Positions 1 through 64,000 of a stretch of 64,000 bases of DNA are shown here, in pieces. Each line of letters starts with the position of its first letter. Position 1 is the stretch's first letter. Made by a program: the position numbers and the translations under genes. Source of the DNA: Companilactobacillus allii (GTDB lineage: Bacteria > Bacillota > Bacilli > Lactobacillales > Lactobacillaceae); contig NZ_CP019323.1 in assembly GCF_001971585.1 (NCBI RefSeq), positions 2,408,053 to 2,472,052 of the forward strand. Direction: 5' to 3'. The notes under the pieces are model-generated. The model saw nothing but the letters and a program-made list of their open reading frames with translations. It was not told the origin of the DNA and did not search any database.

Positions 1-1221
1 TCTCCAATCATAAATCAAAATATCTTCGGAAGAAATATCTTCGTTTAATATTATTTTCCCGCCAATATTTATTGTATATAATCTTGTTAATAAATTTATA
101 ATAGTTGTTTTACCACTTCCTGAAGGTCCAACTATTGCTATTTTTTTATTTCTCTCAAATTTAATATTTACATTTTTTAATATTAAATCATTTTCATATG
201 AAAATGATACATTCTCAAATCTGATACTATTAACTAAATAATTGGAGGGTAATTTCATATTGAAAGGTATATCATTCTCAGTGGACATTTGGATAATCTC
301 ACTAACTTTACTTAAAGATCCTTTACATTCTTTAAAGTTAGTATAAAAAGAAGATACTGTATTTATAGGTTGAATAATTTGTACTAAATACATAACAATC
401 GTTACCAAACTAGACATTGACAATGTTCCATTATTAACTCTTAGGCCACCATATAAAATAATTGATAATATTACACCAAATGAAATTACCGATTGAAGCG
501 GTGCAACAACTGAATTAATTAAATCTCCACGAAGTGAAATTTTATACATATTATTTATATAACCATTTATATTTTTTACAACAATTGATTCTGCATTATT
601 TAATTTAACTGTTCTAATATTTCTTAAGAATTCTGTTACAACACCTGACAACTTACTTAATTCTGATTGAAGTATTATTATCAGTTTTTCATTTATATTT
701 GCTACCGGAATAGTTAAAAGAGCGTATATTGGAAAACTAATGCAAATAACAAAGGTTAGTTTCCAATCCGTATATACTAGTATACTGAGTGCCCCAAATA
801 ATGTAATTATGCCCGATAAATTTTGTGGGATTATTATAGTAATAAATTCTTTTATTATTGAAACATCATTTATAACTCTACTAGATAATTGCCCACTAAT
901 TGAATTATCGAAATACGATGTCGGTAAATATAATAAATGTGTATTCACTTTTTCACGAATTTCTTTTATTGTTTTATCCCCTTCTCGACTAATTATGTAT
1001 CCACCAATAGAGGTTAGAATGGTTGTTAATAATAGTAATATGATAATCTTTAATATATATATCGAATTATTGGTTCCAGAAATCAATATTTCTTTGAGAC
1101 TAATTGCTTTTCCAACAAGAATGGGTACATAAAGATTTAATGAGCTACCTATCATGGTTAATATCAACCCAATAAGGAACTTAAAATTAATATTAAAAAC
1201 TCTTATCTCATTTTTATTCAT
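1..1221 (-). CDS. ABC exporter, fused permease-ATPase (partial, runs off the left edge)
   Basis: The reading frame is open for 407 codons from ATG at 1221 (GGGAG upstream) to the window edge, so the 3' end is missing. The first ~300 residues are hydrophobic with several membrane segments, as in type-1 ABC exporter domains. They are followed by an ATPase start with Walker A GPSGSGKTT near positions 102-129. The Q-loop, signature and Walker B lie outside. There is no N-terminal C39 peptidase domain, because the protein starts directly with a membrane segment, so it would not cleave a double-glycine leader itself. It lies 68 nt downstream of a 42-residue Cys-ended peptide gene on the same strand and probably exports that peptide or gives immunity to it (inference). 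A general lipid or drug exporter is the alternative. Confidence 0.85.
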   Translation of the reverse strand, partial: MNKNEIRVFNINFKFLIGLILTMIGSSLNLYVPILVGKAISLKEILISGTNNSIYILKIIILLLLTTILTSIGGYIISREGDKTIKEIREKVNTHLLYLPTSYFDNSISGQLSSRVINDVSIIKEFITIIIPQNLSGIITLFGALSILVYTDWKLTFVICISFPIYALLTIPVANINEKLIIILQSELSKLSGVVTEFLRNIRTVKLNNAESIVVKNINGYINNMYKISLRGDLINSVVAPLQSVISFGVILSIILYGGLRVNNGTLSMSSLVTIVMYLVQIIQPINTVSSFYTNFKECKGSLSKVSEIIQMSTENDIPFNMKLPSNYLVNSIRFENVSFSYENDLILKNVNIKFERNKKIAIVGPSGSGKTTIINLLTRLYTINIGGKIILNEDISSEDILIYDWR

Positions 1222-1235
1222 AGATATCTCCCACA

Positions 1236-1277
1236 AATAGACAGACAGATGTTGAAATCAGCATCTGTCTGTCTATT
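1236..1277 (-). promoter_or_regulatory. 16-bp perfect inverted repeat between peptide gene and exporter gene
   Basis: Arms AATAGACAGACAGATG (1236-1251) and its exact complement (1262-1277) enclose a 10-nt loop. On the minus-strand transcript there is no U-run after the stem, so it is more likely a partial terminator, processing or mRNA-stabilising hairpin than a full terminator. Hairpins between a small precursor gene and its downstream transport or modification genes are known from bacteriocin operons, where they give an excess of precursor mRNA. That role here is inferred. Confidence 0.75.
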
Positions 1278-1289
1278 GCCTATTAAGAT

Positions 1290-1418
1290 TTAACAACCAA
1301 AACTATAAAAACTACGGCCGGTACACATAAAACTTATATTGCTTCTAGATGCTTTTTTAGCAGCAATTGTAAGTGGTTGTTGTGTATTTTGCAAACTAAC
1401 TATTGGATTAGTATTCAT
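1290..1418 (-). CDS. Candidate RiPP/bacteriocin-like precursor peptide, 42 aa
   Basis: A short ORF starts at ATG 1418 with an excellent AGGAGG eight bases upstream and ends at TAA 1290-1292. The product begins MNTNPIVSLQNTQQPL, then has a basic stretch (AAKKASRS), and ends MCTGRSFYSFGC with cysteines at 32 and 42. The layout of a polar N-terminal leader-like part, a Ser/Thr/Cys-rich C-terminal part and a terminal Cys resembles ribosomally made, post-translationally modified peptides (lanthipeptide, thioether or disulfide types), but I do not recognise a defined family. There is no double-glycine site. The ABC exporter gene follows on the same strand behind a strong hairpin. No modification enzyme is visible in the window; it would have to lie left of position 1. 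A small unmodified disulfide bacteriocin or a signalling peptide is possible. Confidence 0.6.
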   Translation of the reverse strand: MNTNPIVSLQNTQQPLTIAAKKASRSNISFMCTGRSFYSFGC

Positions 1419-1825
1419 ACCCTTTTCCTCCTAAAAAAATATTTTTAGTACGCATATAAATTACCATGCATAACCTACTTTTTGTTGTAAATACCTTGAA
1501 CTATATATATTTCCATCTTTCTAAAACCATCAGAAATATTAATACTACTTTTATTAAAAATTGAATATAAGAGATTGAAACTTTAGTCTGAGCACTTCAG
1601 ATGGCAGTATCAGCACAAGAATTATCAAGATGCAATGAGGGAACTTAGAATAACTCCAAGTATGTCTCGAAAAGGCAATTGTCATGGTAACACACCTATG
1701 GAAAGTTTCTTTAACCTGTTAAATCTAGAATATTTAAATCGTATGAAGATTAATAATTTAGAGGAATTGAAATAAATTGTTGCTAAATACATTACTTGGT
1801 ATAATACCAAACGAATTTCAATGAA

Positions 1826-2385
1826 ATCGAGTAGGAGGTAATTTTGATTACCGACCTCTCACACCACCGTACGTAAGGACCCGTATACAGCGGTTCATTA
1901 ATTTAAGCATTGTGAATAGACTGGAATTTCTTAGACATATTTATTAGTTCAAGAGATTCCAGCTTTTTATTCGTTAGAGTATATGACAATGTCCTGCTGT
2001 GAGCCGTTCGCCAGTAACCCTTATGGGTATTGGCGAACTGTCGAACTTGATTTATTGTCATGCCAAGTTTGGTTAGTCCCTTGATTTTGGTTTTGTTTTT
2101 CTTCCATGGTTTCCAAATATATTGTCTGATTCTGGAGCGAAGCCATTCATCAAGTAATTTGATAAATGTTTTCAGTTTTTCAATTCCATAATAGTTTAAC
2201 CATCCAATCATCTTCTGCTTAATTTTCTTGAAGATTTTCTTGAGTGATTGTTTAACTTATCCTTAGCCTGTCGACTAGGACTTCCTTCAGATTCCACCTC
2301 ACAATAAACACCTTACCTTCGGCTCGTGGTTCCGACTACTACGATCCACAGTGGACTTTCACCATCTAGTTAGCGGTCCCCACAC
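1826..2385 (-). mobile_element. Group II intron, internally deleted, inserted antisense in the IS3 remnant
   Basis: On the minus strand the element starts GTGTGGGGACCGCTAAC at 2385, a typical group II 5' end followed by domain-I-like sequence. It ends with a domain V-like hairpin (about 1865-1896, GAACCGC...GTACGGTG), a domain VI stem (GGTCGGTAATC...) and CCTCCTACTCGAT at 1826. Only about 560 nt remain, against 2 kb or more for intact introns. Most of domain I and the N-terminal three quarters of the intron protein are deleted, with the junction near 2255-2270. Both intron ends look preserved, so the exon boundaries can be read exactly. Confidence 0.8.
1903..2211 (-). pseudogene. ltrA: C-terminal fragment of group II intron reverse transcriptase/maturase
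   Basis: About 102 codons encode MIGWLNYYGIEKLK, then LDEWLRSRIRQYIWKPWKK, and end in a lysine-rich tail. This is the conserved maturase (GIIM, domain X) end of LtrA-like proteins. The matching frame continues about 15 codons upstream (KQSLKKIFKKIKQK) before in-frame stops in the structural intron RNA sequence. The RT fingers and palm with the YADD site are absent, so no activity is expected. It stops about 7 nt before domain V, as usual for an ORF in domain IV. Confidence 0.8.
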
Positions 2386-2499
2386 TAAAAATGGCTTGAC
2401 CCCGGTAGAATACCGCGAACAAGCCATTGCATAAAACCAAAATATTATTTTGTCTAATTTTTTGTTGCACTTCATTGATCTATAGGATGACGCAACTTT

Positions 2500-2749
2500 T
2501 CAATATTTTTCATTAACGAAATCCGGTCTAGTCTCAATGCACAATATAGAAGGTTCCTATCTTCTCGTGTTCATATTTTATTCTGTGGAATTTATCAAAT
2601 AATTTGTTTAGATAAAGGTCCATCAAACCATGATAAATCCAGTTATAGATAGATTTTATACAGAAGTTAAAAATATGAGCTATCTGTTCGGAAGACCACG
2701 TTAGTTTCAGATGGTTTTTAATCATTTTTGTATTATCAGTTGATAGCAC
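2500..2749 (-). pseudogene. IS30-family transposase fragment
   Basis: From GTG at 2749 the frame encodes NHLKLTWSSEQIAHIFNF, then KSIYNWIYHGLMD and HEKIGTFYIVH. This matches the internal 'LKWSPEQIA...KTIYNWIYQG...RGTFNIGRSI' region of IS30 transposases. After a frameshift the match continues as IETRPDFVNE to about 2510 and then breaks off next to the IS3 right end. The HTH N-terminus and the DDE catalytic core are missing. It is a scrap from successive insertions and deletions. Confidence 0.75.
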
Positions 2750-2886
2750 TACAGTGATGATGTGTTAAAAATAAATATAATTATAACAAATATCTTCTAT
2801 CATATTTGCTTTAGTCGCTATCATTGTAAAACATTTACCATAGGTGCCTTTTATATTAGGTGTTCTGATTAATTTTACAATGCTGA

Positions 2887-3648
2887 TTAAAATACCAGTT
2901 TATTTTTTAGTTCAATTTTTAATTTTTGCCTAGATAAAGGTGAAAAATGCCTAATAAATCCCTCTTTAAATAAGATTTCATTTTTACTGAAATCTGCAAC
3001 TTTTATTGCTTTAGGATTTGCTAAACACGATTTATTTATTCTTAATAAATATGGATATTGTTTACTTATTTCCTTAAGCTTTCCGTAAAATTCAAATTTA
3101 TTAGTTTCAGTGTATATATTCACCTTATGAGATGTTACAGATGTTTCTACTAAAATAATTTCAGCCTTTTCAATATTATAAATTTTATTATTTATTGAGA
3201 ATGTAAAAATATTACTTTGATTATTAATTTTTCTAGCTTCATCTATTCTTTTACAAGATATAGATAGAATATCTTGTATTTCTTCTCTAAAGGTAACATA
3301 TGGTTGGTCTTTTATAATATATCCAATGGCCTCAATCCTTCTTTCGAAAGCCAGTTGAATTAGTTCATCATACATCGTTACAAAAATAATTTTGGATAGT
3401 ACATCGCTGTTTCTAATTTTATCAGCCAAATCCATGATATTAACTGAATACTTCAAATCAGCATCTAAGAAATATATTCCACCATGAATGTTATGGTTAC
3501 ACACGTATTCCAGAATTTCGGTAGGAGTTTTTACCTTAAGTATATTGTCTGAAAATTCATCGTGAAATTGTATGTAATCTTTGATTATATTACTCAATCC
3601 ACATGTTTGATTAAATTTATCCTCACAAATAACTATAGAATAGCTCAT
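2887..3648 (-). CDS. LytTR-family response regulator (AgrA/ComE/PlnD type), orphan
   Basis: The start is set at ATG 3648, because GGAGG lies 7 nt upstream; an upstream in-frame ATG at 3669 has no such site. The N-terminal receiver domain (about residues 1-125) has the acidic pair ED (9-10), a probable phospho-acceptor Asp62 in YFLDADL, and a Lys in YIIKD. The C-terminal LytTR domain (about 150-250) has the usual FTFSINNKIYNI start and RINKSCLANPKAI. This type controls bacteriocin and quorum-sensing loci together with a histidine kinase and a peptide pheromone. No partner kinase or pheromone gene is visible between it and the peptide/exporter genes. IS and intron remnants fill that space, so it may be a survivor of a disrupted locus (inference). 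Confidence 0.85.
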   Translation of the reverse strand: MSYSIVICEDKFNQTCGLSNIIKDYIQFHDEFSDNILKVKTPTEILEYVCNHNIHGGIYFLDADLKYSVNIMDLADKIRNSDVLSKIIFVTMYDELIQLAFERRIEAIGYIIKDQPYVTFREEIQDILSISCKRIDEARKINNQSNIFTFSINNKIYNIEKAEIILVETSVTSHKVNIYTETNKFEFYGKLKEISKQYPYLLRINKSCLANPKAIKVADFSKNEILFKEGFIRHFSPLSRQKLKIELKNKLVF

Positions 3649-3878
3649 TTTTAACCTCCTGAATTTCATAAGTGTTTTTTAAGTATGAACGAAATACTCC
3701 ACCAAATTATTTATACTGATATGTTTAAAACTAGATAAAAAATGTAAATAATATCATTTCAGAAATTATCAATATTATATTTTAAGTATGTCATAATTTT
3801 TCCTTTTTGGAGCAAAGTATCCTGAACCATATGTAAATATATCCTATAACCCAATTCTAAATAATTTTCTACTTCGAC
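3649..3878. other. AT-rich intergenic region upstream of the LytTR regulator
   Basis: There is no ORF with a ribosome binding site here. The sequence TTTTAAGTATG occurs twice (about 3675 and 3780), which might be regulator half-sites, but no clear LytTR direct repeat with canonical spacing is visible. It should hold the promoter of the response regulator gene. Confidence 0.4.
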
Positions 3879-3916
3879 AAAAAAACCTTAGTTAGAATTT
3901 CACTTCCAAACTAAGG
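3879..3916 (-). terminator. Intrinsic terminator of the gnt operon
   Basis: Read on the minus strand, CCTTAGTT ... AACTAAGG forms an 8-bp stem directly followed by seven T residues. It lies about 80 nt after the gntP stop codon. Confidence 0.8.
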
Positions 3917-3993
3917 ATGAATATAAAATTTAAAATCAAAAAACAATACTTTTAATTACACTTAAAACTGATTATTTTTTTCAAGCTCATTTA

Positions 3994-5346
3994 TCAAACA
4001 AACAAACTAAGTAACAATACACACAACAATCCAACAATAGAAATCAGAGTTTCTAGGACTGTCCATGTATAAAGTGTTTCTTTAATCGTTAAATCAAAAT
4101 ATTCTCTAAACATCCAAAACCCAGCATCATTAACGTGAGATGCTGCAAGGGATCCAGCACCAATTGCTAACACCATTAATGCCGGATTGACTCCTGCTGA
4201 TTGCATCAACGGCAATACTAATCCAGCAGCGGTTAAAGATGCTACTGTGGCAGATCCTAGTGCAATACGTAATACTACAGCAATTAACCAACCAAGTATT
4301 AATGGTGAAATACTAGCATTTCCAAATAATTTCATAACGGCATCCCCAACACCACCATCAATCAATACTTGCTTGAAAGCTCCACCACCACCGATTACTA
4401 GTAATAACATAGCGATGGATTTGATGGCTTCTTCTAGACTCTTCATAATCTTAGGTGTAGCAAATCTTCTTGCCCATCCCATGGTATAAAGTGCCACTAA
4501 TAAGGAAATAGTCATTGCGATTGCTGGTGTTCCAATGAAGGCAATTATCGAATCTAATGTGGTAGGATTCTTAGGCAAACTGCCCCCGTTAAAGCTCAGT
4601 TGATAAATTGTGGTAATTGCCATTAATATAACTGGGAATAATGACGTTAAGACACTGATACCAAAGCTTGGTGTATCTTCTAGCTTGAATTTCTTTTGTG
4701 GACCAAGTGCTGAAAGATTACCCTTTCGCTCAAAGGCATCAGGAACAAATCTTTGAGCAAACTTAGTGAACAGCGGGCCAGCAACAATAACTGCTGGAAT
4801 GGCCACGATGATTCCGTATACCAAAACATGACCTGAGTTAGCTCCTAAAACTGTACTAATAGCAGTTGGGGCTGGGTGTGGTGGTAAAAATCCATGAGTA
4901 ACTGATAAAGCTGCTCCCATTGGAATTCCTAAATAAAGAATCGAAACCCCTGCTTCTGTGGCAATGGCGAATACGATTGGTACTAATAACACCATCCCGA
5001 CTTCAAAGAATAGCGCGATTCCGATAATAAATGATGCTAACACAATCGCCAATTGCAATCGCTTCTTACCAAACTTTTCAATCAAAGTGTGAGCAATTCG
5101 ATACGCTCCACCAGCATCGGCAACAAGTCTTCCTAACATTGCTCCAAAACCAAAGACAATTGATAGTTCACCTAGTTGTCCACCGATACCTTCTTGAACA
5201 CTCGTCGCAATTTTGTCCAGTGGAATTCCTAATCCAATACCGACTGCAATTGAAGTGATGATCAATGAAACAAATGTATTCATTTTTAATTTAATAATCA
5301 AAAATAGTAGTAGTGCAATCCCTAAAATCAAAACTAAAAAAGCCAT
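3994..5346 (-). CDS. gntP: Gluconate:H+ symporter, GntP family
   Basis: This 450-aa protein has about 12-14 hydrophobic segments over its whole length, the usual size for GntP permeases. Family hallmarks are the early GLGIPLDKI segment, FGFGAMLGRLVADAGGAYRI, HGFLPPHPAP and ASHVNDAGFW near the C-terminus. The HGFLPPHPAP motif is characteristic of GntP/Dsd/Idn transporters. AGGAG lies 8 nt before ATG 5346. It is the last gene of the operon, 32 nt after gntK, and would import gluconate for GntK and Gnd. Confidence 0.92.
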   Translation of the reverse strand: MAFLVLILGIALLLFLIIKLKMNTFVSLIITSIAVGIGLGIPLDKIATSVQEGIGGQLGELSIVFGFGAMLGRLVADAGGAYRIAHTLIEKFGKKRLQLAIVLASFIIGIALFFEVGMVLLVPIVFAIATEAGVSILYLGIPMGAALSVTHGFLPPHPAPTAISTVLGANSGHVLVYGIIVAIPAVIVAGPLFTKFAQRFVPDAFERKGNLSALGPQKKFKLEDTPSFGISVLTSLFPVILMAITTIYQLSFNGGSLPKNPTTLDSIIAFIGTPAIAMTISLLVALYTMGWARRFATPKIMKSLEEAIKSIAMLLLVIGGGGAFKQVLIDGGVGDAVMKLFGNASISPLILGWLIAVVLRIALGSATVASLTAAGLVLPLMQSAGVNPALMVLAIGAGSLAASHVNDAGFWMFREYFDLTIKETLYTWTVLETLISIVGLLCVLLLSLFV

Positions 5347-5378
5347 TTTAATATTCTCCTCATAGGTTGTCTATAAAG

Positions 5379-6914
5379 CTATTTATTGTGATTATGTTTC
5401 TTTTGAAACTCAGCGATACTCTTGTATTCTGGTTCTAAAACACTTGAGATACGAATCCAAATCGGTAGTAGTTCTCGATAAACTTCAAAGTTTTCTTCAT
5501 TTGGGTGATGTACATCAGTTACACCGACCATATCCTTTACAGCTGACAAATCATCTATATAACCTAGAGAATACATCCCAAGAACAGCTGCTCCTAAACA
5601 TGAACTTTCAAAACTCTCTGGGATAGTAACGTCTTGCTCAAAAATATCAGCCAACATTTGACGCCATAGTGAAGATCTAGCAAAACCACCAGTAGCTTGA
5701 ATGCTCTTAGGTTTACCGGCCACTCCTTCAATAGTGAGCATGACTACATATAAGTTATAAACAATTCCTTCAAGCGCTGCACGAACCATATGTGCTCTGG
5801 TGTGTTGTCTAGTTAAGCCAAAGAACGATCCACGAGCATATGCATTCCAGATTGGTGCACGTTCTCCGCCAAGATATGGATGGAACAATAATCCATCTGA
5901 ACCAGCTGGAATTTTTTCAGCAATCTGTGTCAAGATATCATAAGTTGAAACTTGCATCTGTTGTGCTGTGATACGTTCTGGTGCGAATAATTGATCACGT
6001 ACCCATCTAAAAACGATTCCTCCATTGTTAACTGGACCACCAACGACCCATTTATCAGTTGTTAGTGCATAACAGAATAACTTACCGTTAGGATCAACAA
6101 CGGGTTTATCAACAACTACGCGAACTGCTCCGCTAGTACCAATAGTCACTGCAACAACACCGGGATCAATAGCATTTACACCAAGGTTTGATAATACTCC
6201 ATCACTTGCTCCAAAAACAAACGGCACATCCTTATCAATCTCAAGGATTTGTCCATAGTTGTCATTGATTCCCTTGATAGAATCCGTTGTATTAACTAGC
6301 TGTGGTAAACGTGTTTCTTCTATATTAAGTAGTTGTAAAACTTGTGGTTCCCACTTTAGATCAAATATATTGAACATACCTGTTGCTGAGGCAATTGAAT
6401 AGTCCATTTTATATTCTCCAAAAAGTCTGAAGAAGACATAAGTTTTTAGATCAATGAACTTCTTAGCCTTATTGAATGTATCGGGATATTCATTCTTTAA
6501 CCAAAGCATTTTTGAAAGTGGTGCCATGGGGTGAATTGGGGTACCAGTTTTGGCGTAGATTTCTGCACCAAGACCATTATTCTTTAATTCTTCACTATAC
6601 TTGGCAGCACGATTATCAGCCCAAGTTATCGCACGAGTTAATGGCTCGTCATTTTCATCCATCAAGATCAAGCTGTGCATAGCAGACGAGAATGAAACTC
6701 CCTTTAATTCACCAGGTTTTACTTTTCTCATGACTTGACCCATTACATCAATAACGGCATTGAAAATATCCTTTGGATCTTCTTCAGCCATATCAGGTGT
6801 TGTTTGAATAAGTTGATAACCCTTATTAGCGTACTCAATAACGTTTCCTTTTGTATCATAAAGTACACACTTAGTACTAGTTGTACCGATATCCGTTCCG
6901 ATTATGTATTCCAT
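5379..6914 (-). CDS. gntK: Gluconokinase, FGGY carbohydrate kinase family
   Basis: At 511 aa it has the FGGY-family size. The N-terminal phosphate-binding motif is GTDIGTTSTKCVLYD, with an Asp in ITWADNRA. The C-terminal ATP domain has VTIGTSGAVRVV, GGERAPIW and the glycine-rich IQATGGFARSSLWRQ motif. It phosphorylates gluconate to 6-phosphogluconate. Its place between a GntP permease and a 6-phosphogluconate dehydrogenase makes gluconate the likely substrate. The start is ATG with GAGGAG upstream, 16 nt after the gnd stop. Confidence 0.92.
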   Translation of the reverse strand: MEYIIGTDIGTTSTKCVLYDTKGNVIEYANKGYQLIQTTPDMAEEDPKDIFNAVIDVMGQVMRKVKPGELKGVSFSSAMHSLILMDENDEPLTRAITWADNRAAKYSEELKNNGLGAEIYAKTGTPIHPMAPLSKMLWLKNEYPDTFNKAKKFIDLKTYVFFRLFGEYKMDYSIASATGMFNIFDLKWEPQVLQLLNIEETRLPQLVNTTDSIKGINDNYGQILEIDKDVPFVFGASDGVLSNLGVNAIDPGVVAVTIGTSGAVRVVVDKPVVDPNGKLFCYALTTDKWVVGGPVNNGGIVFRWVRDQLFAPERITAQQMQVSTYDILTQIAEKIPAGSDGLLFHPYLGGERAPIWNAYARGSFFGLTRQHTRAHMVRAALEGIVYNLYVVMLTIEGVAGKPKSIQATGGFARSSLWRQMLADIFEQDVTIPESFESSCLGAAVLGMYSLGYIDDLSAVKDMVGVTDVHHPNEENFEVYRELLPIWIRISSVLEPEYKSIAEFQKKHNHNK

Positions 6915-6930
6915 TATTATCTCCTCAAAA

Positions 6931-7827
6931 CTATTTCTTATCTACATTATGTCCGCCAAACTCATTACGAAGTGCAGCAACTACTTTTCCACTGAATGTA
7001 TCATCTTCAAGTGAACGATAACGTACCATTAAAGAAGCCGCAATTACTGGCGTTGGAACTTGTAATTTCAAGGCTTCATCAAGTGTCCACTTACCTTCAC
7101 CAGAAGAATGCATAACACCCTTTAGATCACTTAACTTAGGATCTTTAGCAAAGGCTGATTCAGCAAGTTCCATTAGCCAACTTCTAATTACCGACCCATT
7201 AGACCAGACTTTTGCAACAGCTTCATTGTCGTAGTCAAACTGGCCATGAGTCAACACATCGAATCCTTCAGCGATTGATTGCATCATTCCATATTCAATA
7301 CCGTTGTGGATCATCTTCAAATAATGTCCACTACCAGCTTTACCTGTATATAAATATCCATCCTTCATGGCAATACCTTCAAAAATTGGTTCAATGAATT
7401 TGAAGGCGTCTTCGTCATCTCCACCGATCATAAAATTGCCATCATGATTGGCCCCACTCATACCACCGGATGTTCCAACATCAAAGAATTTAATTCCGCT
7501 CTTTTTTAGAATTTCATTATGCTTGAGCGAATCTTCATAGAATGAATTCCCACCGTCTATCACAATGTCATTCTTATTAAGAATACTACTTAGCTCATCA
7601 ATCGTAGTATTAGTTGGCTTACCAGCAGGTAACATTACCCAAATGATCCTTGGGGCTGGCAAACTTAAAACATCTGACAAATCATTCATTACTTCAGCAC
7701 CTAAATTCCGTGCTGAATTTTTTGCGTCTTCATTTAAATCAAAAGCCAAAACATCTTCACCATTATGAATCAAATTCTCTGTAAGATTGATTCCCATCTT
7801 ACCTAACCCAATCATTGCTAATTTCAT
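6931..7827 (-). CDS. gnd: 6-phosphogluconate dehydrogenase, decarboxylating (short YqeC/GntZ type)
   Basis: The start is moved to ATG 7827 (MKLAMIGLGKMG): AGGAG sits 9 nt before it but abuts the upstream ATG at 7836. The product is about 298 aa, the short form rather than the 470-aa form. The N-terminal Rossmann motif is GLGKMG. The substrate motif GTSGGMSGANHDGNFM and catalytic-region SGHYLKMIHNGIEYG are present. It converts 6-phosphogluconate to ribulose-5-phosphate with CO2 and NAD(P)H. It is the first gene of gnd-gntK-gntP and its leader carries the RpiR-type repeats. Confidence 0.92.
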   Translation of the reverse strand: MKLAMIGLGKMGINLTENLIHNGEDVLAFDLNEDAKNSARNLGAEVMNDLSDVLSLPAPRIIWVMLPAGKPTNTTIDELSSILNKNDIVIDGGNSFYEDSLKHNEILKKSGIKFFDVGTSGGMSGANHDGNFMIGGDDEDAFKFIEPIFEGIAMKDGYLYTGKAGSGHYLKMIHNGIEYGMMQSIAEGFDVLTHGQFDYDNEAVAKVWSNGSVIRSWLMELAESAFAKDPKLSDLKGVMHSSGEGKWTLDEALKLQVPTPVIAASLMVRYRSLEDDTFSGKVVAALRNEFGGHNVDKK

Positions 7828-7847
7828 AGTTTGCATCTCCTAAAGCG

Positions 7848-7936
7848 TTTTCATAAACATAGTGTACGAAAAATATTTTCATATTGCAACTATTAAAAAG
7901 AAAAATATTTTCATAAATAATAAACTATGCTATTAT
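7848..7936. promoter_or_regulatory. Divergent gnt/rpiR control region with repeated operator-like palindromes
   Basis: GAAAAATATTTTCATA occurs twice (7868-7883 and 7900-7915), 32 nt or about three helical turns apart. A partial third copy (TTTTCATA) is at 7848-7855. The core GAAAAATATTTTC is near-palindromic. TATTAT at 7931-7936 is a likely -10 for the plus-strand regulator. The repeats are likely binding sites for the adjacent RpiR regulator, controlling both directions. This is inferred from position and repetition. Confidence 0.65.
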
Positions 7937-7959
7937 ACCAGTATTAAGAGGTATAACTG

Positions 7960-8805
7960 ATGACACAAAATATAACAATTCTATTGCAATCATATTATGA
8001 TCATTTAAGTAGTTCAGCAAAAAAAATTGCTGATTATTTATTGAGCAATCCTGATATAGATTCAAGCTTAACTATTAATGATCTAGCGAAACAAACTGGC
8101 TCATCTATTTCCACTATTTCAAGATTTGCTAAAAGTATCGGATTCAATAATTTTCAACAGTTAAAGCTAAGTCTATTAACGAGTACACAAACCTTTGACA
8201 CTCCATTTAAGGAAATCAATGCCAACGATACTAATTTGACTGTAACTAAAAAGATCTTCTCTGCAAACGTTTCTACATTGGATTCAACTCTAAAAATAAT
8301 CACAGAAGATCAATTAGACAAAGCAGTCGACATCATTAATAACAGTCAAGTCATTGCATTATTTGGGCTTGGTGCATCCTCTGTTGTGGCTCAAGATGGG
8401 TATCACAAATTTCTTCGTTCTGATAAGACTCCGTTATTTGCCAGTGACTATCATATGCAGCTAATGATGGCTACAACCTTGAAGCCTAATTCTTGTGCGA
8501 TTTTAATATCCCATAGTGGTGAAAATAAGGATATCTTGGAAATAGCCAAAAACTTGCGTAAAAACGACATAAAAATAATCGGCATCACTAGTTATGGAAA
8601 TTCCTCGCTGAGTAAAATTGTCGACGTATCATTACTATCTGTCTCTGAAGAAACTAATTATCAAAATGAAGCTCTGCACGCAATAATTGCACAAATTTCA
8701 TTAATAGATACATTATTCGTTCTAACCGCTATTAAAGATGGTCAAGAAACAGACGATATTTTTAAAAAAATCAGAAAAACTATTAATCAAACACGTAATA
8801 ATTAA
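7960..8805 (+). CDS. RpiR-family transcriptional regulator of gluconate genes
   Basis: The 281-aa protein has an N-terminal HTH_6 domain (about 1-77; SSAKKIADYLLSNPD, then the recognition region TGSSISTISRFAKSIGF). Its C-terminal SIS sugar-phosphate domain (about 120-255) contains FGLGASSVVAQDGYHKFLR and LISHSGENKDIL. Such proteins sense phosphosugars. Divergence from gnd-gntK-gntP suggests it senses 6-phosphogluconate or a relative (inference). AAGAGG precedes the ATG. The gene overlaps the convergent pentapeptide gene by 4 nt. Confidence 0.9.
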   Translation: MTQNITILLQSYYDHLSSSAKKIADYLLSNPDIDSSLTINDLAKQTGSSISTISRFAKSIGFNNFQQLKLSLLTSTQTFDTPFKEINANDTNLTVTKKIFSANVSTLDSTLKIITEDQLDKAVDIINNSQVIALFGLGASSVVAQDGYHKFLRSDKTPLFASDYHMQLMMATTLKPNSCAILISHSGENKDILEIAKNLRKNDIKIIGITSYGNSSLSKIVDVSLLSVSEETNYQNEALHAIIAQISLIDTLFVLTAIKDGQETDDIFKKIRKTINQTRNN

Positions 8806-9407
8806 TCCACTTTAATTCCAAATATACCAATTAAAATGGCAGCCTGATACTGGTTAACGATCAAACCACGGGCCAATTCAGGACTGATAGTAATATTATC
8901 GAACTCTGAATCTTGTAGTTCAAATCCCTTCAGTTTAGTTTCTCCCAGATCAGCATCAGTCAATTTCGATCCTGGAAACTTGACCGATTTTTTTACTTTC
9001 AAAGCTTGAAAGAATCCACCAGTTAAATCACAATTTGTGAAATCTACCTTCTCAAATCTACTGTCTGAAAAGTTAACATATGGAGCTTTACAGTCAACGA
9101 ATACTGTATTACTGAAATATGAATTATTAAAATCCACTCCTGATAGTTGCATACTCTTAATCTTACTGTTGTACCAGTTACTCATGTTAAAATCACAACC
9201 AGCCAACTGACTGTGATTCCATTCAATATTGGTAAAGCTAATGCGACTGAAGTCAGTTTGCTCAAAATCACAATGATCAAAAACAATATCTGAAAAATTC
9301 ATTGAGTCACTTATGGATTCAAAGTGACAATGTTTATAGTAGAATCCATCCTCGATTTGGTTCATATTCAGCGTCTGATCAGTTATTGTTTCAATTGGTT
9401 CATTCAT
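8802..9407 (-). CDS. Pentapeptide-repeat protein, Qnr-like
   Basis: The start is placed at ATG 9407 (MNEPIETI) with GGAG 9 nt upstream, giving 201 aa. The body consists of A(D/N)LXX-type five-residue repeats, such as VDFNNSYFSNTVF, VNFSDSRFEKVDFTNCDL and KLTDADLGETKLKGFEL, forming a right-handed quadrilateral beta-helix. The last 20 residues (GLIVNQYQAAILIGIFGI) resemble the C-terminal dimerisation helix of Qnr/MfpA-type DNA-gyrase protecting proteins, as does the length of about 200-215 aa. A role in quinolone tolerance or gyrase protection is possible but not shown. It is monocistronic. Confidence 0.8.
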   Translation of the reverse strand: MNEPIETITDQTLNMNQIEDGFYYKHCHFESISDSMNFSDIVFDHCDFEQTDFSRISFTNIEWNHSQLAGCDFNMSNWYNSKIKSMQLSGVDFNNSYFSNTVFVDCKAPYVNFSDSRFEKVDFTNCDLTGGFFQALKVKKSVKFPGSKLTDADLGETKLKGFELQDSEFDNITISPELARGLIVNQYQAAILIGIFGIKVD

Positions 9408-9632
9408 TATTATCCACTCCGTTAATAGATTCATATCAATACTTTATTTATTATATATTAGTTACCCATCAACATTATAATTATAATATATTCAAATGAT
9501 GTTTAAACATCATTTTTTGATAATTATTCTTATGATTTCACTCTTTATCAAATTAAAACATTCAATTCCATCACTATCAGTGTAGATAATGATAAAATTA
9601 CCATGATTAAGCTCGAAGGGGGATTTTTTTTA

Positions 9633-11000
9633 TTGATTGATTTAACAAATGGTAAGCCTTTAAAAGTTATATTTTTATACACTATTCCACTATTAATGGG
9701 GAATTTTTTCCAGCAATTTTACAGTTTCATCGACACCTTGATTGTTGGAAGAACAATCAGTGTTAATGCACTAGCAAGTGTTGGTGCTACTGGTGGATTG
9801 ACAGGATTAGTCATTGGCTTTGCACAGGGGATGACGAGTGGACTCACTATTTTGACTGCCCGAAAACATGGGGCTGGTGATATCCGTGGTGTTACTAAGA
9901 GTTTTGCTTCTGGAATTATAATCTCTTTTTTTATAACTATAGTTTTTACACTCATTGCACTATTAATCGCATACCCACTACTTAAAGCGATGCAAACACC
10001 TGCAGTGTTATTACACGACGCTTTCATTTTCTTGGAAATAATCTTCGCAGGTATTTTCGCCTTTGTGGGTTTTGATTTCTTGGGGAATACGATGCGTGCT
10101 TTGGGTGATTCTCGTGTCCCACTATTTTTCTTAATTGTAAGCACGATTTTGAATATATTACTAGAACTAGTCTTCATCTTATACCTACACATGGGTGTTG
10201 CCGGTGCTGGATTAGCGACAGTTGTCGCACAAGCCATTACAATGATTGTCTTATATTTCTATATAAGAAGAAAAATCCCATATTTGATATTGAGTCGCTC
10301 TGATTTCAAAATTGATATGGACGAAATAAAGGAGCTATTAAAGGTAAGTCTACCAATGGGATTCCAGTCATCAATTATTGCCATTGGCTCAATTATTCTA
10401 CAATTCATGCTCAATACATTAGGCGCAGACGCTGTTGCTGCTTATACGGTTGCTGGTAGAGTTGAACAAATCGCTACCTTGCCTGCTCTTAGTTTTGGTA
10501 TTTCATTAGTCAATTACACCGCTCAAAATCTTGGTGCCAAGAAATACTCTAGAATATTAGACGGAGTTAAAAAGGGCATTATGATGTCTGTCATATCAAG
10601 TATCACTATTGGTGCAATTTTGATACTATTTGGTAAAAACATCTCACATCTATTCATGAATGGAAGTGAGACACACGTTTTGAATTTGATCCAAATATAC
10701 TATTATTTCAACGGATCGATGTACTTCATGTTGTCCATTCTCTTCATTGTTAGATACACCTTACAAGGATTAGGGAACCAAAAAGCTCCCACGATTGCCG
10801 GTATTGCCGAACTTATCATGAGAGTATTTGCAAGTATTGTTATGATTAGATTCTTTGGATTTTACGGAGCTGCTATGGCCAGTCCACTGGCTTGGATTGG
10901 TTCAGTTCTAGTCCTTGTCAGCACGTGGCGAATCGAGTGGAACAAGTTAAGTAAAATGAAAGATGGTAACGTTGAGATTCCTGAAGAAGTTATCGAGTAA
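9633..11000 (+). CDS. MATE-family efflux transporter
   Basis: I prefer the TTG start at 9633 (MIDLTNGKPLKVI), because GAAGGGGG lies about 10 nt upstream. An ATG at 9603 would put that site inside the gene. The product is about 455 aa with 12 membrane segments. Typical MATE features are LLMGNFFQQFYSFIDTLIVGR, the GNTMRALGDSRVP motif and IPMGFQSS-like LPMGFQSSIIAIGS at the start of the second half. It exports cationic drugs or metabolites by Na+ or H+ antiport. The substrate cannot be told from sequence. A long palindromic repeat follows. Confidence 0.9.
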   Translation: MIDLTNGKPLKVIFLYTIPLLMGNFFQQFYSFIDTLIVGRTISVNALASVGATGGLTGLVIGFAQGMTSGLTILTARKHGAGDIRGVTKSFASGIIISFFITIVFTLIALLIAYPLLKAMQTPAVLLHDAFIFLEIIFAGIFAFVGFDFLGNTMRALGDSRVPLFFLIVSTILNILLELVFILYLHMGVAGAGLATVVAQAITMIVLYFYIRRKIPYLILSRSDFKIDMDEIKELLKVSLPMGFQSSIIAIGSIILQFMLNTLGADAVAAYTVAGRVEQIATLPALSFGISLVNYTAQNLGAKKYSRILDGVKKGIMMSVISSITIGAILILFGKNISHLFMNGSETHVLNLIQIYYYFNGSMYFMLSILFIVRYTLQGLGNQKAPTIAGIAELIMRVFASIVMIRFFGFYGAAMASPLAWIGSVLVLVSTWRIEWNKLSKMKDGNVEIPEEVIE

Positions 11001-11004
11001 TTTT

Positions 11005-11129
11005 TGCAGTGAAAACGCGTGCCAAAACACAATTTTCTCAATATAAGTCTAAAAGGCCGATATTTACTTGCGTAAATACCGGTCTTTTAGGCTTATAAAC
11101 GAAAACTGAACGTGTTCTGTCACGCTCTA
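11005..11129. repeat. Long palindromic repeat, copy A
   Basis: The left arm GTGAAAACGCGTGCCAAAAC... and right arm ...GAACGTGTTCTGTCACGCTCT are imperfect inverted copies. They enclose an inner hairpin CCGATATTTACTTGCGTAAATACCGG-like segment (11057-11082). It lies between two convergent genes, and its right end overlaps the TAG stop of the esterase gene. Both arms fold together, so it may act as a bidirectional terminator. It recurs at least six more times in the window. Confidence 0.85.
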
Positions 11130-12164
11130 TAATCTCTTAGCACACTCATAAATAGCATCTTCACTAGCCGCAGCCTTACCCATTAAATTAAGAAATGCAT
11201 GTGACATCCCACCATAACGGACATATGTTGCATCAGCTCCTGCCATACCAACTTTTTCAATGAATGCTTCATTTTGAAGCCGAAGTGGATCAAATTCACC
11301 TGTTAATACCGTCACTTTTTTAAATAGCAGTGGATTGGCATACATAGGCGAAAGTATTGGCGACGTTAATTCTATATCTTGTTCCGGAAGATATAGCTCT
11401 GTCATTTTTTTATCCAGCTGTTTGAAAATTTCATATGAAGCATGCAATACATTACGTTGCTGATCAATAATCGGTATTCGTGAATCGTCCCATAATCCTC
11501 CTTCTAAATTGGATCCATGGACAAGCGTCGGATAAAACAATAATTGACTCTCTATTTCACATATCCCCATGTAATGGGCAATCTGCGTCAACCCTAATGC
11601 CATAGCACCTCCAGCTGAATCCCCTGCCAATGCTATATTGTGCTTATTTTTGGCAACTTCCATTAATACAGCCAAACAATCAAATAATCCACTTGGATAT
11701 GGATACTCTGGTGCTAGGCCATAATCTATAGAATAAATGGTACCTTCAAATTGCGTGGCTAATAACTTGAGAGGATTTAAGGAACACTCCACACTGCCAC
11801 CATAATACGCACCACCATGCATGTACAAAAGAGCTCGGTTATTATTCTTGAATTTCTTATTATAAATCCTAAAATAACGAACTTTGCGTCCCATTTCATA
11901 TGAGTAATGAATATCTACACATATATTTTGAGATTGCATTTCTGGAATTGGCTGTGCTTTGGTTCCTGCACGAAGTATCGTCAAATCATCAGATAATTTT
12001 GTATTATTGAGAATTCCCTTTTGCTCATCCCAAGTGTTAGGCTCATAAGAATGTGCTTCAACTCGGTCTTTAATGACCATTTTTACATCTTCTAATCTAG
12101 GAACATCAACTTGTTCCACTAACTTCAAACGGTTTAATTCAGTCAAATAATTACTCGTAATCAT
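11127..12164 (-). CDS. Alpha/beta hydrolase, HSL (hormone-sensitive lipase) family esterase
   Basis: This 345-aa protein has the oxyanion-hole motif MHGGAYYGG (about 115-123) and the nucleophile elbow GDSAGG (about 180-185). The acid region GEFDPLR and His in MSHAFLNL complete the triad. The HGGXXXG and GDSAGG pair defines the bacterial HSL or esterase family IV. There is no signal peptide, so it is probably cytoplasmic and acts on short-chain esters. AAGGAG lies before ATG 12164. It follows the symporter gene by 16 nt, so the two may form an operon for uptake and de-esterification of an acylated glycoside (inference). Confidence 0.88.
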   Translation of the reverse strand: MITSNYLTELNRLKLVEQVDVPRLEDVKMVIKDRVEAHSYEPNTWDEQKGILNNTKLSDDLTILRAGTKAQPIPEMQSQNICVDIHYSYEMGRKVRYFRIYNKKFKNNNRALLYMHGGAYYGGSVECSLNPLKLLATQFEGTIYSIDYGLAPEYPYPSGLFDCLAVLMEVAKNKHNIALAGDSAGGAMALGLTQIAHYMGICEIESQLLFYPTLVHGSNLEGGLWDDSRIPIIDQQRNVLHASYEIFKQLDKKMTELYLPEQDIELTSPILSPMYANPLLFKKVTVLTGEFDPLRLQNEAFIEKVGMAGADATYVRYGGMSHAFLNLMGKAAASEDAIYECAKRL

Positions 12165-12180
12165 AGTTAATTCTCCTTAC

Positions 12181-13551
12181 CTAGTCTTGAAAGGCTTCTT
12201 CTATATTATTATTTCCTTTATCCACAGAAGTATTATTCTTTTCATTTAAGTTGTAAAACACTAAAATCCCGATAATAATAACCGCAAATAACATAGGTAA
12301 CCAGACAAAATTAATATTAATTGCTAATTGAGCTTTAACACTTTGTGTTTTGGCACTTGCTTGAAATCCTCCCCATGTGAGTATCCAACCAGATAAAGCA
12401 CCACCAATACCCATACCGATCTTGGATCCTACAACAGGAACTGACGACAAAAATCCGGGTTCATCTATATGTAGATGAATCCTTGCGTATTCAACGGTAT
12501 CAGAAATCATAACAAAAACAATTGTAAATACTGCGCCCATGGCTACCATGGCTATACCATTACCAACAAATAGCAAAGATAAACTATGACTCTTTTCACC
12601 CAATGACATCATAAATTCACCCAAAATAAAAATAATCAATGATATATCCATAACGTCACGATTTTTGAATTTCTTAGAAATAATTGGCACTAATAAGTTA
12701 CCCGGTACTGCAAAAATAGTCATACCCAGAAACAATCCAACAATCGACGCATCCTTATAAACATAGTTGATATAAAATACACCTGAGGCCGTTCTAACTA
12801 CCCAAAATATTTGGATACAGATAAAGCTCAAAGTAAGGATTACCCACGGTCGATTCCTTAAAGCTCCTTTGAATGAATTCTTAATAGACAACTGACCTTT
12901 AATACTTTTGTCCTCTTGATCGACCACTCGTTCTTTTAAGTTAATAAACGCTAAGAGAAAGCTGATTGAAACAATGATACCTATGATTCCACCCCAAATC
13001 AGGAATCCTTTTTGTTGATTCTTCCCACCAAAAAAGCTAACCATTGATAACGTAATAGCACCAACAATTGATGCTCCAGTATTTGTAAATACCATTCTGG
13101 CAGATGCAAGATTGGCACGTTCTGAAGGATCCTTAGTTAGACTGGGGAGTATGGCCGTAATCGGCGTATTGGATCCAGAATAAACCAAACTAAAAATCGT
13201 ATATATTACACTGATCCAAGTCATTTGAATTATTTTATTCCCCCCAAACGAGGGATTAAAGAATAGTAAAAATGATAGAATTCCTAGCGGTATTCCAAAC
13301 CATAGAAAATATGGTCGTGACTTGCCATATTTTGAATGAGTATGGTCAATCATAAACCCAAAAAACATACCGTCAAATGCATCTATAAAACGAACCATCA
13401 AGAACAATGTTCCTGCAAAAGCAGCAGACAATCCTAAGACCGTAGTATAGTAAAACAACAAGTATAATCCGACTATTTGCCAAATCAGATTACTGGCCAT
13501 ATCGGTCATCCCATAAAATATTCGTTGCTTCCACAGCTGTGACCTAGACAT
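12181..13551 (-). CDS. Glycoside-pentoside-hexuronide (GPH) family cation:sugar symporter
   Basis: The start is at ATG 13551 (MSRSQLWKQRI), behind AAGGAGG; the longer frame from 13575 would cover this site. About 456 aa with 12 membrane segments. GPH/MelB hallmarks are FYGMTDMASNLIWQ near the N-terminus, FIDAFDGMFFGFMIDHTHSK with the conserved Asp residues, and YGKSRPYFLWFG. There is no C-terminal EIIA-like domain as in LacS. The substrate is a glycoside or oligosaccharide, not defined. A cre-like site lies upstream. Confidence 0.88.
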   Translation of the reverse strand: MSRSQLWKQRIFYGMTDMASNLIWQIVGLYLLFYYTTVLGLSAAFAGTLFLMVRFIDAFDGMFFGFMIDHTHSKYGKSRPYFLWFGIPLGILSFLLFFNPSFGGNKIIQMTWISVIYTIFSLVYSGSNTPITAILPSLTKDPSERANLASARMVFTNTGASIVGAITLSMVSFFGGKNQQKGFLIWGGIIGIIVSISFLLAFINLKERVVDQEDKSIKGQLSIKNSFKGALRNRPWVILTLSFICIQIFWVVRTASGVFYINYVYKDASIVGLFLGMTIFAVPGNLLVPIISKKFKNRDVMDISLIIFILGEFMMSLGEKSHSLSLLFVGNGIAMVAMGAVFTIVFVMISDTVEYARIHLHIDEPGFLSSVPVVGSKIGMGIGGALSGWILTWGGFQASAKTQSVKAQLAININFVWLPMLFAVIIIGILVFYNLNEKNNTSVDKGNNNIEEAFQD

Positions 13552-13609
13552 AATATTCCCTCCTTGAATTCGCAAAATATTGATAACACCCTTTTGAATT
13601 ATTAATATT

Positions 13610-13625
13610 TTGATAGCGTTTTCAA
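13610..13625 (-). promoter_or_regulatory. cre-like site (CcpA) upstream of the GPH symporter
   Basis: On the minus strand TTGAAAACGCTATCAA fits the catabolite-responsive element consensus WTGNAANCGNWNNCA. It lies about 60 nt before the start codon, where CcpA would repress or modulate the symporter-esterase operon. Confidence 0.6.
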
Positions 13626-13753
13626 GTATATTGTATTATTTGTTTAAACACTCAGCAAACTAAATGTGTAAATTTTTTTTTCAAAAGTTGAGTAGTTATT
13701 ATTATGCCAACGTTTCTAAAGTATAATTTAATTTATAATTATTAAGATAAAAA

Positions 13754-13782
13754 CAAAAAAAGCTCGCTATTGGCGAACTTTT
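13754..13782 (-). terminator. Terminator after scrR
   Basis: On the minus strand AAAAGTTCGC CAATA GCGAGCTTTT followed by further T residues forms a stem with one G-U pair, about 30 nt past the scrR stop. Confidence 0.7.
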
Positions 13783-13811
13783 AACTCTATTATTAGACTA
13801 TTTATCTCATT

Positions 13812-14804
13812 TTACTCAGAAATCCTTCTACTGGTTTCACCAGCTATTGCCTTTACTGGTAGAACATAATTTTGTTGCAAGTTACAATCGGGGTCTTTAA
13901 TCCGTTGTAACAACAGATCGATCATCAAAGTGACAATGTCATTTATCGGTTGTTCAATTGTTGCAAGTTCTGGATGAAATTCTTGAATAAAACTTGTACC
14001 GTCATATCCGATTAATCGTATATCTTCAGGAATCCTTAATCCCAACTGATGGGCTTGTTGAAATACCAATAATGAGGTTAGATCATCAGTACAAAATATT
14101 CCATCCACACTATTATTACTAAGGACCTCTTTGATTTTCATTCCTTTGATGTTGGGAGATGCATTATATTTAATCTCAGTTAAGCCAAATTTTAGATTAT
14201 TATCTTCAATAACTTCTTTAAACCCAACCAATCGTCTATTAGTTGGACTATTAGGTTGATTAGCACCCGAAATCATTTGAATATTTTTACTACCTGATGC
14301 AAGTAATACTTCTGCAGCTATCTTCCCACCTTGGAAATTATCCGAACTGACAATGGGAATATTCTCAGATAAATATCTATCAAAGGAAATAATAGGCAAA
14401 CCTACTTGTTGATACTCTTCTATCTCCAAATTATGTGATCCGGCAATTATCCCATCAACTTGGTTAGCAATGAGCATTCGTAAATAAGCTCGTTCCTTCT
14501 CCTTATTTTTTCCTGCATTACATAGAATAATTTTGTAACCTCTATCAAATAGCTGATTTTCAATAGTTTCAACCATTTGACCAAAGAAGGGATTGCTTAC
14601 ACCCGGAAAAATAACACCGATTATTTTGGAACTTTTTCCTTTAAGTGAGCGAGCTAAACTATTAGGTTGGTAATTCAATTCTTTCATCGCCGTAAAAACT
14701 TTATTCTTAGTCTTTTCTGACAATGATCCATAATTATTAATTACACGCGAAACCGTCGTCGGTGATACCTCAGCCAGCTTTGCAATATCTTCTAGTTTAG
14801 CCAT
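13812..14804 (-). CDS. scrR: LacI-family repressor, probable sucrose operon regulator
   Basis: 330 aa. The N-terminal LacI HTH is canonical: KLEDIAKLAEVSPTTVSRVI, then the hinge NYQPNSLARSLKGK. The periplasmic-binding-like effector domain starts at IIGVIFPGVSNPFFG and ends GETSRRIS. It lies 15 nt after scrB in the same direction and close to divergent scrA, the classic scrB-scrR/scrA layout, so sucrose or fructose response is likely. Two inverted TGTAATCG(T/C)TTT sites upstream of scrB and scrA are its likely operators. Confidence 0.88.
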   Translation of the reverse strand: MAKLEDIAKLAEVSPTTVSRVINNYGSLSEKTKNKVFTAMKELNYQPNSLARSLKGKSSKIIGVIFPGVSNPFFGQMVETIENQLFDRGYKIILCNAGKNKEKERAYLRMLIANQVDGIIAGSHNLEIEEYQQVGLPIISFDRYLSENIPIVSSDNFQGGKIAAEVLLASGSKNIQMISGANQPNSPTNRRLVGFKEVIEDNNLKFGLTEIKYNASPNIKGMKIKEVLSNNSVDGIFCTDDLTSLLVFQQAHQLGLRIPEDIRLIGYDGTSFIQEFHPELATIEQPINDIVTLMIDLLLQRIKDPDCNLQQNYVLPVKAIAGETSRRISE

Positions 14805-14819
14805 TTACAATCCTCGTTA

Positions 14820-16256
14820 TTAATTAATTTTATCCAACTGAATACTTTCTACGTCAGCATTATCTGATTTGACAAAGAATTCAGTTCCTGTTGGAAACAA
14901 TCGACCTGTAATCACTTTTTCGCCATCATTAATGAATAGTTCGAATACTGTATTATCAAAATACAAAACTGCCGTAATATCTTTATTCGTATCTACTTCT
15001 GTCAAACGACTCTCTCCATATGCTTGAGCGAAGTTTTGACCAAATTTGCTACGATCAACTACAATTTTACCATTTTTGGAGTCAAAGGTTATTTTAAACT
15101 GGTCATTCCGGTCACTAATAATCGAGACTGTAGCATCATTGTTTGCTGGGACGTTTATTTTTAATTTGGATTGTGCAGATATTTTGTCTGTCGTGAATTT
15201 GTTCAATTCCAATTTTTTATTTTCCACTACTGGTAATTGATATAACTTGCCATTATTGATTTTCAACTCTTTTACCAAACTATAGCAGTGAGCCCATCCC
15301 TCAACATCTGTTGGATATTCTATTTCAGGTAAACCGATCCAACTGACGCATAGAGCTCTACCGTCGGGTGAATTGAACGCTTGTGTCGCATATACATCGA
15401 ATCCATCATCAAGATTATGCAATTTTGAAGGATTAATAAAGGTAAATGTATCCCAATCAAATGATTCTCCAATAACATATGCATTTGGATAAATATTATG
15501 ATAATCCAAAATACTCTTAGATATCCCTTGTGGGCAGAATATTAAAACCGGCTGATTATTGATAAAAACTAAATTAGGGCATTCAACCATATAGCCCATT
15601 TCTTCATTAGTAAAATGCAATTCAGTTTTAAAACTCCAAGGTCCTGTTACTTTATCTGCCTCATATACCAACACATGACCAGTCTTATCTGTCTTTTGTG
15701 CCCCTAAAATTATATAGAATTTATTATCATGCTCAATAATCTGTGGATCACGGAAATGGTCAGTATAACCGGCACGTGGTTCATTTATTAAAGGCTCTGA
15801 TATTTTCTTTATCTCATTATTCTCATTCATTACAGCGCCGATTTGTTTAGGATGTCTTACCCAAGATTCATCTCGAACATTCCCAGTGTAAACAATGAAT
15901 AGTTGATCATCAGACACAATAGCCGACCCAGAATAGGCACCTTGACTATCATTTTTAGTATCAGCATAAATCGCAATGCCATTATCCTTCCAATGAACTA
16001 AATCATCCGAAGTTAAATGATCCCAGCTTTTTAATCCATGCACTGGACCATAGGGAAACGATTGATAAAATAAATGCCACTGATTATTGTAGTATGAGAA
16101 TCCGTTAGGATCATTCAATAGACCAGTGGTTGGTTGAATATGGTATCCCAACCTCCAATGTGACTTAGAAATTTTATATTTAATATCATCTAACTGACTT
16201 TGTGGCCACTGATTATATGGTAAATATCTTAACTTTGTCGTCCATTCTGTAATCAT
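14820..16256 (-). CDS. scrB: Sucrose-6-phosphate hydrolase, GH32
   Basis: The start is placed at ATG 16256 (MITEWTTKLRY), 6 nt after GGAG; the longer frame begins at a GTG at 16268. About 478 aa. GH32 motifs in order are LLNDPNG with the nucleophile Asp (about residue 49), FRDPQ with the transition-state Asp, and ECPNL with the acid/base Glu. A C-terminal beta-sandwich domain follows from about 330. It splits sucrose-6-phosphate delivered by ScrA into glucose-6-phosphate and fructose. There is no signal peptide, consistent with a cytoplasmic enzyme. Confidence 0.93.
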   Translation of the reverse strand: MITEWTTKLRYLPYNQWPQSQLDDIKYKISKSHWRLGYHIQPTTGLLNDPNGFSYYNNQWHLFYQSFPYGPVHGLKSWDHLTSDDLVHWKDNGIAIYADTKNDSQGAYSGSAIVSDDQLFIVYTGNVRDESWVRHPKQIGAVMNENNEIKKISEPLINEPRAGYTDHFRDPQIIEHDNKFYIILGAQKTDKTGHVLVYEADKVTGPWSFKTELHFTNEEMGYMVECPNLVFINNQPVLIFCPQGISKSILDYHNIYPNAYVIGESFDWDTFTFINPSKLHNLDDGFDVYATQAFNSPDGRALCVSWIGLPEIEYPTDVEGWAHCYSLVKELKINNGKLYQLPVVENKKLELNKFTTDKISAQSKLKINVPANNDATVSIISDRNDQFKITFDSKNGKIVVDRSKFGQNFAQAYGESRLTEVDTNKDITAVLYFDNTVFELFINDGEKVITGRLFPTGTEFFVKSDNADVESIQLDKIN

Positions 16257-16294
16257 CGCAAACTCCACACTTTCAACTTAATTATTTACTTAGA

Positions 16295-16455
16295 TTGTAA
16301 TCGTTTTACTTAAAATGTCAAACGTATAACATTCTATATAAAGCTTATGGTATATTAACTAATCCAATCTAGATTTTAAATCGTTAAAATAATTGTCAGA
16401 CGATTGACAATTTGAAAAAAGCATGTATTATGAAGTCATAAAAGCGATTACATTT
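16295..16455. promoter_or_regulatory. scrB/scrA divergent promoter region with two inverted ScrR-type operators
   Basis: TTGTAATCGTTTTAC (16295-16309) and, inverted, AAAGCGATTACA (16441-16452) are matching LacI-type operators near the two divergent genes. The scrA promoter is clear: TTGACA at 16404-16409, a 16-nt spacer, TATTAT at 16426-16431. The second operator sits just downstream of it, where a bound repressor would block initiation. Confidence 0.75.
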
Positions 16456-16484
16456 CTACAAAGTTTATTTAGGAGGATATACAT

Positions 16485-18446
16485 ATGAATCATGAGCAAG
16501 TTGCTGATAGAGTCATCAAATATGTTGGTAAAGACAATCTAATTGCCGCGGCACATTGTGCCACTAGACTACGTTTGGTAATAAAAGATACTTCCAAAAT
16601 CGATCAAACTGGTCTGGATAACGATGATGATATTAAAGGAACATTTAGTATAGACGGTCAGTATCAAATAATTATCGGCCCCGGTGACGTCGATAAAGTT
16701 TACAACTTTTTAATTAAAAAAACCGGTTTAAAGGGTGTTACTCCAGATGATCTGAAGAATATCGCCTCATCTGGTAAAAAAACTAATCCTGTTTTGGCAG
16801 TTGTAAAACTGCTATCTGATATCTTTGTACCATTGATACCCGCCTTAGTTGCCGGTGGTTTACTAATGGCTATCAACAATTTACTAACATCCCCAGATTT
16901 ATTTGGACCATTATCTGTAGTTCAAATGTATCCTGGTGTTAAAGGTCTTTCTGAACTTATTAATTTACTAGCTTCTGCACCATTCACATTCATGCCAGTC
17001 CTTATTGGTTATTCAGCCACTAAGAGATTTGGTGGTAATCCATATCTTGGTGCTGCAATTGGTATGGCAATGGTTATGCCATCACTTGTCAGTGGATATG
17101 ATGTTGCCAACTTCACTGCCGCAGGTAAAATGACTTACTGGAATATCTTCGGTTTAAAAGTTGCCCAAGCTGGTTATCAAGGACAAGTTCTACCTGTTCT
17201 TGCTGTTTCATGGATATTAGCCACAATTGAAAAATGGCTGCACGATCATATGCCAGCCACTCTAGATTTTATTTTCACGCCATTAATTGCCGTTATTATC
17301 ACTGGTTTACTTACATTTATCGGTGTCGGACCCGTCATGAGAATAGTTTCAGATGGTGTAACCAATGGTATCGTTTGGCTATATAATACAGCCGGCTTCA
17401 TTGGTACAGGTATATTCGGTACATTCTATTCAGCTATTGTTGTCACGGGATTACACCAAAGTTTTCCTGTTGTTGAAACACAATTACTTACAAATATTAG
17501 TAAAACTGGTGGAGACTTCATCTTCCCAATCGCATCTATGGCTAACGTTGCCCAAGGTGCAGCTTGTTTAGCGGTCTTGTTCATTACTAATAACAAAAAG
17601 CAAAAAGGACTTGCTTCATCAGCTGGTATATCAGCATTACTAGGAATCACAGAACCTGCAATTTTCGGTGTTAACTTAAAACTCCGCTATCCTTTCTATT
17701 GTGCAATGATTGCATCAGGTATCGCATCAGTATTCGTTGGTATTTTCCACGTATTATCTAGTGCTTTAGGTGCTGCTGGTGTCATTGGATTCATTTCATT
17801 ACCTCCAAAGAATTATTTGCCATTCTTTATCAGTATCATAATCAGTATGGGAGTCAGTTTCTCATTAACATATGTATATGGTAAGAAGTTTGCTAAAGCA
17901 GCTGACACAGATGATTCCGAAGATGCAAAAGGAAATGCTAATTTGATTGCTGTTGCCGATGAAGTTATTTCTGCACCAGTTACTGGTGAATTGAAGTCTT
18001 TATCAACAGTAAATGATCAAGTATTCTCCGCTGAAATCATGGGAAAAGGTGCCGCAATTATTCCTTCTGATAATAATATTTATGCACCTGCCACAGGTGT
18101 TGTAACAGTTGCATATGAAACTAAACACGCTTATGGAATCAAGACCTCTGATGGTGCTGAGGTATTAATTCATTTAGGAATTGATACAGTTAACTTAAAG
18201 GGTAAGTTCTTTACCTCAAATGTTAAACAAGGCGATACCATCAAAAAAGGTGATCTATTAGGAACATTTGATATTGAAAAGCTCAAAGATGCTGGATTCG
18301 ATACAACAGTCATGGTGGTCATAACTAATACCATGTCATATGGTGCTGTTGAAGAAATTAAAGTAAGTGATATTGAACATGGTGATGACATAATCGCCTT
18401 AACTCAATTAACTGCAAATTATTCAAGTGCTGCTGTAAATATTTAA
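16485..18446 (+). CDS. scrA: Sucrose-specific PTS enzyme IIBCA
   Basis: 653 aa with three domains in order B-C-A. EIIB (1-85) has the phosphocysteine at C25 in [15 protein letters not shown] (about 110-460) has about 10 membrane segments, with [18 protein letters not shown], a signature of the glucose-sucrose family. EIIA(Glc type) (about 500-640) has the phospho-His at H563 in IHLGIDTV. It imports sucrose as sucrose-6-phosphate, the substrate of ScrB. A strong AGGAGG precedes the ATG. Having its own EIIA means it needs only HPr and EI. Confidence 0.95.
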
Positions 18447-18480
18447 AGATAATCGGATTTATGCTTATCTTGTTTATTCT

Positions 18481-18599
18481 TAAACGCGATACAAAATACA
18501 ATTTCTTCCGCTTAACGCTAAAAATGGCGGTCAACACTTTCGTGTTGATCGTCATTTTTTGTGTTAATGCTCGGAAATTCCCGTATTTTGTATCGCTCT
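18481..18599. repeat. Long palindromic repeat, diverged copy B
   Basis: It has the same plan as copy A but a different subfamily. The left arm AACGCGATACAAAATACAAT pairs with the right arm ...CGTATTTTGTATCGCTCT. The inner hairpin GGCGGTCAACACTTTCGTGTTGATCGTC lies around 18526-18553. It sits between convergent scrA and a HAD phosphatase gene, so it may terminate both. Confidence 0.8.
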
Positions 18600-18602
18600 G
18601 TT

Positions 18603-19412
18603 CTAAAAAACAAACTTCTCAAGTGCTTGAAAAATACCATCATGATTGTGGTCACCAGTGATGTAATCAGCAAATCCCTTAGCTTCATCAGTTCCGTTTT
18701 CCATACAAACTGAGGTACCAGCATATTTGAACATTGAGATATCATTTCTTTCATCTCCAAATGCCATGACTTGATCAGGCGTTAAATCGAGTCTTTTCGC
18801 TAAGTTTCTTAAGCCACTTCCCTTGCTGGCCATTTGATTCATTACTGCCAAGAATATCGTACCTTCTCTAACGACACTGAATTGGTCTTCAAAATTCTTT
18901 GTGAGGATTGGTTCTTCTTGGTCCAATTTATCTTGCTCACCAACATAATCAAACTTAGCAGCTTGGAAATTATCGGGTAACTCATCTGGTGTACGAACAA
19001 ATATACCGGCATTATTCTCCCAAGCCTGCAATACTGCTACACGACTAATATCTCGATTACCGGTATAAACATTGCTATTATCATCTAGTGCGTAATATTG
19101 AATATCGTTTCTATCTCCATACTCAACTAGTTTATTATATTCATCTTTATTAATCAGGTGTTTAATCAATGGCTTACCTGAAGCTGTTTCAATAATGGCA
19201 CCATTATACGTAATGACATATTGATCATCACCTTTTATACCCAGCTCATTAAGAAATGGTGTAACTCCAGCCAAGGGACGACCGGTACAAATAACTACCT
19301 TAATTCCCTTATCCAAGGCCTTAGAAACTGCAGTCTTCGTTGAATCAAGTAATGTTTCGCTGCTAGTCAATAAGGTATTATCCATATCAAATGCAATTAA
19401 TTTTATTCCCAT
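18603..19412 (-). CDS. Cof-type HAD-IIB phosphatase
   Basis: 269 aa. HAD motifs: I FDMDNTLL with nucleophile and acid Asp (8 and 10 region), II VICTGRP, III Lys in MASKGSG, IV FGDERNDISMF. The type IIB cap lies between motifs II and III. Such proteins dephosphorylate sugar phosphates or pyridoxal phosphate; the substrate is unknown. It is one of three HAD genes in one array and about half identical by eye to the next gene, so it arose by tandem duplication. Confidence 0.9.
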   Translation of the reverse strand: MGIKLIAFDMDNTLLTSSETLLDSTKTAVSKALDKGIKVVICTGRPLAGVTPFLNELGIKGDDQYVITYNGAIIETASGKPLIKHLINKDEYNKLVEYGDRNDIQYYALDDNSNVYTGNRDISRVAVLQAWENNAGIFVRTPDELPDNFQAAKFDYVGEQDKLDQEEPILTKNFEDQFSVVREGTIFLAVMNQMASKGSGLRNLAKRLDLTPDQVMAFGDERNDISMFKYAGTSVCMENGTDEAKGFADYITGDHNHDGIFQALEKFVF

Positions 19413-19434
19413 ATTTCAATATCTCTTTTCCCAT

Positions 19435-20250
19435 CTACTTACCAAAAACAAATTTATCCATTGCTTTAGCAATTCCGTCATTATCATTAGAATCTGTAAC
19501 ATAACTAGCGTACCCTTTAGCCTTATCAGATCCATTTTCCATGCAGACGGCATTACCAACAAATTGAAACATTGGAATATCATTTTGTTCATCACCAAAG
19601 GCCATGATTTCATCAGGATAAATGTTTAATTTGGTTGATAAATCTTGAAGTCCAGAAGCCTTACTTACATTCTTATGCATCAATTCTAAGAACCACTCAC
19701 CAGCCCTGACTACATAACAAATATCTTTGAACTCAGACTTTACAGCATCTTCATACGGGTCAAGGTCACTTTTTTCACCAACGTATGCAACTTTTGTCAC
19801 TTCGAAATCATCGGGTAATTCATTCGGTGATCGAAAGTATATCCCCGCTCTATTTTCAAAGGCTTGGATCACGGCAATTCTATTAATGTCACGATCATCT
19901 GTATATACATTACTATCATCATCCAATGCGTAATATTTCAATCCATTATCGTGACCATACTTAACTAATCTACGATATGCCGCATTATCCAAAACTTTTT
20001 TGGAAACAATGTGTCCGGAAATAGATTCAATAATTGCACCATTATTAGTAACAATAAATTGTTCGTCACCTATGATACCTAACTCATCCAAGTATGACGT
20101 AACTCCAGCTAAGGGACGTCCAGTACAAAGAACAACCTTTATTCCCTTTGCTAATGCTTTTGTAACAGCTTGTTTAGTAGAATTCAGAATTTTTCCATCA
20201 GAATTTAACAGTGTATCATCGATATCAAACGCAATCATTTTAACGGTCAT
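19435..20250 (-). CDS. Cof-type HAD-IIB phosphatase (tandem paralog)
   Basis: 271 aa. Motifs are FDIDDTLL, VLCTGRPLAGVTSYLDELG, Lys in NVSKASGL, and FGDEQNDIPMF. The stretch CTGRPLAGVT and the YYALDD(D/N)SNVYT segment are shared almost unchanged with the downstream neighbour, showing recent duplication. GAGGAATAGTAT precedes the ATG. It lies 3 nt after the third HAD gene and is probably cotranscribed with it. The substrate is unknown. Confidence 0.9.
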   Translation of the reverse strand: MTVKMIAFDIDDTLLNSDGKILNSTKQAVTKALAKGIKVVLCTGRPLAGVTSYLDELGIIGDEQFIVTNNGAIIESISGHIVSKKVLDNAAYRRLVKYGHDNGLKYYALDDDSNVYTDDRDINRIAVIQAFENRAGIYFRSPNELPDDFEVTKVAYVGEKSDLDPYEDAVKSEFKDICYVVRAGEWFLELMHKNVSKASGLQDLSTKLNIYPDEIMAFGDEQNDIPMFQFVGNAVCMENGSDKAKGYASYVTDSNDNDGIAKAMDKFVFGK

Positions 20251-20253
20251 ATA

Positions 20254-21057
20254 CTATTCCTCATTTTCCAAAATATTTTTTAAATAACTAATAACACCTT
20301 GGTTATTATTACTTTCTGTTCCAGTATCCGCAATATTCTTAACTAATTGAGAAGCATTCTCCATTGCTATTCCGTTACCCACATATTGGAGCATTTCAAT
20401 GTCATTACCACCATCACCAAAGGCACACATCTCTTCAGGTTTAATATTAAGTTCCTTGCCTAACTTACTTAGTCCAGCAGCCTTATTCATCCCTGGTTGA
20501 ATAATATCAATAGATCCATTGCCACCAGATACAGGTGTTCCAATACCTTGTAACTTTTCAGTTAATTCTGATACTAGATTATTTGTCGCATCATCTGGAC
20601 AGTTGGAGGCAAATTTAAGAATCTCATCTTCAACATTTTCAAACTTATCGATTCGTTTCAAATGAGTGTAATAATGATTAACTTGGTTAAACCATTCGTC
20701 TGATACATTACTCAATACATATGCACTCTTTTTACCACATGCAACCATATCTAAGTCTTTAATTTGAGACGTTACCTCGATAACTTTTAAATAAGCTTCA
20801 CAATCAAAATGAGAAGTCCAATATTCTTTGTCTTCACCAGCTATCAAGGCTCCATTTTCAGATACAAAAATAGTTTTTGGATACTCTGTAAAAAATGATT
20901 GTAGTTGATAATATTGATTGCCACTTGCAACAACAAATTGAATATTTCTTTGTTCCATCAATTGATAAACTTCTTTGAATGCGGACTCATCATATGTACC
21001 ATGGTCATTTAAAAATGTTCCATCCATATCAGTCGCGACTAATTTTAATTCTGTCAT
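20254..21057 (-). CDS. Cof-type HAD-IIB phosphatase
   Basis: The start is at ATG 21057 (MTELKLVATDMDGTFL), with GAGG 6 nt upstream; a GTG four codons earlier overlaps that site. 267 aa. Motifs are TDMDGTFL, VVASGNQYYQL, Lys in MNKAAGL, and FGDGGNDIEM. It is more distant from the two following HAD genes and similar to the YbjI/SupH type of sugar phosphatase. It starts right behind the AraC-type regulator stop, so one transcript is likely. Confidence 0.9.
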   Translation of the reverse strand: MTELKLVATDMDGTFLNDHGTYDESAFKEVYQLMEQRNIQFVVASGNQYYQLQSFFTEYPKTIFVSENGALIAGEDKEYWTSHFDCEAYLKVIEVTSQIKDLDMVACGKKSAYVLSNVSDEWFNQVNHYYTHLKRIDKFENVEDEILKFASNCPDDATNNLVSELTEKLQGIGTPVSGGNGSIDIIQPGMNKAAGLSKLGKELNIKPEEMCAFGDGGNDIEMLQYVGNGIAMENASQLVKNIADTGTESNNNQGVISYLKNILENEE

Positions 21058-21065
21058 AATTATCC

Positions 21066-21893
21066 TCACTTATACATTTTTCTATATCGAAATGGTGTAA
21101 CATGTTTCCAATTTTTGAAACTATTAATAAATGTCTTTGAATTAGAAAATCCACAATCTATTGCTATATATTCAACTGTCTGATTACCGTTCAATAATTT
21201 CTTTTGAGCATTTAACAGTCGTATCATCGTGATATACTTTCCAACCGACATTGAAATATTCTTGTTGAACTGACGATTCAAAGTTGTTAAGGAAGTATTG
21301 AATTCCTTTGCCAATTTTAAGCCAGTTATAGGCTCACGAAATCGATTGTTAATCTGAACAGTGACGCTGTCTACCAAGTTTTCATTGGCTGACTCATCTA
21401 TTCTAGGAACTCGTTTGGTAAAGTCTTGAATCAAAATGGCAAGAATTAGATACACTATACCTGTCATTTTCAATTCAATTGTTTTTTCCGGAATTATAGT
21501 TAATTGATATAGTTCTCGTAAATATTCTTGTAGTTTTCTATAATCATTTGGGTGTGACAAATTGGTAATATTATTGACAACAAACTTATGCTCACTAATC
21601 TGTGGATAAATTTTCTTCAGAAATCCATAATCAATGATCAAACCAAGCTCTAACCAACGATCTTCACTTACCAAATGTGCTTCGTGCACAACTCGTGAAT
21701 TAGTTACCCACATATCACCTTGGTGGTAGTGTGTGGTTTTACCATTCTCCCTAAATTCTAAGTCATCATCAGAAATCAGATAATTTATCTCTATACCCTG
21801 ATGCCAATGTGGTGAAACGTTGATGCCACGACCTTTATGTACATAATATTTGAAAGGTTCACCGTCAGATTCTTCTTTTCTGATTTGCATCAT
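21066..21893 (-). CDS. AraC-family transcriptional regulator with cupin sensor
   Basis: 275 aa. The N-terminal cupin part has HWHQGIEINYLI and a second His cluster (THYHQGDMW). The C-terminal AraC domain carries two helix-turn-helix motifs, with ITGLKLAKEFNTSLTTLNRQ and VEYIAIDCGFSNSKTFINSF. The gene overlaps the acetyltransferase stop by 1 nt (TAATG), indicating translational coupling. It probably controls this sugar-modification and phosphatase cluster; the effector is unknown. Confidence 0.88.
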   Translation of the reverse strand: MMQIRKEESDGEPFKYYVHKGRGINVSPHWHQGIEINYLISDDDLEFRENGKTTHYHQGDMWVTNSRVVHEAHLVSEDRWLELGLIIDYGFLKKIYPQISEHKFVVNNITNLSHPNDYRKLQEYLRELYQLTIIPEKTIELKMTGIVYLILAILIQDFTKRVPRIDESANENLVDSVTVQINNRFREPITGLKLAKEFNTSLTTLNRQFNKNISMSVGKYITMIRLLNAQKKLLNGNQTVEYIAIDCGFSNSKTFINSFKNWKHVTPFRYRKMYK

Positions 21894-22501
21894 TAGTTCT
21901 CAAAGTATCTAGCTTTTTCGCGTTCCCAATACTTACGATCATTATCGTTGATCTCACGTAATACGCGACAAGGATTACCAACTGCTACTGAATTATCAGG
22001 AATATCTTTGGTTACCACGGAACCAGAACCAATAACCACGCCACTACCTATTGTTACACCAGGATTTATGATTGCACCTGCCCCGATCCATACGTTATCG
22101 CCAATCACTATCGGTTTGCCATACTCTAATTGTTCATTTCTGATATCTGCAACTATAGGATGTGCTGCAGTATATAATCCAACTCGTGGTGCCAACATGA
22201 CGTTGTTACCAATCGTTATTGGAGCAATATCCAAAAAGATACAATCATAATTGGCATAGAAGTTCTCACCGATCGTTGTATTTGTTCCATAATCTATATG
22301 AAATGGTGGTTCAACATAAACACTTTCTCCAGTTTTGGCAAATAATTCCTTCAATATATTTGTTCGTAATTCTCCATCTTCTTCGGTCGTGTTATTCAAT
22401 AGTCTGGATAATCTTTTACCGTGATGTGATTCTTTAGCCAACTCTGGGTCATTAGCAATGTATAAATCGCCCGCTATCATTTTTTCCTTTTGAGAACGCA
22501 T
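21893..22501 (-). CDS. Sugar O-acetyltransferase (maltose/galactoside acetyltransferase type)
   Basis: 202 aa. It starts with the family MAGDLYIANDPEL-like segment (KMIAGDLYIANDPEL). It then has left-handed beta-helix hexapeptide repeats from about 70 to 180, with the active-site His in AAHPIVADIR and IGDNVWIGAGAIINPGVTIG. It would acetylate a sugar with acetyl-CoA, a detoxification or overflow reaction, and fits the neighbouring sugar-phosphatase genes. It is first in the operon. Confidence 0.92.
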   Translation of the reverse strand: MRSQKEKMIAGDLYIANDPELAKESHHGKRLSRLLNNTTEEDGELRTNILKELFAKTGESVYVEPPFHIDYGTNTTIGENFYANYDCIFLDIAPITIGNNVMLAPRVGLYTAAHPIVADIRNEQLEYGKPIVIGDNVWIGAGAIINPGVTIGSGVVIGSGSVVTKDIPDNSVAVGNPCRVLREINDNDRKYWEREKARYFEN

Positions 22502-22617
22502 ATTTATGTCCCTTCCATTAATTATTAATTAAAAACGTTTACAATAACGATATTAACATTTATTGGTACCAATAACGACTGGTTTTGAAAGGCAAAATTC
22601 CTTTTTTTGTGCAAAAA

Positions 22618-22677
22618 AAATGTGACATAACAAGTTCCTACTACAAATTCGAGTAGAAATAAGTTATATCACATTTT
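22618..22677. terminator. Bidirectional terminator after the OYE gene
   Basis: AAATGTGACATAAC and GTTATATCACATTT are imperfect complementary arms around a shorter inner stem (CTACTACAAATTCGAGTAG). A run of eight A residues precedes it on the plus strand, giving the U-run for minus-strand transcripts from the OYE gene. Confidence 0.75.
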
Positions 22678-22697
22678 CTTTATAACAACATTAAAAG

Positions 22698-23804
22698 CTA
22701 TTTGACTATCCTATCTGGCATCATACCAGTTAGAAATCCCCAAGTACCATTACTTATCTGATAAGTATCTTGGTCCATTTTTGATAGCTTACGATTAATT
22801 AAATCCTCTTGATTCGTTAATACTTTACCAACAAAATGTGGATCAAGTAACATTTGTTTACCCACACCGACTAGTTCAGCATTTTCTAATACTTCATCTG
22901 CTTGTTTCTTACCACGTACATCACCAACGCCAATAAGTGGTACTCGACCGTTAATTTGATCATGAATATATGCAAGTATTGGCTTATCGTTATAGTCATC
23001 ACTTACCGAAATACGATTGTAGTCATTTTCTGACAGATGCAAATAATCTAGTGGCTTATCAGATAACTTATCAACCAACCACATCGTATCTGACATACGA
23101 ATACCGGGGGTTTCATATTCTTCAGGTGAGAATCTATACCCAACTATGAAATTCTTAACGTCTGATTTATCAACAACACTTATCACACCATCAACCAATT
23201 CATCAATAAACTGATAGCGTTTTTCAAGGCTACCACCCCACTTGTCATCTCGACGATTAGAATTGGGTGAGAAAAATTGTTGAATTATATAAGTATTAGC
23301 TCCATGTAACTCCACACCATCAAATCCAGCGTCAATAGCACGTTGAGTAGCCTTTTTAAAATTCTCGATCAATTCTTTTATTTCATTTTCTTCCATAGCT
23401 CTAGGAACTTGAGAATCCTTTCGTTGTGCACTAACTGCACTAGCAGATACAGGTTGTACTCCATGTAATACACCAGAATTAGTCATTCTTCCGGCATGAA
23501 AAATCTGAAGAATTGCTTTTGTGCCATTTTTCTTAATATTAGCAGCCAATTTAGCAAGTCCGGGAATGAATTGATCATCAGAAACACTTAGTTCACCATC
23601 CCAACCCTTACCATCATCTTGTACATTGGCGGCACCAGTAATAATTGCACCAACCTCACCAGCACGTGATCCATAATAACTTACCTCATCATTAGTTACT
23701 GTTCCATCATAGAAGCTCATTTTTGTGGTCATCGGTGGCATAATAAATCGGTTCTTTAATGTTAATCCACGTCTAAATGTTAACTCATCAGTGATTTTTG
23801 TCAT
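22698..23804 (-). CDS. Old Yellow Enzyme family NADH:flavin oxidoreductase
   Basis: 368 aa, FMN-binding TIM barrel. Recognisable motifs are NRFIMPPMTTKMS, the FMN/active-site region GFDGVELHGANTYIIQQFFSP, SNRRDDKWGGSLEKR, and VGVGKQMLLDPHFV. It probably reduces activated double bonds (enoates, quinones). It lies downstream of a MarR regulator and MFS exporter on the same strand, which suggests an electrophile or aromatic stress module. AAGAAGG precedes the ATG. Confidence 0.9.
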   Translation of the reverse strand: MTKITDELTFRRGLTLKNRFIMPPMTTKMSFYDGTVTNDEVSYYGSRAGEVGAIITGAANVQDDGKGWDGELSVSDDQFIPGLAKLAANIKKNGTKAILQIFHAGRMTNSGVLHGVQPVSASAVSAQRKDSQVPRAMEENEIKELIENFKKATQRAIDAGFDGVELHGANTYIIQQFFSPNSNRRDDKWGGSLEKRYQFIDELVDGVISVVDKSDVKNFIVGYRFSPEEYETPGIRMSDTMWLVDKLSDKPLDYLHLSENDYNRISVSDDYNDKPILAYIHDQINGRVPLIGVGDVRGKKQADEVLENAELVGVGKQMLLDPHFVGKVLTNQEDLINRKLSKMDQDTYQISNGTWGFLTGMMPDRIVK

Positions 23805-23830
23805 TTGTATTACCTTCTTATTATAATTGT

Positions 23831-23842
23831 ATGCACATGCAT
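23831..23842. promoter_or_regulatory. Palindrome in the OYE promoter, likely MarR operator
   Basis: ATGCACATGCAT is an inverted repeat (ATGCA/TGCAT) in the 63-nt gap between the marR gene and the OYE start. It lies next to TATAAT-like -10 sequences. Position next to a MarR gene suggests it is the operator; this is not demonstrated. Confidence 0.5.
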
Positions 23843-23867
23843 GTATTATAATATTCCAATAATCACT

Positions 23868-24230
23868 TTAATGCAACTCACGTTTTAAAATATCAACGAC
23901 CATTGGTTGGTATCTATTCAATGTTTCTTCACCCTTTTGGGTCAAGCTGACATATATTCCCCTTTTGTCATCATCACAGGTACTGCGTTTAATAACACCA
24001 CATTCTTTTGCCTCTAAGCGAGTGATCATTCTAGACATAGCGCTTTGACTCAGACCAATATCAGATTGTAAATCCTGTAATCTTAATTTCCTATTATCCT
24101 CAAGATCCAAAAAATACAGTACATAGAATTCATTTAGCGATAACAAATCTCCAATATTGGATAATTCATTTTCTATTTGTCTTTGTTTCCCAATAAAATC
24201 AAACCATTTTTCAATATTTTTATCTTTCAT
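23868..24230 (-). CDS. MarR-family transcriptional regulator
   Basis: 120 aa, winged helix. The recognition region LRLQDLQSDIGLSQSAMSRMITRLEA and the wing DDDKRGIYVSLTQKGEE are typical. It is somewhat shorter than the usual 140 aa. It is transcribed in the same direction as, and between, an MFS transporter gene and an OYE gene. It probably represses the OYE gene and perhaps itself. The short N-terminus resembles the YusO/MhqR group. Confidence 0.88.
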   Translation of the reverse strand: MKDKNIEKWFDFIGKQRQIENELSNIGDLLSLNEFYVLYFLDLEDNRKLRLQDLQSDIGLSQSAMSRMITRLEAKECGVIKRSTCDDDKRGIYVSLTQKGEETLNRYQPMVVDILKRELH

Positions 24231-24267
24231 CTTTTCTCTTCCTATCGTGACTCTTAATTATCGTACA

Positions 24268-24297
24268 AAAAAAGTGCCACCGTCAAGTGACACACTT
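24268..24297 (-). terminator. Terminator after the MFS transporter
   Basis: On the minus strand AAAGTG(TG)TCAC TTGACG GTGGCACTTT is followed by more T residues. The stem has a small bulge. It lies just behind the MFS stop codon and separates it from marR. Confidence 0.6.
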
Positions 24298-24307
24298 TGA
24301 AATATTA

Positions 24308-25507
24308 TTAATCTTTCACTAACAATGAAATAAAAGCTCCAATGAGTAGTGAAACTGCCATGAAAATGAATGCTACTGAGAAATTACCACCAGCATTATT
24401 AACTAATGCACCAATCAATAATGGCGCAATAAATCCACCCAATGTACCACCGGTACCAACAATACCAGAAGCTGATCCGATAATTTCTTCAGGGAAGATC
24501 TTCTGTGGCCACGAAGCTGTTGCGGCAAATGTTGAAACAATAAACATCCCACTCAAAGCAACACAGATAACGGCCACAATTATATTAGTAGAAATAATCA
24601 ATCCACCAATACCCAATGCTGCCAAAATAGCTGATGTGATAATGAATTGCTTTTGCTTACCAACAAACACTCTGGTCAAAATAATTCCTGTACCTAAACT
24701 ACCAATGATTTGTAAGATAGCACTGACCGCCATAATTGCACCAGCCTGAGCTACTGTTAAATCAAATGTCTCAGTTAAATAACTTGGCATCCAAGACATT
24801 GCACCATAAGTAACGACATTTTCTAGTAATAAAATTATAAAAATTAAAATAACACTAGGATTTTTAAGAGTTTGACTTAGTGGCATCTTTTCTTGTACAG
24901 ACTCTTCAGTTTTAACTACGGCTTGATCATTTGGCAACATGAACAATACACACAAGAACGCAACAACGAATAGTGTTCCCAGCATATAATATCCGTATCT
25001 CCAATGCCATTCGATCACATTAGCACCCAGCGTATAAGCAAGAATTCCACCAATACCAGTCGTGGTTAGAATTCCTGATTGAGCTAGGACTCTTTGATGA
25101 GGTTCAAAATTCTCAGCAATTGCCTTTGAGGTTGAAGGTGGATACCCTCCATGACCTAATCCTGCTAAAAATCTAATCCCGACAAACATAAACAATGAAC
25201 CAACGATTCCGAATAAATAAGATGTAACAGCAATACTTATAAGTGAAAAGAGCAATACTTTCTTCGCACCAACTTTATCTGCTAACCATCCTCCAGGAAT
25301 TTGCATACATGAATATGCCAAGAAAAAAGCACTCATTATCAATCCAGTTTGTGTGGTATTCAAACTAAACTGCTTGGCAATTGGAATTACAGCCGTTGAA
25401 ATCATGGTCTTATCCATATAGACCATTGTATAACCTATCATCAACGCAGCAATGACTTTACTATTCTTACCAGACATTTTAGGTTTTGTAGATTTTACAT
25501 CTTCCAT
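24308..25507 (-). CDS. MFS transporter (anion:cation/ACS-like group)
   Basis: 399 aa with 12 membrane segments. The loop 2-3 motif A is GGWLADKVGAKKV and the TM1 region has MVYMDKTMISTAVIPIAKQF. GLGHGGYPPSTSKAIAENF resembles the ACS/phthalate-glucarate group of organic acid transporters. The substrate is not determinable; neighbouring OYE and MarR genes suggest an organic acid or aromatic compound. AAGGGTGATG precedes the ATG. Confidence 0.85.
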   Translation of the reverse strand: MEDVKSTKPKMSGKNSKVIAALMIGYTMVYMDKTMISTAVIPIAKQFSLNTTQTGLIMSAFFLAYSCMQIPGGWLADKVGAKKVLLFSLISIAVTSYLFGIVGSLFMFVGIRFLAGLGHGGYPPSTSKAIAENFEPHQRVLAQSGILTTTGIGGILAYTLGANVIEWHWRYGYYMLGTLFVVAFLCVLFMLPNDQAVVKTEESVQEKMPLSQTLKNPSVILIFIILLLENVVTYGAMSWMPSYLTETFDLTVAQAGAIMAVSAILQIIGSLGTGIILTRVFVGKQKQFIITSAILAALGIGGLIISTNIIVAVICVALSGMFIVSTFAATASWPQKIFPEEIIGSASGIVGTGGTLGGFIAPLLIGALVNNAGGNFSVAFIFMAVSLLIGAFISLLVKD

Positions 25508-25545
25508 TGTGACATCACCCTTCTACATAATCTCCTATTATCAGT

Positions 25546-26112
25546 CTATCTAAATACTGGCTTACTATTACGATACTGCACATCACTAACGCCTTCAAGA
25601 ACATTTGCGTATCTTGCTGCAGCAAAGAAATAATCAGATAATCTATTGATAAACTTCAAAACCACTGGATTAATTGGTTCATCTTGCATTAAATCCACAA
25701 TTTGTCGCTCTGAGCGTCTAGTTACGGTTCTTGCAACATGAAGATATGATGCCGAAACTGAGCCCCCAGGCAAAATAAACTTTTGAACCTTAGGAGTTGC
25801 ATCAGAATACTCGTCAATCTTCTTTTCCAACCAATCGGTTGGTTCTTCACTGTTAAAGATATAATCATGTTTCTTATCATCTTCTGGAGTTGCCAAATCA
25901 GTCCCACAATCAAACAATAATTGTTGGATCTCTTGTAACTCATCTTTGAAGATAGCTGTTTTATCCGTCAAACTAGCACAGATAAGACCAACCAATGAAT
26001 TCAATTCATCCACTGTTCCATATGCATCAATTCGTTTATCTGACTTATAAAGTACATTATTCCCGATAATTCTTGTTTGACCCTTATCACCAGTTCTAGT
26101 ATAAATTTTCAT
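25546..26112 (-). CDS. pduO: PduO-type ATP:cob(I)alamin adenosyltransferase
   Basis: 188 aa. It begins KIYTRTGDKGQTRIIGNN (the ATP-binding TGDKG motif) and has DAYGTVDELNSLVG, FILPGGSVSASYLHVARTVTRRSER and KFINRLSDYFFAAAR, all family signatures. It makes adenosylcobalamin from cob(I)alamin. The start overlaps the stop of the ECF S-component gene (TAATG), so the two are coupled. Together they suggest B12 uptake and activation, for instance for a diol/glycerol dehydratase elsewhere in the genome (inference). Confidence 0.93.
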   Translation of the reverse strand: MKIYTRTGDKGQTRIIGNNVLYKSDKRIDAYGTVDELNSLVGLICASLTDKTAIFKDELQEIQQLLFDCGTDLATPEDDKKHDYIFNSEEPTDWLEKKIDEYSDATPKVQKFILPGGSVSASYLHVARTVTRRSERQIVDLMQDEPINPVVLKFINRLSDYFFAAARYANVLEGVSDVQYRNSKPVFR

Positions 26113-26792
26113 TATTTTGTTCCTCTCAAAAATAAATTATATTTCTTTTTATAATTATTGAATATCTTAATCCAACGCTTGCCAACTAGTAACAATAATA
26201 CTGCCGTGAATACAGCATGTATTAAATCAAAGTAGAAACTTCCCAATAGAGATATTCCGACGCTCTTAAAGGTGATCGGACTTACAAATCCAATAATATA
26301 ATAAATATCCATGATCCATCCCATTAAGAAACCTGCTAAAAATCCCCAAATCGTCAAGATCCAAACTGGAATCTTTTTATTGGCCATCATCCCAGAAATT
26401 AATCCAATGATTCCCAAAGCAAACATTTGCCATGGAGTCCAAGCGCCTTGTCCAAAATACATATTAGAAGTTATTGCTATTATTGTACCCATTAAAAATC
26501 CCGTTTCCGGACCACTAACCATCGCACCAAGAATCAAAATGAATAATTCTGGTTTAACTGAGGGTAATGCAGCAAATAAAACACGTCCTCCCACTGCCAA
26601 AGCACAGATGATAGCAATAAATACAATTTCTCGGGACGTCTTTTGAGAGTGTTCAAATTTTATGAAATAAACACACAATGTTAATCCTAAGAAAATGAAT
26701 GACAGCAGTAAATAATTGCCTTTATCCAAAATCGTCAATAAAATCAAAATAATGATTGAAACTGCTAAAAGTAAACCCGATTTCCTACTCAA
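26112..26792 (-). CDS. ECF transporter S component, probable cobalamin
   Basis: 226 aa with about 6-7 membrane segments. It starts at TTG 26792 behind GGAGGAAGTA. The first ~50 residues add an extra hydrophobic hairpin before the S-component fold (from TSREIVFIAIICALAVGGRV). The loop GQGAWTPWQMFALGIIG is typical of CbrT-like vitamin B12 S components. Translational coupling with pduO supports cobalamin as substrate. It would need an EcfA/EcfT module; one lies 900 nt away on the same strand. Confidence 0.85.
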   Translation of the reverse strand: MSRKSGLLLAVSIIILILLTILDKGNYLLLSFIFLGLTLCVYFIKFEHSQKTSREIVFIAIICALAVGGRVLFAALPSVKPELFILILGAMVSGPETGFLMGTIIAITSNMYFGQGAWTPWQMFALGIIGLISGMMANKKIPVWILTIWGFLAGFLMGWIMDIYYIIGFVSPITFKSVGISLLGSFYFDLIHAVFTAVLLLLVGKRWIKIFNNYKKKYNLFLRGTK

Positions 26793-27000
26793 AATACTTC
26801 CTCCATAATCAATTAAAAATGACGATACTCTATAGTGTAATGTAATTTATTAGTTTTTTTCTAAAAAGCTCCATAAAAATAGTAATTAATTCAGCAACTA
26901 TGTATAATACTTATAAATGATAGCGATTCCACTAAATTGGCAATCATATCATTTATCATTACAATATAATGCAATTATTTGCACAAAGGGGTGTTTTTTT

Positions 27001-27720
27001 ATGCAGGATAGCTTATCTTTGCAATTATTAGGTGAATTCATCGGAACGTTGATTCTGGTTTTGCTTGGTGATGGGGTTGTCGCAGCAGTTAGTCTAAAAA
27101 AATCAAAAGCTGAAGGTGCCGGTTGGATAGCAATTGCACTTGGATGGGGACTTGCGGTAACACTTGGTGTTTATTGTTCAGGATTTTTGAGTCCCGCACA
27201 TCTTAATCCAGCTGTAACACTTGGTATGGCAATCGCTGGATTATTCCCATGGTCATCAGTTATTCCTTATATTATCGCACAAATGTTAGGTGCAATCGTT
27301 GGGGCCGCTCTGGTTTGGGTCAACTACTATCCACATTGGAAAGAAACCAAAGATGCCGATACTATCCGTGGAGTTTTCGCTACTGGACCTGCTATAAGAA
27401 ACTATCCAATGAACTTCATAAGTGAATTCATTGGAACATTCATCTTAGTCTTCGCATTACTAGCATTCACACGTGGTAAGTTTACTGACGGATTGAATCC
27501 AATGGTTGTTGGTGTACTAATCACGTCAATCGGATTTTCACTTGGTGGTACAACTGGTTATGCAATTAATCCCGCCAGAGATTTGGGACCAAGAATTGCT
27601 CACCAATTATTACCTATCGCTAACAAGGGGGATTCTGATTGGTCATATAGCTGGGTTCCTATATTAGGACCACTTGCTGGTGGTGCTGTTGGTGCACTTT
27701 TGTATCTACTTATTCCTTAG
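27001..27720 (+). CDS. Aquaglyceroporin / glycerol facilitator (MIP family)
   Basis: The start is at ATG 27001 (MQDSLSLQLLG) behind AAAGGGG; the frame open from 26917 adds an implausible polar leader. 239 aa with six membrane segments and the two half-helix NPA motifs, HLNPAVTLG and INPARDLGPR. The Asp after the second NPA-R (NPARDLGPR) indicates the glycerol-conducting subgroup. Placement among B12 genes suggests glycerol or propanediol uptake for a B12-dependent dehydratase (inference). Its end overlaps the convergent ATPase gene by 15 nt. Confidence 0.93.
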   Translation: MQDSLSLQLLGEFIGTLILVLLGDGVVAAVSLKKSKAEGAGWIAIALGWGLAVTLGVYCSGFLSPAHLNPAVTLGMAIAGLFPWSSVIPYIIAQMLGAIVGAALVWVNYYPHWKETKDADTIRGVFATGPAIRNYPMNFISEFIGTFILVFALLAFTRGKFTDGLNPMVVGVLITSIGFSLGGTTGYAINPARDLGPRIAHQLLPIANKGDSDWSYSWVPILGPLAGGAVGALLYLLIP

Positions 27721-29313
27721 TAAATTATTCCAAGTTAAAGCATCCGGGAAACTATCCCTGGATGCTTTATTTATTTCTGTTGTATAAAAGAACTTATCCT
27801 TAAAGAATTCTATTGGGTATTTAAAATCACTCAATTTACCATCAAACATCATCGATACATAATCAAAAGTTGTAGCGAAAACTAAATCATGACTATTCGC
27901 AAAAACAACTCCACCTTTTAAAAGATACTCGTCTATTAAATCCTGCAATTTTATGATCATATTGGGATCTAGTCCTTTAGTTGGTTCATCTAAGAATAAA
28001 ATTTCTGGATTCTTTATTAAGCCAAGAACTAATGCTAAGAATTCCTGTTGCCCCCCACTCAAGTCATATGGACTAATATCTTTTAACGTCAAAAGGTCGT
28101 ATCGTTCCAGAAGGGATTTTACTTGTTGTGAGGTTTCTTTTGGGTTATTTTGTTTCATTTGAAACTCTACTTCACCAAATACCGTATCAGATACGAATAA
28201 TAAGGCTGGGTTCTGTGGTAAGACAAACATTTTCTTATAAATATCAGTATTGGTATTTCTTACAATCTTATTATCAAGAAGTATCTTCCCAGTTTGTTGT
28301 TTTAACTGTTGAGTGATTACTCTTACTAACGTTGATTTACCAACTCCATTAGGTCCAACTATGCAGTAAGAATTACCCTTTTTCAGTTGGAAACTTACCT
28401 TATCAATTATTTCTTTCGACTCAAAATTGAATCTAAAAGATAAGTTTTTGACATTTAATACTTCGTCAAACTCCTTATTTTCTCGTGATTTATCACTATA
28501 TTGAATTAATTTTTTATTCTTATTCAAAATTGTACTGAATTGTCGATTATTTATTGGTAACTTGATATCTTCGTTAAAATTCAATTCTTTATATGATCTA
28601 TCAATCTGTGGCAAATAGTTCCGATAAAAAGTGTCGTGGAATATTTTATTTAAAGATTCATCGATATTTTCATCCAACACAATGTAACCATCTTCAATTA
28701 TTGCCAATCGATTGGCGAAAAAAACATTCTTCTCTAATGAATGTTCCACTAAAATGATGGTTACATTTAATTCAGAATTGATTTTATGGATCATTTGCAT
28801 CAACTTATCAGATGCAATCGGGTCTAACTGCGAAGTTGGTTCATCTAATAGCAAAATATCTGGATTCACTATCAAAGCCGAAGCCAGATTGATAAGTTGC
28901 TTTTGTCCTCCTGAAAGTTCTGCTTCTTTCAAATCTAATAGCTCGATAATCCCAAAATAACTGGAAATTTCTGCAATTTTTATATGACGCTGATCAATGG
29001 AATATCCCATATTTTCGAGAATAAAATTGAATTCATCCCTAGCACATTCAGTTATCATCTGATTATCAACAAATTGTGAAATATAGGAAATACTCTTATC
29101 AGAAGTTTTACATTCCAAAGAACCACTTGTAATATCACCTACAACCAACTCCGGTTTGATTTGTTTAAGTAAAGTACTCTTCCCACTACCCGTTCTACCA
29201 ATTAGAAGTAATAAATCCCCTTTATTGATTGTTAGATCAACTTTATTTAACGAAAGTTTTTCGCTGTTGGAATATTTGAAGCTGTAATCTTTGAAACGTA
29301 CCATTTCCACCAT
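27706..29313 (-). CDS. ECF-type ABC transporter, two ATPase domains fused
   Basis: 535 aa with two complete ABC ATPases in tandem. The first has Walker A LLIGRTGSGKST (about 36-47), signature ELSGGQKQL and Walker B ILLLDEPTSQLD. The second has GPNGVGKST (about 318), DLSGGQQEFLAL and ILFLDEPTKGLD. This is the fused EcfA-EcfA' form. Its start (ATG 29313, behind AGGAGG at 12 nt) lies 67 nt inside the 3' end of the EcfT gene, an unusually long overlap. The terminator hairpin of the facing facilitator gene lies inside its last codons. Confidence 0.9.
   Translation of the reverse strand: MVEMVRFKDYSFKYSNSEKLSLNKVDLTINKGDLLLLIGRTGSGKSTLLKQIKPELVVGDITSGSLECKTSDKSISYISQFVDNQMITECARDEFNFILENMGYSIDQRHIKIAEISSYFGIIELLDLKEAELSGGQKQLINLASALIVNPDILLLDEPTSQLDPIASDKLMQMIHKINSELNVTIILVEHSLEKNVFFANRLAIIEDGYIVLDENIDESLNKIFHDTFYRNYLPQIDRSYKELNFNEDIKLPINNRQFSTILNKNKKLIQYSDKSRENKEFDEVLNVKNLSFRFNFESKEIIDKVSFQLKKGNSYCIVGPNGVGKSTLVRVITQQLKQQTGKILLDNKIVRNTNTDIYKKMFVLPQNPALLFVSDTVFGEVEFQMKQNNPKETSQQVKSLLERYDLLTLKDISPYDLSGGQQEFLALVLGLIKNPEILFLDEPTKGLDPNMIIKLQDLIDEYLLKGGVVFANSHDLVFATTFDYVSMMFDGKLSDFKYPIEFFKDKFFYTTEINKASRDSFPDALTWNNLLRNK
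27737..27774 (+). terminator. Terminator of the facilitator gene, inside the 3' end of the ATPase ORF
   Basis: AAAGCATCCGGG and CCTGGATGCTTT form a strong stem followed by ATTTATTTCT on the plus strand. The same bases code for part of the last 20 residues of the ATPase on the minus strand. Confidence 0.75.
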
Positions 29314-30167
29314 AAATACTGTGATCCTCCTATCAAAATGGGCATTATTATCATAATAAAGTTTATCAAACTAATAATTATGATTTTCTTATCCATAAGT
29401 ATATTAACTGTCGCAGATCCAAAACTGACCTTTCCTAAATTTAAAAAGGCCATTATTATATTAAACACAACCGTGAGTAAACTGACTATAAATAAGACAT
29501 AATCAGACTTGCTACTATTGATTCTTTGCTTAACTTTATCTCGATTATTGTAACCTTTGGTAATTAAAACATCTGATACATTCATAAAATTGGCAATTGC
29601 TTTATTCAGAACTATTTCTACAATATTCATTTGCTTTTTAATTTTATTTTTTCCTATATTATTAGTATTTCGAAATTTATATAAATAATTAGTACTTTCA
29701 AATATTTCAATTATCCTTGGAATAAACTTTATTGTGAGAATAAAGACTATTGCAATACTTTGTAAACTCCTAGACATTAAATCAAAAATTATCTTAACAT
29801 TAGTAAGTGCATCATAAATATAAAATGCCAATAGCAGATTAACAAACGAAAATGCCAATATTCCAGCATTTAACAGTGATTCATTAGTTATTTTGATAAA
29901 TGGCATCTGGAAAATAATATTTGTCCCTCGTTGATTGATGATTAAATTAAAAAGAAGTGTTGTTACAAAGATTATTGAAGTAAATTTCATATAACTTTTT
30001 AATTTATTTATTGTAGTGAATATTATTACGATCAATAAAGAAATAAAGATTGCTAGAATAATTATCGGATTATTGAATATAAGAGACGAGACGATCACTG
30101 ACACCAAATACATTAATATTGAGAAACTATTCGTTGATTGTTTAAAACCAGAATAAATTTTTTTCAT
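29247..30167 (-). CDS. ECF transporter T component (EcfT)
   Basis: 306 aa, very hydrophobic. It has several membrane segments in the first 120 residues, a cytoplasmic helical region around 140-200 with SRSLQSIAIVFILTIKFIPR and KGYNNRDK, and further membrane segments at the end. This fits the EcfT/CbiQ scaffold that couples ATPases to an S component. It is first of a two-gene unit with the fused ATPase and divergent from a secreted DUF4430 protein. The low residue complexity makes the exact substrate class uncertain. Confidence 0.83.
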   Translation of the reverse strand: MKKIYSGFKQSTNSFSILMYLVSVIVSSLIFNNPIIILAIFISLLIVIIFTTINKLKSYMKFTSIIFVTTLLFNLIINQRGTNIIFQMPFIKITNESLLNAGILAFSFVNLLLAFYIYDALTNVKIIFDLMSRSLQSIAIVFILTIKFIPRIIEIFESTNYLYKFRNTNNIGKNKIKKQMNIVEIVLNKAIANFMNVSDVLITKGYNNRDKVKQRINSSKSDYVLFIVSLLTVVFNIIMAFLNLGKVSFGSATVNILMDKKIIIISLINFIMIIMPILIGGSQYLWWKWYVSKITASNIPTAKNFR

Positions 30168-30273
30168 CTGTCAATAATCTCCCTTCCACTACTAACTAGC
30201 ACATCTAAGAATAACACAACGTGAAAGTATAATCGTTTACAAAAAAGTCTTATATATCGATAAACAGATTCTC

Positions 30274-30282
30274 TGATATAAT
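30274..30282 (+). promoter_or_regulatory. Extended -10 promoter for the DUF4430 gene
   Basis: TGATATAAT is a perfect extended -10 (TGnTATAAT), about 47 nt before the ATG at 30329. No good -35 is seen at the right distance, which is normal for this promoter class. Confidence 0.55.
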
Positions 30283-30328
30283 TAGAAACCGTTGAACAAA
30301 TTTGATACATGAGGGAGTATTTATTATC

Positions 30329-30709
30329 ATGAAAAAAAGAATTACCATATTGTTAATGTCATTGTTATTACTTGTTGGTGTTATTGCACCAGCTGCTACA
30401 ACAACTGCAGATGCAAAAACAAATAATATCAAAGTAACTTATGTTTTAAAAAAGAATAAGAAACAAATTGCTAAAAAAACTGTTTCTTTAAAAAAGAACT
30501 CTACAGTTATGACTGGTGTCAAAAAGGGCTTTAAAGTAACTCAAAAAGACGGATTCATCTCAGCTATCAATGGTAAGAAACAAAATAACAAAAAGAAAAT
30601 TTACTGGACTTTCACTGTTAATGGTAAAAAAGTTAACGTTGGTGCTGACAAGAAGAAATTAAAGAACAAGGACAAAGTTACATTCACACTTGCTAAATAT
30701 AACGGATAA
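30329..30709 (+). CDS. Secreted DUF4430 (transcobalamin C-terminal-like) protein
   Basis: The start is at ATG 30329 (MKKRITILLM) with GAGGGAG upstream; an earlier in-frame ATG at 30302 precedes that site. 126 aa. A signal peptide (about 1-29) ends ADA-K. The mature protein is very lysine-rich, with the DUF4430 beta-grasp pattern: a TVMTGVKKGFKVTQKDGFISAI segment, YWTFTVNGKKVNVGA and DKVTFTLAKY. In animals the related fold is the C-terminal domain of cobalamin carrier proteins. It is divergent from the EcfT-ATPase genes and may present a ligand to the ECF transporter (inference). No LPXTG anchor is seen; basic charge could hold it on the wall. Confidence 0.8.
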   Translation: MKKRITILLMSLLLLVGVIAPAATTTADAKTNNIKVTYVLKKNKKQIAKKTVSLKKNSTVMTGVKKGFKVTQKDGFISAINGKKQNNKKKIYWTFTVNGKKVNVGADKKKLKNKDKVTFTLAKYNG

Positions 30710-30714
30710 TTTTG

Positions 30715-30847
30715 TAGTGAAAACGCGTGCCAAAACACAATTTTCTCCTTATAAGCCTAAAAAGGTGCTGTAACTTAACTATTTTTCTACTCAAACTTGC
30801 AGTGAAAACGCGTGCCAAAACACAATTTTCTCCTTATAAGCCTAAAA
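30715..30847. repeat. Long palindromic repeat, copy C left part (tandem left arms)
   Basis: Two successive left arms, GTGAAAACGCGTGCCAAAAC...TATAAGCCTAAAA, lie at 30715-30771 and 30801-30847. The second is preceded by the TTTTTCTACTCAAACTTGC lead seen in copies F and G. The second arm ends exactly at the IS1182 terminal repeat. The matching right arm is 1.8 kb away at 32642-32687. Confidence 0.85.
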
Positions 30848-32482
30848 GGAGCTTGTGACAAAACTCCATAAAAAATAAGACCAGAACTTGGAAATCCGAA
30901 GATTTCCTGTTCTGGTCCTTTTGTTTTTTAAAGAAAAAGCCATTCTTTTGGCTAGTTTTCCCATATTCATTGCCATTAAGGCTAATCCCATTTGGCTTTT
31001 GACTTTATCAGTTCCACGAACCGTGAACCTGGTAAAATGCAAATAAGCCTTAAGGTGTCCAAAAACCGGTTCTACATCGATTTTTCGTTGGGCATATATT
31101 TTTGCCCCAACTTTACCATAAAGCTTCTCTCGTTCATGTGCTTTGAAATATTCCCATTCAGAATTAATATAAATATATCTGACACCTCCACTTTTATTAA
31201 ATGCCGCATCAATTATTTCTTGATTCTCATCTTTTGATTCGGCTTTATAACAACGAAACTGTCTTTTAAATTTATATTTATCGGTTCTAATAGTAACTCT
31301 TAGAAAGTTGAATCTAACACCGTTGGGATCAATGTAATAATCATCGATATCATGGTAGTCCCAGTTTAGAACTTTCTTTTCATCTGATTTCCATTTACGA
31401 CTATTTTCCTTGAGCATCGTACCGTAAGGAATCAAGGAAGTTTGGTCTAGTAATTCATCTTCAATATATCTGTAGTTAGATTCTGAACCATATCCTGCAT
31501 CAGCCACTATGAAACGTCCTAAAACTCGGTGGGTCTCCAGAGTTTTGAGGAATGGAATCAAGGTACGAGTATCGGTTGGATTCCAGAACAGATCATAATC
31601 CAAGGTAAATTGATTACTAGTGGCAATCTGTAGGTTATATCCAGGTTTCAGTTGTCCGTTTTGCATTGGGTCTTCTTTGACTCGCATGAATGTAGCGTCA
31701 TGGTCAGTTTTTGAAAAGCTATTACGTTCACCAAAAATCTTCATATCTTCTGAATATTTATCATGCTTCTCACTGATATGTTTTGTCTTGTTTAACTTGG
31801 ATTTCATTATTCTCCGCACCCGCTTCGCAGGGTTAGGAGAGATTTTCTTGGTTTCTTCTACTTTTAAATCCAATTGTTCAATTCGTTCTTCTAACTTAGC
31901 AATAGTCAAATCTAAATTATCATAGTCCATGGGTAATGATTCTGAAAAGGCAGTGGTTTCAACTTCTTTTATTTCATTTAGAATGACTTCAGCTTTTTCG
32001 CGGTTTAAATCATCATAATGAATGATTTTCTTCTTCCAGACAAACGAATATTTATTGGCATTCGCCAAAATCTTGGTCCCATCAATAAATACACAATCGT
32101 CAATCAAGTTATGTTCAACTAAAAAGCTACGCATAGATTCAAAACTTGATTGAATCATCTCCATAGCTTCGTCGGAAACTATAAAGCGTGCAATTGTGCG
32201 ATATGAAGGAACGTGTTCTTGAGTCAACCAACGTGCATAGATATTCTCGCGAGCTTCTCGCTCAATTTGGCGACAAGTGTAGCGACCTCTAAGATATGAA
32301 AATAGTACTAATTTTAGGACGGCCCGCAAATCATATTCACGCGGACGTCCTGTCTCATAACTATCGTGAAACTCAATAGATTCCACTAATTCATTGATAT
32401 AATACGCTTCGTGATCTTTCTCTGGAATAAATTCGATTGCCATATTTAAACTTGTCTGATTTATGTTATAATTATTGAACAT
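30842..32482 (-). CDS. IS1182-family transposase
   Basis: The start is at ATG 32482 (MFNNYNINQTSLNM); AAAGG lies 13 nt upstream and the earlier ATG at 32494 has no spacing. About 546 aa, intact. The N-terminal region FHDSYETGRPREYDLRAVLK and GRYTCRQIEREARENI is typical of IS1182. The DDE core follows with VFIDGTKI (Asp), IVADAGYGSESNY (Asp) and the C-terminal KIDVEPVFGHLKAYLHFTRF (Glu). The stop codon TAG lies outside the element, in the adjoining repeat arm (TTTTAGG). Confidence 0.93.
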   Translation of the reverse strand: MFNNYNINQTSLNMAIEFIPEKDHEAYYINELVESIEFHDSYETGRPREYDLRAVLKLVLFSYLRGRYTCRQIEREARENIYARWLTQEHVPSYRTIARFIVSDEAMEMIQSSFESMRSFLVEHNLIDDCVFIDGTKILANANKYSFVWKKKIIHYDDLNREKAEVILNEIKEVETTAFSESLPMDYDNLDLTIAKLEERIEQLDLKVEETKKISPNPAKRVRRIMKSKLNKTKHISEKHDKYSEDMKIFGERNSFSKTDHDATFMRVKEDPMQNGQLKPGYNLQIATSNQFTLDYDLFWNPTDTRTLIPFLKTLETHRVLGRFIVADAGYGSESNYRYIEDELLDQTSLIPYGTMLKENSRKWKSDEKKVLNWDYHDIDDYYIDPNGVRFNFLRVTIRTDKYKFKRQFRCYKAESKDENQEIIDAAFNKSGGVRYIYINSEWEYFKAHEREKLYGKVGAKIYAQRKIDVEPVFGHLKAYLHFTRFTVRGTDKVKSQMGLALMAMNMGKLAKRMAFSLKNKRTRTGNLRISKFWSYFLWSFVTSSF

Positions 32483-32641
32483 AATTTGGAACATCCTTTC
32501 GAGGGTGATTTCGTGGAGTATCGGTGTTCGGACCGGTGCTCTTTTTTTATTATTCTTTTATTATACAAGAAGAGCCTTCATACGGAAACCGAACGTTTCT
32601 GTATGAAGGCTCTTTTAATGTAGAGTTATGTCACAAGCTCC
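30848..32641 (-). mobile_element. IS1182-family insertion sequence, complete
   Basis: It is 1794 bp long. The terminal repeats match, with GGAGCTTGTGACA-AAACTC at the left and, inverted, GGAGCTTGTGACA-TAACTC at the right (18 of 19). The flanks are the arms ...TATAAGCCTAAAA and TTTTAGGCTTATA..., perfect complements of each other, so the insertion is at the apex of a palindromic repeat. Upstream of the transposase lie inverted repeats (32518-32543 with a T-run; 32569-32615) that would block read-in transcription. Confidence 0.9.
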
Positions 32642-32687
32642 TTTTAGGCTTATAAACGAAAACTGAACGTGTTTTGTCACGCTCTAA
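32642..32687. repeat. Long palindromic repeat, copy C right arm
   Basis: TTTTAGGCTTATAAACGAAAAC...GTGTTTTGTCACGCTCT continues the palindrome broken by the IS. It ends just after the stop of the purine permease gene. Confidence 0.85.
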
Positions 32688-32692
32688 TAATA

Positions 32693-34042
32693 TTAACTAT
32701 GTGGCAATACATTAATAATATAAAGTAACAAAGCAAAAACAAAGAATAATCCGTACATAATACCATTAACTTCTTTTCTTCTACCTGCAGCGATCATTGT
32801 CAGTGGATAGGCCAAGAATCCAAAGGCAATACCATAAGTAATGTTATATGTTAGTGGCATTGCTAGAACTGTTAAGAATGCTGGCAAAGCTATCTCAAAC
32901 TTCTCCCAATGAATTCCCTTCATTGACTGTGCCATTAACGCCCCAACGATAATCAACACTGGTGCTGTAACGTTTGATGTAACAACTGTCAATAATGGTG
33001 AAAAGAACATCGAAATTGCAAAGAATACCCCGACTACAACAGAGGTCAATCCAGTTCTACCACCTACGGCAATACCAGCACTTGATTCAACATATGCAGT
33101 TGGTGGAGTTGTACCAAATACTGCACCACTCACCATTGAAATTGAATCGGCCATCAAAGCGCGTCCAATTCTAGGCATCTTACCGTCTTTCATAATGCTT
33201 GCTTGTTCGGCAAGTCCAATCAAAGTACCAGCTGTATCAAAAAATGCTACTAATAGGAAAATAATAACAACAGCCCACATTTGTGGTTGATGAATTATAT
33301 CTCCAATATGCATTACACCCACACCAAATGTAGGTTTCAAACTAGGAATACCTGAAACGATTTGTTTAGGCATTGGTATTAACTTTGTAACTAATCCAGC
33401 AATGGTTGTAAATACCATACCGATGAAAATAGCTCCTGGAACCTTTTTGCACATAAGACCAGCTGTAACGATCAACCCAGCAATCGTTAATAAAGTAGTT
33501 GGTGTCGTAAATGATCCAATCTCTACTAATGATGACTTACTTGCTTGAATTAACCCACCACCTTGTAATCCTACAAAGGCAATAAATAATCCTAATCCTG
33601 CCGATACGGCAAGTTTTAAATCCTGCGGAATTGAATTAATAACTAATTCACGCAACTTCAATAATGAAACAATTAAGAAAATAATACTGGCAATGAAAAC
33701 ACCGGCCATAGCTGTTTGCCATGGAATCCCCATTGCAATAACAACTGAATAACTAAAAAATGCATTATCACCAAGTCCTGGTGCAATGGCAATTGGATAA
33801 TTAGCCAATATTCCCATCAAGACAGACCCAACAACCGCAGTCAAGGCAGTTGCTGTGAATAGTGAACCCTTATCCATTCCTGAATCCCCTAGTACTTGTG
33901 GGTTAACAAACAAAATATATGCCATAGATACAAATGTTGTTAATCCCGCTAATATCTCACGTCTAACAGACGTGTTAGCTTCTTTGAGATGAAATAAACG
34001 TTCCAAAAAGCTTAGATTCTTTCCATCATTTAATGATTCCAA
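32693..34042 (-). CDS. NCS2-family guanine/hypoxanthine permease (PbuG/PbuO type)
   Basis: 449 aa with about 12-14 membrane segments. Motifs are REILAGLTTFVSMAYILFVNP, PGLGDNAFFSYSVV, the FFDTAGTLIGLAEQAS signature and TTPPTAYVESSAGIAVGGRTGL, all diagnostic of the AzgA-like purine permeases. It starts at TTG 34042 behind AGGGGCG. Upstream PurBox-like CACGAAC sites suggest PurR control. It imports guanine, hypoxanthine or adenine. Confidence 0.92.
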   Translation of the reverse strand: MESLNDGKNLSFLERLFHLKEANTSVRREILAGLTTFVSMAYILFVNPQVLGDSGMDKGSLFTATALTAVVGSVLMGILANYPIAIAPGLGDNAFFSYSVVIAMGIPWQTAMAGVFIASIIFLIVSLLKLRELVINSIPQDLKLAVSAGLGLFIAFVGLQGGGLIQASKSSLVEIGSFTTPTTLLTIAGLIVTAGLMCKKVPGAIFIGMVFTTIAGLVTKLIPMPKQIVSGIPSLKPTFGVGVMHIGDIIHQPQMWAVVIIFLLVAFFDTAGTLIGLAEQASIMKDGKMPRIGRALMADSISMVSGAVFGTTPPTAYVESSAGIAVGGRTGLTSVVVGVFFAISMFFSPLLTVVTSNVTAPVLIIVGALMAQSMKGIHWEKFEIALPAFLTVLAMPLTYNITYGIAFGFLAYPLTMIAAGRRKEVNGIMYGLFFVFALLLYIINVLPHS

Positions 34043-34070
34043 TATAAACGCCCCTAATCAATACTTTTTT

Positions 34071-34156
34071 CACGAACTTATATAGTATTACAAAGATTAA
34101 ATGATTTTTCAATAGAAATATAAACATTTTTAAAATTATTTCTTTTATAGTTCGTG
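34071..34156. promoter_or_regulatory. Two inverted PurBox-like sites upstream of the purine permease
   Basis: CACGAAC occurs at 34071-34077 on the plus strand and, inverted (GTTCGTG), at 34150-34156 with an AAAACACGAACTAT context. This fits the AWWWCGAACWWT PurBox core of Gram-positive PurR. The pair spacing is longer than usual (about 75 nt). A third CACGAAC at 34288 lies in a diverged palindromic repeat and may be chance. Confidence 0.5.
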
Positions 34157-34282
34157 TTTTACACTATATTTCTTGTTTATTCCACCTTTTAAATCAATTG
34201 TCAACTAGTAAAAGTATTGTAATCCCAAAAATAATTTCATTTTCAAAATAAAAAAGGATACCATTTTCAATATATTACCAAT

Positions 34283-34406
34283 CAAAACACGAACTTTGAG
34301 ATTGATTTATCCATATAAGAATAAAAAATAAGTAGACATCCACTTACGTGAATATCTACTTATTTTGCATTATGCTAGAAAACTGAACGCGTTTTGTCGC
34401 ACTCTG
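34283..34406. repeat. Long palindromic repeat, diverged copy D with strong inner terminator
   Basis: The left arm is degraded (CAAAACACGAACTTTG...ATCCATATAAGAATAAAA) and the right arm clear (CTAGAAAACTGAACGCG...GTCGCACTCT). The inner hairpin AATAAGTAGA...TCTACTTATT (34327-34365) carries the loop ACTTACGTGAAT shared with copies A, E and F. It lies between the 45-codon ORF and the permease promoter. Confidence 0.75.
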
Positions 34407-34416
34407 TTACATTAAT

Positions 34417-34554
34417 TTATACTTTTTCAAGATTTTTTAAATTTTCCACAGCTTCTTGTATCGTTCTACCGTTTCCAAAAACATTCGAATTATGATTACT
34501 TACAGATGTGAATAATTGATCTTTGGTATCAAGTAAAATATGATAACCTTTCAC
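34417..34554 (-). CDS. Small hypothetical protein, 45 aa
   Basis: This ORF starts at GTG 34554, six bases after GAAGGTG, and ends with TAA directly before the right arm of a repeat. The product, MKGYHILLDTKDQLFTSV... ending EAVENLKNLEKV, is soluble and mixed-charge. It has the look of a short beta-strand pair followed by a helix. I know no family. The good ribosome binding site, codon use like its neighbours, and position at a repeat that otherwise marks gene ends argue that it is real. A -10-like TATATT lies upstream. Confidence 0.5.
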   Translation of the reverse strand: MKGYHILLDTKDQLFTSVSNHNSNVFGNGRTIQEAVENLKNLEKV

Positions 34555-34749
34555 AATTATTCACCTTCTTTCATGAACCTTAATTAGGAATCATCATGTG
34601 ATTTCAAAATATAGAATCTCTATACAAGTACAGCATAGCACGTTTACAGCAACTTACAAATATGAAGTACTATCTTGAAATAATGGAAGAATTACACTTT
34701 ATTATAATTATTTTGTTACACTGAATATAAAGAAATAAGAGGTGATTTT

Positions 34750-36459
34750 ATGAAAGAGTTACTGAAATCATTAGATAAGTTAAACAAAATATACGATCAA
34801 TTTGAGCTATTGAATTTCCGCGCTCATAAAGTTTTACCACTCACCTTTAACAAGGAAGATTCCAAAGAGTTATTGCGTCAAAATAAGCGACTTTACTTTA
34901 GTTATTCATATTTAAACAAGGAAAAAATACGACTGACCAATCATATTCTTTCACAGACAGTCAATCTAAAAGATCCTCTTTTTAAACAAAATAAAATGCT
35001 TCATCCAAAGTTAATCGATAAAGCATTAAAGCTGAAGAACATTGATCAATCACATGACAAGGACACTTTGGAGATTCCAAATAGAAATCGTAAAATCAAT
35101 AAATTAAAACAATTGATTGCCATGATTCAGGATGAGGATATTGGATTATGTCAAAATTACTTAACTCAAATGAATGTTCTTATTTATCAAAGTAAACCAC
35201 ATTTATTTGACGAAAGACAAAAGCCATATCAATCACAAGAATTATTACAAAATATAGATTTTAGAACCAAAATCATGCAATTTGATTACGACAGATACTT
35301 ATTTGAAGAATTCACACCTGAAGACTTCTTGGATTATTTAATCTTCAAAAAGGTTCAACGACATACTACTTATATCCGTTCTTATGATGCAAAGGAACTG
35401 ATACCTGAGGCTTCTGACTCTGGATTCTCTGGTATTGCATATGAGATAGAAATTGACGGAATTCGTGAATGCTATGTTACTTTCAAAGGTACAGAGGCAG
35501 ATATGGATTACACGCAACGGTCTCGTAGTAAGCGACTGGAGAAGTTCTTACTTGAAGGTTTCAAAGATTGGAATTATAACGTTAATGCCATATTAGTCGG
35601 CAATGACACTGAGAATCGTCAAATGTTTGCTGCTAGAGACTTTATCAAGTATATCCAAGATAATATTCAAGATAAATGTGCTCTGTATGGATTGGGTCAC
35701 TCTCTAGGAGGACATTTTGTTCAGACTCTACAACTTACCGATGATTGCTTCAAAGCGGGCTACACGCTTAATTCTGCCCCAATAAACTTGAAGCAAGTTA
35801 AGTTGATACAGCCTGATTTATTCGATACTGATACTTGGGATAAATTATTGAAACTTACTGCAGATAAGACAACTAATATGTCGCCTAATAATGAAATAAA
35901 GCGCTTATTACCTCGTGAATATCCTGAAATAATCAATGAAAGTTTTGAACAAGATTTGACACAAGTATTTTACGAGATACCTTCTACCATTTGGCTTGGT
36001 AAAAAACTAGAGTATAACTTGAACAATTGGAAGTATCCTTTTAAGAATCATTTGGCTTCGTATTTAAGTAATGACGAGATTTATTCTTATCAACACTTTT
36101 TTGAACAACTCTTTGCATTTTTGCAAGATTCAACAACTGGACCTCAATTGATGCGTAATACATTAGGATTCATTCGTGCCAGAGTTAAGATATTGCATGA
36201 GGATATAGAAAAGCCTGAAACTTCCGACTTTTTCTACGATTACTCCAATTATCTGTATCAATCTGGAATTTTCTTAGATCAACCACAACAGCTCACAGAG
36301 AAATTCAATCAAGAACCCAACACAATGTGGAAATCATCACGCCTTGAGTGGCCATTTATAAAGAGTCTCAATATGGATATGATGGAATTATCCGTTTATT
36401 TTCATATCATTTCAGGAGTCAAGTATTTCTTGAATAGAAAACCTAATGTAATTGACTAA
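34750..36459 (+). CDS. Large alpha/beta-hydrolase-like protein with GHSLGG lipase motif, function unknown
   Basis: 569 aa, behind AAGAGGTGATTTT. The nucleophile elbow GLGHSLGGHFVQ (about residues 314-325) follows FSGIAYEIEIDGIRECYVTFKGTEADMDYTQ, the strand pattern of class 3-type lipases. The first ~180 residues are helical and charged without a signal peptide or membrane segment. A His in NHLASYLSNDE or later could complete the triad. It resembles the lipase-like domains of uncharacterised Firmicutes proteins. A cytoplasmic phospholipase or esterase is a guess. It is followed at 66 nt by a TMEM175-like gene. Confidence 0.7.
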   Translation: MKELLKSLDKLNKIYDQFELLNFRAHKVLPLTFNKEDSKELLRQNKRLYFSYSYLNKEKIRLTNHILSQTVNLKDPLFKQNKMLHPKLIDKALKLKNIDQSHDKDTLEIPNRNRKINKLKQLIAMIQDEDIGLCQNYLTQMNVLIYQSKPHLFDERQKPYQSQELLQNIDFRTKIMQFDYDRYLFEEFTPEDFLDYLIFKKVQRHTTYIRSYDAKELIPEASDSGFSGIAYEIEIDGIRECYVTFKGTEADMDYTQRSRSKRLEKFLLEGFKDWNYNVNAILVGNDTENRQMFAARDFIKYIQDNIQDKCALYGLGHSLGGHFVQTLQLTDDCFKAGYTLNSAPINLKQVKLIQPDLFDTDTWDKLLKLTADKTTNMSPNNEIKRLLPREYPEIINESFEQDLTQVFYEIPSTIWLGKKLEYNLNNWKYPFKNHLASYLSNDEIYSYQHFFEQLFAFLQDSTTGPQLMRNTLGFIRARVKILHEDIEKPETSDFFYDYSNYLYQSGIFLDQPQQLTEKFNQEPNTMWKSSRLEWPFIKSLNMDMMELSVYFHIISGVKYFLNRKPNVID

Positions 36460-36473
36460 ATCTTCTTCCTATT

Positions 36474-36527
36474 AGAGGAACACTTCTTTATACTTGAAAT
36501 ATTATTTCAAAAGGGAAGTGTTTCTTT
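36474..36527 (+). promoter_or_regulatory. Hairpin covering the ribosome binding site and start of the TMEM175-like gene
   Basis: AGAGGAACACTTC (36474-36486) pairs with GAAGTGTTTCTTT (36515-36527), 13 pairs including two G-U, with the TTG start at 36526 inside the stem. A second hairpin TTGAAAT/ATTTCAA (36494-36510) lies within, and the SD-like AAAGGG (36510-36514) is between. The start site would be hidden when folded. A weak terminator for the preceding gene is the alternative. Confidence 0.5.
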
Positions 36528-37122
36528 GAATAAATCACGAGTTGAAGCATTTACGGATGCAGTACTTGCAATTATTTTGACCATCATGATTCTAGAATTC
36601 AAAACACCAGAATCATTTGAATTAAAAGCAATCACTTTACAAATACCATACTTGATTTCTTATGCAGTAGGATATTTGTTCATAGGTGTAGCTTGGTATA
36701 ATCATCACTATATGTTTTCTAAAACAAAACTAGTAACCAAAAGGATTTATTGGGCAAATAATTTCTGGATGTTTTCAACTTCATTTTTACCTGTAGCAAC
36801 TTCATGGATTGGTGAAGATTTGAATGCTCAGGGACCACAAATTTTTTATGCCATTATTTATACTATCTGGTCAGCTTCTTATATCCTACTTAGTTATCTA
36901 ATTGCCAAAGATAATGATGAACAGGGCTACAAAAATGTGGCTAAAAGTATTCGGCAAATGAAAATCTATCGATATTTAACCAATTGGAAATATTTGCTTA
37001 TCCAAACAATAGTTTTAATTATTATTTTAATATACTTACCAGTATTACAAATCGTACTGGTTCTGTGGCAAATAATCTTTATTGGTTCACGGACTAATCC
37101 CGATAGCGATAAATTATTCTAA
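36526..37122 (+). CDS. TMEM175/DUF1211-family potassium channel-like membrane protein
   Basis: 198 aa, starting at TTG 36526 with AAAAGGGAAG upstream. The N-terminal signature RVEAFTDAVLAIILTIMILEFKTP matches the RxxxFSDxxxAIxxTLLxLE motif of bacterial TMEM175 K+ channels. About six membrane segments follow, with FIGVAWYNHHYMF in TM3. Bacterial members are tetrameric K+-permeable channels. There is no partner gene; its start is folded in a hairpin. Confidence 0.88.
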   Translation: MNKSRVEAFTDAVLAIILTIMILEFKTPESFELKAITLQIPYLISYAVGYLFIGVAWYNHHYMFSKTKLVTKRIYWANNFWMFSTSFLPVATSWIGEDLNAQGPQIFYAIIYTIWSASYILLSYLIAKDNDEQGYKNVAKSIRQMKIYRYLTNWKYLLIQTIVLIIILIYLPVLQIVLVLWQIIFIGSRTNPDSDKLF

Positions 37123-37129
37123 AAAAAAA

Positions 37130-37171
37130 TAAAGAATCCCGGATTTATATATCCAGAATTCTTTATTTTTT
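37130..37171. terminator. Bidirectional terminator between TMEM175-like gene and DUF4430 gene
   Basis: AATAAAGAATCCCGGAT and ATCCAGAATTCTTTATT are imperfect complementary arms, with A-runs before and a T-run (TTTTTTT) after, working for both convergent genes. Confidence 0.8.
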
Positions 37172-37186
37172 TACTTAATATTCAAT

Positions 37187-37549
37187 CTATTTCTTAGAAA
37201 GTGTAAATGTAATCTTGTCGTTATTAGCAACTTTTACCTTAGATGCCTTCTTTGTTTCTTTCTTGCCATTGATCTTATATGTCCATTTTTGGTTCTTTCC
37301 AGCTTTACAGTTGTCAATTGAAGTTATCATTGAATCTTTTTCTTTAACTGTCCAAGCTTTCTTTAATCCAGCGAGAACTGTTGTATTTTTACTGAGCTTG
37401 CAAGTCTTCTTAGCGACCTGTTTGCTACCATCTTTTACAGTATAAGTTACTGAAACCTTATCAGTAGCAGCATTGGCTGTAGTTAATGGTGCGGCTAGAC
37501 CAACTAATAATGCTAGTGCGAATACAATCGCTATTAATCTTTTTTTCAT
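37187..37549 (-). CDS. Secreted DUF4430 protein, second copy
   Basis: 120 aa behind AGGAGG. The signal peptide (about 1-27, ending ANA-A) is followed by KVSVTYTVKDGSKQVAKKTC, a TVLAGLKKAWTVKEKDSMITS segment, KWTYKINGKKETKKA and DKITFTLSKK, aligning end to end with the DUF4430 protein at 30.3 kb. Unlike that copy it has two cysteines (KKTCKL and IDNCKAG), possibly a disulfide. It is monocistronic, 7 kb from the ECF genes, and likely a duplicated extracellular binding protein. Confidence 0.8.
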   Translation of the reverse strand: MKKRLIAIVFALALLVGLAAPLTTANAATDKVSVTYTVKDGSKQVAKKTCKLSKNTTVLAGLKKAWTVKEKDSMITSIDNCKAGKNQKWTYKINGKKETKKASKVKVANNDKITFTLSKK

Positions 37550-37845
37550 TTGTAAATCCTCCTATAAATAGATAACTTACATACATCGCTGTATATAATT
37601 TATCTTTTTTGATTACAAAAAGAAGTATAAATATAATTTTTTTGTTTTTCAACGATTATGTTTAAACATGTTTCGTATGATGTTATTTATTTTACTTTAT
37701 AAAAGATTGTAAACCGTTGGTATACATAGATTTGTCACTGATCCATGGCAAGATTATCATCAAAATCAAAAGACAAATTGTACCTATTTTGGAATTTATA
37801 TCCTACTAAAAGCGAAAAATTGTGGGTCGTGACAAACTTCATTTC
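37550..37845. other. Intergenic region upstream of the second DUF4430 gene
   Basis: AT-rich, with no convincing gene. An ORF from ATG 37750 runs into the repeat but lacks a ribosome binding site. The DUF4430 promoter should lie here, on the minus strand. A palindromic repeat follows. Confidence 0.4.
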
Positions 37846-37965
37846 TGACGAAAACGTGCGCCAAAACACAATTTTCCCCATATAAGTCCAAAAACCGATA
37901 TTCACTTACGTGATTACCGGCTTTTGGACTTATAAACGAAAACTGAACGTATTTTGTCACACTCT
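37846..37965. repeat. Long palindromic repeat, copy E
   Basis: The left arm GACGAAAACGTGCGCCAAAA...TATAAGTCCAAAA pairs with the right arm TTTTGGACTTATAAACG...GTATTTTGTCACACTC. The inner loop is CCGATATTCACTTACGTGATTACCGG-like. Base changes in TAAGTCCAAAA and TTTTGGACTTA are compensated between arms, which supports selection on pairing. Its end overlaps the TAG stop of the TetR gene. Confidence 0.85.
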
Positions 37966-38572
37966 ATACACCAATCAACTGCATCAATAAGTGTATTTCA
38001 GATTCAGTAGCTTGTTTAACTTCATTATTTATAACTTTATTATTCTTCAAAACTAATTCATCATAGAGTGACTTTTGAATTATTGAAACTATAATACCAG
38101 TTGCATCTTCAAAATCACTTTTTACAATCTTGAGTTGACCAACAATTGTATCTAACTCTTTAGCCAACTTAGTTTGGACATTACCCAAAACCTCAATTAA
38201 CCAATCTGATTGACTGTCTGATAGTAAGGGACGTTCGCGGATAGTAATCATAAAGGAGCGATAGCTATCTTCATCCTCAAATATCAAGCAAATCCTCTCA
38301 TAAAGATTAATGATCTGTTTCTCAAGTTCTGGGACAGATTTAACCTCTGTAAACCAGTCATCAATTACTACAGTCCTGCTTTCAATACCTTGGTGAACGA
38401 TCGTATCCAATATTTCTCGCTTACCTTTAGGGAAGTAATAATACAATGAACCATCAGAGATTCCGACATCCCGACTGATCTCTCTAGTTGTAGTGGCCTC
38501 AAAACCTTGTTCAGAAAATAGCCCCTGTGCGACTTTTACTATCTTTTCTTTTTGAAGTTCGCTTTTTTCCAT
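37964..38572 (-). CDS. TetR/AcrR-family regulator, cotranscribed with mntH
   Basis: 202 aa. The HTH is at 10-55: KIVKVAQGLFSEQGFEATTT, then GISDGSLYYYFPKGKREIL. The C-terminal ligand domain is not assigned. It follows mntH by 12 nt, so one transcript. A near-perfect 16-bp palindrome upstream of mntH is the likely operator, giving autoregulation. A TetR partner for an Nramp gene is unusual, as MntR (DtxR family) is the common one. Confidence 0.88.
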   Translation of the reverse strand: MEKSELQKEKIVKVAQGLFSEQGFEATTTREISRDVGISDGSLYYYFPKGKREILDTIVHQGIESRTVVIDDWFTEVKSVPELEKQIINLYERICLIFEDEDSYRSFMITIRERPLLSDSQSDWLIEVLGNVQTKLAKELDTIVGQLKIVKSDFEDATGIIVSIIQKSLYDELVLKNNKVINNEVKQATESEIHLLMQLIGV

Positions 38573-38584
38573 TAGTTCACCTCA

Positions 38585-39976
38585 CTATGCTTCTACGATA
38601 GTTTGAACAATTAAATATACATTCAAAATTATCAAGACAATGGTTGCAAACCAAGCACAATACTTGACCCACTTCCTATTTTTGAACTGTCCCATTATCT
38701 TCTCATCACTCGTGAAAAGAACCAACGGGATAATCGCAAATGGTAAGGCAACACTTAAGAATACTTGTGAGAATGTAAGTAAATTCTCGATTTTTGCTTC
38801 ATTATCGTGATAATAAACAGCGAAAATCAAAACTGGGGTAACTGATAGAAGTCTTGTCAATAGACGCTGTGCCCACAAAGGCATCTTTAATCTAATGAAA
38901 CCTTCCATAATTATCTGACCTGAAAGTGTTCCTGTGATTGTTGAACTTTGACCTGATGACAATAAGGCAACGGCGAACAACATACTTAAGATTGGACTGG
39001 CAATAGCACCAACAACTTGTTTATTACTTAAGGCATTAAACAAATCAACGAAACGGCCAAGTTCACTATTTGTACCATAGAACAACGCAGCACCTAATAT
39101 CAAAAGCAAACTGTTAACAATAAATGCTAGGAACAATTGAATATTTGAATCAATTGTCGAAAATTTAATAGCTTTAGCAATATCTTTGTTATCTTCACGA
39201 TTAACTTTTCTAGTTTGGGAAATTGATGAACCTAAATACAAGTCATGAGGCATAACTGTAGCACCAACGATACCAAGGGACAAATATAACATTCCGTTAT
39301 TAGTAATAATACTGCTCTGTGGGAAATATCCATTGATAATCCCTGTAACACTTGGTTTTGCTAGGAATACTTCATATAAGAACACTAACAAAATAACTGA
39401 AACAAGTGTTGCGACAATTGCTTCAATCTTACGAAATCCTAACTTCATTAGTAGAAGCAGAATCAAAACATCAGCTGCTGTGATCAATATACCAACGATC
39501 AACGGTATGTTGAATAACAACTTAATAGCAATACCAGAACCGATGATCTCGGCAATATCAGTTGCCATAATAGCGAGTTCAGCTATTACCCAAAGAATCA
39601 ATCCACCAGTCTTAGAAGTCTTTTCTCTAGTTAACTGAGCTAGATCCTTCCCTGTTACAATTCCAAGTTTGGCTGCCATAGATTGCAACAACATAGCAAT
39701 CAAACTTGAGATAAGTACGACTGACAAAAGTGTGTATTTATATTGAGCACCACCGGCGATTGAAGTTATCCAGTTTCCTGGATCCATGTAACCCACAGCA
39801 ATCAAAATACCAGGACCAGTGTAAGTCATCAATGTTCTCCAGAAGCCAGCACCTTCTGGAACCTCAATACTACCATTGATCTCATCCAAACTCTTATTAT
39901 CTGCAGAACTAGAACTCACAAGCTTATTGCGCTTTGAAGTTGTTTCGTTCTCTTCTACATCACTACCATCATTCAT
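38585..39976 (-). CDS. mntH: Nramp-family divalent metal (Mn2+/Fe2+):H+ symporter
   Basis: 463 aa with 11 membrane segments. The TM1 metal-binding motif is [10 protein letters not shown] (Asp and Asn ligands) and the TM6 motif [13 protein letters not shown] (Met/His). The consensus transport motif region around [21 protein letters not shown] is present. The N-terminal 40 residues are a polar, Ser/Asn-rich extension. Lactobacilli use Mn2+ in place of superoxide dismutase, so these transporters are often multiple. AGAGG precedes the ATG. Confidence 0.94.
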
Positions 39977-40119
39977 AGTAGTACCTCTTTTCTATTGATT
40001 TAGAAATTCGGCGATATATTATCATTTTATAACTTATGATGTTATCTCCGTATTTTTTACAGTTATTGAGCACACGATTAAGTCATACAGCACTTATAAT
40101 TTCAATAATAATGAATAAT

Positions 40120-40135
40120 TTGAGCGTGCGCTCAA
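40120..40135. promoter_or_regulatory. TTGAGCG-TG-CGCTCAA palindrome, likely TetR operator
   Basis: A 7-bp perfect inverted repeat with a 2-nt centre lies about 145 nt upstream of mntH, close to -10-like AT-rich sequence. The form is typical for TetR-family operators and the only TetR gene near is the one cotranscribed with mntH. Confidence 0.65.
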
Positions 40136-40174
40136 TTGACCATTGATATAGTATCATGATTTACAGAAAAAAAA

Positions 40175-40208
40175 AAACCATTTTCTTGTAAAACAACAAA
40201 ATGGTTTG
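40175..40208 (-). terminator. Terminator of the L,D-transpeptidase gene
   Basis: AAACCATTTT and AAAATGGTTT form a 10-bp stem; a run of A residues before it on the plus strand gives the U-run for minus-strand transcripts. Confidence 0.75.
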
Positions 40209-40229
40209 AATTATTTAAAAAAATTATGT

Positions 40230-40847
40230 CTATTTAACAACAACTTTCATTCCATCAGGAACAGAGGTATTGACCCACTTAGCATCGGGGATAGTCAATC
40301 TAACACAACCATGACTCGACCGTTCACCAAGCTTATGGGCTTCATTTTCATCATACTTACCTTCTTTATCTGTTGGCACACTGTGAAACAAGTAAACTCC
40401 CAAATCTTTGAAGGAAGTCCAGTAATTGGCACCTTCTTTTGATTCAGGATTGTAAAATGAATCGCCACGATTTTGAATATGAAAGACCCCTTTAGGCGTT
40501 GGTGATTCTTTCGTACCTGTAGCAGCATTCATAATATACAAGTTGCTGTCCTTACCATCCTTGATATATACCTTTTGATCCTCAATAGATACCTCAATAT
40601 AAGCATCTTTATACTTATCCAAATCTGGATAATCCTTCTTTTCAGATGGATGTTTCCATTGATTGAGTTTTTCTTTCTTAATGGCTAATTCTTTTTTATG
40701 TATTTTAGCTGCCTTTTGCTTTTCAATCCTTTGTTCAACCGCTACAGACTCAGCTTTTTTGGCATTAACTGAAATAATACCAAATCCAACAGCTATTAAA
40801 ACAACCACTCCTACAATTATAGAGATCGTCACATTCTTCTTTATCAT
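40230..40847 (-). CDS. L,D-transpeptidase (YkuD domain), membrane anchored
   Basis: The start is at ATG 40847 (MIKKNVTISII) with GGGGG 5 nt upstream; the GTG at 40859 precedes that site. 205 aa. One N-terminal membrane anchor (about 8-28) is followed by a charged Lys/Glu-rich coiled stretch (30-75) and the YkuD domain (about 85-205). The catalytic signature is HSVPTDK ... LGERSSHGCVRL, with Cys and His. It may crosslink peptidoglycan or attach proteins outside the membrane. It is monocistronic. Confidence 0.9.
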   Translation of the reverse strand: MIKKNVTISIIVGVVVLIAVGFGIISVNAKKAESVAVEQRIEKQKAAKIHKKELAIKKEKLNQWKHPSEKKDYPDLDKYKDAYIEVSIEDQKVYIKDGKDSNLYIMNAATGTKESPTPKGVFHIQNRGDSFYNPESKEGANYWTSFKDLGVYLFHSVPTDKEGKYDENEAHKLGERSSHGCVRLTIPDAKWVNTSVPDGMKVVVK

Positions 40848-40906
40848 AAAATCCCCCACGATTTCATGATACTATGCTTTATAACACGGCACAACATACT
40901 TTATAA

Positions 40907-40951
40907 TTAAAAAAATAATGCAGAATAAAGTTAATTTTATTTTGCATTATT
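40907..40951. terminator. Hairpin between pgi and the L,D-transpeptidase gene
   Basis: AATAATGCAGAATAAA and TTTATTTTGCATTATT form a near-complete stem. It lies upstream of the L,D-transpeptidase gene and downstream of the pgi terminator. Confidence 0.55.
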
Positions 40952-40957
40952 TGAACA

Positions 40958-40993
40958 AAAAAAGATGACAACCAATTGGAAGTCATCTTTTCG
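40958..40993 (-). terminator. Terminator of pgi
   Basis: AAAAAGATGAC and GTCATCTTTT flank an 11-nt loop. The A-run on the plus strand provides the U-run on the minus transcript, 16 nt after the pgi stop. Confidence 0.8.
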
Positions 40994-41008
40994 TATATTA
41001 TTTTAATT

Positions 41009-42349
41009 TTATAGTCTTTCGTTCAATTCCTTACCAAGCTTTTCAAATCCAGGCTTGCCAAGTAATGCGAACATGTTCTTCTTGTATGCTTCAACACCTG
41101 GTTGGTTAAATGGATTGATTCCATTTAAGTAACCTGAAACGCCAACAGCAATTTCAAAGAAGTAGATCAAATAACCCAATGAAGTTGCGTCTTGTTCTTG
41201 AATGTGAACGCTCATTACAGGAACGCCACCGTCAGTATGAGCAAGTACAACACCTTCGTAAGCACGCTTGTTTACGTAGTCCATTGATTTACCTTCAAGA
41301 TAGCCAAGACCATCAAGATCTTCTTTTTCACTAGGAATTTCCATTTCAAAACGAGGCTTGTCGATGATAACAACTGTTTCCATCAAGTTACGACGTCCTT
41401 CTTGGATGTATTGGCCTAATGAGTGAAGGTCAGTTGAGAAGTTAGCTGATGATGGGTAGATACCCTTTTGGTCTTTACCTTCAGATTCACCCATCAATTG
41501 CTTCCACCATTCACCGAAGTATTGTAGGTTTGGCTCGTAGTTCTCAAGCAATTCTGTTGTATAACCTTTACGATACAAGATGTTTCTTAGTGCTGCATAC
41601 TTGTATGCGTCATTTTTTGTCAAATCAGAACTTGAAAAGTCAGTACGTGCTTTGGCAGCACCTTCCATTAACTTATCAATATCAATTCCTGCAACGGCGA
41701 TTGGTAGTAAACCAACGGCTGTAAGAACTGAGAAACGACCACCGATATCGTCAGGAACAACGAATTCTTCATAGCCTTCAGCGTCTGATTCAGTCTTCAA
41801 AGCACCTTTTGCACGATCAGTTGTAGCATAGATACGGCCTTTGGCAGCTTTTTCACCATACTTTTCAACTAACTTAGCCTTCAAAATACGGAAAGCAATT
41901 GAAGGTTCTGTAGTTGTTCCTGATTTTGAAATAACGTTGATACTAAAGTCACGATCACCAATAACTTCAAGCAAATCAGCAAGATAGTTTGGAGAAATTG
42001 AATTACCTGCAAAGTAAACTTCTGGAACATCTTTGTTATTTTTAACGTTATAGAATGATGAACTTAGAAAATCAATAGCAGCACGGGCACCTAAGTAAGA
42101 TCCACCAATACCGATTCCAATAAATACTTCTGAATCAGATTGAATCTTTTTAGCAGCCTTTTTAATGCGTGAAAACTCATCTTTATCGTAATCAACTGGA
42201 AGGTCGATGAAACCACGGAAGTCAGCACCGGCACCGGTACCCTTACGTAGTTCATCATCAGCAGCAGTTACAAGATTTTGCATTTCGCCGAGTTCGTTAT
42301 CTTGAACAAACTTACTTAATTTTGAATCATCAAATTTAATATGTGTCAT
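41009..42349 (-). CDS. pgi: Glucose-6-phosphate isomerase
   Basis: 446 aa, the Gram-positive size. The phosphosugar-binding SIS motifs are [20 protein letters not shown] and [20 protein letters not shown]. The catalytic Glu lies in [10 protein letters not shown] and the C-terminal Lys region is [19 protein letters not shown]. It interconverts glucose-6-P and fructose-6-P in glycolysis. It has its own terminator and a GGAGGAGAG ribosome binding site, consistent with strong monocistronic expression. Confidence 0.96.
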
Positions 42350-42400
42350 TTTCTCTCCTCCATTTATCCTAAATCTAGATTATCATTCTCAATGAAAATT

Positions 42401-43030
42401 TCAAATCTTTATGCGATTTTTCAGCCAATTTCCGACAAAATATATCAAATAACCGACAGCGGTTCCAACAGTGTTCAAAATAACGTCATCAATATCAGTT
42501 ACTCCAGTGTTTAAAATAAATTGGAATCCTTCAATTGAAGTGGATATCAAAGCCCCTATTAATACGACTTTGAAAAATTTTCGGTCTTTTTTGCCTAATG
42601 CTGGAATGAAAAATCCCATTGGTACGAACCATATAATATTACCATATAAATTATAAAAGAAATCAATCAAAGACTTGGCATTTAGTAATTTTAATATCTG
42701 AACTAAAGGTACAGTATTGATCTGTGATAGCGGTCGATGCCAGTAGAACTTAAAATCCCATAAGAAATATCCATCCCGAAATACTGTTAATGCAAAAAGC
42801 AAGAATACATAAAAGGCGAATACCGTTACCCAGAATTCATGAGTAAAACTTGTCTTCTTATGTTTCCACTTAATCCAAATAAGTCTTAATATAATGAAGA
42901 AAAGCGTGTACAATATAGCTTTATCAGCACCATAAAAGGACAAGCGTATTAACGGGAAATGATTTATTCTTGTGGCATATTGGTTCGATACGTAATTGTA
43001 TAACGGTCCCAAAAATATCATTTTTCTCAT
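42401..43030 (-). CDS. VanZ-like membrane protein
   Basis: 209 aa with about five membrane segments. The VanZ pattern is seen in the second half: NLYGNIIWFVPMGFFIPAL and STSIEGFQFILNTGVTDIDDVILNTVGTAVGY. VanZ proteins give low teicoplanin resistance in enterococci; the role in lactobacilli is unknown, probably envelope-related. It lies between pgi and an LTA synthase gene. A second ATG three codons in is an equally possible start. Confidence 0.88.
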   Translation of the reverse strand: MRKMIFLGPLYNYVSNQYATRINHFPLIRLSFYGADKAILYTLFFIILRLIWIKWKHKKTSFTHEFWVTVFAFYVFLLFALTVFRDGYFLWDFKFYWHRPLSQINTVPLVQILKLLNAKSLIDFFYNLYGNIIWFVPMGFFIPALGKKDRKFFKVVLIGALISTSIEGFQFILNTGVTDIDDVILNTVGTAVGYLIYFVGNWLKNRIKI

Positions 43031-43132
43031 TCTTTCCCACTTTTTACTTAATACGTATTATACTAACAATTAAGCAATTTATTTAGAACAAATTAGATTT
43101 ATTATAGAAATTTTACAAATAAGGGATTTTTT

Positions 43133-45280
43133 ATGAATAAACTTAAAACATTTTTGAACAAACGTATTGGTTTTATGTGTCTTTTAGTCTTCTTTTTGTG
43201 GCTAAAAACCATCGTTGCCTACTACGCTGAATTTTCGCTGGGGTTAAATGATCCGTTACAACATTTGATTTTAATCATTAATCCTATTGCTACTACAGTC
43301 ATTTTACTCAGTATAGCGTTATACATCAACAAGGCAATTATCTCATACATCGTTATGGGTGTTGTTTACATATTGGAAAATGTCTTGCTGTATTCCAATA
43401 TTCTATACTATCGTGAATTTTCAGACTTCATTTCATTCAATACCATTGCAGGTGCATCAAAAGTTACTAAGGGACTTGGTGGTAGCAGCGCTAGTTTAAT
43501 GCAAGGTCATGATTTTATTTATTTTTTAGACTTTGTTTTAATTGTAGTTTTATTTGCTAGTCGCTTTATAAAAATAGATAAAACTAAAATAAGAAAATTA
43601 ACCGCTGTGGCTATTTCCACTTTTGGTATTTTTCTTTTCTCATTCAACTTAATGCTTGCTGAAACAAATCGTCCTCAATTACTTGGTAGACAATTTGACA
43701 ATAGCTATATTGTTAAATATTTGGGATTCAACACATTCCTAGGTTATGACGCCATAAAGTCAGCTCAAAACAATCAAGTTAGATCGACTGCTGTCGGTAC
43801 CGATATGGACAACGTACTAGATTATATCAATCAAAATTACGCTGCACCCAATAAGAATTATTTTGGTGAAGCTAAAGGTAAAAATATCATTATAATTCAT
43901 TTGGAAAGTTTCCAACAATTCTTAATTGGGATGAAGGTCGATGATCAAGAGGTCACCCCATTTTTGAATAGTCTATACAATGACAAGAACACGATGTCAT
44001 TTGATAATTTCTTCCATGAAGTTGGTAGTGGACGCACAAGTGATGCTGAAAACATGATGGAAACTTCACTTTTTGGACTCCAAGAAGGTTCTTTATTCAC
44101 TAAACTTGGAACAGATAATACATTCCAAGCTGCTCCAGCAATCCTTAAGCAACAACAAAATTATACTAGTGCCGTCTTCCACGGTAATGTCGGTAGTTTC
44201 TGGAACAGAGATCATGTGTATAAAAATATGGGATATGACTATTTCTTTGATTCCAGCTACTTCAACCAAAATGATGATTCAAGTATTGGCTATGGTATGA
44301 AGGATAAACTAATGCTTTCTGAAAGTGTTAAATATCTAGAACAATTACAACAACCCTTCTATACCAAATTTATAACTGTAACAAACCACACCCCATATGA
44401 TCTAGGTGATGAAGATCAAAGTGCAGATTTCACTAAACCTGATACTGGTACCACTGTCGTCGATAACTACTTTGAAACGGCGCACTACCTTGATTCTGCT
44501 CTAAAAGAATTCTTCCAGTATCTCAAGGATAGTGGTATCTATGATAATTCTATGATTGTCTTGTATGGTGACCACTACGGATTAAACGCATCCCAAGACA
44601 AAGTCGTTGCTCCAATGTTGGGATATGATACTAACAACAGTGACTTCAATGAAGTACAAATGCAACGGGTTCCTTTCATGATTCATATGAAGGGATTAAA
44701 GGGTGGTGTTAACCATGCCTATGGTGGTGAGATTGACGCTTTACCTACAATACTTCACTTGGCTGGAGTTAATACTAAGAACTACGTCCAATTAGGTACT
44801 GACTTATTATCCAAGAAACACAACGCAATTGTGGCCTTTAGAAATAAAGAGTTTGTCACAACTAAATACACCGTTATCAAAGGTGAAGAAGGAACACACA
44901 TTGTTTATGACAATAGTACTGGCGAAGAGATTGATCTCAATCAAAACCCTCAACTCGCAAAAACAGTTGATAAGTGGCAAGAAGAAGTAAATAAGAGACT
45001 GAAGATATCAGATACTATTAATAACAAAAATCTACTAAGATTTTATACTCCAACCGGATTTACACCTGTTGATCCAAGTCAATATGACTATCAAAATGAG
45101 ATACAAAAATTGGTTAAAACAAGAGATGATCTAGGTCTTAAATCAACTAGTGTATATTCGAAAAATGATAATAAATCAACAACACCACTCTATAACACTG
45201 ATGCTCCAGAATTGAATGGTGATAGAACCTTTATCGATAGTTGGTCAAGTGTTATCAAGGAAAATAATGATGATGATTAA
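43133..45280 (+). CDS. ltaS: LTA synthase-type sulfatase (glycerophosphate transferase)
   Basis: 715 aa. Five membrane segments lie in the first ~180 residues, then an extracellular sulfatase-fold domain (about 240-620). Metal and nucleophile sites are IIIIHLESFQQF (Glu, near 258), GSGRTSDAEN with the Thr nucleophile at 302, and YGDHYG (Asp/His). This matches LtaS, which polymerises glycerol-phosphate into lipoteichoic acid from phosphatidylglycerol. The C-terminal ~80 residues are an extra charged tail. Paralogs (primase or stress-type synthases) are common, so the exact role is not certain. Confidence 0.9.
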   Translation: MNKLKTFLNKRIGFMCLLVFFLWLKTIVAYYAEFSLGLNDPLQHLILIINPIATTVILLSIALYINKAIISYIVMGVVYILENVLLYSNILYYREFSDFISFNTIAGASKVTKGLGGSSASLMQGHDFIYFLDFVLIVVLFASRFIKIDKTKIRKLTAVAISTFGIFLFSFNLMLAETNRPQLLGRQFDNSYIVKYLGFNTFLGYDAIKSAQNNQVRSTAVGTDMDNVLDYINQNYAAPNKNYFGEAKGKNIIIIHLESFQQFLIGMKVDDQEVTPFLNSLYNDKNTMSFDNFFHEVGSGRTSDAENMMETSLFGLQEGSLFTKLGTDNTFQAAPAILKQQQNYTSAVFHGNVGSFWNRDHVYKNMGYDYFFDSSYFNQNDDSSIGYGMKDKLMLSESVKYLEQLQQPFYTKFITVTNHTPYDLGDEDQSADFTKPDTGTTVVDNYFETAHYLDSALKEFFQYLKDSGIYDNSMIVLYGDHYGLNASQDKVVAPMLGYDTNNSDFNEVQMQRVPFMIHMKGLKGGVNHAYGGEIDALPTILHLAGVNTKNYVQLGTDLLSKKHNAIVAFRNKEFVTTKYTVIKGEEGTHIVYDNSTGEEIDLNQNPQLAKTVDKWQEEVNKRLKISDTINNKNLLRFYTPTGFTPVDPSQYDYQNEIQKLVKTRDDLGLKSTSVYSKNDNKSTTPLYNTDAPELNGDRTFIDSWSSVIKENNDDD

Positions 45281-45286
45281 ATGATG

Positions 45287-45330
45287 CACAAAAACTGGTA
45301 ATCTACGTAAGTAAATTACCAGTTTTTGTG
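45287..45330. terminator. Bidirectional terminator between ltaS and the histidine kinase gene
   Basis: CACAAAAACTGGTAAT and ATTACCAGTTTTTGTG are perfect 16-bp complementary arms around the loop CTACGTAAGTAA, the same TACGTAAGTA-type loop as in the long palindromic repeats. Confidence 0.85.
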
Positions 45331-45337
45331 TGTACTA

Positions 45338-46840
45338 TTAACTAGGTGCCTTATCCTTATCGATCTTTTTCTCATAACCTTCATCAAACAAGGTCACAGT
45401 GAATGTTGTACCCTCATTCAATTTACTCTTAACGTGAATTTCTCCGCCATGATTCTCGATCAACTGATGGACAATTGATAATCCTAATCCTGACTCACCG
45501 TATTTTCTATTCTTACGTGACGGATCAGCCTTATAATATCGATCCCAAATATTCTTAACTTGGTCTTCAGACATACCGACTCCAGTATCTTGAATCTTAA
45601 AAATCGATGCATGTTTATCATCAGCACGATACCCGGTTACTGTTATTTCACCATTATCAGTGAACTGTATAGAATTCTGCATGATATTAAACATAACTTG
45701 TACAAATCTATCATAATCAGCATACGTTTCCAATTCGTCCTCTGGAGTCTCAAGAATCAACTGGTCCCCTGACTCAGCGGATTTCTTCTGTAATTGTGAA
45801 ACGATATCCCTTAAGGGAGCGTTAGCGTCAAAGACTCTCTTAGCTAACGTGATCTGATTAGTTCGAATCTTTTCATAGTCAAGGTTCTCATTGACCAATC
45901 GAATCAACCTATTGGTCTCGTTTCGCATAAGTTGAATACTTTGACCTTTAGATTCTTCTGGAATTGCATCATAAGCAAGACCCTCTAATAATCCATTAAT
46001 GGTCGTTAAAGGAGTTCTCATCTCATGAGAGGCATCTGCCATGAATTCCTTTCTGCGTTGCTCTTGTCGCTTAATTTCCTTATCCGAGTCCTCTAGTGAC
46101 TTAACCATGGTGTTGAAGTCATCAGCTAAATCATCAAGCTCATCTCTATTTTTACTTTCGATATGAACTGAGAAATCATTATCAGCAACCTTTTTGGTTG
46201 CACTACGCAATCTGTTAATACGATTAACTTGATAACGTGACAATAAGAAACTAAGAATGATTGCTGCTAACAGAGAAATCAATAAGGCAAAATACAATCG
46301 CCTATTTATTTCACCAATATTAGTCTGCAATTGACTAACATCTGAACCAGCCCAAACAGCAGCGACTAACTTACCATTTTGAAACCAAGGTGTTAATACA
46401 TAAACATAACTCAAATTGTCTTTTTTGTTACTTAAATGTGGATTGTTGTCCGAGCTTTCAGGCTTTTGAATGTTACGAATAGTCTTTCCTTGTTTTAGCT
46501 TCTTCCAATAAGACTGTTTCAAGTGTAGCTTCACATTTGAAGGTGGTGTTGGATAGACTTGATCATTTTGATAGTCAAAAATTGCAAATTGAACATTTCT
46601 AGAAGATAAAACTTGCTCAACAGTCTTAATATTATCCCCTGTAATATTATGGATCTGTCCTGTTTTTGAATCGGTTTTGAGAGCTATTTTTTCCATATTT
46701 CCAGCATAACTCTCAAGATCCTTATAAGTTCGATTATATTCCGAAGTAGTAGAAGTACTAGTTACAGAGTACAAAATAATACCTAATGTTGTAAGGATTA
46801 CGATCAAAAAACTTAGCATATTTTGATAAATTAACTTCAT
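45338..46840 (-). CDS. Sensor histidine kinase with HAMP domain
   Basis: 500 aa. Two membrane segments (about 6-28 and 185-205) flank an extracellular sensor domain. HAMP follows (about 205-260). The phospho-acceptor His lies in ADASHEMRTPLTTING (about 275). ATPase boxes: N in MFNIMQNSIQF, G1 DTGVGMSED, and GESGLGLSIVHQLIE. It follows the response regulator by 3 nt. The stimulus is unknown; adjacency to ltaS hints at envelope stress (inference). Confidence 0.92.
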   Translation of the reverse strand: MKLIYQNMLSFLIVILTTLGIILYSVTSTSTTSEYNRTYKDLESYAGNMEKIALKTDSKTGQIHNITGDNIKTVEQVLSSRNVQFAIFDYQNDQVYPTPPSNVKLHLKQSYWKKLKQGKTIRNIQKPESSDNNPHLSNKKDNLSYVYVLTPWFQNGKLVAAVWAGSDVSQLQTNIGEINRRLYFALLISLLAAIILSFLLSRYQVNRINRLRSATKKVADNDFSVHIESKNRDELDDLADDFNTMVKSLEDSDKEIKRQEQRRKEFMADASHEMRTPLTTINGLLEGLAYDAIPEESKGQSIQLMRNETNRLIRLVNENLDYEKIRTNQITLAKRVFDANAPLRDIVSQLQKKSAESGDQLILETPEDELETYADYDRFVQVMFNIMQNSIQFTDNGEITVTGYRADDKHASIFKIQDTGVGMSEDQVKNIWDRYYKADPSRKNRKYGESGLGLSIVHQLIENHGGEIHVKSKLNEGTTFTVTLFDEGYEKKIDKDKAPS

Positions 46841-46843
46841 TTT

Positions 46844-47590
46844 TTAATCTACCTTACGTCCAGAATCATCAAACTTATACCCCACACCCCAGACAGTTTC
46901 AATAACTTGTGGACCTACTTTTTCAATCTTTTGTCGCAACTTTTTGATATGAGCATCGACAGTTCTTTCTTCACCGAAATAATCATAGTCCCAAACTTGT
47001 TCCAGTAATTGCTCACGTGAGAAGACTTGTTTTGGTTTACTTGCTAATGTCTTTAATAAATCAAACTCCTTAGGTGTTAAATCAGGAATTTCATTATCAC
47101 CTAAGAATGCTTCACGGGTACTAGAATTCAGCTTGAAATAACCTGTATTAACGTCGAATCCATCACTTGTCGATGAATCATCAGAGACTGCTGTAGTATT
47201 CTTTGAAGCTTCTTCAGCGACACTTTCGTTACGGCGATGAATTGCCTTCATTCTAGCAATCAATGTGATTGGACTGAATGGCTTTGTAACATAATCATCA
47301 GCTCCAAATTCTAAGCCAAGTACTTGATCACTCTCAGTGTCACGTGCTGTAAGCATGATTATTGGGACAGTTTTAGAGACCTTACGGATCTCTTTAGCGA
47401 CCTCCATACCGTCTTTTCCCGGAAGGTTAAGGTCTAAGGTGATCATGTCCCAATCATCAGGCGTTTCATTGAACATATCAACGGCTTCGTTCCCATCATA
47501 AGCAAAATGAGCGTCCCAATTTTCTTTCTGGAAAAACATACTCATCATTTCTGATACCGATTTGTTATCTTCAATCATTAAAATTTTCAT
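46844..47590 (-). CDS. OmpR/PhoB-family response regulator
   Basis: 248 aa. The receiver has acidic E7/D8, phospho-acceptor Asp53 in ITLDLNLPG, and the conserved Lys in YVTKPFSP. A ~30-residue Ser/Asp/Thr-rich linker (about 125-150) follows; the winged-helix domain has LTPKEFDLLKTLASKPKQVF and RTVDAHIKKLRQKI. It is cotranscribed with the kinase, divergent from a HAD gene. Confidence 0.93.
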   Translation of the reverse strand: MKILMIEDNKSVSEMMSMFFQKENWDAHFAYDGNEAVDMFNETPDDWDMITLDLNLPGKDGMEVAKEIRKVSKTVPIIMLTARDTESDQVLGLEFGADDYVTKPFSPITLIARMKAIHRRNESVAEEASKNTTAVSDDSSTSDGFDVNTGYFKLNSSTREAFLGDNEIPDLTPKEFDLLKTLASKPKQVFSREQLLEQVWDYDYFGEERTVDAHIKKLRQKIEKVGPQVIETVWGVGYKFDDSGRKVD

Positions 47591-47690
47591 TTACGTTCAC
47601 TCCATCTACTTTCGAATTAAGACTATTACTATCATGATAAACTTGATACTATGTATTTAGTATAAAAAATATAAATAAGTTGGTGATTTC

Positions 47691-48467
47691 TTGAATAATA
47701 ATTATAAAGGTACTGTATTCTTTGATTTAGATGGAACACTTCTTAACGCCAATTCCAAAATGGATCCAGACGTCTCACAAGCTGTCCATAAACTTCGTGA
47801 CAATGGCTATCTGCCAGTCATTAGTACCGGACGTGCTCCAAACGAAATTTTGCAAGTGACTGGTCCAACTGGTATTGATACTTATGTAACCTTCAATGGT
47901 GCACTAGTTGAATCTGCTGGTAAAGTTATTTACAAAAAAATAATCTCTCCAGAAACAGTCGCAAAAGTTATCGAAAAAGCAAAAGAATATAATGATATTA
48001 TCACAATGCACTCGATTGATAAAACACGTTCCACTTTTACAAGCAAATTTATGTCAGAGTTTTATAAAACCGTTAAAATTCCAGAACCAATAGTCGATCC
48101 TAAGTTTTATGAAAAAGAAGAACTTCCAATGATCCTGGTAGTTACACCAGACGGACCAGAACGATACTCCAATGTATTCGACGAATTGACATTCTACAAA
48201 ACTGGTCCTTACGCCATCGATACAATTTCAAAAGGTGTCACTAAAATGAATGGAATCAAACACCTTTTGAGCGGGTTAGAACTAGATCAAAAGCCAGTAT
48301 ATGCTTTTGGCGATGGTCCAAATGATCTCTCAATGATTCAAGAGATTCAACACAGTGTCGCCATGGGAAATGGTATCGATTCAGTTAAGGAAGCAGCAGA
48401 ATATATAACATCTGCAAATACTGACAACGGTATTATCAATGGATTGAAACATTACAATCTTATCTAA
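47691..48467 (+). CDS. Cof-type HAD-IIB phosphatase
   Basis: 258 aa, starting at TTG 47691 (MNNNYKGTVFFDLDGTLL) behind TTGGTGATTTC. HAD motifs: FFDLDGTLL, VISTGRAP, Lys in GVTKMNGI, FGDGPNDLSM. It is divergent from the two-component genes and unlike the three HAD genes at 18-21 kb in its cap. The substrate is unknown. A stem-loop terminator (AAAGCTGGGA/TCCCAGCTTTT, 48470-48498) follows. Confidence 0.9.
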   Translation: MNNNYKGTVFFDLDGTLLNANSKMDPDVSQAVHKLRDNGYLPVISTGRAPNEILQVTGPTGIDTYVTFNGALVESAGKVIYKKIISPETVAKVIEKAKEYNDIITMHSIDKTRSTFTSKFMSEFYKTVKIPEPIVDPKFYEKEELPMILVVTPDGPERYSNVFDELTFYKTGPYAIDTISKGVTKMNGIKHLLSGLELDQKPVYAFGDGPNDLSMIQEIQHSVAMGNGIDSVKEAAEYITSANTDNGIINGLKHYNLI

Positions 48468-48469
48468 TT

Positions 48470-48498
48470 AAAGCTGGGAAAATATCCCAGCTTTTTTT
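48470..48498 (+). terminator. Terminator of the HAD gene, bidirectional
   Basis: AAAGCTGGGA AAATA TCCCAGCTTT followed by TTTT. It lies between convergent genes and can serve both. Confidence 0.85.
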
Positions 48499-48500
48499 GT

Positions 48501-49493
48501 CTAAACGATTATGACAACTTTACCCATCATGTGGCCAGACTCAACTAACTCAGTTGCTTTAGTTAAAGTATCAACATTCAAACCATGAAATACATTGGTA
48601 GTGGTGGACTTAATTGTACCATTGTCCAGTTCTTTAGCTAGCTTAGACAGATAATCTCCTTGAGTAGTCATAGAATCCAAATTGTAAAATGATTTGGTAA
48701 ACATCCACTCCCAAGCAAAATCAACAGACTTTTGCTTAAGATCACCTATTTGAGAATTATTTAAGTTCGTAATTGTTGCGAATATTCCAAACGGCTTGAT
48801 CAATTCAACTATTTCTCTCCAATGTGGGTCATTATCACTCAATCCCAAAATGTAATCAACATTGCTTATACCAAGTTCATGAAGCTGCTTGATCAAGTCC
48901 TCATGATGATTGACAACTATATCGGCTCCAAGATTTTTTACCCAGTTTACTTTCTCTTCTGTGGAAGCTGTAGCAATGACTTTTAATCCAGCTTTTTTAG
49001 CCAGTTGTATAGCAATTGATCCAACACCACCGGCACCATTTATAATCAAAACAGTTTTGTTACTGTTATTAGCCTTAGGATCAATATGAAGTTTCTCATA
49101 TAACAATTCACTAGCAGTAAGAGTTACCAATGGCATAGCGGCACTTTCTTCAATAGATGTTGTCTTTGGTGCTAATGCCACGATTCGTTCATCAATCAAT
49201 TCATACTCTTGATAACTTCCGTCCCGGGAATGATCACCTGCAAAAAAGACTTTATCACCAAGATTGAACTTATCAGCCTTTTCCCCGGTCGCAACTACTT
49301 CCCCATATCCATCAAAGCCAAGGATCAATGGTTTATCTCCATTTTTAAATCCTTTTCTAGTAGCTATGTCGACTGGATTAATTGATAGTCCTTTAATTTT
49401 AACTAGAATATCTGTACCAGTTGGACTTGGAGTATCTTTTTCAAATTCTTTTAAACTGCTTAATTTATCATTCGTTACACCATACATCTTCAT
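48501..49493 (-). CDS. Zinc-independent MDR-family alcohol dehydrogenase/quinone oxidoreductase
   Basis: The start is at ATG 49493 (MKMYGVTND); AGAGGTG lies 6 nt upstream, whereas the ATG at 49535 overlaps the preceding gene's terminator stem. 330 aa. The GroES-like N-terminal domain has GFDGYGEVVATGEKADKF. The NADP Rossmann domain has INGAGGVGSIAIQLAKKAGL. The zinc-ligand cysteines are missing. This is the NADPH:quinone oxidoreductase (ZTA1/YhdH-like) type. The substrate is unknown. Confidence 0.88.
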   Translation of the reverse strand: MKMYGVTNDKLSSLKEFEKDTPSPTGTDILVKIKGLSINPVDIATRKGFKNGDKPLILGFDGYGEVVATGEKADKFNLGDKVFFAGDHSRDGSYQEYELIDERIVALAPKTTSIEESAAMPLVTLTASELLYEKLHIDPKANNSNKTVLIINGAGGVGSIAIQLAKKAGLKVIATASTEEKVNWVKNLGADIVVNHHEDLIKQLHELGISNVDYILGLSDNDPHWREIVELIKPFGIFATITNLNNSQIGDLKQKSVDFAWEWMFTKSFYNLDSMTTQGDYLSKLAKELDNGTIKSTTTNVFHGLNVDTLTKATELVESGHMMGKVVIIV

Positions 49494-49521
49494 ATGATCA
49501 CCTCTGGATTTCATTTTACAA

Positions 49522-49555
49522 CAAAAATAGAGCATGACCTAATAGGTCATACTCC
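49522..49555 (-). terminator. Terminator of the 3D-domain gene
   Basis: GAGCATGACCT AAT AGGTCATACTC forms an 11-bp stem with one mismatch; on the minus strand ATTTTTG follows. A smaller stem (AAGTC/GACTT) lies just before it. Confidence 0.7.
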
Positions 49556-49583
49556 ATATAAAATAAGTCCCCAAGACTTACTT

Positions 49584-50264
49584 TTAGACAATTTCAACTG
49601 TGGCACTAGTAATTCCATAAGAAGGAATCATACTATTTGGCATGGCAACATCAATTTGATAAGGATTGCTATAAGCAAATGTTCCTGTATCATTAACTGT
49701 TCTGTACCAAACATCACCTTGTGAAGTTGTTATTTTCAAGCGAGATCCACGTGGGATAACGCCTAGATTTGTTGCGACACCACTGTAACCCATATCTGAT
49801 CCAAGTACTGCTGGATCATAAAAACTAATTTTGAAAGTACCAACAGTTCTTGATGTAGATGTAGTTTCTGTTGGTGCTTCTTGTGCAGCTTGAACTACAG
49901 CTTGTGTATTTGTTTGTGCTTGCTGTTGTTCAGCTTCAATCGCTTGATCCTCTAATGTCACTGCATCAACTTGATCTGTTTTATCAGATTGTATTGTAGT
50001 GACATCTTGCATATTATAGTCTTTTTCGCTATTTTCAATTCCAGGAATAAATTCTCTATTACCTGCTAGAGAGATCTTCTTGTTAAAATTATCAACTTTG
50101 TCCTTGGATATTTTTGACAAGTTGGATACATTTAAGAAGTCCCCCGCATTACTTACCTCTTGATTATTGTTTTGAGCGTCAGCTTGAACAGTAGTATAAC
50201 CTATTAATCCGACTAGCATTAATCCTACGAAAAATAATGCGTCTAATTTAAATTGCTTTATCAA
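49584..50264 (-). CDS. Secreted 3D-domain cell-wall protein (YocH/MltA-like barrel)
   Basis: 226 aa from TTG 50264 behind GGGGGG. A signal peptide (about 1-29, ending VQADA) is followed by an Asn/Gln/Ala-rich linker (about 30-145) and a C-terminal 3D domain with FKISFYDPAVLG, GDVWYRTVNDTGTF and DVAMP, which carry the conserved Asp residues. Related proteins are peptidoglycan lytic or amidase-like enzymes. A WalR-type box lies about 100 nt upstream, as known for B. subtilis yocH. There is no LysM domain, unlike YocH. Confidence 0.85.
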   Translation of the reverse strand: MIKQFKLDALFFVGLMLVGLIGYTTVQADAQNNNQEVSNAGDFLNVSNLSKISKDKVDNFNKKISLAGNREFIPGIENSEKDYNMQDVTTIQSDKTDQVDAVTLEDQAIEAEQQQAQTNTQAVVQAAQEAPTETTSTSRTVGTFKISFYDPAVLGSDMGYSGVATNLGVIPRGSRLKITTSQGDVWYRTVNDTGTFAYSNPYQIDVAMPNSMIPSYGITSATVEIV

Positions 50265-50365
50265 CTAATCCCCCCGATATTCTTAACCACAAGGAAGAAC
50301 TATACAAGATGAATGTTTCAGTTGTATTACACGCAGAATAAAAAAATCATCTGATAAGTCATTTT

Positions 50366-50382
50366 TGTAATATTTATGTAAT
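50366..50382 (+). promoter_or_regulatory. WalR (YycF/VicR) box
   Basis: TGTAAT-ATTTA-TGTAAT matches the consensus TGTWAH-N5-TGTWAH exactly. It lies about 100 nt upstream of the 3D-domain gene, in inverse orientation to it, in a 303-nt gap that also holds the FMN reductase promoter. Regulation of wall hydrolases by WalRK is established; binding here is inferred. Confidence 0.6.
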
Positions 50383-50510
50383 GAAGTTCAAAATATTGAT
50401 TTTTAATTCTAATATTTTACACATTTTCTAAAAATCGGGAATTTAATACTTTTCTCACGTTTATAGAATTTACATAAAAAAAGAATATTACAAATTACGA
50501 GAACAATTAT

Positions 50511-50539
50511 TTGTCAAAAAAAACTTATCATGATAATTT
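50511..50539 (+). promoter_or_regulatory. Promoter of the FMN reductase gene
   Basis: TTGTCA (50511-50516), a 17-nt spacer, then TAATTT (50534-50539), 29 nt before the ATG. Confidence 0.65.
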
Positions 50540-50567
50540 GGATATATAAGGAATTGGAGGAAAAAAT

Positions 50568-51116
50568 ATGTCAAAAAAAGTTGCTGTTCTAGTAGGTAGT
50601 TTAAGAAAGGGTTCATTCTCACGCCAAATTGCTAATAACTTGGTAGAAATGTTCCCAAGTGATTACGAACCAGAGTTTGTTGAAATTGGTGATTTACCAC
50701 TATATAATGAGGATCTTGATACACCAGGAAACACTCCTGCTGCCTGGACAAAGTTCAGAGATCAAATGAAAGAAGTTAGTGGTGTATTATTTGTAACACC
50801 TGAATATAATCGTTCAGTACCCGGTGGATTGAAGAATGCTATCGATGTCGGTTCACGTCCATACGGTGAAAGTATCTGGGATAAAAAGCCAGCAGCAGTC
50901 GTATCTGTATCACCTGGTGCTATTAGTGGTTTTGGTTCAAACCATCACTTACGTCAATCATTGGTATTCTTAAATATGCCAACACTTCAACAACCAGAAG
51001 CATATCTTGGTAATGTTACAAATATGCTTGATGAAAACGGCAAGGTTTCTGAGAAGTCAGTTGGATTCTTACAAAGTATTGTTGATGCTTATGTGGAATT
51101 GTTAAACCGTTATTAA
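50568..51116 (+). CDS. NADPH-dependent FMN reductase family protein
   Basis: 182 aa, flavodoxin-like fold. The phosphate-binding loop is LVGSLRKGSFSRQIANNL and the second flavin loop TPEYNRSVPGGLKNAIDVGSR, family signatures of the azoreductase/chromate reductase (ChrR/YieF) group. It probably reduces quinones, azo dyes or free FMN. GGAGG lies 9 nt before the ATG. It is monocistronic with a bidirectional terminator after it. Confidence 0.92.
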   Translation: MSKKVAVLVGSLRKGSFSRQIANNLVEMFPSDYEPEFVEIGDLPLYNEDLDTPGNTPAAWTKFRDQMKEVSGVLFVTPEYNRSVPGGLKNAIDVGSRPYGESIWDKKPAAVVSVSPGAISGFGSNHHLRQSLVFLNMPTLQQPEAYLGNVTNMLDENGKVSEKSVGFLQSIVDAYVELLNRY

Positions 51117-51128
51117 TATAAATGCTAT

Positions 51129-51167
51129 TAAAAAATGACTGAAATCAAAACGATTTCGGTCATTTTT
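51129..51167. terminator. Bidirectional terminator after FMN reductase and GH3 genes
   Basis: AAAATGACTGAAATC AAAAC GATTTCGGTCATTTTT is a 15-bp stem with one mismatch between convergent genes. Confidence 0.85.
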
Positions 51168-51169
51168 AT

Positions 51170-53869
51170 TTACCCAAAATAAGAATCCAATTCCATATTC
51201 TGATTATATTTAATTTCCCCTAATCCATTTTCCTTTGCAAAACGATCGGTTCGCATAACAACATTCAAAATACGCATGGCTGATTTCTGTAAATCACCTA
51301 TATACAAGTCGTTATTATCTTTCCAATTACCTTTCAGTAACAAGGTATTATCGTCAATAATCTGAACTGTACCATTAAGAATTGACCTTTTCATACTTTC
51401 ATTAATTTTTTCAGTGATATTCACTCGAATGTAATTGTCACCATCTGCTGCAAGCTCAAAGTCATTCCACAGATTATTGTACTTTTGTTTAAATGTTTCT
51501 ACATCAAATGATTTGCGAATTGAAATACTTCCATCATCGTCGAACTCTGGACGTAGGTTGTCTACAGCTGAAAATAACTTATCTTGTGAACCACCCGGCA
51601 TTATTAAGTCATTGCCTGAATGCATACTGTGGACTGGATCAGCTAGACTAAACCAATCTGTCATTACCAATCCTTGAAAATTCCACTCATCCCTCAAAAC
51701 ATTAGTTAATAACTCATAATTCTCTCCAGAATAAATTCCATTAACCTTGTTATATGAAGACATGATTCCCATAGGCTGAGCTGATTTGACAGCTATTTCA
51801 AAGTTCTTGAGATAAATTTCTCTAAGTGCCTGTTCACCTATGATACTGTCACCAGTATTTCGTTTGGTTTCTTGGTTATTGCCCAAGAAATGTTTTATTA
51901 CTACACCTATACCAGTGTGGCTTTGAACACCAAGCGTTTCTGCTGTTGCCATTGTTCCTGACAAGAGTGGATCTTCTGAGAAATATTCAAAGTTACGACC
52001 ACCAAGTGGATTTCTGTGAATATTCATACCCGGTGCTAGCCACATTGTGACTCCAAACTCCTTCATCTCGTTACCAATTGCAACTCCGACTTGTTTAACA
52101 ATATCTTGATTCCAAGTCTGTGCTAACATGGTCCCAATAGGCCAAGCAGTGGCATATTGAAAGTGTGTCTTACCATCTTTCTTATACTCTGGACTAAGCC
52201 TCAAACCAGCTGGACCATCGGCATTTACTGTTGCTGGTATTCCAACACGTTTATTACCAGTAGTTTCACCCGCAGCACCAAAAACTAGTTGTGAAGCATT
52301 ACCTACCATGCTCCCACTGTTATTGGATTTCCATGATCCTTCTACCAAGTCAATTAATTCTTGTTTAGATAAATTACCTACAAATTCCTTTAATGAGATT
52401 TTTCTATGAAGGACATCTATTAATTTCATTTGTTGCAATTCAGGTACATTCTCTATCGTTTCATTAAATCCTTTACCTGGTAATTTAGTATCTTCATCAC
52501 TAGAATAAGTTTTCACTTCATTGTAGTCTGTATACTTGATCTCTGGTGCCTTTTCAAAATTCTTAGCTTTGAGGAGTATAAATGGAACACCACCTACTTG
52601 TTCTAATAAAACTTTATTATCTTTAATTTCTGTTGGATCTACAAGTGGTGCTAATTTATGCTCAAATTGTCTTAAAATAACCTTTTCGTCAAGTTTTAAT
52701 TTACCTACTACGGTAGTATTTCTAGAACTATTTCCCACTCTAATTAAATAAGTACCTGGAATCATTACTAGTTGAGCATTTTTTTGATCGTAAACTGCAA
52801 GATTTTTAGTATCAAAACTCATATTCAACTTTTGATAACCACTTGGCTTCAATAGATCAGTTTTAGCATATGCTTGTAGACTCTGATATGGAGTTGAAAT
52901 TTCTGATTGAGGATTGGAAACATACAATTGTACGACTTCCTTACCAGAAAAAGTCTCGCTAGAATTTTGAACGTTTATACTAACATCAATTTTTTGTTCA
53001 TTACCAGATATCTTAACCGTATCTATTAAAAACTTAGCATAACTCAGCCCAAATCCGAATTCATATCTAGGGGTAATATTGAAACTATCAAAATATCTAT
53101 AACCAACATAAATACCTTCGTTATAACGAGGGTTCTTTTCACCAAAATATTTAGCAGAAGGATAGTCTTCATAGTTAAAAGCCCAAGTATCTGTCAGCTT
53201 ACCACTTGGAATTACTGAACCATCTAGAACTTCAGCAACTGCTTCACCAGCAGCCATGCCAGGTTGTGATATCAACAAGACACTATCTAACAAAGGACAT
53301 TTCTCAATAAAATCAGTATCAATTACACCACCGACATTTAATAAAAGAATACTCTTTTGATAATATTCACTAAAAAGTTTGATATTGGATAATTCATTAT
53401 CTGTTAGCTGATAATCACCCTTTTCATTCTTCCTATCTTGACCCTCACCAGAACTACGTGAAATAACATAGATTCCTATGGGTGCGTCAACAAACTCACC
53501 TATTTCCATATCGTCCATTGAAAAGGCTGGTGCAAGTAATGACATTAATGAGTCATCTAAATTATCATAATATTCTTTTTTCTTGGAATCATAATATTTT
53601 TGAAATCTCATTAACCAACTCTTATTGGCGATTTCAAAGTTGTCCGCTTCAAGTCCCTCTATAATAGAAGAAACATGACGCTGGTTCACGTCACCTGAGC
53701 CTGTACCACCTTTTACAGTAGCAAAAGAACCACTTCCATAGAGTGCAACTTTTTTGTTACGTAACGGCAAAGCTTTATTCTCATTTTGCAGTAAAACCAT
53801 ACCATCTTGAGCTACTTTTTTAGATAAATTCAAATTATTGATTTCTCTTTGTGACATACTTTGTTCCAT
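51170..53869 (-). CDS. Glycoside hydrolase family 3 beta-glycosidase with permuted domain order
   Basis: The start is at ATG 53869 (MEQSMSQREINNL) behind AAGGAG; the frame is open to 53905. About 899 aa. The order is reversed relative to common GH3 enzymes. First comes the alpha/beta sandwich domain (VAQDGMVLLQNENKALPL...GSGSGDVN) with GFGLSYAKF, then a fibronectin III-like region (about 290-380), and last the catalytic barrel (about 480-800) with APGMNIHRNPLGGRNFEYFSED, VIKHFLGNNQE and nucleophile Asp in GLVMTDWFS. There is no signal peptide. It probably cleaves beta-glucosides or xylosides inside the cell. Confidence 0.9.
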   Translation of the reverse strand: MEQSMSQREINNLNLSKKVAQDGMVLLQNENKALPLRNKKVALYGSGSFATVKGGTGSGDVNQRHVSSIIEGLEADNFEIANKSWLMRFQKYYDSKKKEYYDNLDDSLMSLLAPAFSMDDMEIGEFVDAPIGIYVISRSSGEGQDRKNEKGDYQLTDNELSNIKLFSEYYQKSILLLNVGGVIDTDFIEKCPLLDSVLLISQPGMAAGEAVAEVLDGSVIPSGKLTDTWAFNYEDYPSAKYFGEKNPRYNEGIYVGYRYFDSFNITPRYEFGFGLSYAKFLIDTVKISGNEQKIDVSINVQNSSETFSGKEVVQLYVSNPQSEISTPYQSLQAYAKTDLLKPSGYQKLNMSFDTKNLAVYDQKNAQLVMIPGTYLIRVGNSSRNTTVVGKLKLDEKVILRQFEHKLAPLVDPTEIKDNKVLLEQVGGVPFILLKAKNFEKAPEIKYTDYNEVKTYSSDEDTKLPGKGFNETIENVPELQQMKLIDVLHRKISLKEFVGNLSKQELIDLVEGSWKSNNSGSMVGNASQLVFGAAGETTGNKRVGIPATVNADGPAGLRLSPEYKKDGKTHFQYATAWPIGTMLAQTWNQDIVKQVGVAIGNEMKEFGVTMWLAPGMNIHRNPLGGRNFEYFSEDPLLSGTMATAETLGVQSHTGIGVVIKHFLGNNQETKRNTGDSIIGEQALREIYLKNFEIAVKSAQPMGIMSSYNKVNGIYSGENYELLTNVLRDEWNFQGLVMTDWFSLADPVHSMHSGNDLIMPGGSQDKLFSAVDNLRPEFDDDGSISIRKSFDVETFKQKYNNLWNDFELAADGDNYIRVNITEKINESMKRSILNGTVQIIDDNTLLLKGNWKDNNDLYIGDLQKSAMRILNVVMRTDRFAKENGLGEIKYNQNMELDSYFG

Positions 53870-53934
53870 TAAATAATCACTCCTTAAACAAGTCGCATGA
53901 GACACCTTACACTTGATTTTACACTTTTTACATT

Positions 53935-54132
53935 CTATTTCTTATATTTCATAATTCTCTTGATCACAAATTTATTTATCAAATAAATAATAACAATTAT
54001 TATTATAGCAATTATTATTTCACTGAAAATAAAACTCAGACCCATACTTTGTTTTAAAAAACTTAGGATAGGATTATTGATAACAACGATTAGGACCATT
54101 GCCAATATTATATCTATAGTCAGGGTATTCAT
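53935..54132 (-). CDS. Small membrane protein, 65 aa
   Basis: GGAGGTTAAAT precedes ATG 54132. There are two predicted membrane segments, about 5-30 and 35-58; the second is almost only Ile/Val. A basic tail VIKRIMKYKK ends it. No family is recognised. It lies between a GH3 gene (66 nt downstream) and divergent coaBC. The strong ribosome binding site supports a real gene; two-helix hydrophobic proteins of this size can be toxin-like, regulatory or structural. Confidence 0.6.
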   Translation of the reverse strand: MNTLTIDIILAMVLIVVINNPILSFLKQSMGLSFIFSEIIIAIIIIVIIYLINKFVIKRIMKYKK

Positions 54133-54211
54133 ATTTAACCTCCAGATAACTACAATTATAATCCAACAAAAACCTGTATAATATAGCTAGAAAGTAATTT
54201 GAGGTGACTAT

Positions 54212-55414
54212 ATGTTAAAAGGTAAACATATTACTATTTACGTTACAGGCGGCATCGCCGTTTATAAATCATTAAATATTGTTCGTGAATTAATAAAAAA
54301 TCAAGCAGAAGTTCAGGTTGTAATGACGAAGGCTGCTCAGAAATTCGTTACTCCACTAACTTTTGCCACATTGAGTCAACGTCCTGTCTTAACTGATAAT
54401 TTCAGTGCCCAATCATCACAAGATGACTTCATCCCTCATATAAAACTGGCTCGTTGGACTGATTTAGCTGTTGTTGTACCTGCTACAGCAAATATCATTG
54501 GAAAACTTGCCAATGGAATTGCCGATGATTTAACATCAACTACACTGATGGCAACTGATTCACCTAAGTTGATTTTCCCGACTATGAATACAACTATGTG
54601 GGAAAATCCAGCCGTTCAAAACAATATAAACAAACTAAGCTTAATGGATATAAAAATCGTTGATCCTGACTCTGGATTCCTTGCTGAAGGAGAAAGTGGA
54701 AAAGGAAGATTACCAGAGCTAAACACTATCATGGTAGAAATCTTCAAAATGTTCACTAAACCTGTCTTAGCTGGAGTGAATGTAATTGTAACCGCAGGTG
54801 GAACAAAAGAGGCACTCGACCCAGTACGTTTCATAGGAAACAATTCATCTGGTAAAATGGGAATTGCCATGGCTAATGTTGCGGCTGATATGGGAGCGCA
54901 CGTTACTTTGATCAGTACGGTTCATGATTATTTAAATTCGCCCAATATTGATGAGATTCAGGTTAATACTGCTGTTGAAATGAAAGAATCATTAGAAAAA
55001 GTATTCCCCAAAAATGACGTTCTAATCATGGCAGCTGCTGTCTCTGACTTTAGACCAATGCATAAATCCACTCAGAAAATCAAAAAAGATGCTGACAAGG
55101 ATTTGTATACCATTCAATTACAAAAAAATCCTGATATTTTGAAAGAAATTTCTAAGAAGAAGGACAAACAATTTGTCGTGGGATTTGCGGCTGAAACTGA
55201 AAATCTCATCCCTTATGCAAAGAAAAAATTGTACGAAAAAAATGTAGACATGATCCTAGCTAATGATGTATCAAAAGCTGGTTCTGGTTTCAACGTTGAT
55301 ACTAACGAAATAACTTTGATCAGACGAGATAAAGAACCAGAAACCTGGCCTTTGATGTCCAAGAACGACATTGCCGCTAAGTTTTGGGAATATTACGATG
55401 AACATATTAAATAG
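54212..55414 (+). CDS. coaBC: Bifunctional phosphopantothenoylcysteine decarboxylase / phosphopantothenate-cysteine ligase
   Basis: 400 aa. The N-terminal CoaC flavoprotein half (1-185) has TGGIAVYKSLNIVRELIKN, VVPATANIIGKLANGIADDL and MNTTMWENPAV with the substrate-binding Asn. The C-terminal CoaB half (190-400) has VTAGGTKEALDPVRFIGNNS, SGKMG, MAAAVSDFRP and the Lys-rich KIKKDADKD. It performs two steps of coenzyme A synthesis. GAGGTG precedes the ATG. Confidence 0.95.
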   Translation: MLKGKHITIYVTGGIAVYKSLNIVRELIKNQAEVQVVMTKAAQKFVTPLTFATLSQRPVLTDNFSAQSSQDDFIPHIKLARWTDLAVVVPATANIIGKLANGIADDLTSTTLMATDSPKLIFPTMNTTMWENPAVQNNINKLSLMDIKIVDPDSGFLAEGESGKGRLPELNTIMVEIFKMFTKPVLAGVNVIVTAGGTKEALDPVRFIGNNSSGKMGIAMANVAADMGAHVTLISTVHDYLNSPNIDEIQVNTAVEMKESLEKVFPKNDVLIMAAAVSDFRPMHKSTQKIKKDADKDLYTIQLQKNPDILKEISKKKDKQFVVGFAAETENLIPYAKKKLYEKNVDMILANDVSKAGSGFNVDTNEITLIRRDKEPETWPLMSKNDIAAKFWEYYDEHIK

Positions 55415-55418
55415 TCAA

Positions 55419-55482
55419 AAAAACACCGAAGATAAATTCTATCAAACAAACTACGTTTGAAGGAATTATCTTCGGTGTTTTA
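55419..55482. terminator. Bidirectional terminator between coaBC and lpdD
   Basis: AAAAACACCGAAGATAA and TTATCTTCGGTGTTTT are complementary arms, with inner pairing TCAAAC/GTTTGA. It lies between convergent genes and serves both. Confidence 0.85.
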
Positions 55483-55495
55483 GTGAATAAGTATT

Positions 55496-55906
55496 TTATA
55501 CTGGATTTTTTGAATCAGTATAGTAAATTGGATCCGGCATATCAAAGTCATATGAATCAAGCCAACTAAGGATTTGTTTACCTAAGTCATTAGCCATACT
55601 ACTAGAAACCATGATCTGCTTTTGAGAAATATGATTAACATGTACTCCAGAACTAATAGTACAGCTGCCTGGTAACTTGGATTGAATTATCGTTCCAATG
55701 CGTTTTGCCAGGACGTCATCTTTGTGCAATCGTCCATCATGACTTGGAAAACGTATCGTCTGCATATCAGTATCCGAAGTCAAAGTTGTGACTGTTCCAA
55801 TATGGGGATTATCTCCACCGATTACTTCAATTAGAATATCTTTACCAATAGTTGAAACATTGGCAGTCATAGTATAATTTTCTTTTGTAATGTTAAATCT
55901 TGGCAT
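55496..55906 (-). CDS. lpdD: Gallate decarboxylase subunit D-like protein
   Basis: The start is at ATG 55906 (MPRFNITKENY), overlapping the TGA of lpdB by one base, with GGGAGGGG upstream. 136 aa. It has no catalytic motif I can name, but size, position after ubiX/ubiD-type genes and the IEVIGGDNPHIGTVT and FPSHDGRLHKD segments match the small subunit of lactic acid bacterial gallate/protocatechuate decarboxylase. Its role in the complex is not settled. Confidence 0.8.
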   Translation of the reverse strand: MPRFNITKENYTMTANVSTIGKDILIEVIGGDNPHIGTVTTLTSDTDMQTIRFPSHDGRLHKDDVLAKRIGTIIQSKLPGSCTISSGVHVNHISQKQIMVSSSMANDLGKQILSWLDSYDFDMPDPIYYTDSKNPV

Positions 55907-56481
55907 CAAATCCCCTCCCAACGTCCAGTGGACTCACTATCAATTCCCAACGCATCAAATATTTTCATTGTTTGATGATCAACTAAATCTTGAATTGTTT
56001 TGGGATGATTATAAAAAGCTGGGATTGGTGGAATCATTTGTACTCCCATCTTTGACAACTTAGTCATATTCTCCAAATGGATCGTATTCAGTGGCGTTTC
56101 ACGTGGCACCATAATAAGTTTTCTTTGTTCTTTCAAAGTAACATCTGCCGCACGCGAGATCAAATTATCACCTATACCAACTGCGATACTGGCAACTGTC
56201 TTCATGCTTGCAGGTACAATGACCATTCCATCAGTCAAAAACGAACCACTGGCTATAGTGGCACCCAGATCACTGTCGTTATAATAAAAATCAAGCATGT
56301 TACGAATTTCTTCTAATGAGTAATCTGTTTCTAGTTGAAGGTTCTTTTTGGCCCAAGCACTAAATATACCGTGAGTTTCCACATTAGGAACTTTTTTTAA
56401 CTTCTTAATTAAATCTATAGCATACACGGTACCTGATGCACCAGTTACTCCGATGACAATTTTCTTCTTACGATTAGGCAA
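55906..56481 (-). CDS. lpdB: UbiX-like flavin prenyltransferase of gallate decarboxylase
   Basis: The start is likely TTG 56481 (MPNRKKKIVIG), 7 nt after AAGGAG; an upstream GTG at 56490 abuts that site. 191 aa. UbiX/Pad1 motifs are GVTGASGTVYAIDL (FMN binding), the VIVPASMKTVASIAVGIGDNLISRAADV core and VPRETPLNTIHLENM. It makes the prenylated FMN cofactor needed by UbiD-type decarboxylases such as the neighbouring LpdC. It is cotranscribed between lpdC and lpdD. Confidence 0.92.
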   Translation of the reverse strand: MPNRKKKIVIGVTGASGTVYAIDLIKKLKKVPNVETHGIFSAWAKKNLQLETDYSLEEIRNMLDFYYNDSDLGATIASGSFLTDGMVIVPASMKTVASIAVGIGDNLISRAADVTLKEQRKLIMVPRETPLNTIHLENMTKLSKMGVQMIPPIPAFYNHPKTIQDLVDHQTMKIFDALGIDSESTGRWEGI

Positions 56482-56496
56482 ATAAATCACTCCTTA

Positions 56497-57972
56497 TTAT
56501 TCCAAATATTTCTTCCAGTCTGATACCTTTTTAAAGCTAGCACGTTTGAATTGATCTGACATATCAAATGGTACAGTCCCATCAAAGATTGTCTTTGAAC
56601 TCATTCCACGAAAACGTATTGATTTGGGATCATATTGTGGTCTCTCAGATGGATCTAATGGATGATTTCTCATCCCAGGTAATACCATAATATCTTGGTC
56701 ACCTTGAAACCTTGTATTCAATGTCCAAATAACATCATTCATATCGAATATATCAACATCTTCATCGACTAAAATAACCGTTTTCAATTCTTTGAACGCT
56801 GACAAGGCAAGAATTGCAGCCTGCTTTTGGATTCCTTCATCTGCCTCACTATCCTTGTGAATTTGCATGATAGTCATTAATTTACCACCACCTGCTGGTG
56901 GATTGTATACATTAACGACCTTACCAGGAATCGCTCTGTCAACAAGCTCTAGAATACTTGCTTCAGTAGGGATTCCGGCCATTGAGACATGTTCTTCACT
57001 AGGTCCAATTGTTGTCTGCATAATTGGATTATCTTTTCTATGCGTGATTGCTTTAACCTTTACAACATTAACAGCTGGATTAGCATCCCCATCATAACCT
57101 GGGAATTCTGGCATTGCCTTGCCAGTGTTAGTATTAATATCTTCTTGCATCGTTTCATTAGGCATGATCTCAGCCTCTACAACATACTCTGCACGAGCGA
57201 TTGCGTTCTCATTAACAGCCACACCGTCAACGATTTGTACCGGTTGATTACGTAGTGCTCCAGCGACCCACAATTCATTGTATCCAAGTGGAGTTGTAGG
57301 TGGCTCAAACGTTGCTCCAATGGTAATTGCTGGATCTAGGCCAATGTTTATCGTAATCGGCATTGGTTTATTTAATTTTTCAAATTGCTTTTGGAAGTGT
57401 CCGATGTGTCTGCCACCAGGCATGATATACATGCCAATTGTGTCCTTATCCTCAAGAACCATACGGTGAATAGTAACATCACTCATAGTCTTATCAGGGT
57501 CTGAACCAAATACAACTCCCATCGTAATATATGGACCAGCATCGTATTCAGTATTTGTTGGAGCTGGCAAAATCTTTCTAATATCAAAATCTTTATCAGT
57601 TGCTAAATGAACTATTTCTTGAGATGGAGCATCCTTTTTTGAAACCTTAACTGGTTTAACTGGATTTTCAACAGAATCCTTCAATAAACGACCTAATGTC
57701 TTATAATCATGATGCAAAATCATCCCATCACGCTTACGACTTGCCATAGCACCAATGAGTACACGAGTACCAGGAAACCCTTTGACATTTTCAAACATCA
57801 TTGCGGGACCCTCTCTAGTCGGTCTCTCAACTGTACCACCAGCACCGATATAACGATAAACTCCAGATAATTCTGCATCAGGATCTACCTCAACATTAGT
57901 TTCATGATATTGACCTGGTTGTTGTTTTAATTCCTCAATAACTTTTCTTAAATCATATGGTTGATCAGTCAT
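56497..57972 (-). CDS. lpdC: UbiD-family decarboxylase, gallate decarboxylase catalytic subunit
   Basis: The start is at ATG 57972 behind GGAGGTCATTTG; about 491 aa, the size of LpdC. UbiD features are the prFMN/metal region MYIMPGGRHIGHFQKQF, the conserved catalytic Glu/Arg segment ARAEYVVEAEIMPNE with the E-R-E-type residues, and the C-terminal GMSSKTIFDGTVP. It removes CO2 from gallate or protocatechuate, giving pyrogallol or catechol. It is first in lpdCBD, behind a LysR gene on the same strand. Confidence 0.9.
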   Translation of the reverse strand: MTDQPYDLRKVIEELKQQPGQYHETNVEVDPDAELSGVYRYIGAGGTVERPTREGPAMMFENVKGFPGTRVLIGAMASRKRDGMILHHDYKTLGRLLKDSVENPVKPVKVSKKDAPSQEIVHLATDKDFDIRKILPAPTNTEYDAGPYITMGVVFGSDPDKTMSDVTIHRMVLEDKDTIGMYIMPGGRHIGHFQKQFEKLNKPMPITINIGLDPAITIGATFEPPTTPLGYNELWVAGALRNQPVQIVDGVAVNENAIARAEYVVEAEIMPNETMQEDINTNTGKAMPEFPGYDGDANPAVNVVKVKAITHRKDNPIMQTTIGPSEEHVSMAGIPTEASILELVDRAIPGKVVNVYNPPAGGGKLMTIMQIHKDSEADEGIQKQAAILALSAFKELKTVILVDEDVDIFDMNDVIWTLNTRFQGDQDIMVLPGMRNHPLDPSERPQYDPKSIRFRGMSSKTIFDGTVPFDMSDQFKRASFKKVSDWKKYLE

Positions 57973-58039
57973 CAAATGACCTCCTTTAATTCATAAGTTA
58001 ATTGTAGGTTGATCTTTACTTTAGAACAATTCAAAAACA

Positions 58040-58070
58040 AGCAAAAAGCATTCCATATTGGAATGCTTTA
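58040..58070 (-). terminator. Terminator of the LysR gene
   Basis: AAAGCATTCC ATATT GGAATGCTTT is a perfect 10-bp stem that begins at the LysR stop codon. A T-rich tail follows on the minus strand. It separates lysR from lpdC. Confidence 0.8.
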
Positions 58071-58946
58071 TTTGATATTATTCTTAATGAACTTCCAGAA
58101 AACTTCAGACGCCTCCGAATGCTTACCTTTCTTGCGAAAAAAGCCCAATTCATTTTCAACATTACTAGTTATAGGGACTGTAACAAAATTATTATTCTTG
58201 AAGCTCTTAACAGTCTTCTCCATTAATATCGAAATCCCCATATTATTCTCTACCATTTGCATTATTAAATCGACACGTGAACCTTCATACATTACTTTTG
58301 GATTGAATCCAGCATTATGGCATAGATCCGTCACAGGCGTGTACAAATTAGTCGATTTACCTAATATGAGGAAATTATCATGCGCTAAGTCTTCTATATC
58401 TAACTTATTTAATTTAGCATATTTGTGGTGTTTAGGCAGTACCGCAACAAAGCTATCAAACTCCATGGGAATATATTCTAACTTGTCATCATCAAACGAA
58501 AACGTTCTGGCAAATATCATTTCACACTTATCAGATTTCAATGCAGTAAATAAGTTATTGCTCTCTTCTTCCTTAAGTTGAACGTGAATCTCTGGATGTT
58601 GCTTCAAGAATTGAGTAATCAAATTGAAGCTTTGGTAGTTTGGCATAGTCGGAATAGTATACATCTCAATGGTTAAATTTTTAGCATCTTGATAATCATT
58701 CAAGTCATGTTGAAGATTTGTAAAATCATCGATTATTTTTTGCGCATGTGGCAAAATAATCCTACCTTCATTTGTTAATTCAATTTTGCGATGTTCTCTT
58801 TTAAACAATGAGACTGATAATTCTTTTTCCAATGACAAAATTTGTTTAGAGATATTACTTTGGGTTGTATAAAAGTTTTCAGCAGTATCAGTATAATTAA
58901 ACGTTTTAGAAAGATCTACAAATATTTCTAATCGATGAATATTCAT
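58068..58946 (-). CDS. LysR-family regulator, likely of the lpd operon
   Basis: 292 aa. The N-terminal winged HTH is RLEIFVDLSKTFNYTDTAENFYTTQSNISKQILSLEKELSVSLF (about 4-48). A periplasmic-binding-like effector domain follows (about 90-290). Located 100 nt upstream of lpdC on the same strand with a terminator between. By analogy with other aromatic acid decarboxylase loci it probably responds to gallate or another phenolic acid (inference). Confidence 0.9.
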   Translation of the reverse strand: MNIHRLEIFVDLSKTFNYTDTAENFYTTQSNISKQILSLEKELSVSLFKREHRKIELTNEGRIILPHAQKIIDDFTNLQHDLNDYQDAKNLTIEMYTIPTMPNYQSFNLITQFLKQHPEIHVQLKEEESNNLFTALKSDKCEMIFARTFSFDDDKLEYIPMEFDSFVAVLPKHHKYAKLNKLDIEDLAHDNFLILGKSTNLYTPVTDLCHNAGFNPKVMYEGSRVDLIMQMVENNMGISILMEKTVKSFKNNNFVTVPITSNVENELGFFRKKGKHSEASEVFWKFIKNNIK

Positions 58947-59022
58947 TCAACTAATATCCCCTATTCCGTTTTAGAATACTATAACATAATCGTTGAATCC
59001 CACTGTTTTTCAACCATAATTC

Positions 59023-59163
59023 TTTTTCTACTCAAACTTGCAGTGAAAACGCGTGCCAAAGCACAATTTTCTCCATATAAGAACAAAAAAAACGATATTT
59101 ACTTACGTAAATACCGATTTTTTATTCTTATAAACGAGAACTGATCGTGTTTTGTCACACTCT
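59023..59163. repeat. Long palindromic repeat, copy F
   Basis: It begins with CTTTTTCTACTCAAACTTGC, then left arm GTGAAAACGCGTGCCAAAG...ATATAAGAACAAAAAA. The inner loop is CGATATTTACTTACGTAAATACCG, and the right arm TTTTTTATTCTTATAAACG...GTGTTTTGTCACACTCT. The pair AAGAACAAAA / TTTTATTCTT again shows matching changes in both arms relative to copy A. Confidence 0.85.
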
Positions 59164-59170
59164 GCTAAAT

Positions 59171-62100
59171 TTACTTAGTAGAATCAGCCTTATCATCATC
59201 GTCATCTGATGACTTAACTTGTTCAATATTCTTATCTGGTTTCTTAGTTCTATGCATTCTATTTTCGTGCCACATCGTCAAACTGATCAACGATGATAAC
59301 GTTAATGGAAGGAATATGACTAAGATTATTAATCCAAAGATAACACCTAATGCAACTTGAATTAATGTTGTAACACCTGAAGGAATCAAGGCGGCAAATG
59401 TACCACTCAATATGATAGCAGCTGATATAACAACCGCACCAATTGCTGTAGCAGCATTCAACATTCTATCCTTCAAATCATGATCCGTCTCATCTCGGAA
59501 TCTTACCATCAAGAAGATACTGTAATCAACACCCAATGCCATCAACATGATAAATGTGAAGAATGGTGTATTCCAACTTAGTAACGCATCACCTAAGACA
59601 AACTTAGATACAACACGTGTAATACCAAGTGAGATCTCATATGCTAATAACAATGTACCAATAATTGTCATAGGTTGAAGGATCGACTCTGTAACAACGA
59701 TCAAGGCAATACCAATACCGATTGTCATAATCAATGCTGTACGTCCAAAGTCACCATTGGCAAGTTTTCTTGTATCATTGTTCTCTGATGTTTGACCACC
59801 AAAGGCAACAGTAGCATTCTTCAATACACCATGTTTCAATCTAGCATCTGTATCTGATTGAATTGTCTTCAATTGTTTAGAAGTCTTATCACTGTTTGGA
59901 TCACCCTTGAATACAAGTGTGATAGAAGCAATTTTACGATTACTACTCATGTAATTATCAAGAGCTGGTTTAAATTCACTACTCTTAATAGTGTCTTTAG
60001 GTAAGTAGAATGTATTACCGACATATGATGTACGCAATCCATCTAGATATGTCTTCATAGTTGCGTTACCTGAGGCTAATGAATCAAGACCATCACTAGC
60101 AGAGCTTAATCCTGATTGTAGTTGTGTTACTTGTGTAGCCATTGATTGTAATTGTGTGTTCATTTCTTGAACACCAGTATTAACTTGTGTAGCACCACTT
60201 GCTACACTTTGACCACCACTTGTTAATGTTGAGTTTGAAGCAACTAATGTACTTGTTCCACTAGACAACGTAGACATACCGGCAGTCAAAGTTGGAATTT
60301 GATTTTGTAGTTGTGACATACCACTAGAAACAGCAGATGATCCAGTACTCAATTGACCAATTGCACCTTGTAACTGTGTCATTTCAGCAGCTGCAGTTGA
60401 AGTATCTTGTCCACTTGCTGCCAACAATGTAAGTATCTGTGTGGCTTGTGATGACAATGCAGTCATCTGACTTTGTAGTTGTGAAAGTCCACTAGAAAGC
60501 TGTTGAGAACTACTTGTAAGAGTGGAAACACCACTTGTTAAAGTAGGCATTTGACTACTTGCACTTTGTAGACCTGAATTAACTTGTGAAACACCACTAG
60601 TGTACTGATCAATACCACTTGATAGTGTTTGAGCACCAGTCTGTAATTGACTAGTTCCATCGGCTAATTCTTGAACTTGAGCTGTACTTCCAGAGATATT
60701 AGCACTAGTAAGTTGTGAATTAGCTGAATTCAAACCAGATTTGATTTCTTGAATACCCTTAGATGAAGTCTTCAAACCATCTGTAATAGTTGTTAATTGA
60801 CTCTTTAGATACATACTCTTAATCTTATCTCCACCTGGTTGAGTTGCTGAAGCAACTGTCTTAACACCGGGTTCTTTTTTAAGATATTGAGTCAAATCAT
60901 CAATTGCGGCAAGTCTTGATTGTGTATCAAGTTTCTTACTGTTTTGAATATATATTGTAACTGGAGCTGACATACCTTTACTAAAGTGATCTTGAATTAC
61001 TTCATAACCTTTTTTAGCTTCATATGAATTAGGAACTTCGTCAGCGTTATTAAAGTTCAACGTTGTATTTGAATTGACTAAGAATGGAACACCAACAATT
61101 GCAATGATTGCTAAGATCACAACTGGGTATGCAAGAGCTGATCTTGATAATCCATACCATAGACGACTCTTACCACGTGCACCAGAAATCTTGCTTGGCC
61201 AAAACATCTTAGCTCCAAGTGTTTCCATAAAGAACATGTTAAGTGTTAGAAGTACCATTAATAGAACTAAGATACCAATAGCAACACCAACAGCACTTTG
61301 ATAGAAGGAGAATTTGGCTAGAGACAATACAGAGAATCCAATTAGAACTGAGATACCACTGTATAAAATAGTTCTACCACCATGACGTTGAGCATCATGA
61401 GCGGCTTCAACTGCCGACATTCCCCGGGCTAGGGCCCCCTTGAAGTAATTATATAGTAGGATATTGTAATCAGTACCAATACCGAATAATACAACCACTA
61501 AGAACACTTGCGTGAAGTTAGATAGTGGGAAATTATATTTTTGAGCCAAATTCATTATTATGCTCAATGATGTAACAAAGGCTACACCAACATTTAATAA
61601 TGAAATCAATGGAACAATTGGTGAACGGAAGACGATAATCAAGACGATGAAGATAAAGATAACCGCGATAACTTCAGTCTTTTGAATTCCTTTTTCTGTG
61701 ACAGATGTAAATTCATCATTTAAGGCATCTGAACCTGTAACATAGGTCTTAACGCCATCCATCTTCAATTGTTTTTGAAGTTCATTTACTTGCTTACTTA
61801 CAGTTCCACTACTGTTAACAGTAATTTGAGCTAATTGAGTAGACTTATCTTTTGAGATAAGTTGCTTTTTAGTTTGAGCATTCTCACTAGGACTCATTAC
61901 TTTTTGAATCGTAAGTGAATTTTTATTCTCAAGCTTACTCAATTTATGAGTAATTTTCTTTGATTGCGCAGCGGTAAATTTATTATTCCCGTTATTATTA
62001 AACACCGCTGTATAAGTACGAACTGATTTATTTCCATTCGCCTTTTTTTCAATCCTAGAAGCCTGTTGACTTTCTACATAGCTAGGTAAAGTAATATTAC

Positions 62101-62209
62101 CCTTATCCCTTACCAGTTGTGATACGTTTGGCATCGCAAGAATTGCGACAAGCACAACGATTATCCACCCAACAAGTGCGAGCGTATATTTTTTGGTTAT
62201 CCGCTTCAT
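59171..62209 (-). CDS. MMPL/RND-family exporter with long Ser/Gln-rich extracellular coil
   Basis: The start is at ATG 62209 (MKRITKKYTLALVGW), behind GGGAGATG; the frame is open to 62242. About 1012 aa. TM1 is followed by an extracellular domain, a TM2-6 block, a second TM block near the C-terminus with the DYNILLYNYF and DYSIFLMVRFRDE motifs (proton-relay Asp), and a polar tail. Between them (about 480-730) lie degenerate repeats of the SG..QL.SG type, like YhgE/Pip-domain proteins. It exports lipids, peptides or drugs. The divergent TetR gene probably controls it. Confidence 0.9.
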   Translation of the reverse strand: MKRITKKYTLALVGWIIVVLVAILAMPNVSQLVRDKGNITLPSYVESQQASRIEKKANGNKSVRTYTAVFNNNGNNKFTAAQSKKITHKLSKLENKNSLTIQKVMSPSENAQTKKQLISKDKSTQLAQITVNSSGTVSKQVNELQKQLKMDGVKTYVTGSDALNDEFTSVTEKGIQKTEVIAVIFIFIVLIIVFRSPIVPLISLLNVGVAFVTSLSIIMNLAQKYNFPLSNFTQVFLVVVLFGIGTDYNILLYNYFKGALARGMSAVEAAHDAQRHGGRTILYSGISVLIGFSVLSLAKFSFYQSAVGVAIGILVLLMVLLTLNMFFMETLGAKMFWPSKISGARGKSRLWYGLSRSALAYPVVILAIIAIVGVPFLVNSNTTLNFNNADEVPNSYEAKKGYEVIQDHFSKGMSAPVTIYIQNSKKLDTQSRLAAIDDLTQYLKKEPGVKTVASATQPGGDKIKSMYLKSQLTTITDGLKTSSKGIQEIKSGLNSANSQLTSANISGSTAQVQELADGTSQLQTGAQTLSSGIDQYTSGVSQVNSGLQSASSQMPTLTSGVSTLTSSSQQLSSGLSQLQSQMTALSSQATQILTLLAASGQDTSTAAAEMTQLQGAIGQLSTGSSAVSSGMSQLQNQIPTLTAGMSTLSSGTSTLVASNSTLTSGGQSVASGATQVNTGVQEMNTQLQSMATQVTQLQSGLSSASDGLDSLASGNATMKTYLDGLRTSYVGNTFYLPKDTIKSSEFKPALDNYMSSNRKIASITLVFKGDPNSDKTSKQLKTIQSDTDARLKHGVLKNATVAFGGQTSENNDTRKLANGDFGRTALIMTIGIGIALIVVTESILQPMTIIGTLLLAYEISLGITRVVSKFVLGDALLSWNTPFFTFIMLMALGVDYSIFLMVRFRDETDHDLKDRMLNAATAIGAVVISAAIILSGTFAALIPSGVTTLIQVALGVIFGLIILVIFLPLTLSSLISLTMWHENRMHRTKKPDKNIEQVKSSDDDDDKADSTK

Positions 62210-62550
62210 ACCCACATCTCCCTTAAATTCTAAAATACTCATAACTTTACTTTATGTAAAATTATTGACACATGTCAAAATACAAGTTACATCATAAAAT
62301 TAATGTCAAAATTAGGCAAGAGACAATCTTTTTATAAATGTTTATATCTGGACATTTTATTGCATATTGTCTAAATATGTAATGAAAAAACAAAATAATT
62401 GATGAAAATAACAAATACTTTGAAAATACGCAATCGCTTTCATTCCAAAAGTGAATTATTCTTTTTGCACTTGTAAAAATTTATACTTATGTTAAAGTCT
62501 GTTTAGTTGAACTAATCAGTTTATACAAGTTTTAGAGGGTGGGACTATTA
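62210..62550. other. Divergent promoter region between MMPL and TetR genes
   Basis: Non-coding, AT-rich. TTGACACATGTCAAAA (about 62264-62279) contains the palindrome TTGACA-CA-TGTCAA (62264-62277), a likely TetR operator close to the MMPL promoter. A second TGTCAAAA lies at about 62303. No other feature is visible. Confidence 0.55.
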
Positions 62551-63132
62551 ATGAAAATAGACGTTACACAGCACTTGACGCTTGGTGCAACTAGAACTCT
62601 AAAAGCGTTTAGAGAAGCCATGTTTGAGACCCTTGGTGAAAAAGAATTTGACAAGATTACGGTCAATGATATTTGTAAAAAAAGTGAATATCCACGTGCA
62701 ACTTTTTACAATTACTTTGATGATAAATATGATCTATTACAATACTTATGGTCTTACATTGGAAAAGATATTTTATCAAAAATCCCCAAAAATATTACTG
62801 AAGAAAAAGGTATTATTAAAATATTTAATTTACTTTTAGATTTCTTCAATGATCATCAAGAATTATTAACGAATGTAACAAAAAATAACGGTGTTAATTC
62901 CCATCTATGGCATAGCATGTCAGGATATCTTCGTCATGAAGCTAACATATTGGTCTATGAGTATTCTGCTGAAAATGACCAAGTAAAGGTACCTGTTAAA
63001 TTACTGGCACGTTTTTACAGCGATTTGATCATTGCCGTTTTGGAATGGTGCTTATTCGAACAACCTAACATAGATAAGAAAACTGCTGACAAGTATCTAA
63101 CCAGCTTACTGAATGGTGGTTTTACCGCATAA
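62551..63132 (+). CDS. TetR-family regulator, probable controller of the MMPL gene
   Basis: The start is at ATG 62551 (MKIDVTQHLTLG), with AGAGGG upstream; the GTG at 62539 abuts that site. 193 aa. HTH: RTLKAFREAMFETLGEKEFD, then EYPRATFYNYFDDKYDLLQ. It has a C-terminal helical domain of the type with LLARFYSDLIIAVLEWCLF, seen in YxaF/DhaS-like TetR regulators. It lies divergent from the MMPL exporter with a 340-nt gap, the common arrangement of repressor and efflux target. Confidence 0.88.
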   Translation: MKIDVTQHLTLGATRTLKAFREAMFETLGEKEFDKITVNDICKKSEYPRATFYNYFDDKYDLLQYLWSYIGKDILSKIPKNITEEKGIIKIFNLLLDFFNDHQELLTNVTKNNGVNSHLWHSMSGYLRHEANILVYEYSAENDQVKVPVKLLARFYSDLIIAVLEWCLFEQPNIDKKTADKYLTSLLNGGFTA

Positions 63133-63173
63133 AAAAGTTCTTCAATCCAACAAACGGATTGAAGAATTTTTTT
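63132..63173. terminator. Bidirectional terminator between tetR and pspC genes
   Basis: TTCTTCAATCC and GGATTGAAGAA form a perfect 11-bp stem, with A6 before and T7 after. Confidence 0.85.
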
Positions 63174-63366
63174 AGTTCATATCTGGTTGTTCCATTAATA
63201 ACCACAACACTAAATATGCGATGATACCTGGGAATACCGGTGTTAATGACAAAATCACATATAACACTCGGCCAATTGCTGGATCCCAATCATATTTTTC
63301 ACAGAAACCAGCAACAACTCCACCTATGAGTTGGTTATTTTTAGAACGCTTAATTGGAATATGCAT
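63172..63366 (-). CDS. PspC-domain membrane protein, 64 aa
   Basis: The whole protein is one PspC domain: KRSKNNQLIGGVVAGFCEKY, then DPAIGRVLYVILSLTPVFPGII, one membrane segment and a short tail. Such small PspC proteins are linked to envelope stress responses. AGGGGG lies 7 nt before the ATG. It is monocistronic, its stop inside the terminator stem tail shared with the TetR gene. Confidence 0.9.
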   Translation of the reverse strand: MHIPIKRSKNNQLIGGVVAGFCEKYDWDPAIGRVLYVILSLTPVFPGIIAYLVLWLLMEQPDMN

Positions 63367-63546
63367 AATCTTTCCCCCTGTCTTTAGTAATATAATATTA
63401 TACCGATTCTTTTATGTACATCGAAATACCTTACAAATATCTTACAATTTGTCATCTTATAATTACTTGACTAAGATCAATGATAGTGCTTACAAAAAAT
63501 ATTGTTTCTATCCACATTTATAGTGGAAATTTGTGCTGAAATGCAA

Positions 63547-63772
63547 TTTTTTTCTACTCAAACTTGCAGCTAAAACGCGTGACAAAACGCAACTTTTTCC
63601 GTTTAGTTCAAAAAGTTTGTGCATAACTTTTTTTCTACTCAAACTTGCGGCTGAAACGCGTGACAAAACGCAACTTTTTCCGTTTAGTTCAAAAAAGCCC
63701 AGCATTTACTACCGTAAATGCCGGACTTTTTAGTACTATACTCGAAAGCTGACCGCGTTTTATCACGCTCTT
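63547..63772. repeat. Long palindromic repeat, copy G with tandem left arms
   Basis: TTTTTCTACTCAAACTTGC followed by an AAAACGCGTGACAAAACGC-type arm occurs twice (63549 and 63630). A single right arm (GACCGCGTTTTATCACGCTC) follows. The inner hairpin is GCCCAGCATTTACTACCGTAAATGCCGGAC-like. This is a subfamily with its own arm sequence. It lies after the MetQ-type gene. Confidence 0.85.
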
Positions 63773-64000
63773 TTATTGCAATACTTTATAATTCCAAGCT
63801 GGTTTCTCGTAATCTCCGTATACTTCTTTGATTTTCTTAGCGATTTCAGCTGATTGGTAAGCCTTAACGATTTTCTTATAAGTTTTGTTATTTTTATCTT
63901 TCTTATTAGCTGAAATTATATTAACATATGGCTTTGATTTTGCAGTGATTTTCTCTCTGTAAACAGCCTTTTTGGGATTCAACTTAGCATCATTAGCTAC
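63773..64000 (-). CDS. metQ: MetQ/NlpA-type methionine ABC transporter substrate-binding lipoprotein (partial)
   Basis: Only the last ~75 codons lie in the window; the gene continues beyond 64000. VANDAKLNPKKAVYREK, then SKPYVNIISANKKDKNNKTY, KKIVKAYQSAEIAKKIKEVY and the end are the conserved C-terminal part of NlpA/MetQ lipoproteins. These bind methionine (often D-Met or Met-peptides) outside the membrane for MetNP. TAA is directly followed by a palindromic repeat. Confidence 0.85.
   Translation of the reverse strand, partial: VANDAKLNPKKAVYREKITAKSKPYVNIISANKKDKNNKTYKKIVKAYQSAEIAKKIKEVYGDYEKPAWNYKVLQ

Follow-up and report, generated by a model that had tools for sequence, protein, structure and literature searches.

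What is the 42-residue, cysteine-terminated peptide encoded beside an ABC exporter on the chromosome of Companilactobacillus allii, and which enzymes, if any, mature it? An earlier note on this DNA had proposed it as a candidate new RiPP or bacteriocin that matches no nameable family, and had placed any maturation enzymes left of the window, that is, of the whole 64,000-nt stretch that was analysed (C1:2408053-2472052). We examined the window together with 20 kb to its left, where a lanthionine synthetase gene was found downstream of the exporter. Because the peptide combines a leader motif and core motifs of class III lanthipeptides with an adjoining class III synthetase (LanKC), we assign it as the precursor (LanA) of a class III lanthipeptide, with a probability of about 0.93. 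Its RiPP class is an established one, and its core is new.

A 42-residue peptide with class III leader and core motifs

The 42-codon open reading frame (ORF), hereafter lanA, and the AGGAGG site ahead of it are present as the earlier note had described them (Table 1). The encoded peptide reads MNTNPIVSLQ...SNISFMCTGRSFYSFGC, and its complete sequence is MNTNPIVSLQNTQQPLTIAAKKASRSNISFMCTGRSFYSFGC. Residues 6-10 form the LELQ-like motif IVSLQ, comparable to the LELQL leader motif that is needed by ThurKC according to the consulted part of PMC10604976. The core harbors two S-x2-S-x2-C motifs, S26-S29-C32 and S36-S39-C42, both within the final 17 residues, and Cys42 is the C-terminal residue. In excerpts of two papers, the core motif of class III is written as S-x2-S-x2-5-C (PMC8960859), and Sx2Sx3C is called characteristic of class III (PMC7268733).

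Upon shuffling of the lanA peptide (200,000 shuffles), two exact S-x2-S-x2-C motifs occurred in a fraction of 0.00014. At least one S-x2-S-x2-5-C occurred in a fraction of 0.115, so a single motif of this kind would carry little weight on its own. Among the 14 ORFs of 25-90 residues in the window that possess a strong ribosome site, lanA is the only one containing S-x2-S-x2-5-C; under a laxer ribosome-site criterion, the motif is found in 5 of 73 window ORFs. The shuffles and the uniqueness among the 14 strong-site ORFs led us to reject lanA as a chance ORF.

Comparison with RiPP precursor models, as the earlier note had proposed, yielded a match to NCBIfam lanthi_III_b (NF038159, E 0.0079), which at 16.2 bits stays below the curated cut-off of 30 bits, and lanA is not placed in that subfamily. 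Sequence search against 200 other Lactobacillaceae genomes gave weak matches in four of them (E 0.026-0.092) and no clear homologue, and a literature text search with three pieces of the peptide returned no paper. The peptide contains no double glycine, in line with the earlier description.

Table 1. Features of the lanA locus and its surroundings; positions refer to the window unless prefixed by C1 (contig) or L006 (fetched locus)
Feature	Position	Strand	Basis or remark
105-aa membrane-like ORF	C1:2404534-2404851 (L006 16482-16799)	minus	directly after the cyclase half
LanKC cyclase half, 346-aa ORF	C1:2404865-2405905	minus	LANC_like
LanKC lyase-kinase half, 526-aa ORF	C1:2405982-2407562	minus	RamC_N and Pkinase
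lanT, ABC exporter without peptidase domain, 575-580 aa	1-1236, continuing to C1:2407546	minus	Pfam
Hairpin between lanA and exporter	1236-1277	minus	16 bp perfect, no T-run
lanA, putative class III lanthipeptide precursor, 42 aa	1290-1418	minus	motifs and neighbouring enzyme
Ribosome-binding site AGGAGG of lanA	1427-1432 (read 1432-1427)	minus	8 nt ahead of the ATG
Mobile-element debris between precursor and regulator	1554-2750		ORFs, Pfam
Transposase fragment, integrase core	1635-1775	plus	20.9 bits, below Pfam's 26.5
Group II intron maturase fragment	1903-2211	minus	within the debris
ORF without Pfam match	2534-2749	minus	within the debris
AgrA-like LytTR response regulator	2887-3669	minus	Pfam, NCBIfam

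A hairpin and a peptidase-less exporter follow the precursor

The perfect 16-bp hairpin reported after the ORF is likewise present. Its two 20-nt arms (1236-1255 and 1258-1277) are 95% complementary, with the outer 16 bp perfectly paired, and on the 3′ side the hairpin extends into the TTG at which the exporter frame may start. The folding z of -5.45 was not equalled by any of 200 shuffles. A reading as terminator was dropped because a T-run is absent; moreover, a terminator scan of 1100-4100 calls none. The hairpin is probably an attenuator or an mRNA stabiliser, which likely either raises the short precursor message above the enzyme message or protects the precursor message. Folding of eight regions (the window, L061, L062, L077, L078, L079, L080 and L190) revealed stable stems of different sequence at the same position in L061, L062, L078, L079, L080 and the Jeotgalibaca plasmid (z -3.05 to -6.99), with one of 200 shuffles folding as well for L078 and for L080. 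The corresponding region of L077 gave z values of 0.22 in one stretch and -2.88 in another, and the loci L059 and L060 have no gap between precursor and exporter to fold.

An Rfam search of window positions 1-12000 gave no match. A sigma-70 scan of 1100-4100 called 15 promoter-like sites, compared to 19.9 in shuffles, and none of them on the minus strand within 1419-1560.

The exporter frame reaches 507 nt past the left window edge. It may start at TTG 1236, giving 580 residues, or at ATG 1221 behind GGGAG, giving 575 residues; the ATG is the likelier start. Pfam places ABC_membrane and ABC_tran above cut-off in it, and no peptidase domain, C39 included, occurs among the matches listed (25 families, E ≤0.1), in agreement with the exporter type that had been proposed. 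A double-glycine bacteriocin was rejected, as the peptide lacks GG and no C39 domain is listed for the exporter. In addition, the exporter shares 39-46% identity with exporters adjoining class III LanKC genes of lactobacilli, Terribacillus and Jeotgalibaca.

A class III lanthionine synthetase lies left of the window

Unrelated housekeeping genes after the exporter would have spoken against the earlier proposal; instead, the exporter is followed on the same strand by the 526-aa ORF, the 346-aa ORF, the 105-aa membrane-like ORF and insertion-element remains. Extension to the left, as suggested beforehand, thus uncovered a maturation enzyme where it had been expected, comprising a RamC_N lyase-kinase part and a LANC_like cyclase part. 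The 526-aa ORF matches Pfam RamC_N with 182 bits and Pkinase with 41.5 bits, and the 346-aa ORF matches LANC_like with 48.8 bits, so that lyase, kinase and LanC-like domains are all present in the class III order, across two ORFs in different frames. With the NCBIfam class III LanKC model NF038151, the two ORFs scored 458.8 and 168.1 bits, respectively, and covered positions 10-473 and then 506-833 of the 833 model positions in succession in the genome search. Neither half alone reaches the 575-bit cut-off; the halves were scored apart in all searches, without read-through, and together they are not one polypeptide. These sub-cut-off scores weaken the claim that the present copy works, not the class of the locus.

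In a search against solved structures, the class III LanKC 8sap ranked first for the 526-aa ORF (E 2e-89). For the 346-aa ORF, 9wj0 ranked first (E 3e-26; its deposited name is 'protein kinase domain-containing protein'), followed by 8sap (E 2e-23). We take 8sap to be ThurKC because a numbering offset of +3 relative to the consulted part of PMC10604976 fits every residue named there. That source describes eight lyase residues of ThurKC as conserved in labionin-forming enzymes. All eight (K79, H81, K108, K122, K131, D166, R177 and R208) were found in the 526-aa ORF, by hand count on its alignment with 8sap, and the eight columns are invariant in a six-sequence alignment.

In the same excerpts of PMC10604976, ThurKC has Ser726, Phe770 and Asp771 at the positions that hold the Cys-Cys-His zinc ligands in other LanC cyclases. 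The 346-aa ORF has Asp, Phe and Ser at these positions; its cyclase therefore lacks a zinc site, in keeping with class III. The Ser replacing Asp771 deserves attention because ThurKC with Ala at 770 or 771 is described there to dehydrate but not to cyclise. Among relatives, the residue at the Asp771 position is Ser in L059 and L060, Asp in L061 and L062, and Glu in L064, and the neighbouring Phe770 position also varies.

Neither Pfam nor NCBIfam has a match for the 105-aa ORF directly after the cyclase half, and at E 0.1 none of the fetched loci contains a relative of it. At a guess, it is perhaps an immunity protein.

Precursor, exporter and synthetase recur together in Bacilli

A scan of public genomes with a single synthetase protein gave 13 pattern matches and no relative among them. 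A scan with an alignment as the query yielded at least 577 synthetase relatives, of which the best 80 were kept. RamC_N is found in 33 of 397 genomes drawn from Lactobacillaceae. Synthetase relatives on plasmids amount to 82 records, including 15 from Lactococcus, 12 from Lactobacillus and 8 from Staphylococcus, and a DNA search of plasmids with the synthetase region gave no match.

On the LanKC strand of 60 of these best 80 loci, we found a precursor-like ORF, defined by a ribosome site, the leader motif and S-x2-S-x2-5-C; this rule was set after seeing examples and has no shuffled control. At least two core motifs occur in 42 of the 80, a Cys shared by two overlapping S-x2-S windows being counted twice. 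The remaining 20 of the 80 have no precursor by the rule. They include loci of bee lactobacilli (L079-L082) with small leader-motif ORFs before the exporter, whose cores lack S-x2-S-x2-C.

Precursor, exporter and LanKC follow one another in this order in L078, L061, L062, L059, L060 and the Jeotgalibaca plasmid, too; with the hairpin behind the precursor, the order recurs in Terribacillus, the Jeotgalibaca plasmid and bee lactobacilli. Similar NP..xLQ leaders are NPVLELQ in Terribacillus halophilus (L078), NPVLDLQ in the Jeotgalibaca dankookensis plasmid NZ_CP019729 (L190), NPALGLQ in L060 and NPVLALQ in a Lactobacillus helsingborgensis plasmid, where the small ORF comes after LanKC and the exporter is interrupted by a transposase gene. 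The leader of L077 is also NPVLDLQ; its precursor, NNPVLDLQ...SIFCK, just upstream of the exporter (2657-4357, minus), is missed by a search restricted to ATG, GTG and TTG, because the frame opens at a CTG codon. Small ORFs with the same leader, most of them with the core motif, thus adjoin the same two genes in relatives; the earlier note had named the opposite outcome as evidence against a peptide locus.

Two further observations concern individual loci. In L077 (G179:C41), a 632-aa protein with a pro-kumamolisin activation domain (733-2631, minus) is encoded between the exporter and the LanKC fragment and is a candidate dedicated leader protease. In Niallia circulans (L098, 10588-11647), seven class III precursor-like ORFs stand in a row after LanKC.

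The cluster lies on an accessory low-GC island

From the 105-aa ORF to the precursor, the G+C content is 28.1%, compared to 34.4% for the window. A strong LanKC match was found in one of 36 genomes of the genus, solely that of C. allii; matches in the other 35 reach at most 74.7 bits and lie over the kinase part, and one of these genomes (G013) additionally matches the lyase part over 43 positions with 18 bits. In the related genome G008, 798 nt separate the flavodoxin-side genes (left; 75% identical DNA; the flank gene is a flavodoxin by Pfam) from the GntP permease gene (right; 82%), and their order and orientation are as in C. allii. In C. allii the same interval measures 8,993 nt and contains the cluster. 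The locus is accordingly an accessory low-GC island, the comparison of the insertion site resting on this one relative. In G008 the gap (L183 2597-3246, G008:C20) is occupied by two small ORFs with Gp49 and helix-turn-helix domains, which resemble a toxin-antitoxin pair; the site therefore seems to take up different accessory genes.

Element debris is found on both sides, left of the cluster beyond the 105-aa ORF, and between precursor and regulator (Table 1), where the ORF without Pfam match resembles an IS30-type fragment. A pentapeptide-repeat protein is encoded further right in the window (8802-9434, minus).

The response regulator, separated from the precursor by the debris, is possibly the regulator of the cluster. 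Its LytTR domain exceeds the Pfam cut-off, its receiver domain stays below (21.4 of 30.2 bits), and it scores 98.4 bits with NCBIfam AgrA, whose cut-off is 400. It shares 25-27% identity with regulators beside the class III clusters in L059 and L060, where a regulator and a GHKL histidine kinase stand beside the class III operon. No histidine kinase adjoins the C. allii regulator, and the L060 kinase has three matches elsewhere in the C. allii genome.

The synthetase is split between two reading frames

In the present assembly the two LanKC frames overlap by 8 nt in a T-rich stretch, and the overlap contains the stop codon TGA of the lyase-kinase frame. The cyclase frame runs through 374 codons without a stop, and by eye no ribosome site was seen before the first ATG of the cyclase ORF. 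By comparison, at least 65 of the best 80 of at least 577 relatives have a single LanKC frame of at least 780 codons, frames running to a contig end being scored as long if they have at least 780 codons. The remaining 15 comprise one frame cut at a contig end, one of 779 codons and 13 loci that lack the motif used for scoring. The split is judged on one assembly, and the searched collection includes one genome per species. A LanKC in two frames means that the strain has recently lost the cyclase step or that the assembly carries a sequencing error.

We see an even chance that the break is a real and recent mutation in a decaying cluster. The strain would then make no mature lanthipeptide, its peptide being phosphorylated or dehydrated at most and left uncyclised, and the locus would be on its way to being lost like the element debris around it. 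The overlap at a T-rich stretch containing the TGA, the lack of a visible ribosome site ahead of the cyclase ATG and the mobile-element debris flanking both sides are consistent with decay, as is a response regulator without adjoining kinase, compared to L059 and L060 where both are present. However, the precursor, its ribosome site, the exporter frame, the eight lyase residues and the 374-codon cyclase frame all look intact, so the break, if real, must be recent; moreover, a mutation and a sequencing error look alike in one assembly.

Somewhat below even odds, we consider an assembly or sequencing error, in which case the true gene would be a normal single LanKC and the cluster would work. 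The position of the break at a short run of T, the single frame in at least 65 of the 80 best relatives and the absence of stops over the cyclase frame argue for such an error, whereas the overall quality of the 2.53-Mb genome, which is in 2 contigs and 99.9% complete, argues against it.

It is improbable that both halves are made and cooperate. They would do so either as two polypeptides, a lyase-kinase and a metal-free cyclase, or by ribosomes changing frame in the T-rich stretch at the TGA. The ratio of dehydrated to cyclised peptide would then be set at translation, and this would be a class III synthetase split or regulated unlike any relative examined here.

Class assignment and proposed maturation

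Altogether, the leader and core motifs and the adjoining LanKC bear out the earlier interpretation as far as a RiPP precursor with its own exporter and an enzyme to the left is concerned. The claimed absence of a known family does not hold: leader, core motifs and enzyme make the peptide a class III precursor, and lanthi_III_b finds it, if weakly. Several observations point the other way. The precursor reaches just 16.2 of 30 bits and lacks a clear homologue at the sequence level; LanKC is spread over two ORFs and has Ser at the Asp771 position; 20 of the best 80 of at least 577 loci have no precursor by the rule, and the bee-lactobacillus cores lack S-x2-S-x2-C; and the cluster shows neither a protease nor, in its precursor, the M16B cleavage motif.

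That the peptide is instead secreted unmodified, for example as a two-Cys bacteriocin or an Agr-type signal that happens to stand beside these genes, we regard as very unlikely. The nearby AgrA-like regulator and the C-terminal Cys, which invites comparison with signal peptides, are in its favor, but the leader and the paired S-x2-S-x2-C are typical of LanKC substrates and the same order recurs beside LanKC elsewhere. In addition, a search of the complete genome at E 0.001 gave no match to the AgrB family, a weak negative because the control set matches in one of 14 genomes and below cut-off. A class IV lanthipeptide (LanL) shares the lyase-kinase-cyclase layout and its model NF038150 does match the 526-aa and 346-aa ORFs (245.9 and 29.3 bits), but this reading is the least credible and was rejected, since both ORFs score far higher with the class III model and the cyclase part has no zinc ligands.

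For the class III precursor, maturation may be outlined by analogy with the family. The leader helix with IVSLQ would bind the kinase domain of LanKC, which would phosphorylate the core serines; the lyase would strip the phosphates to leave dehydroalanines, to which the metal-free cyclase domain would add Cys32 and Cys42. The predicted product has two rings, labionin or lanthionine, over S26-S29-C32 and S36-S39-C42, and would leave the cell through the peptidase-less ABC exporter. Calculated masses cover leader trimming at residues 19 to 26 with four or five waters lost; a core of residues 24-42, for instance, would have an [M+H]+ of 2077.88 after losing four waters.

The leader would be removed by an unclustered protease, no protease being found among the ORFs of the cluster with Pfam and NCBIfam. 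One candidate is a pair of neighbouring M16 genes (like YmfF/YmfH) elsewhere in the genome, at about C1:1412231-1414765, the second member of which has HxxEH. In the available part of PMC8960859, M16 pairs, among them YmfF/YmfH from B. subtilis, are shown to process the leaders of some class III peptides and failed on a precursor from another group. Given that failure, and since the M16B-pair cleavage motif Q-A-(A/V)-(D/E) of the same excerpts is absent from the lanA peptide, the pair is only a candidate.

Comparison with known systems

As far as the excerpts of PMC10604976 and PMC8960859 go, ThurKC/ThurA of Bacillus thuringiensis and the paenithopeptins and bacinapeptins, respectively, share with C. 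allii a LanKC with lyase, kinase and metal-free cyclase, a leader of the LELQ kind and the S-x2-S-x2-5-C core motif. The paenithopeptin and bacinapeptin clusters (ptt, bcn) also have a transporter gene, and in Bacillota class III systems of both sources the leader protease is often outside the cluster, as in C. allii. However, the C. allii core differs from those of ThurA, paenithopeptins and bacinapeptins in its two short S-x2-S-x2-C motifs, the second of which ends in the C-terminal Cys; unlike ThurKC, its LanKC lies in two frames and has Ser instead of Asp771. Compared to these systems, as described there, Pfam and NCBIfam identified no methyltransferase among the C. allii cluster ORFs.

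Bee lactobacilli (L. bombicola and others; Lanthipeptide III in the consulted part of PMC10673953) belong to the same bacterial family and also have a hairpin before the exporter. Their LanKC N-part is 40-41% and their exporter 41-44% identical to those of C. allii. They differ in the core, which lacks S-x2-S-x2-C despite the retained leader motif. In Terribacillus halophilus (L078) and the Jeotgalibaca dankookensis plasmid (L190), the gene order, an NPVL(E/D)LQ leader and the pre-exporter hairpin are shared with C. allii, with 46% identity in the exporter and 45% and 41.5%, respectively, in the LanKC N-part. These two differ in having poly-Ser cores with one S-x2-S-x2-C and a LanKC in one frame. 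Labyrinthopeptins resemble lanA in that a single core contains two labionin motifs and ends in Cys, but are actinobacterial and have the spacing S-x2-S-x3-C.

Class III clusters of Bacillota and lactobacilli have been published before (PMC7268733, PMC8960859 and PMC10673953, each consulted in excerpts), and PMC8960859 names a Lactobacillus precursor group. A class III peptide was detected by mass in a P. lentus strain according to the available part of PMC11594732. Any biological activity of the C. allii product is conjectural; in excerpts of PMC10673953 on bumble bee lactobacilli, class III and IV are often without antibacterial activity. In the consulted portions of PMC7268733, PMC8960859, PMC10673953, PMC11594732, PMC10134562 and PMC13067958, there is no account of a class III product that had been isolated from a lactobacillus; making a two-motif core of Lactobacillaceae origin would therefore be worthwhile.

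The split synthetase is a warning that this strain may not make the product. The class III assignment defines the formerly unnamed peptide as a lanthipeptide precursor, predicts two rings in its product and places the C. allii cluster in a group in Bacilli that has a common leader, a common exporter and, in most of the regions that were folded, a hairpin ahead of the exporter, combined with very different cores.
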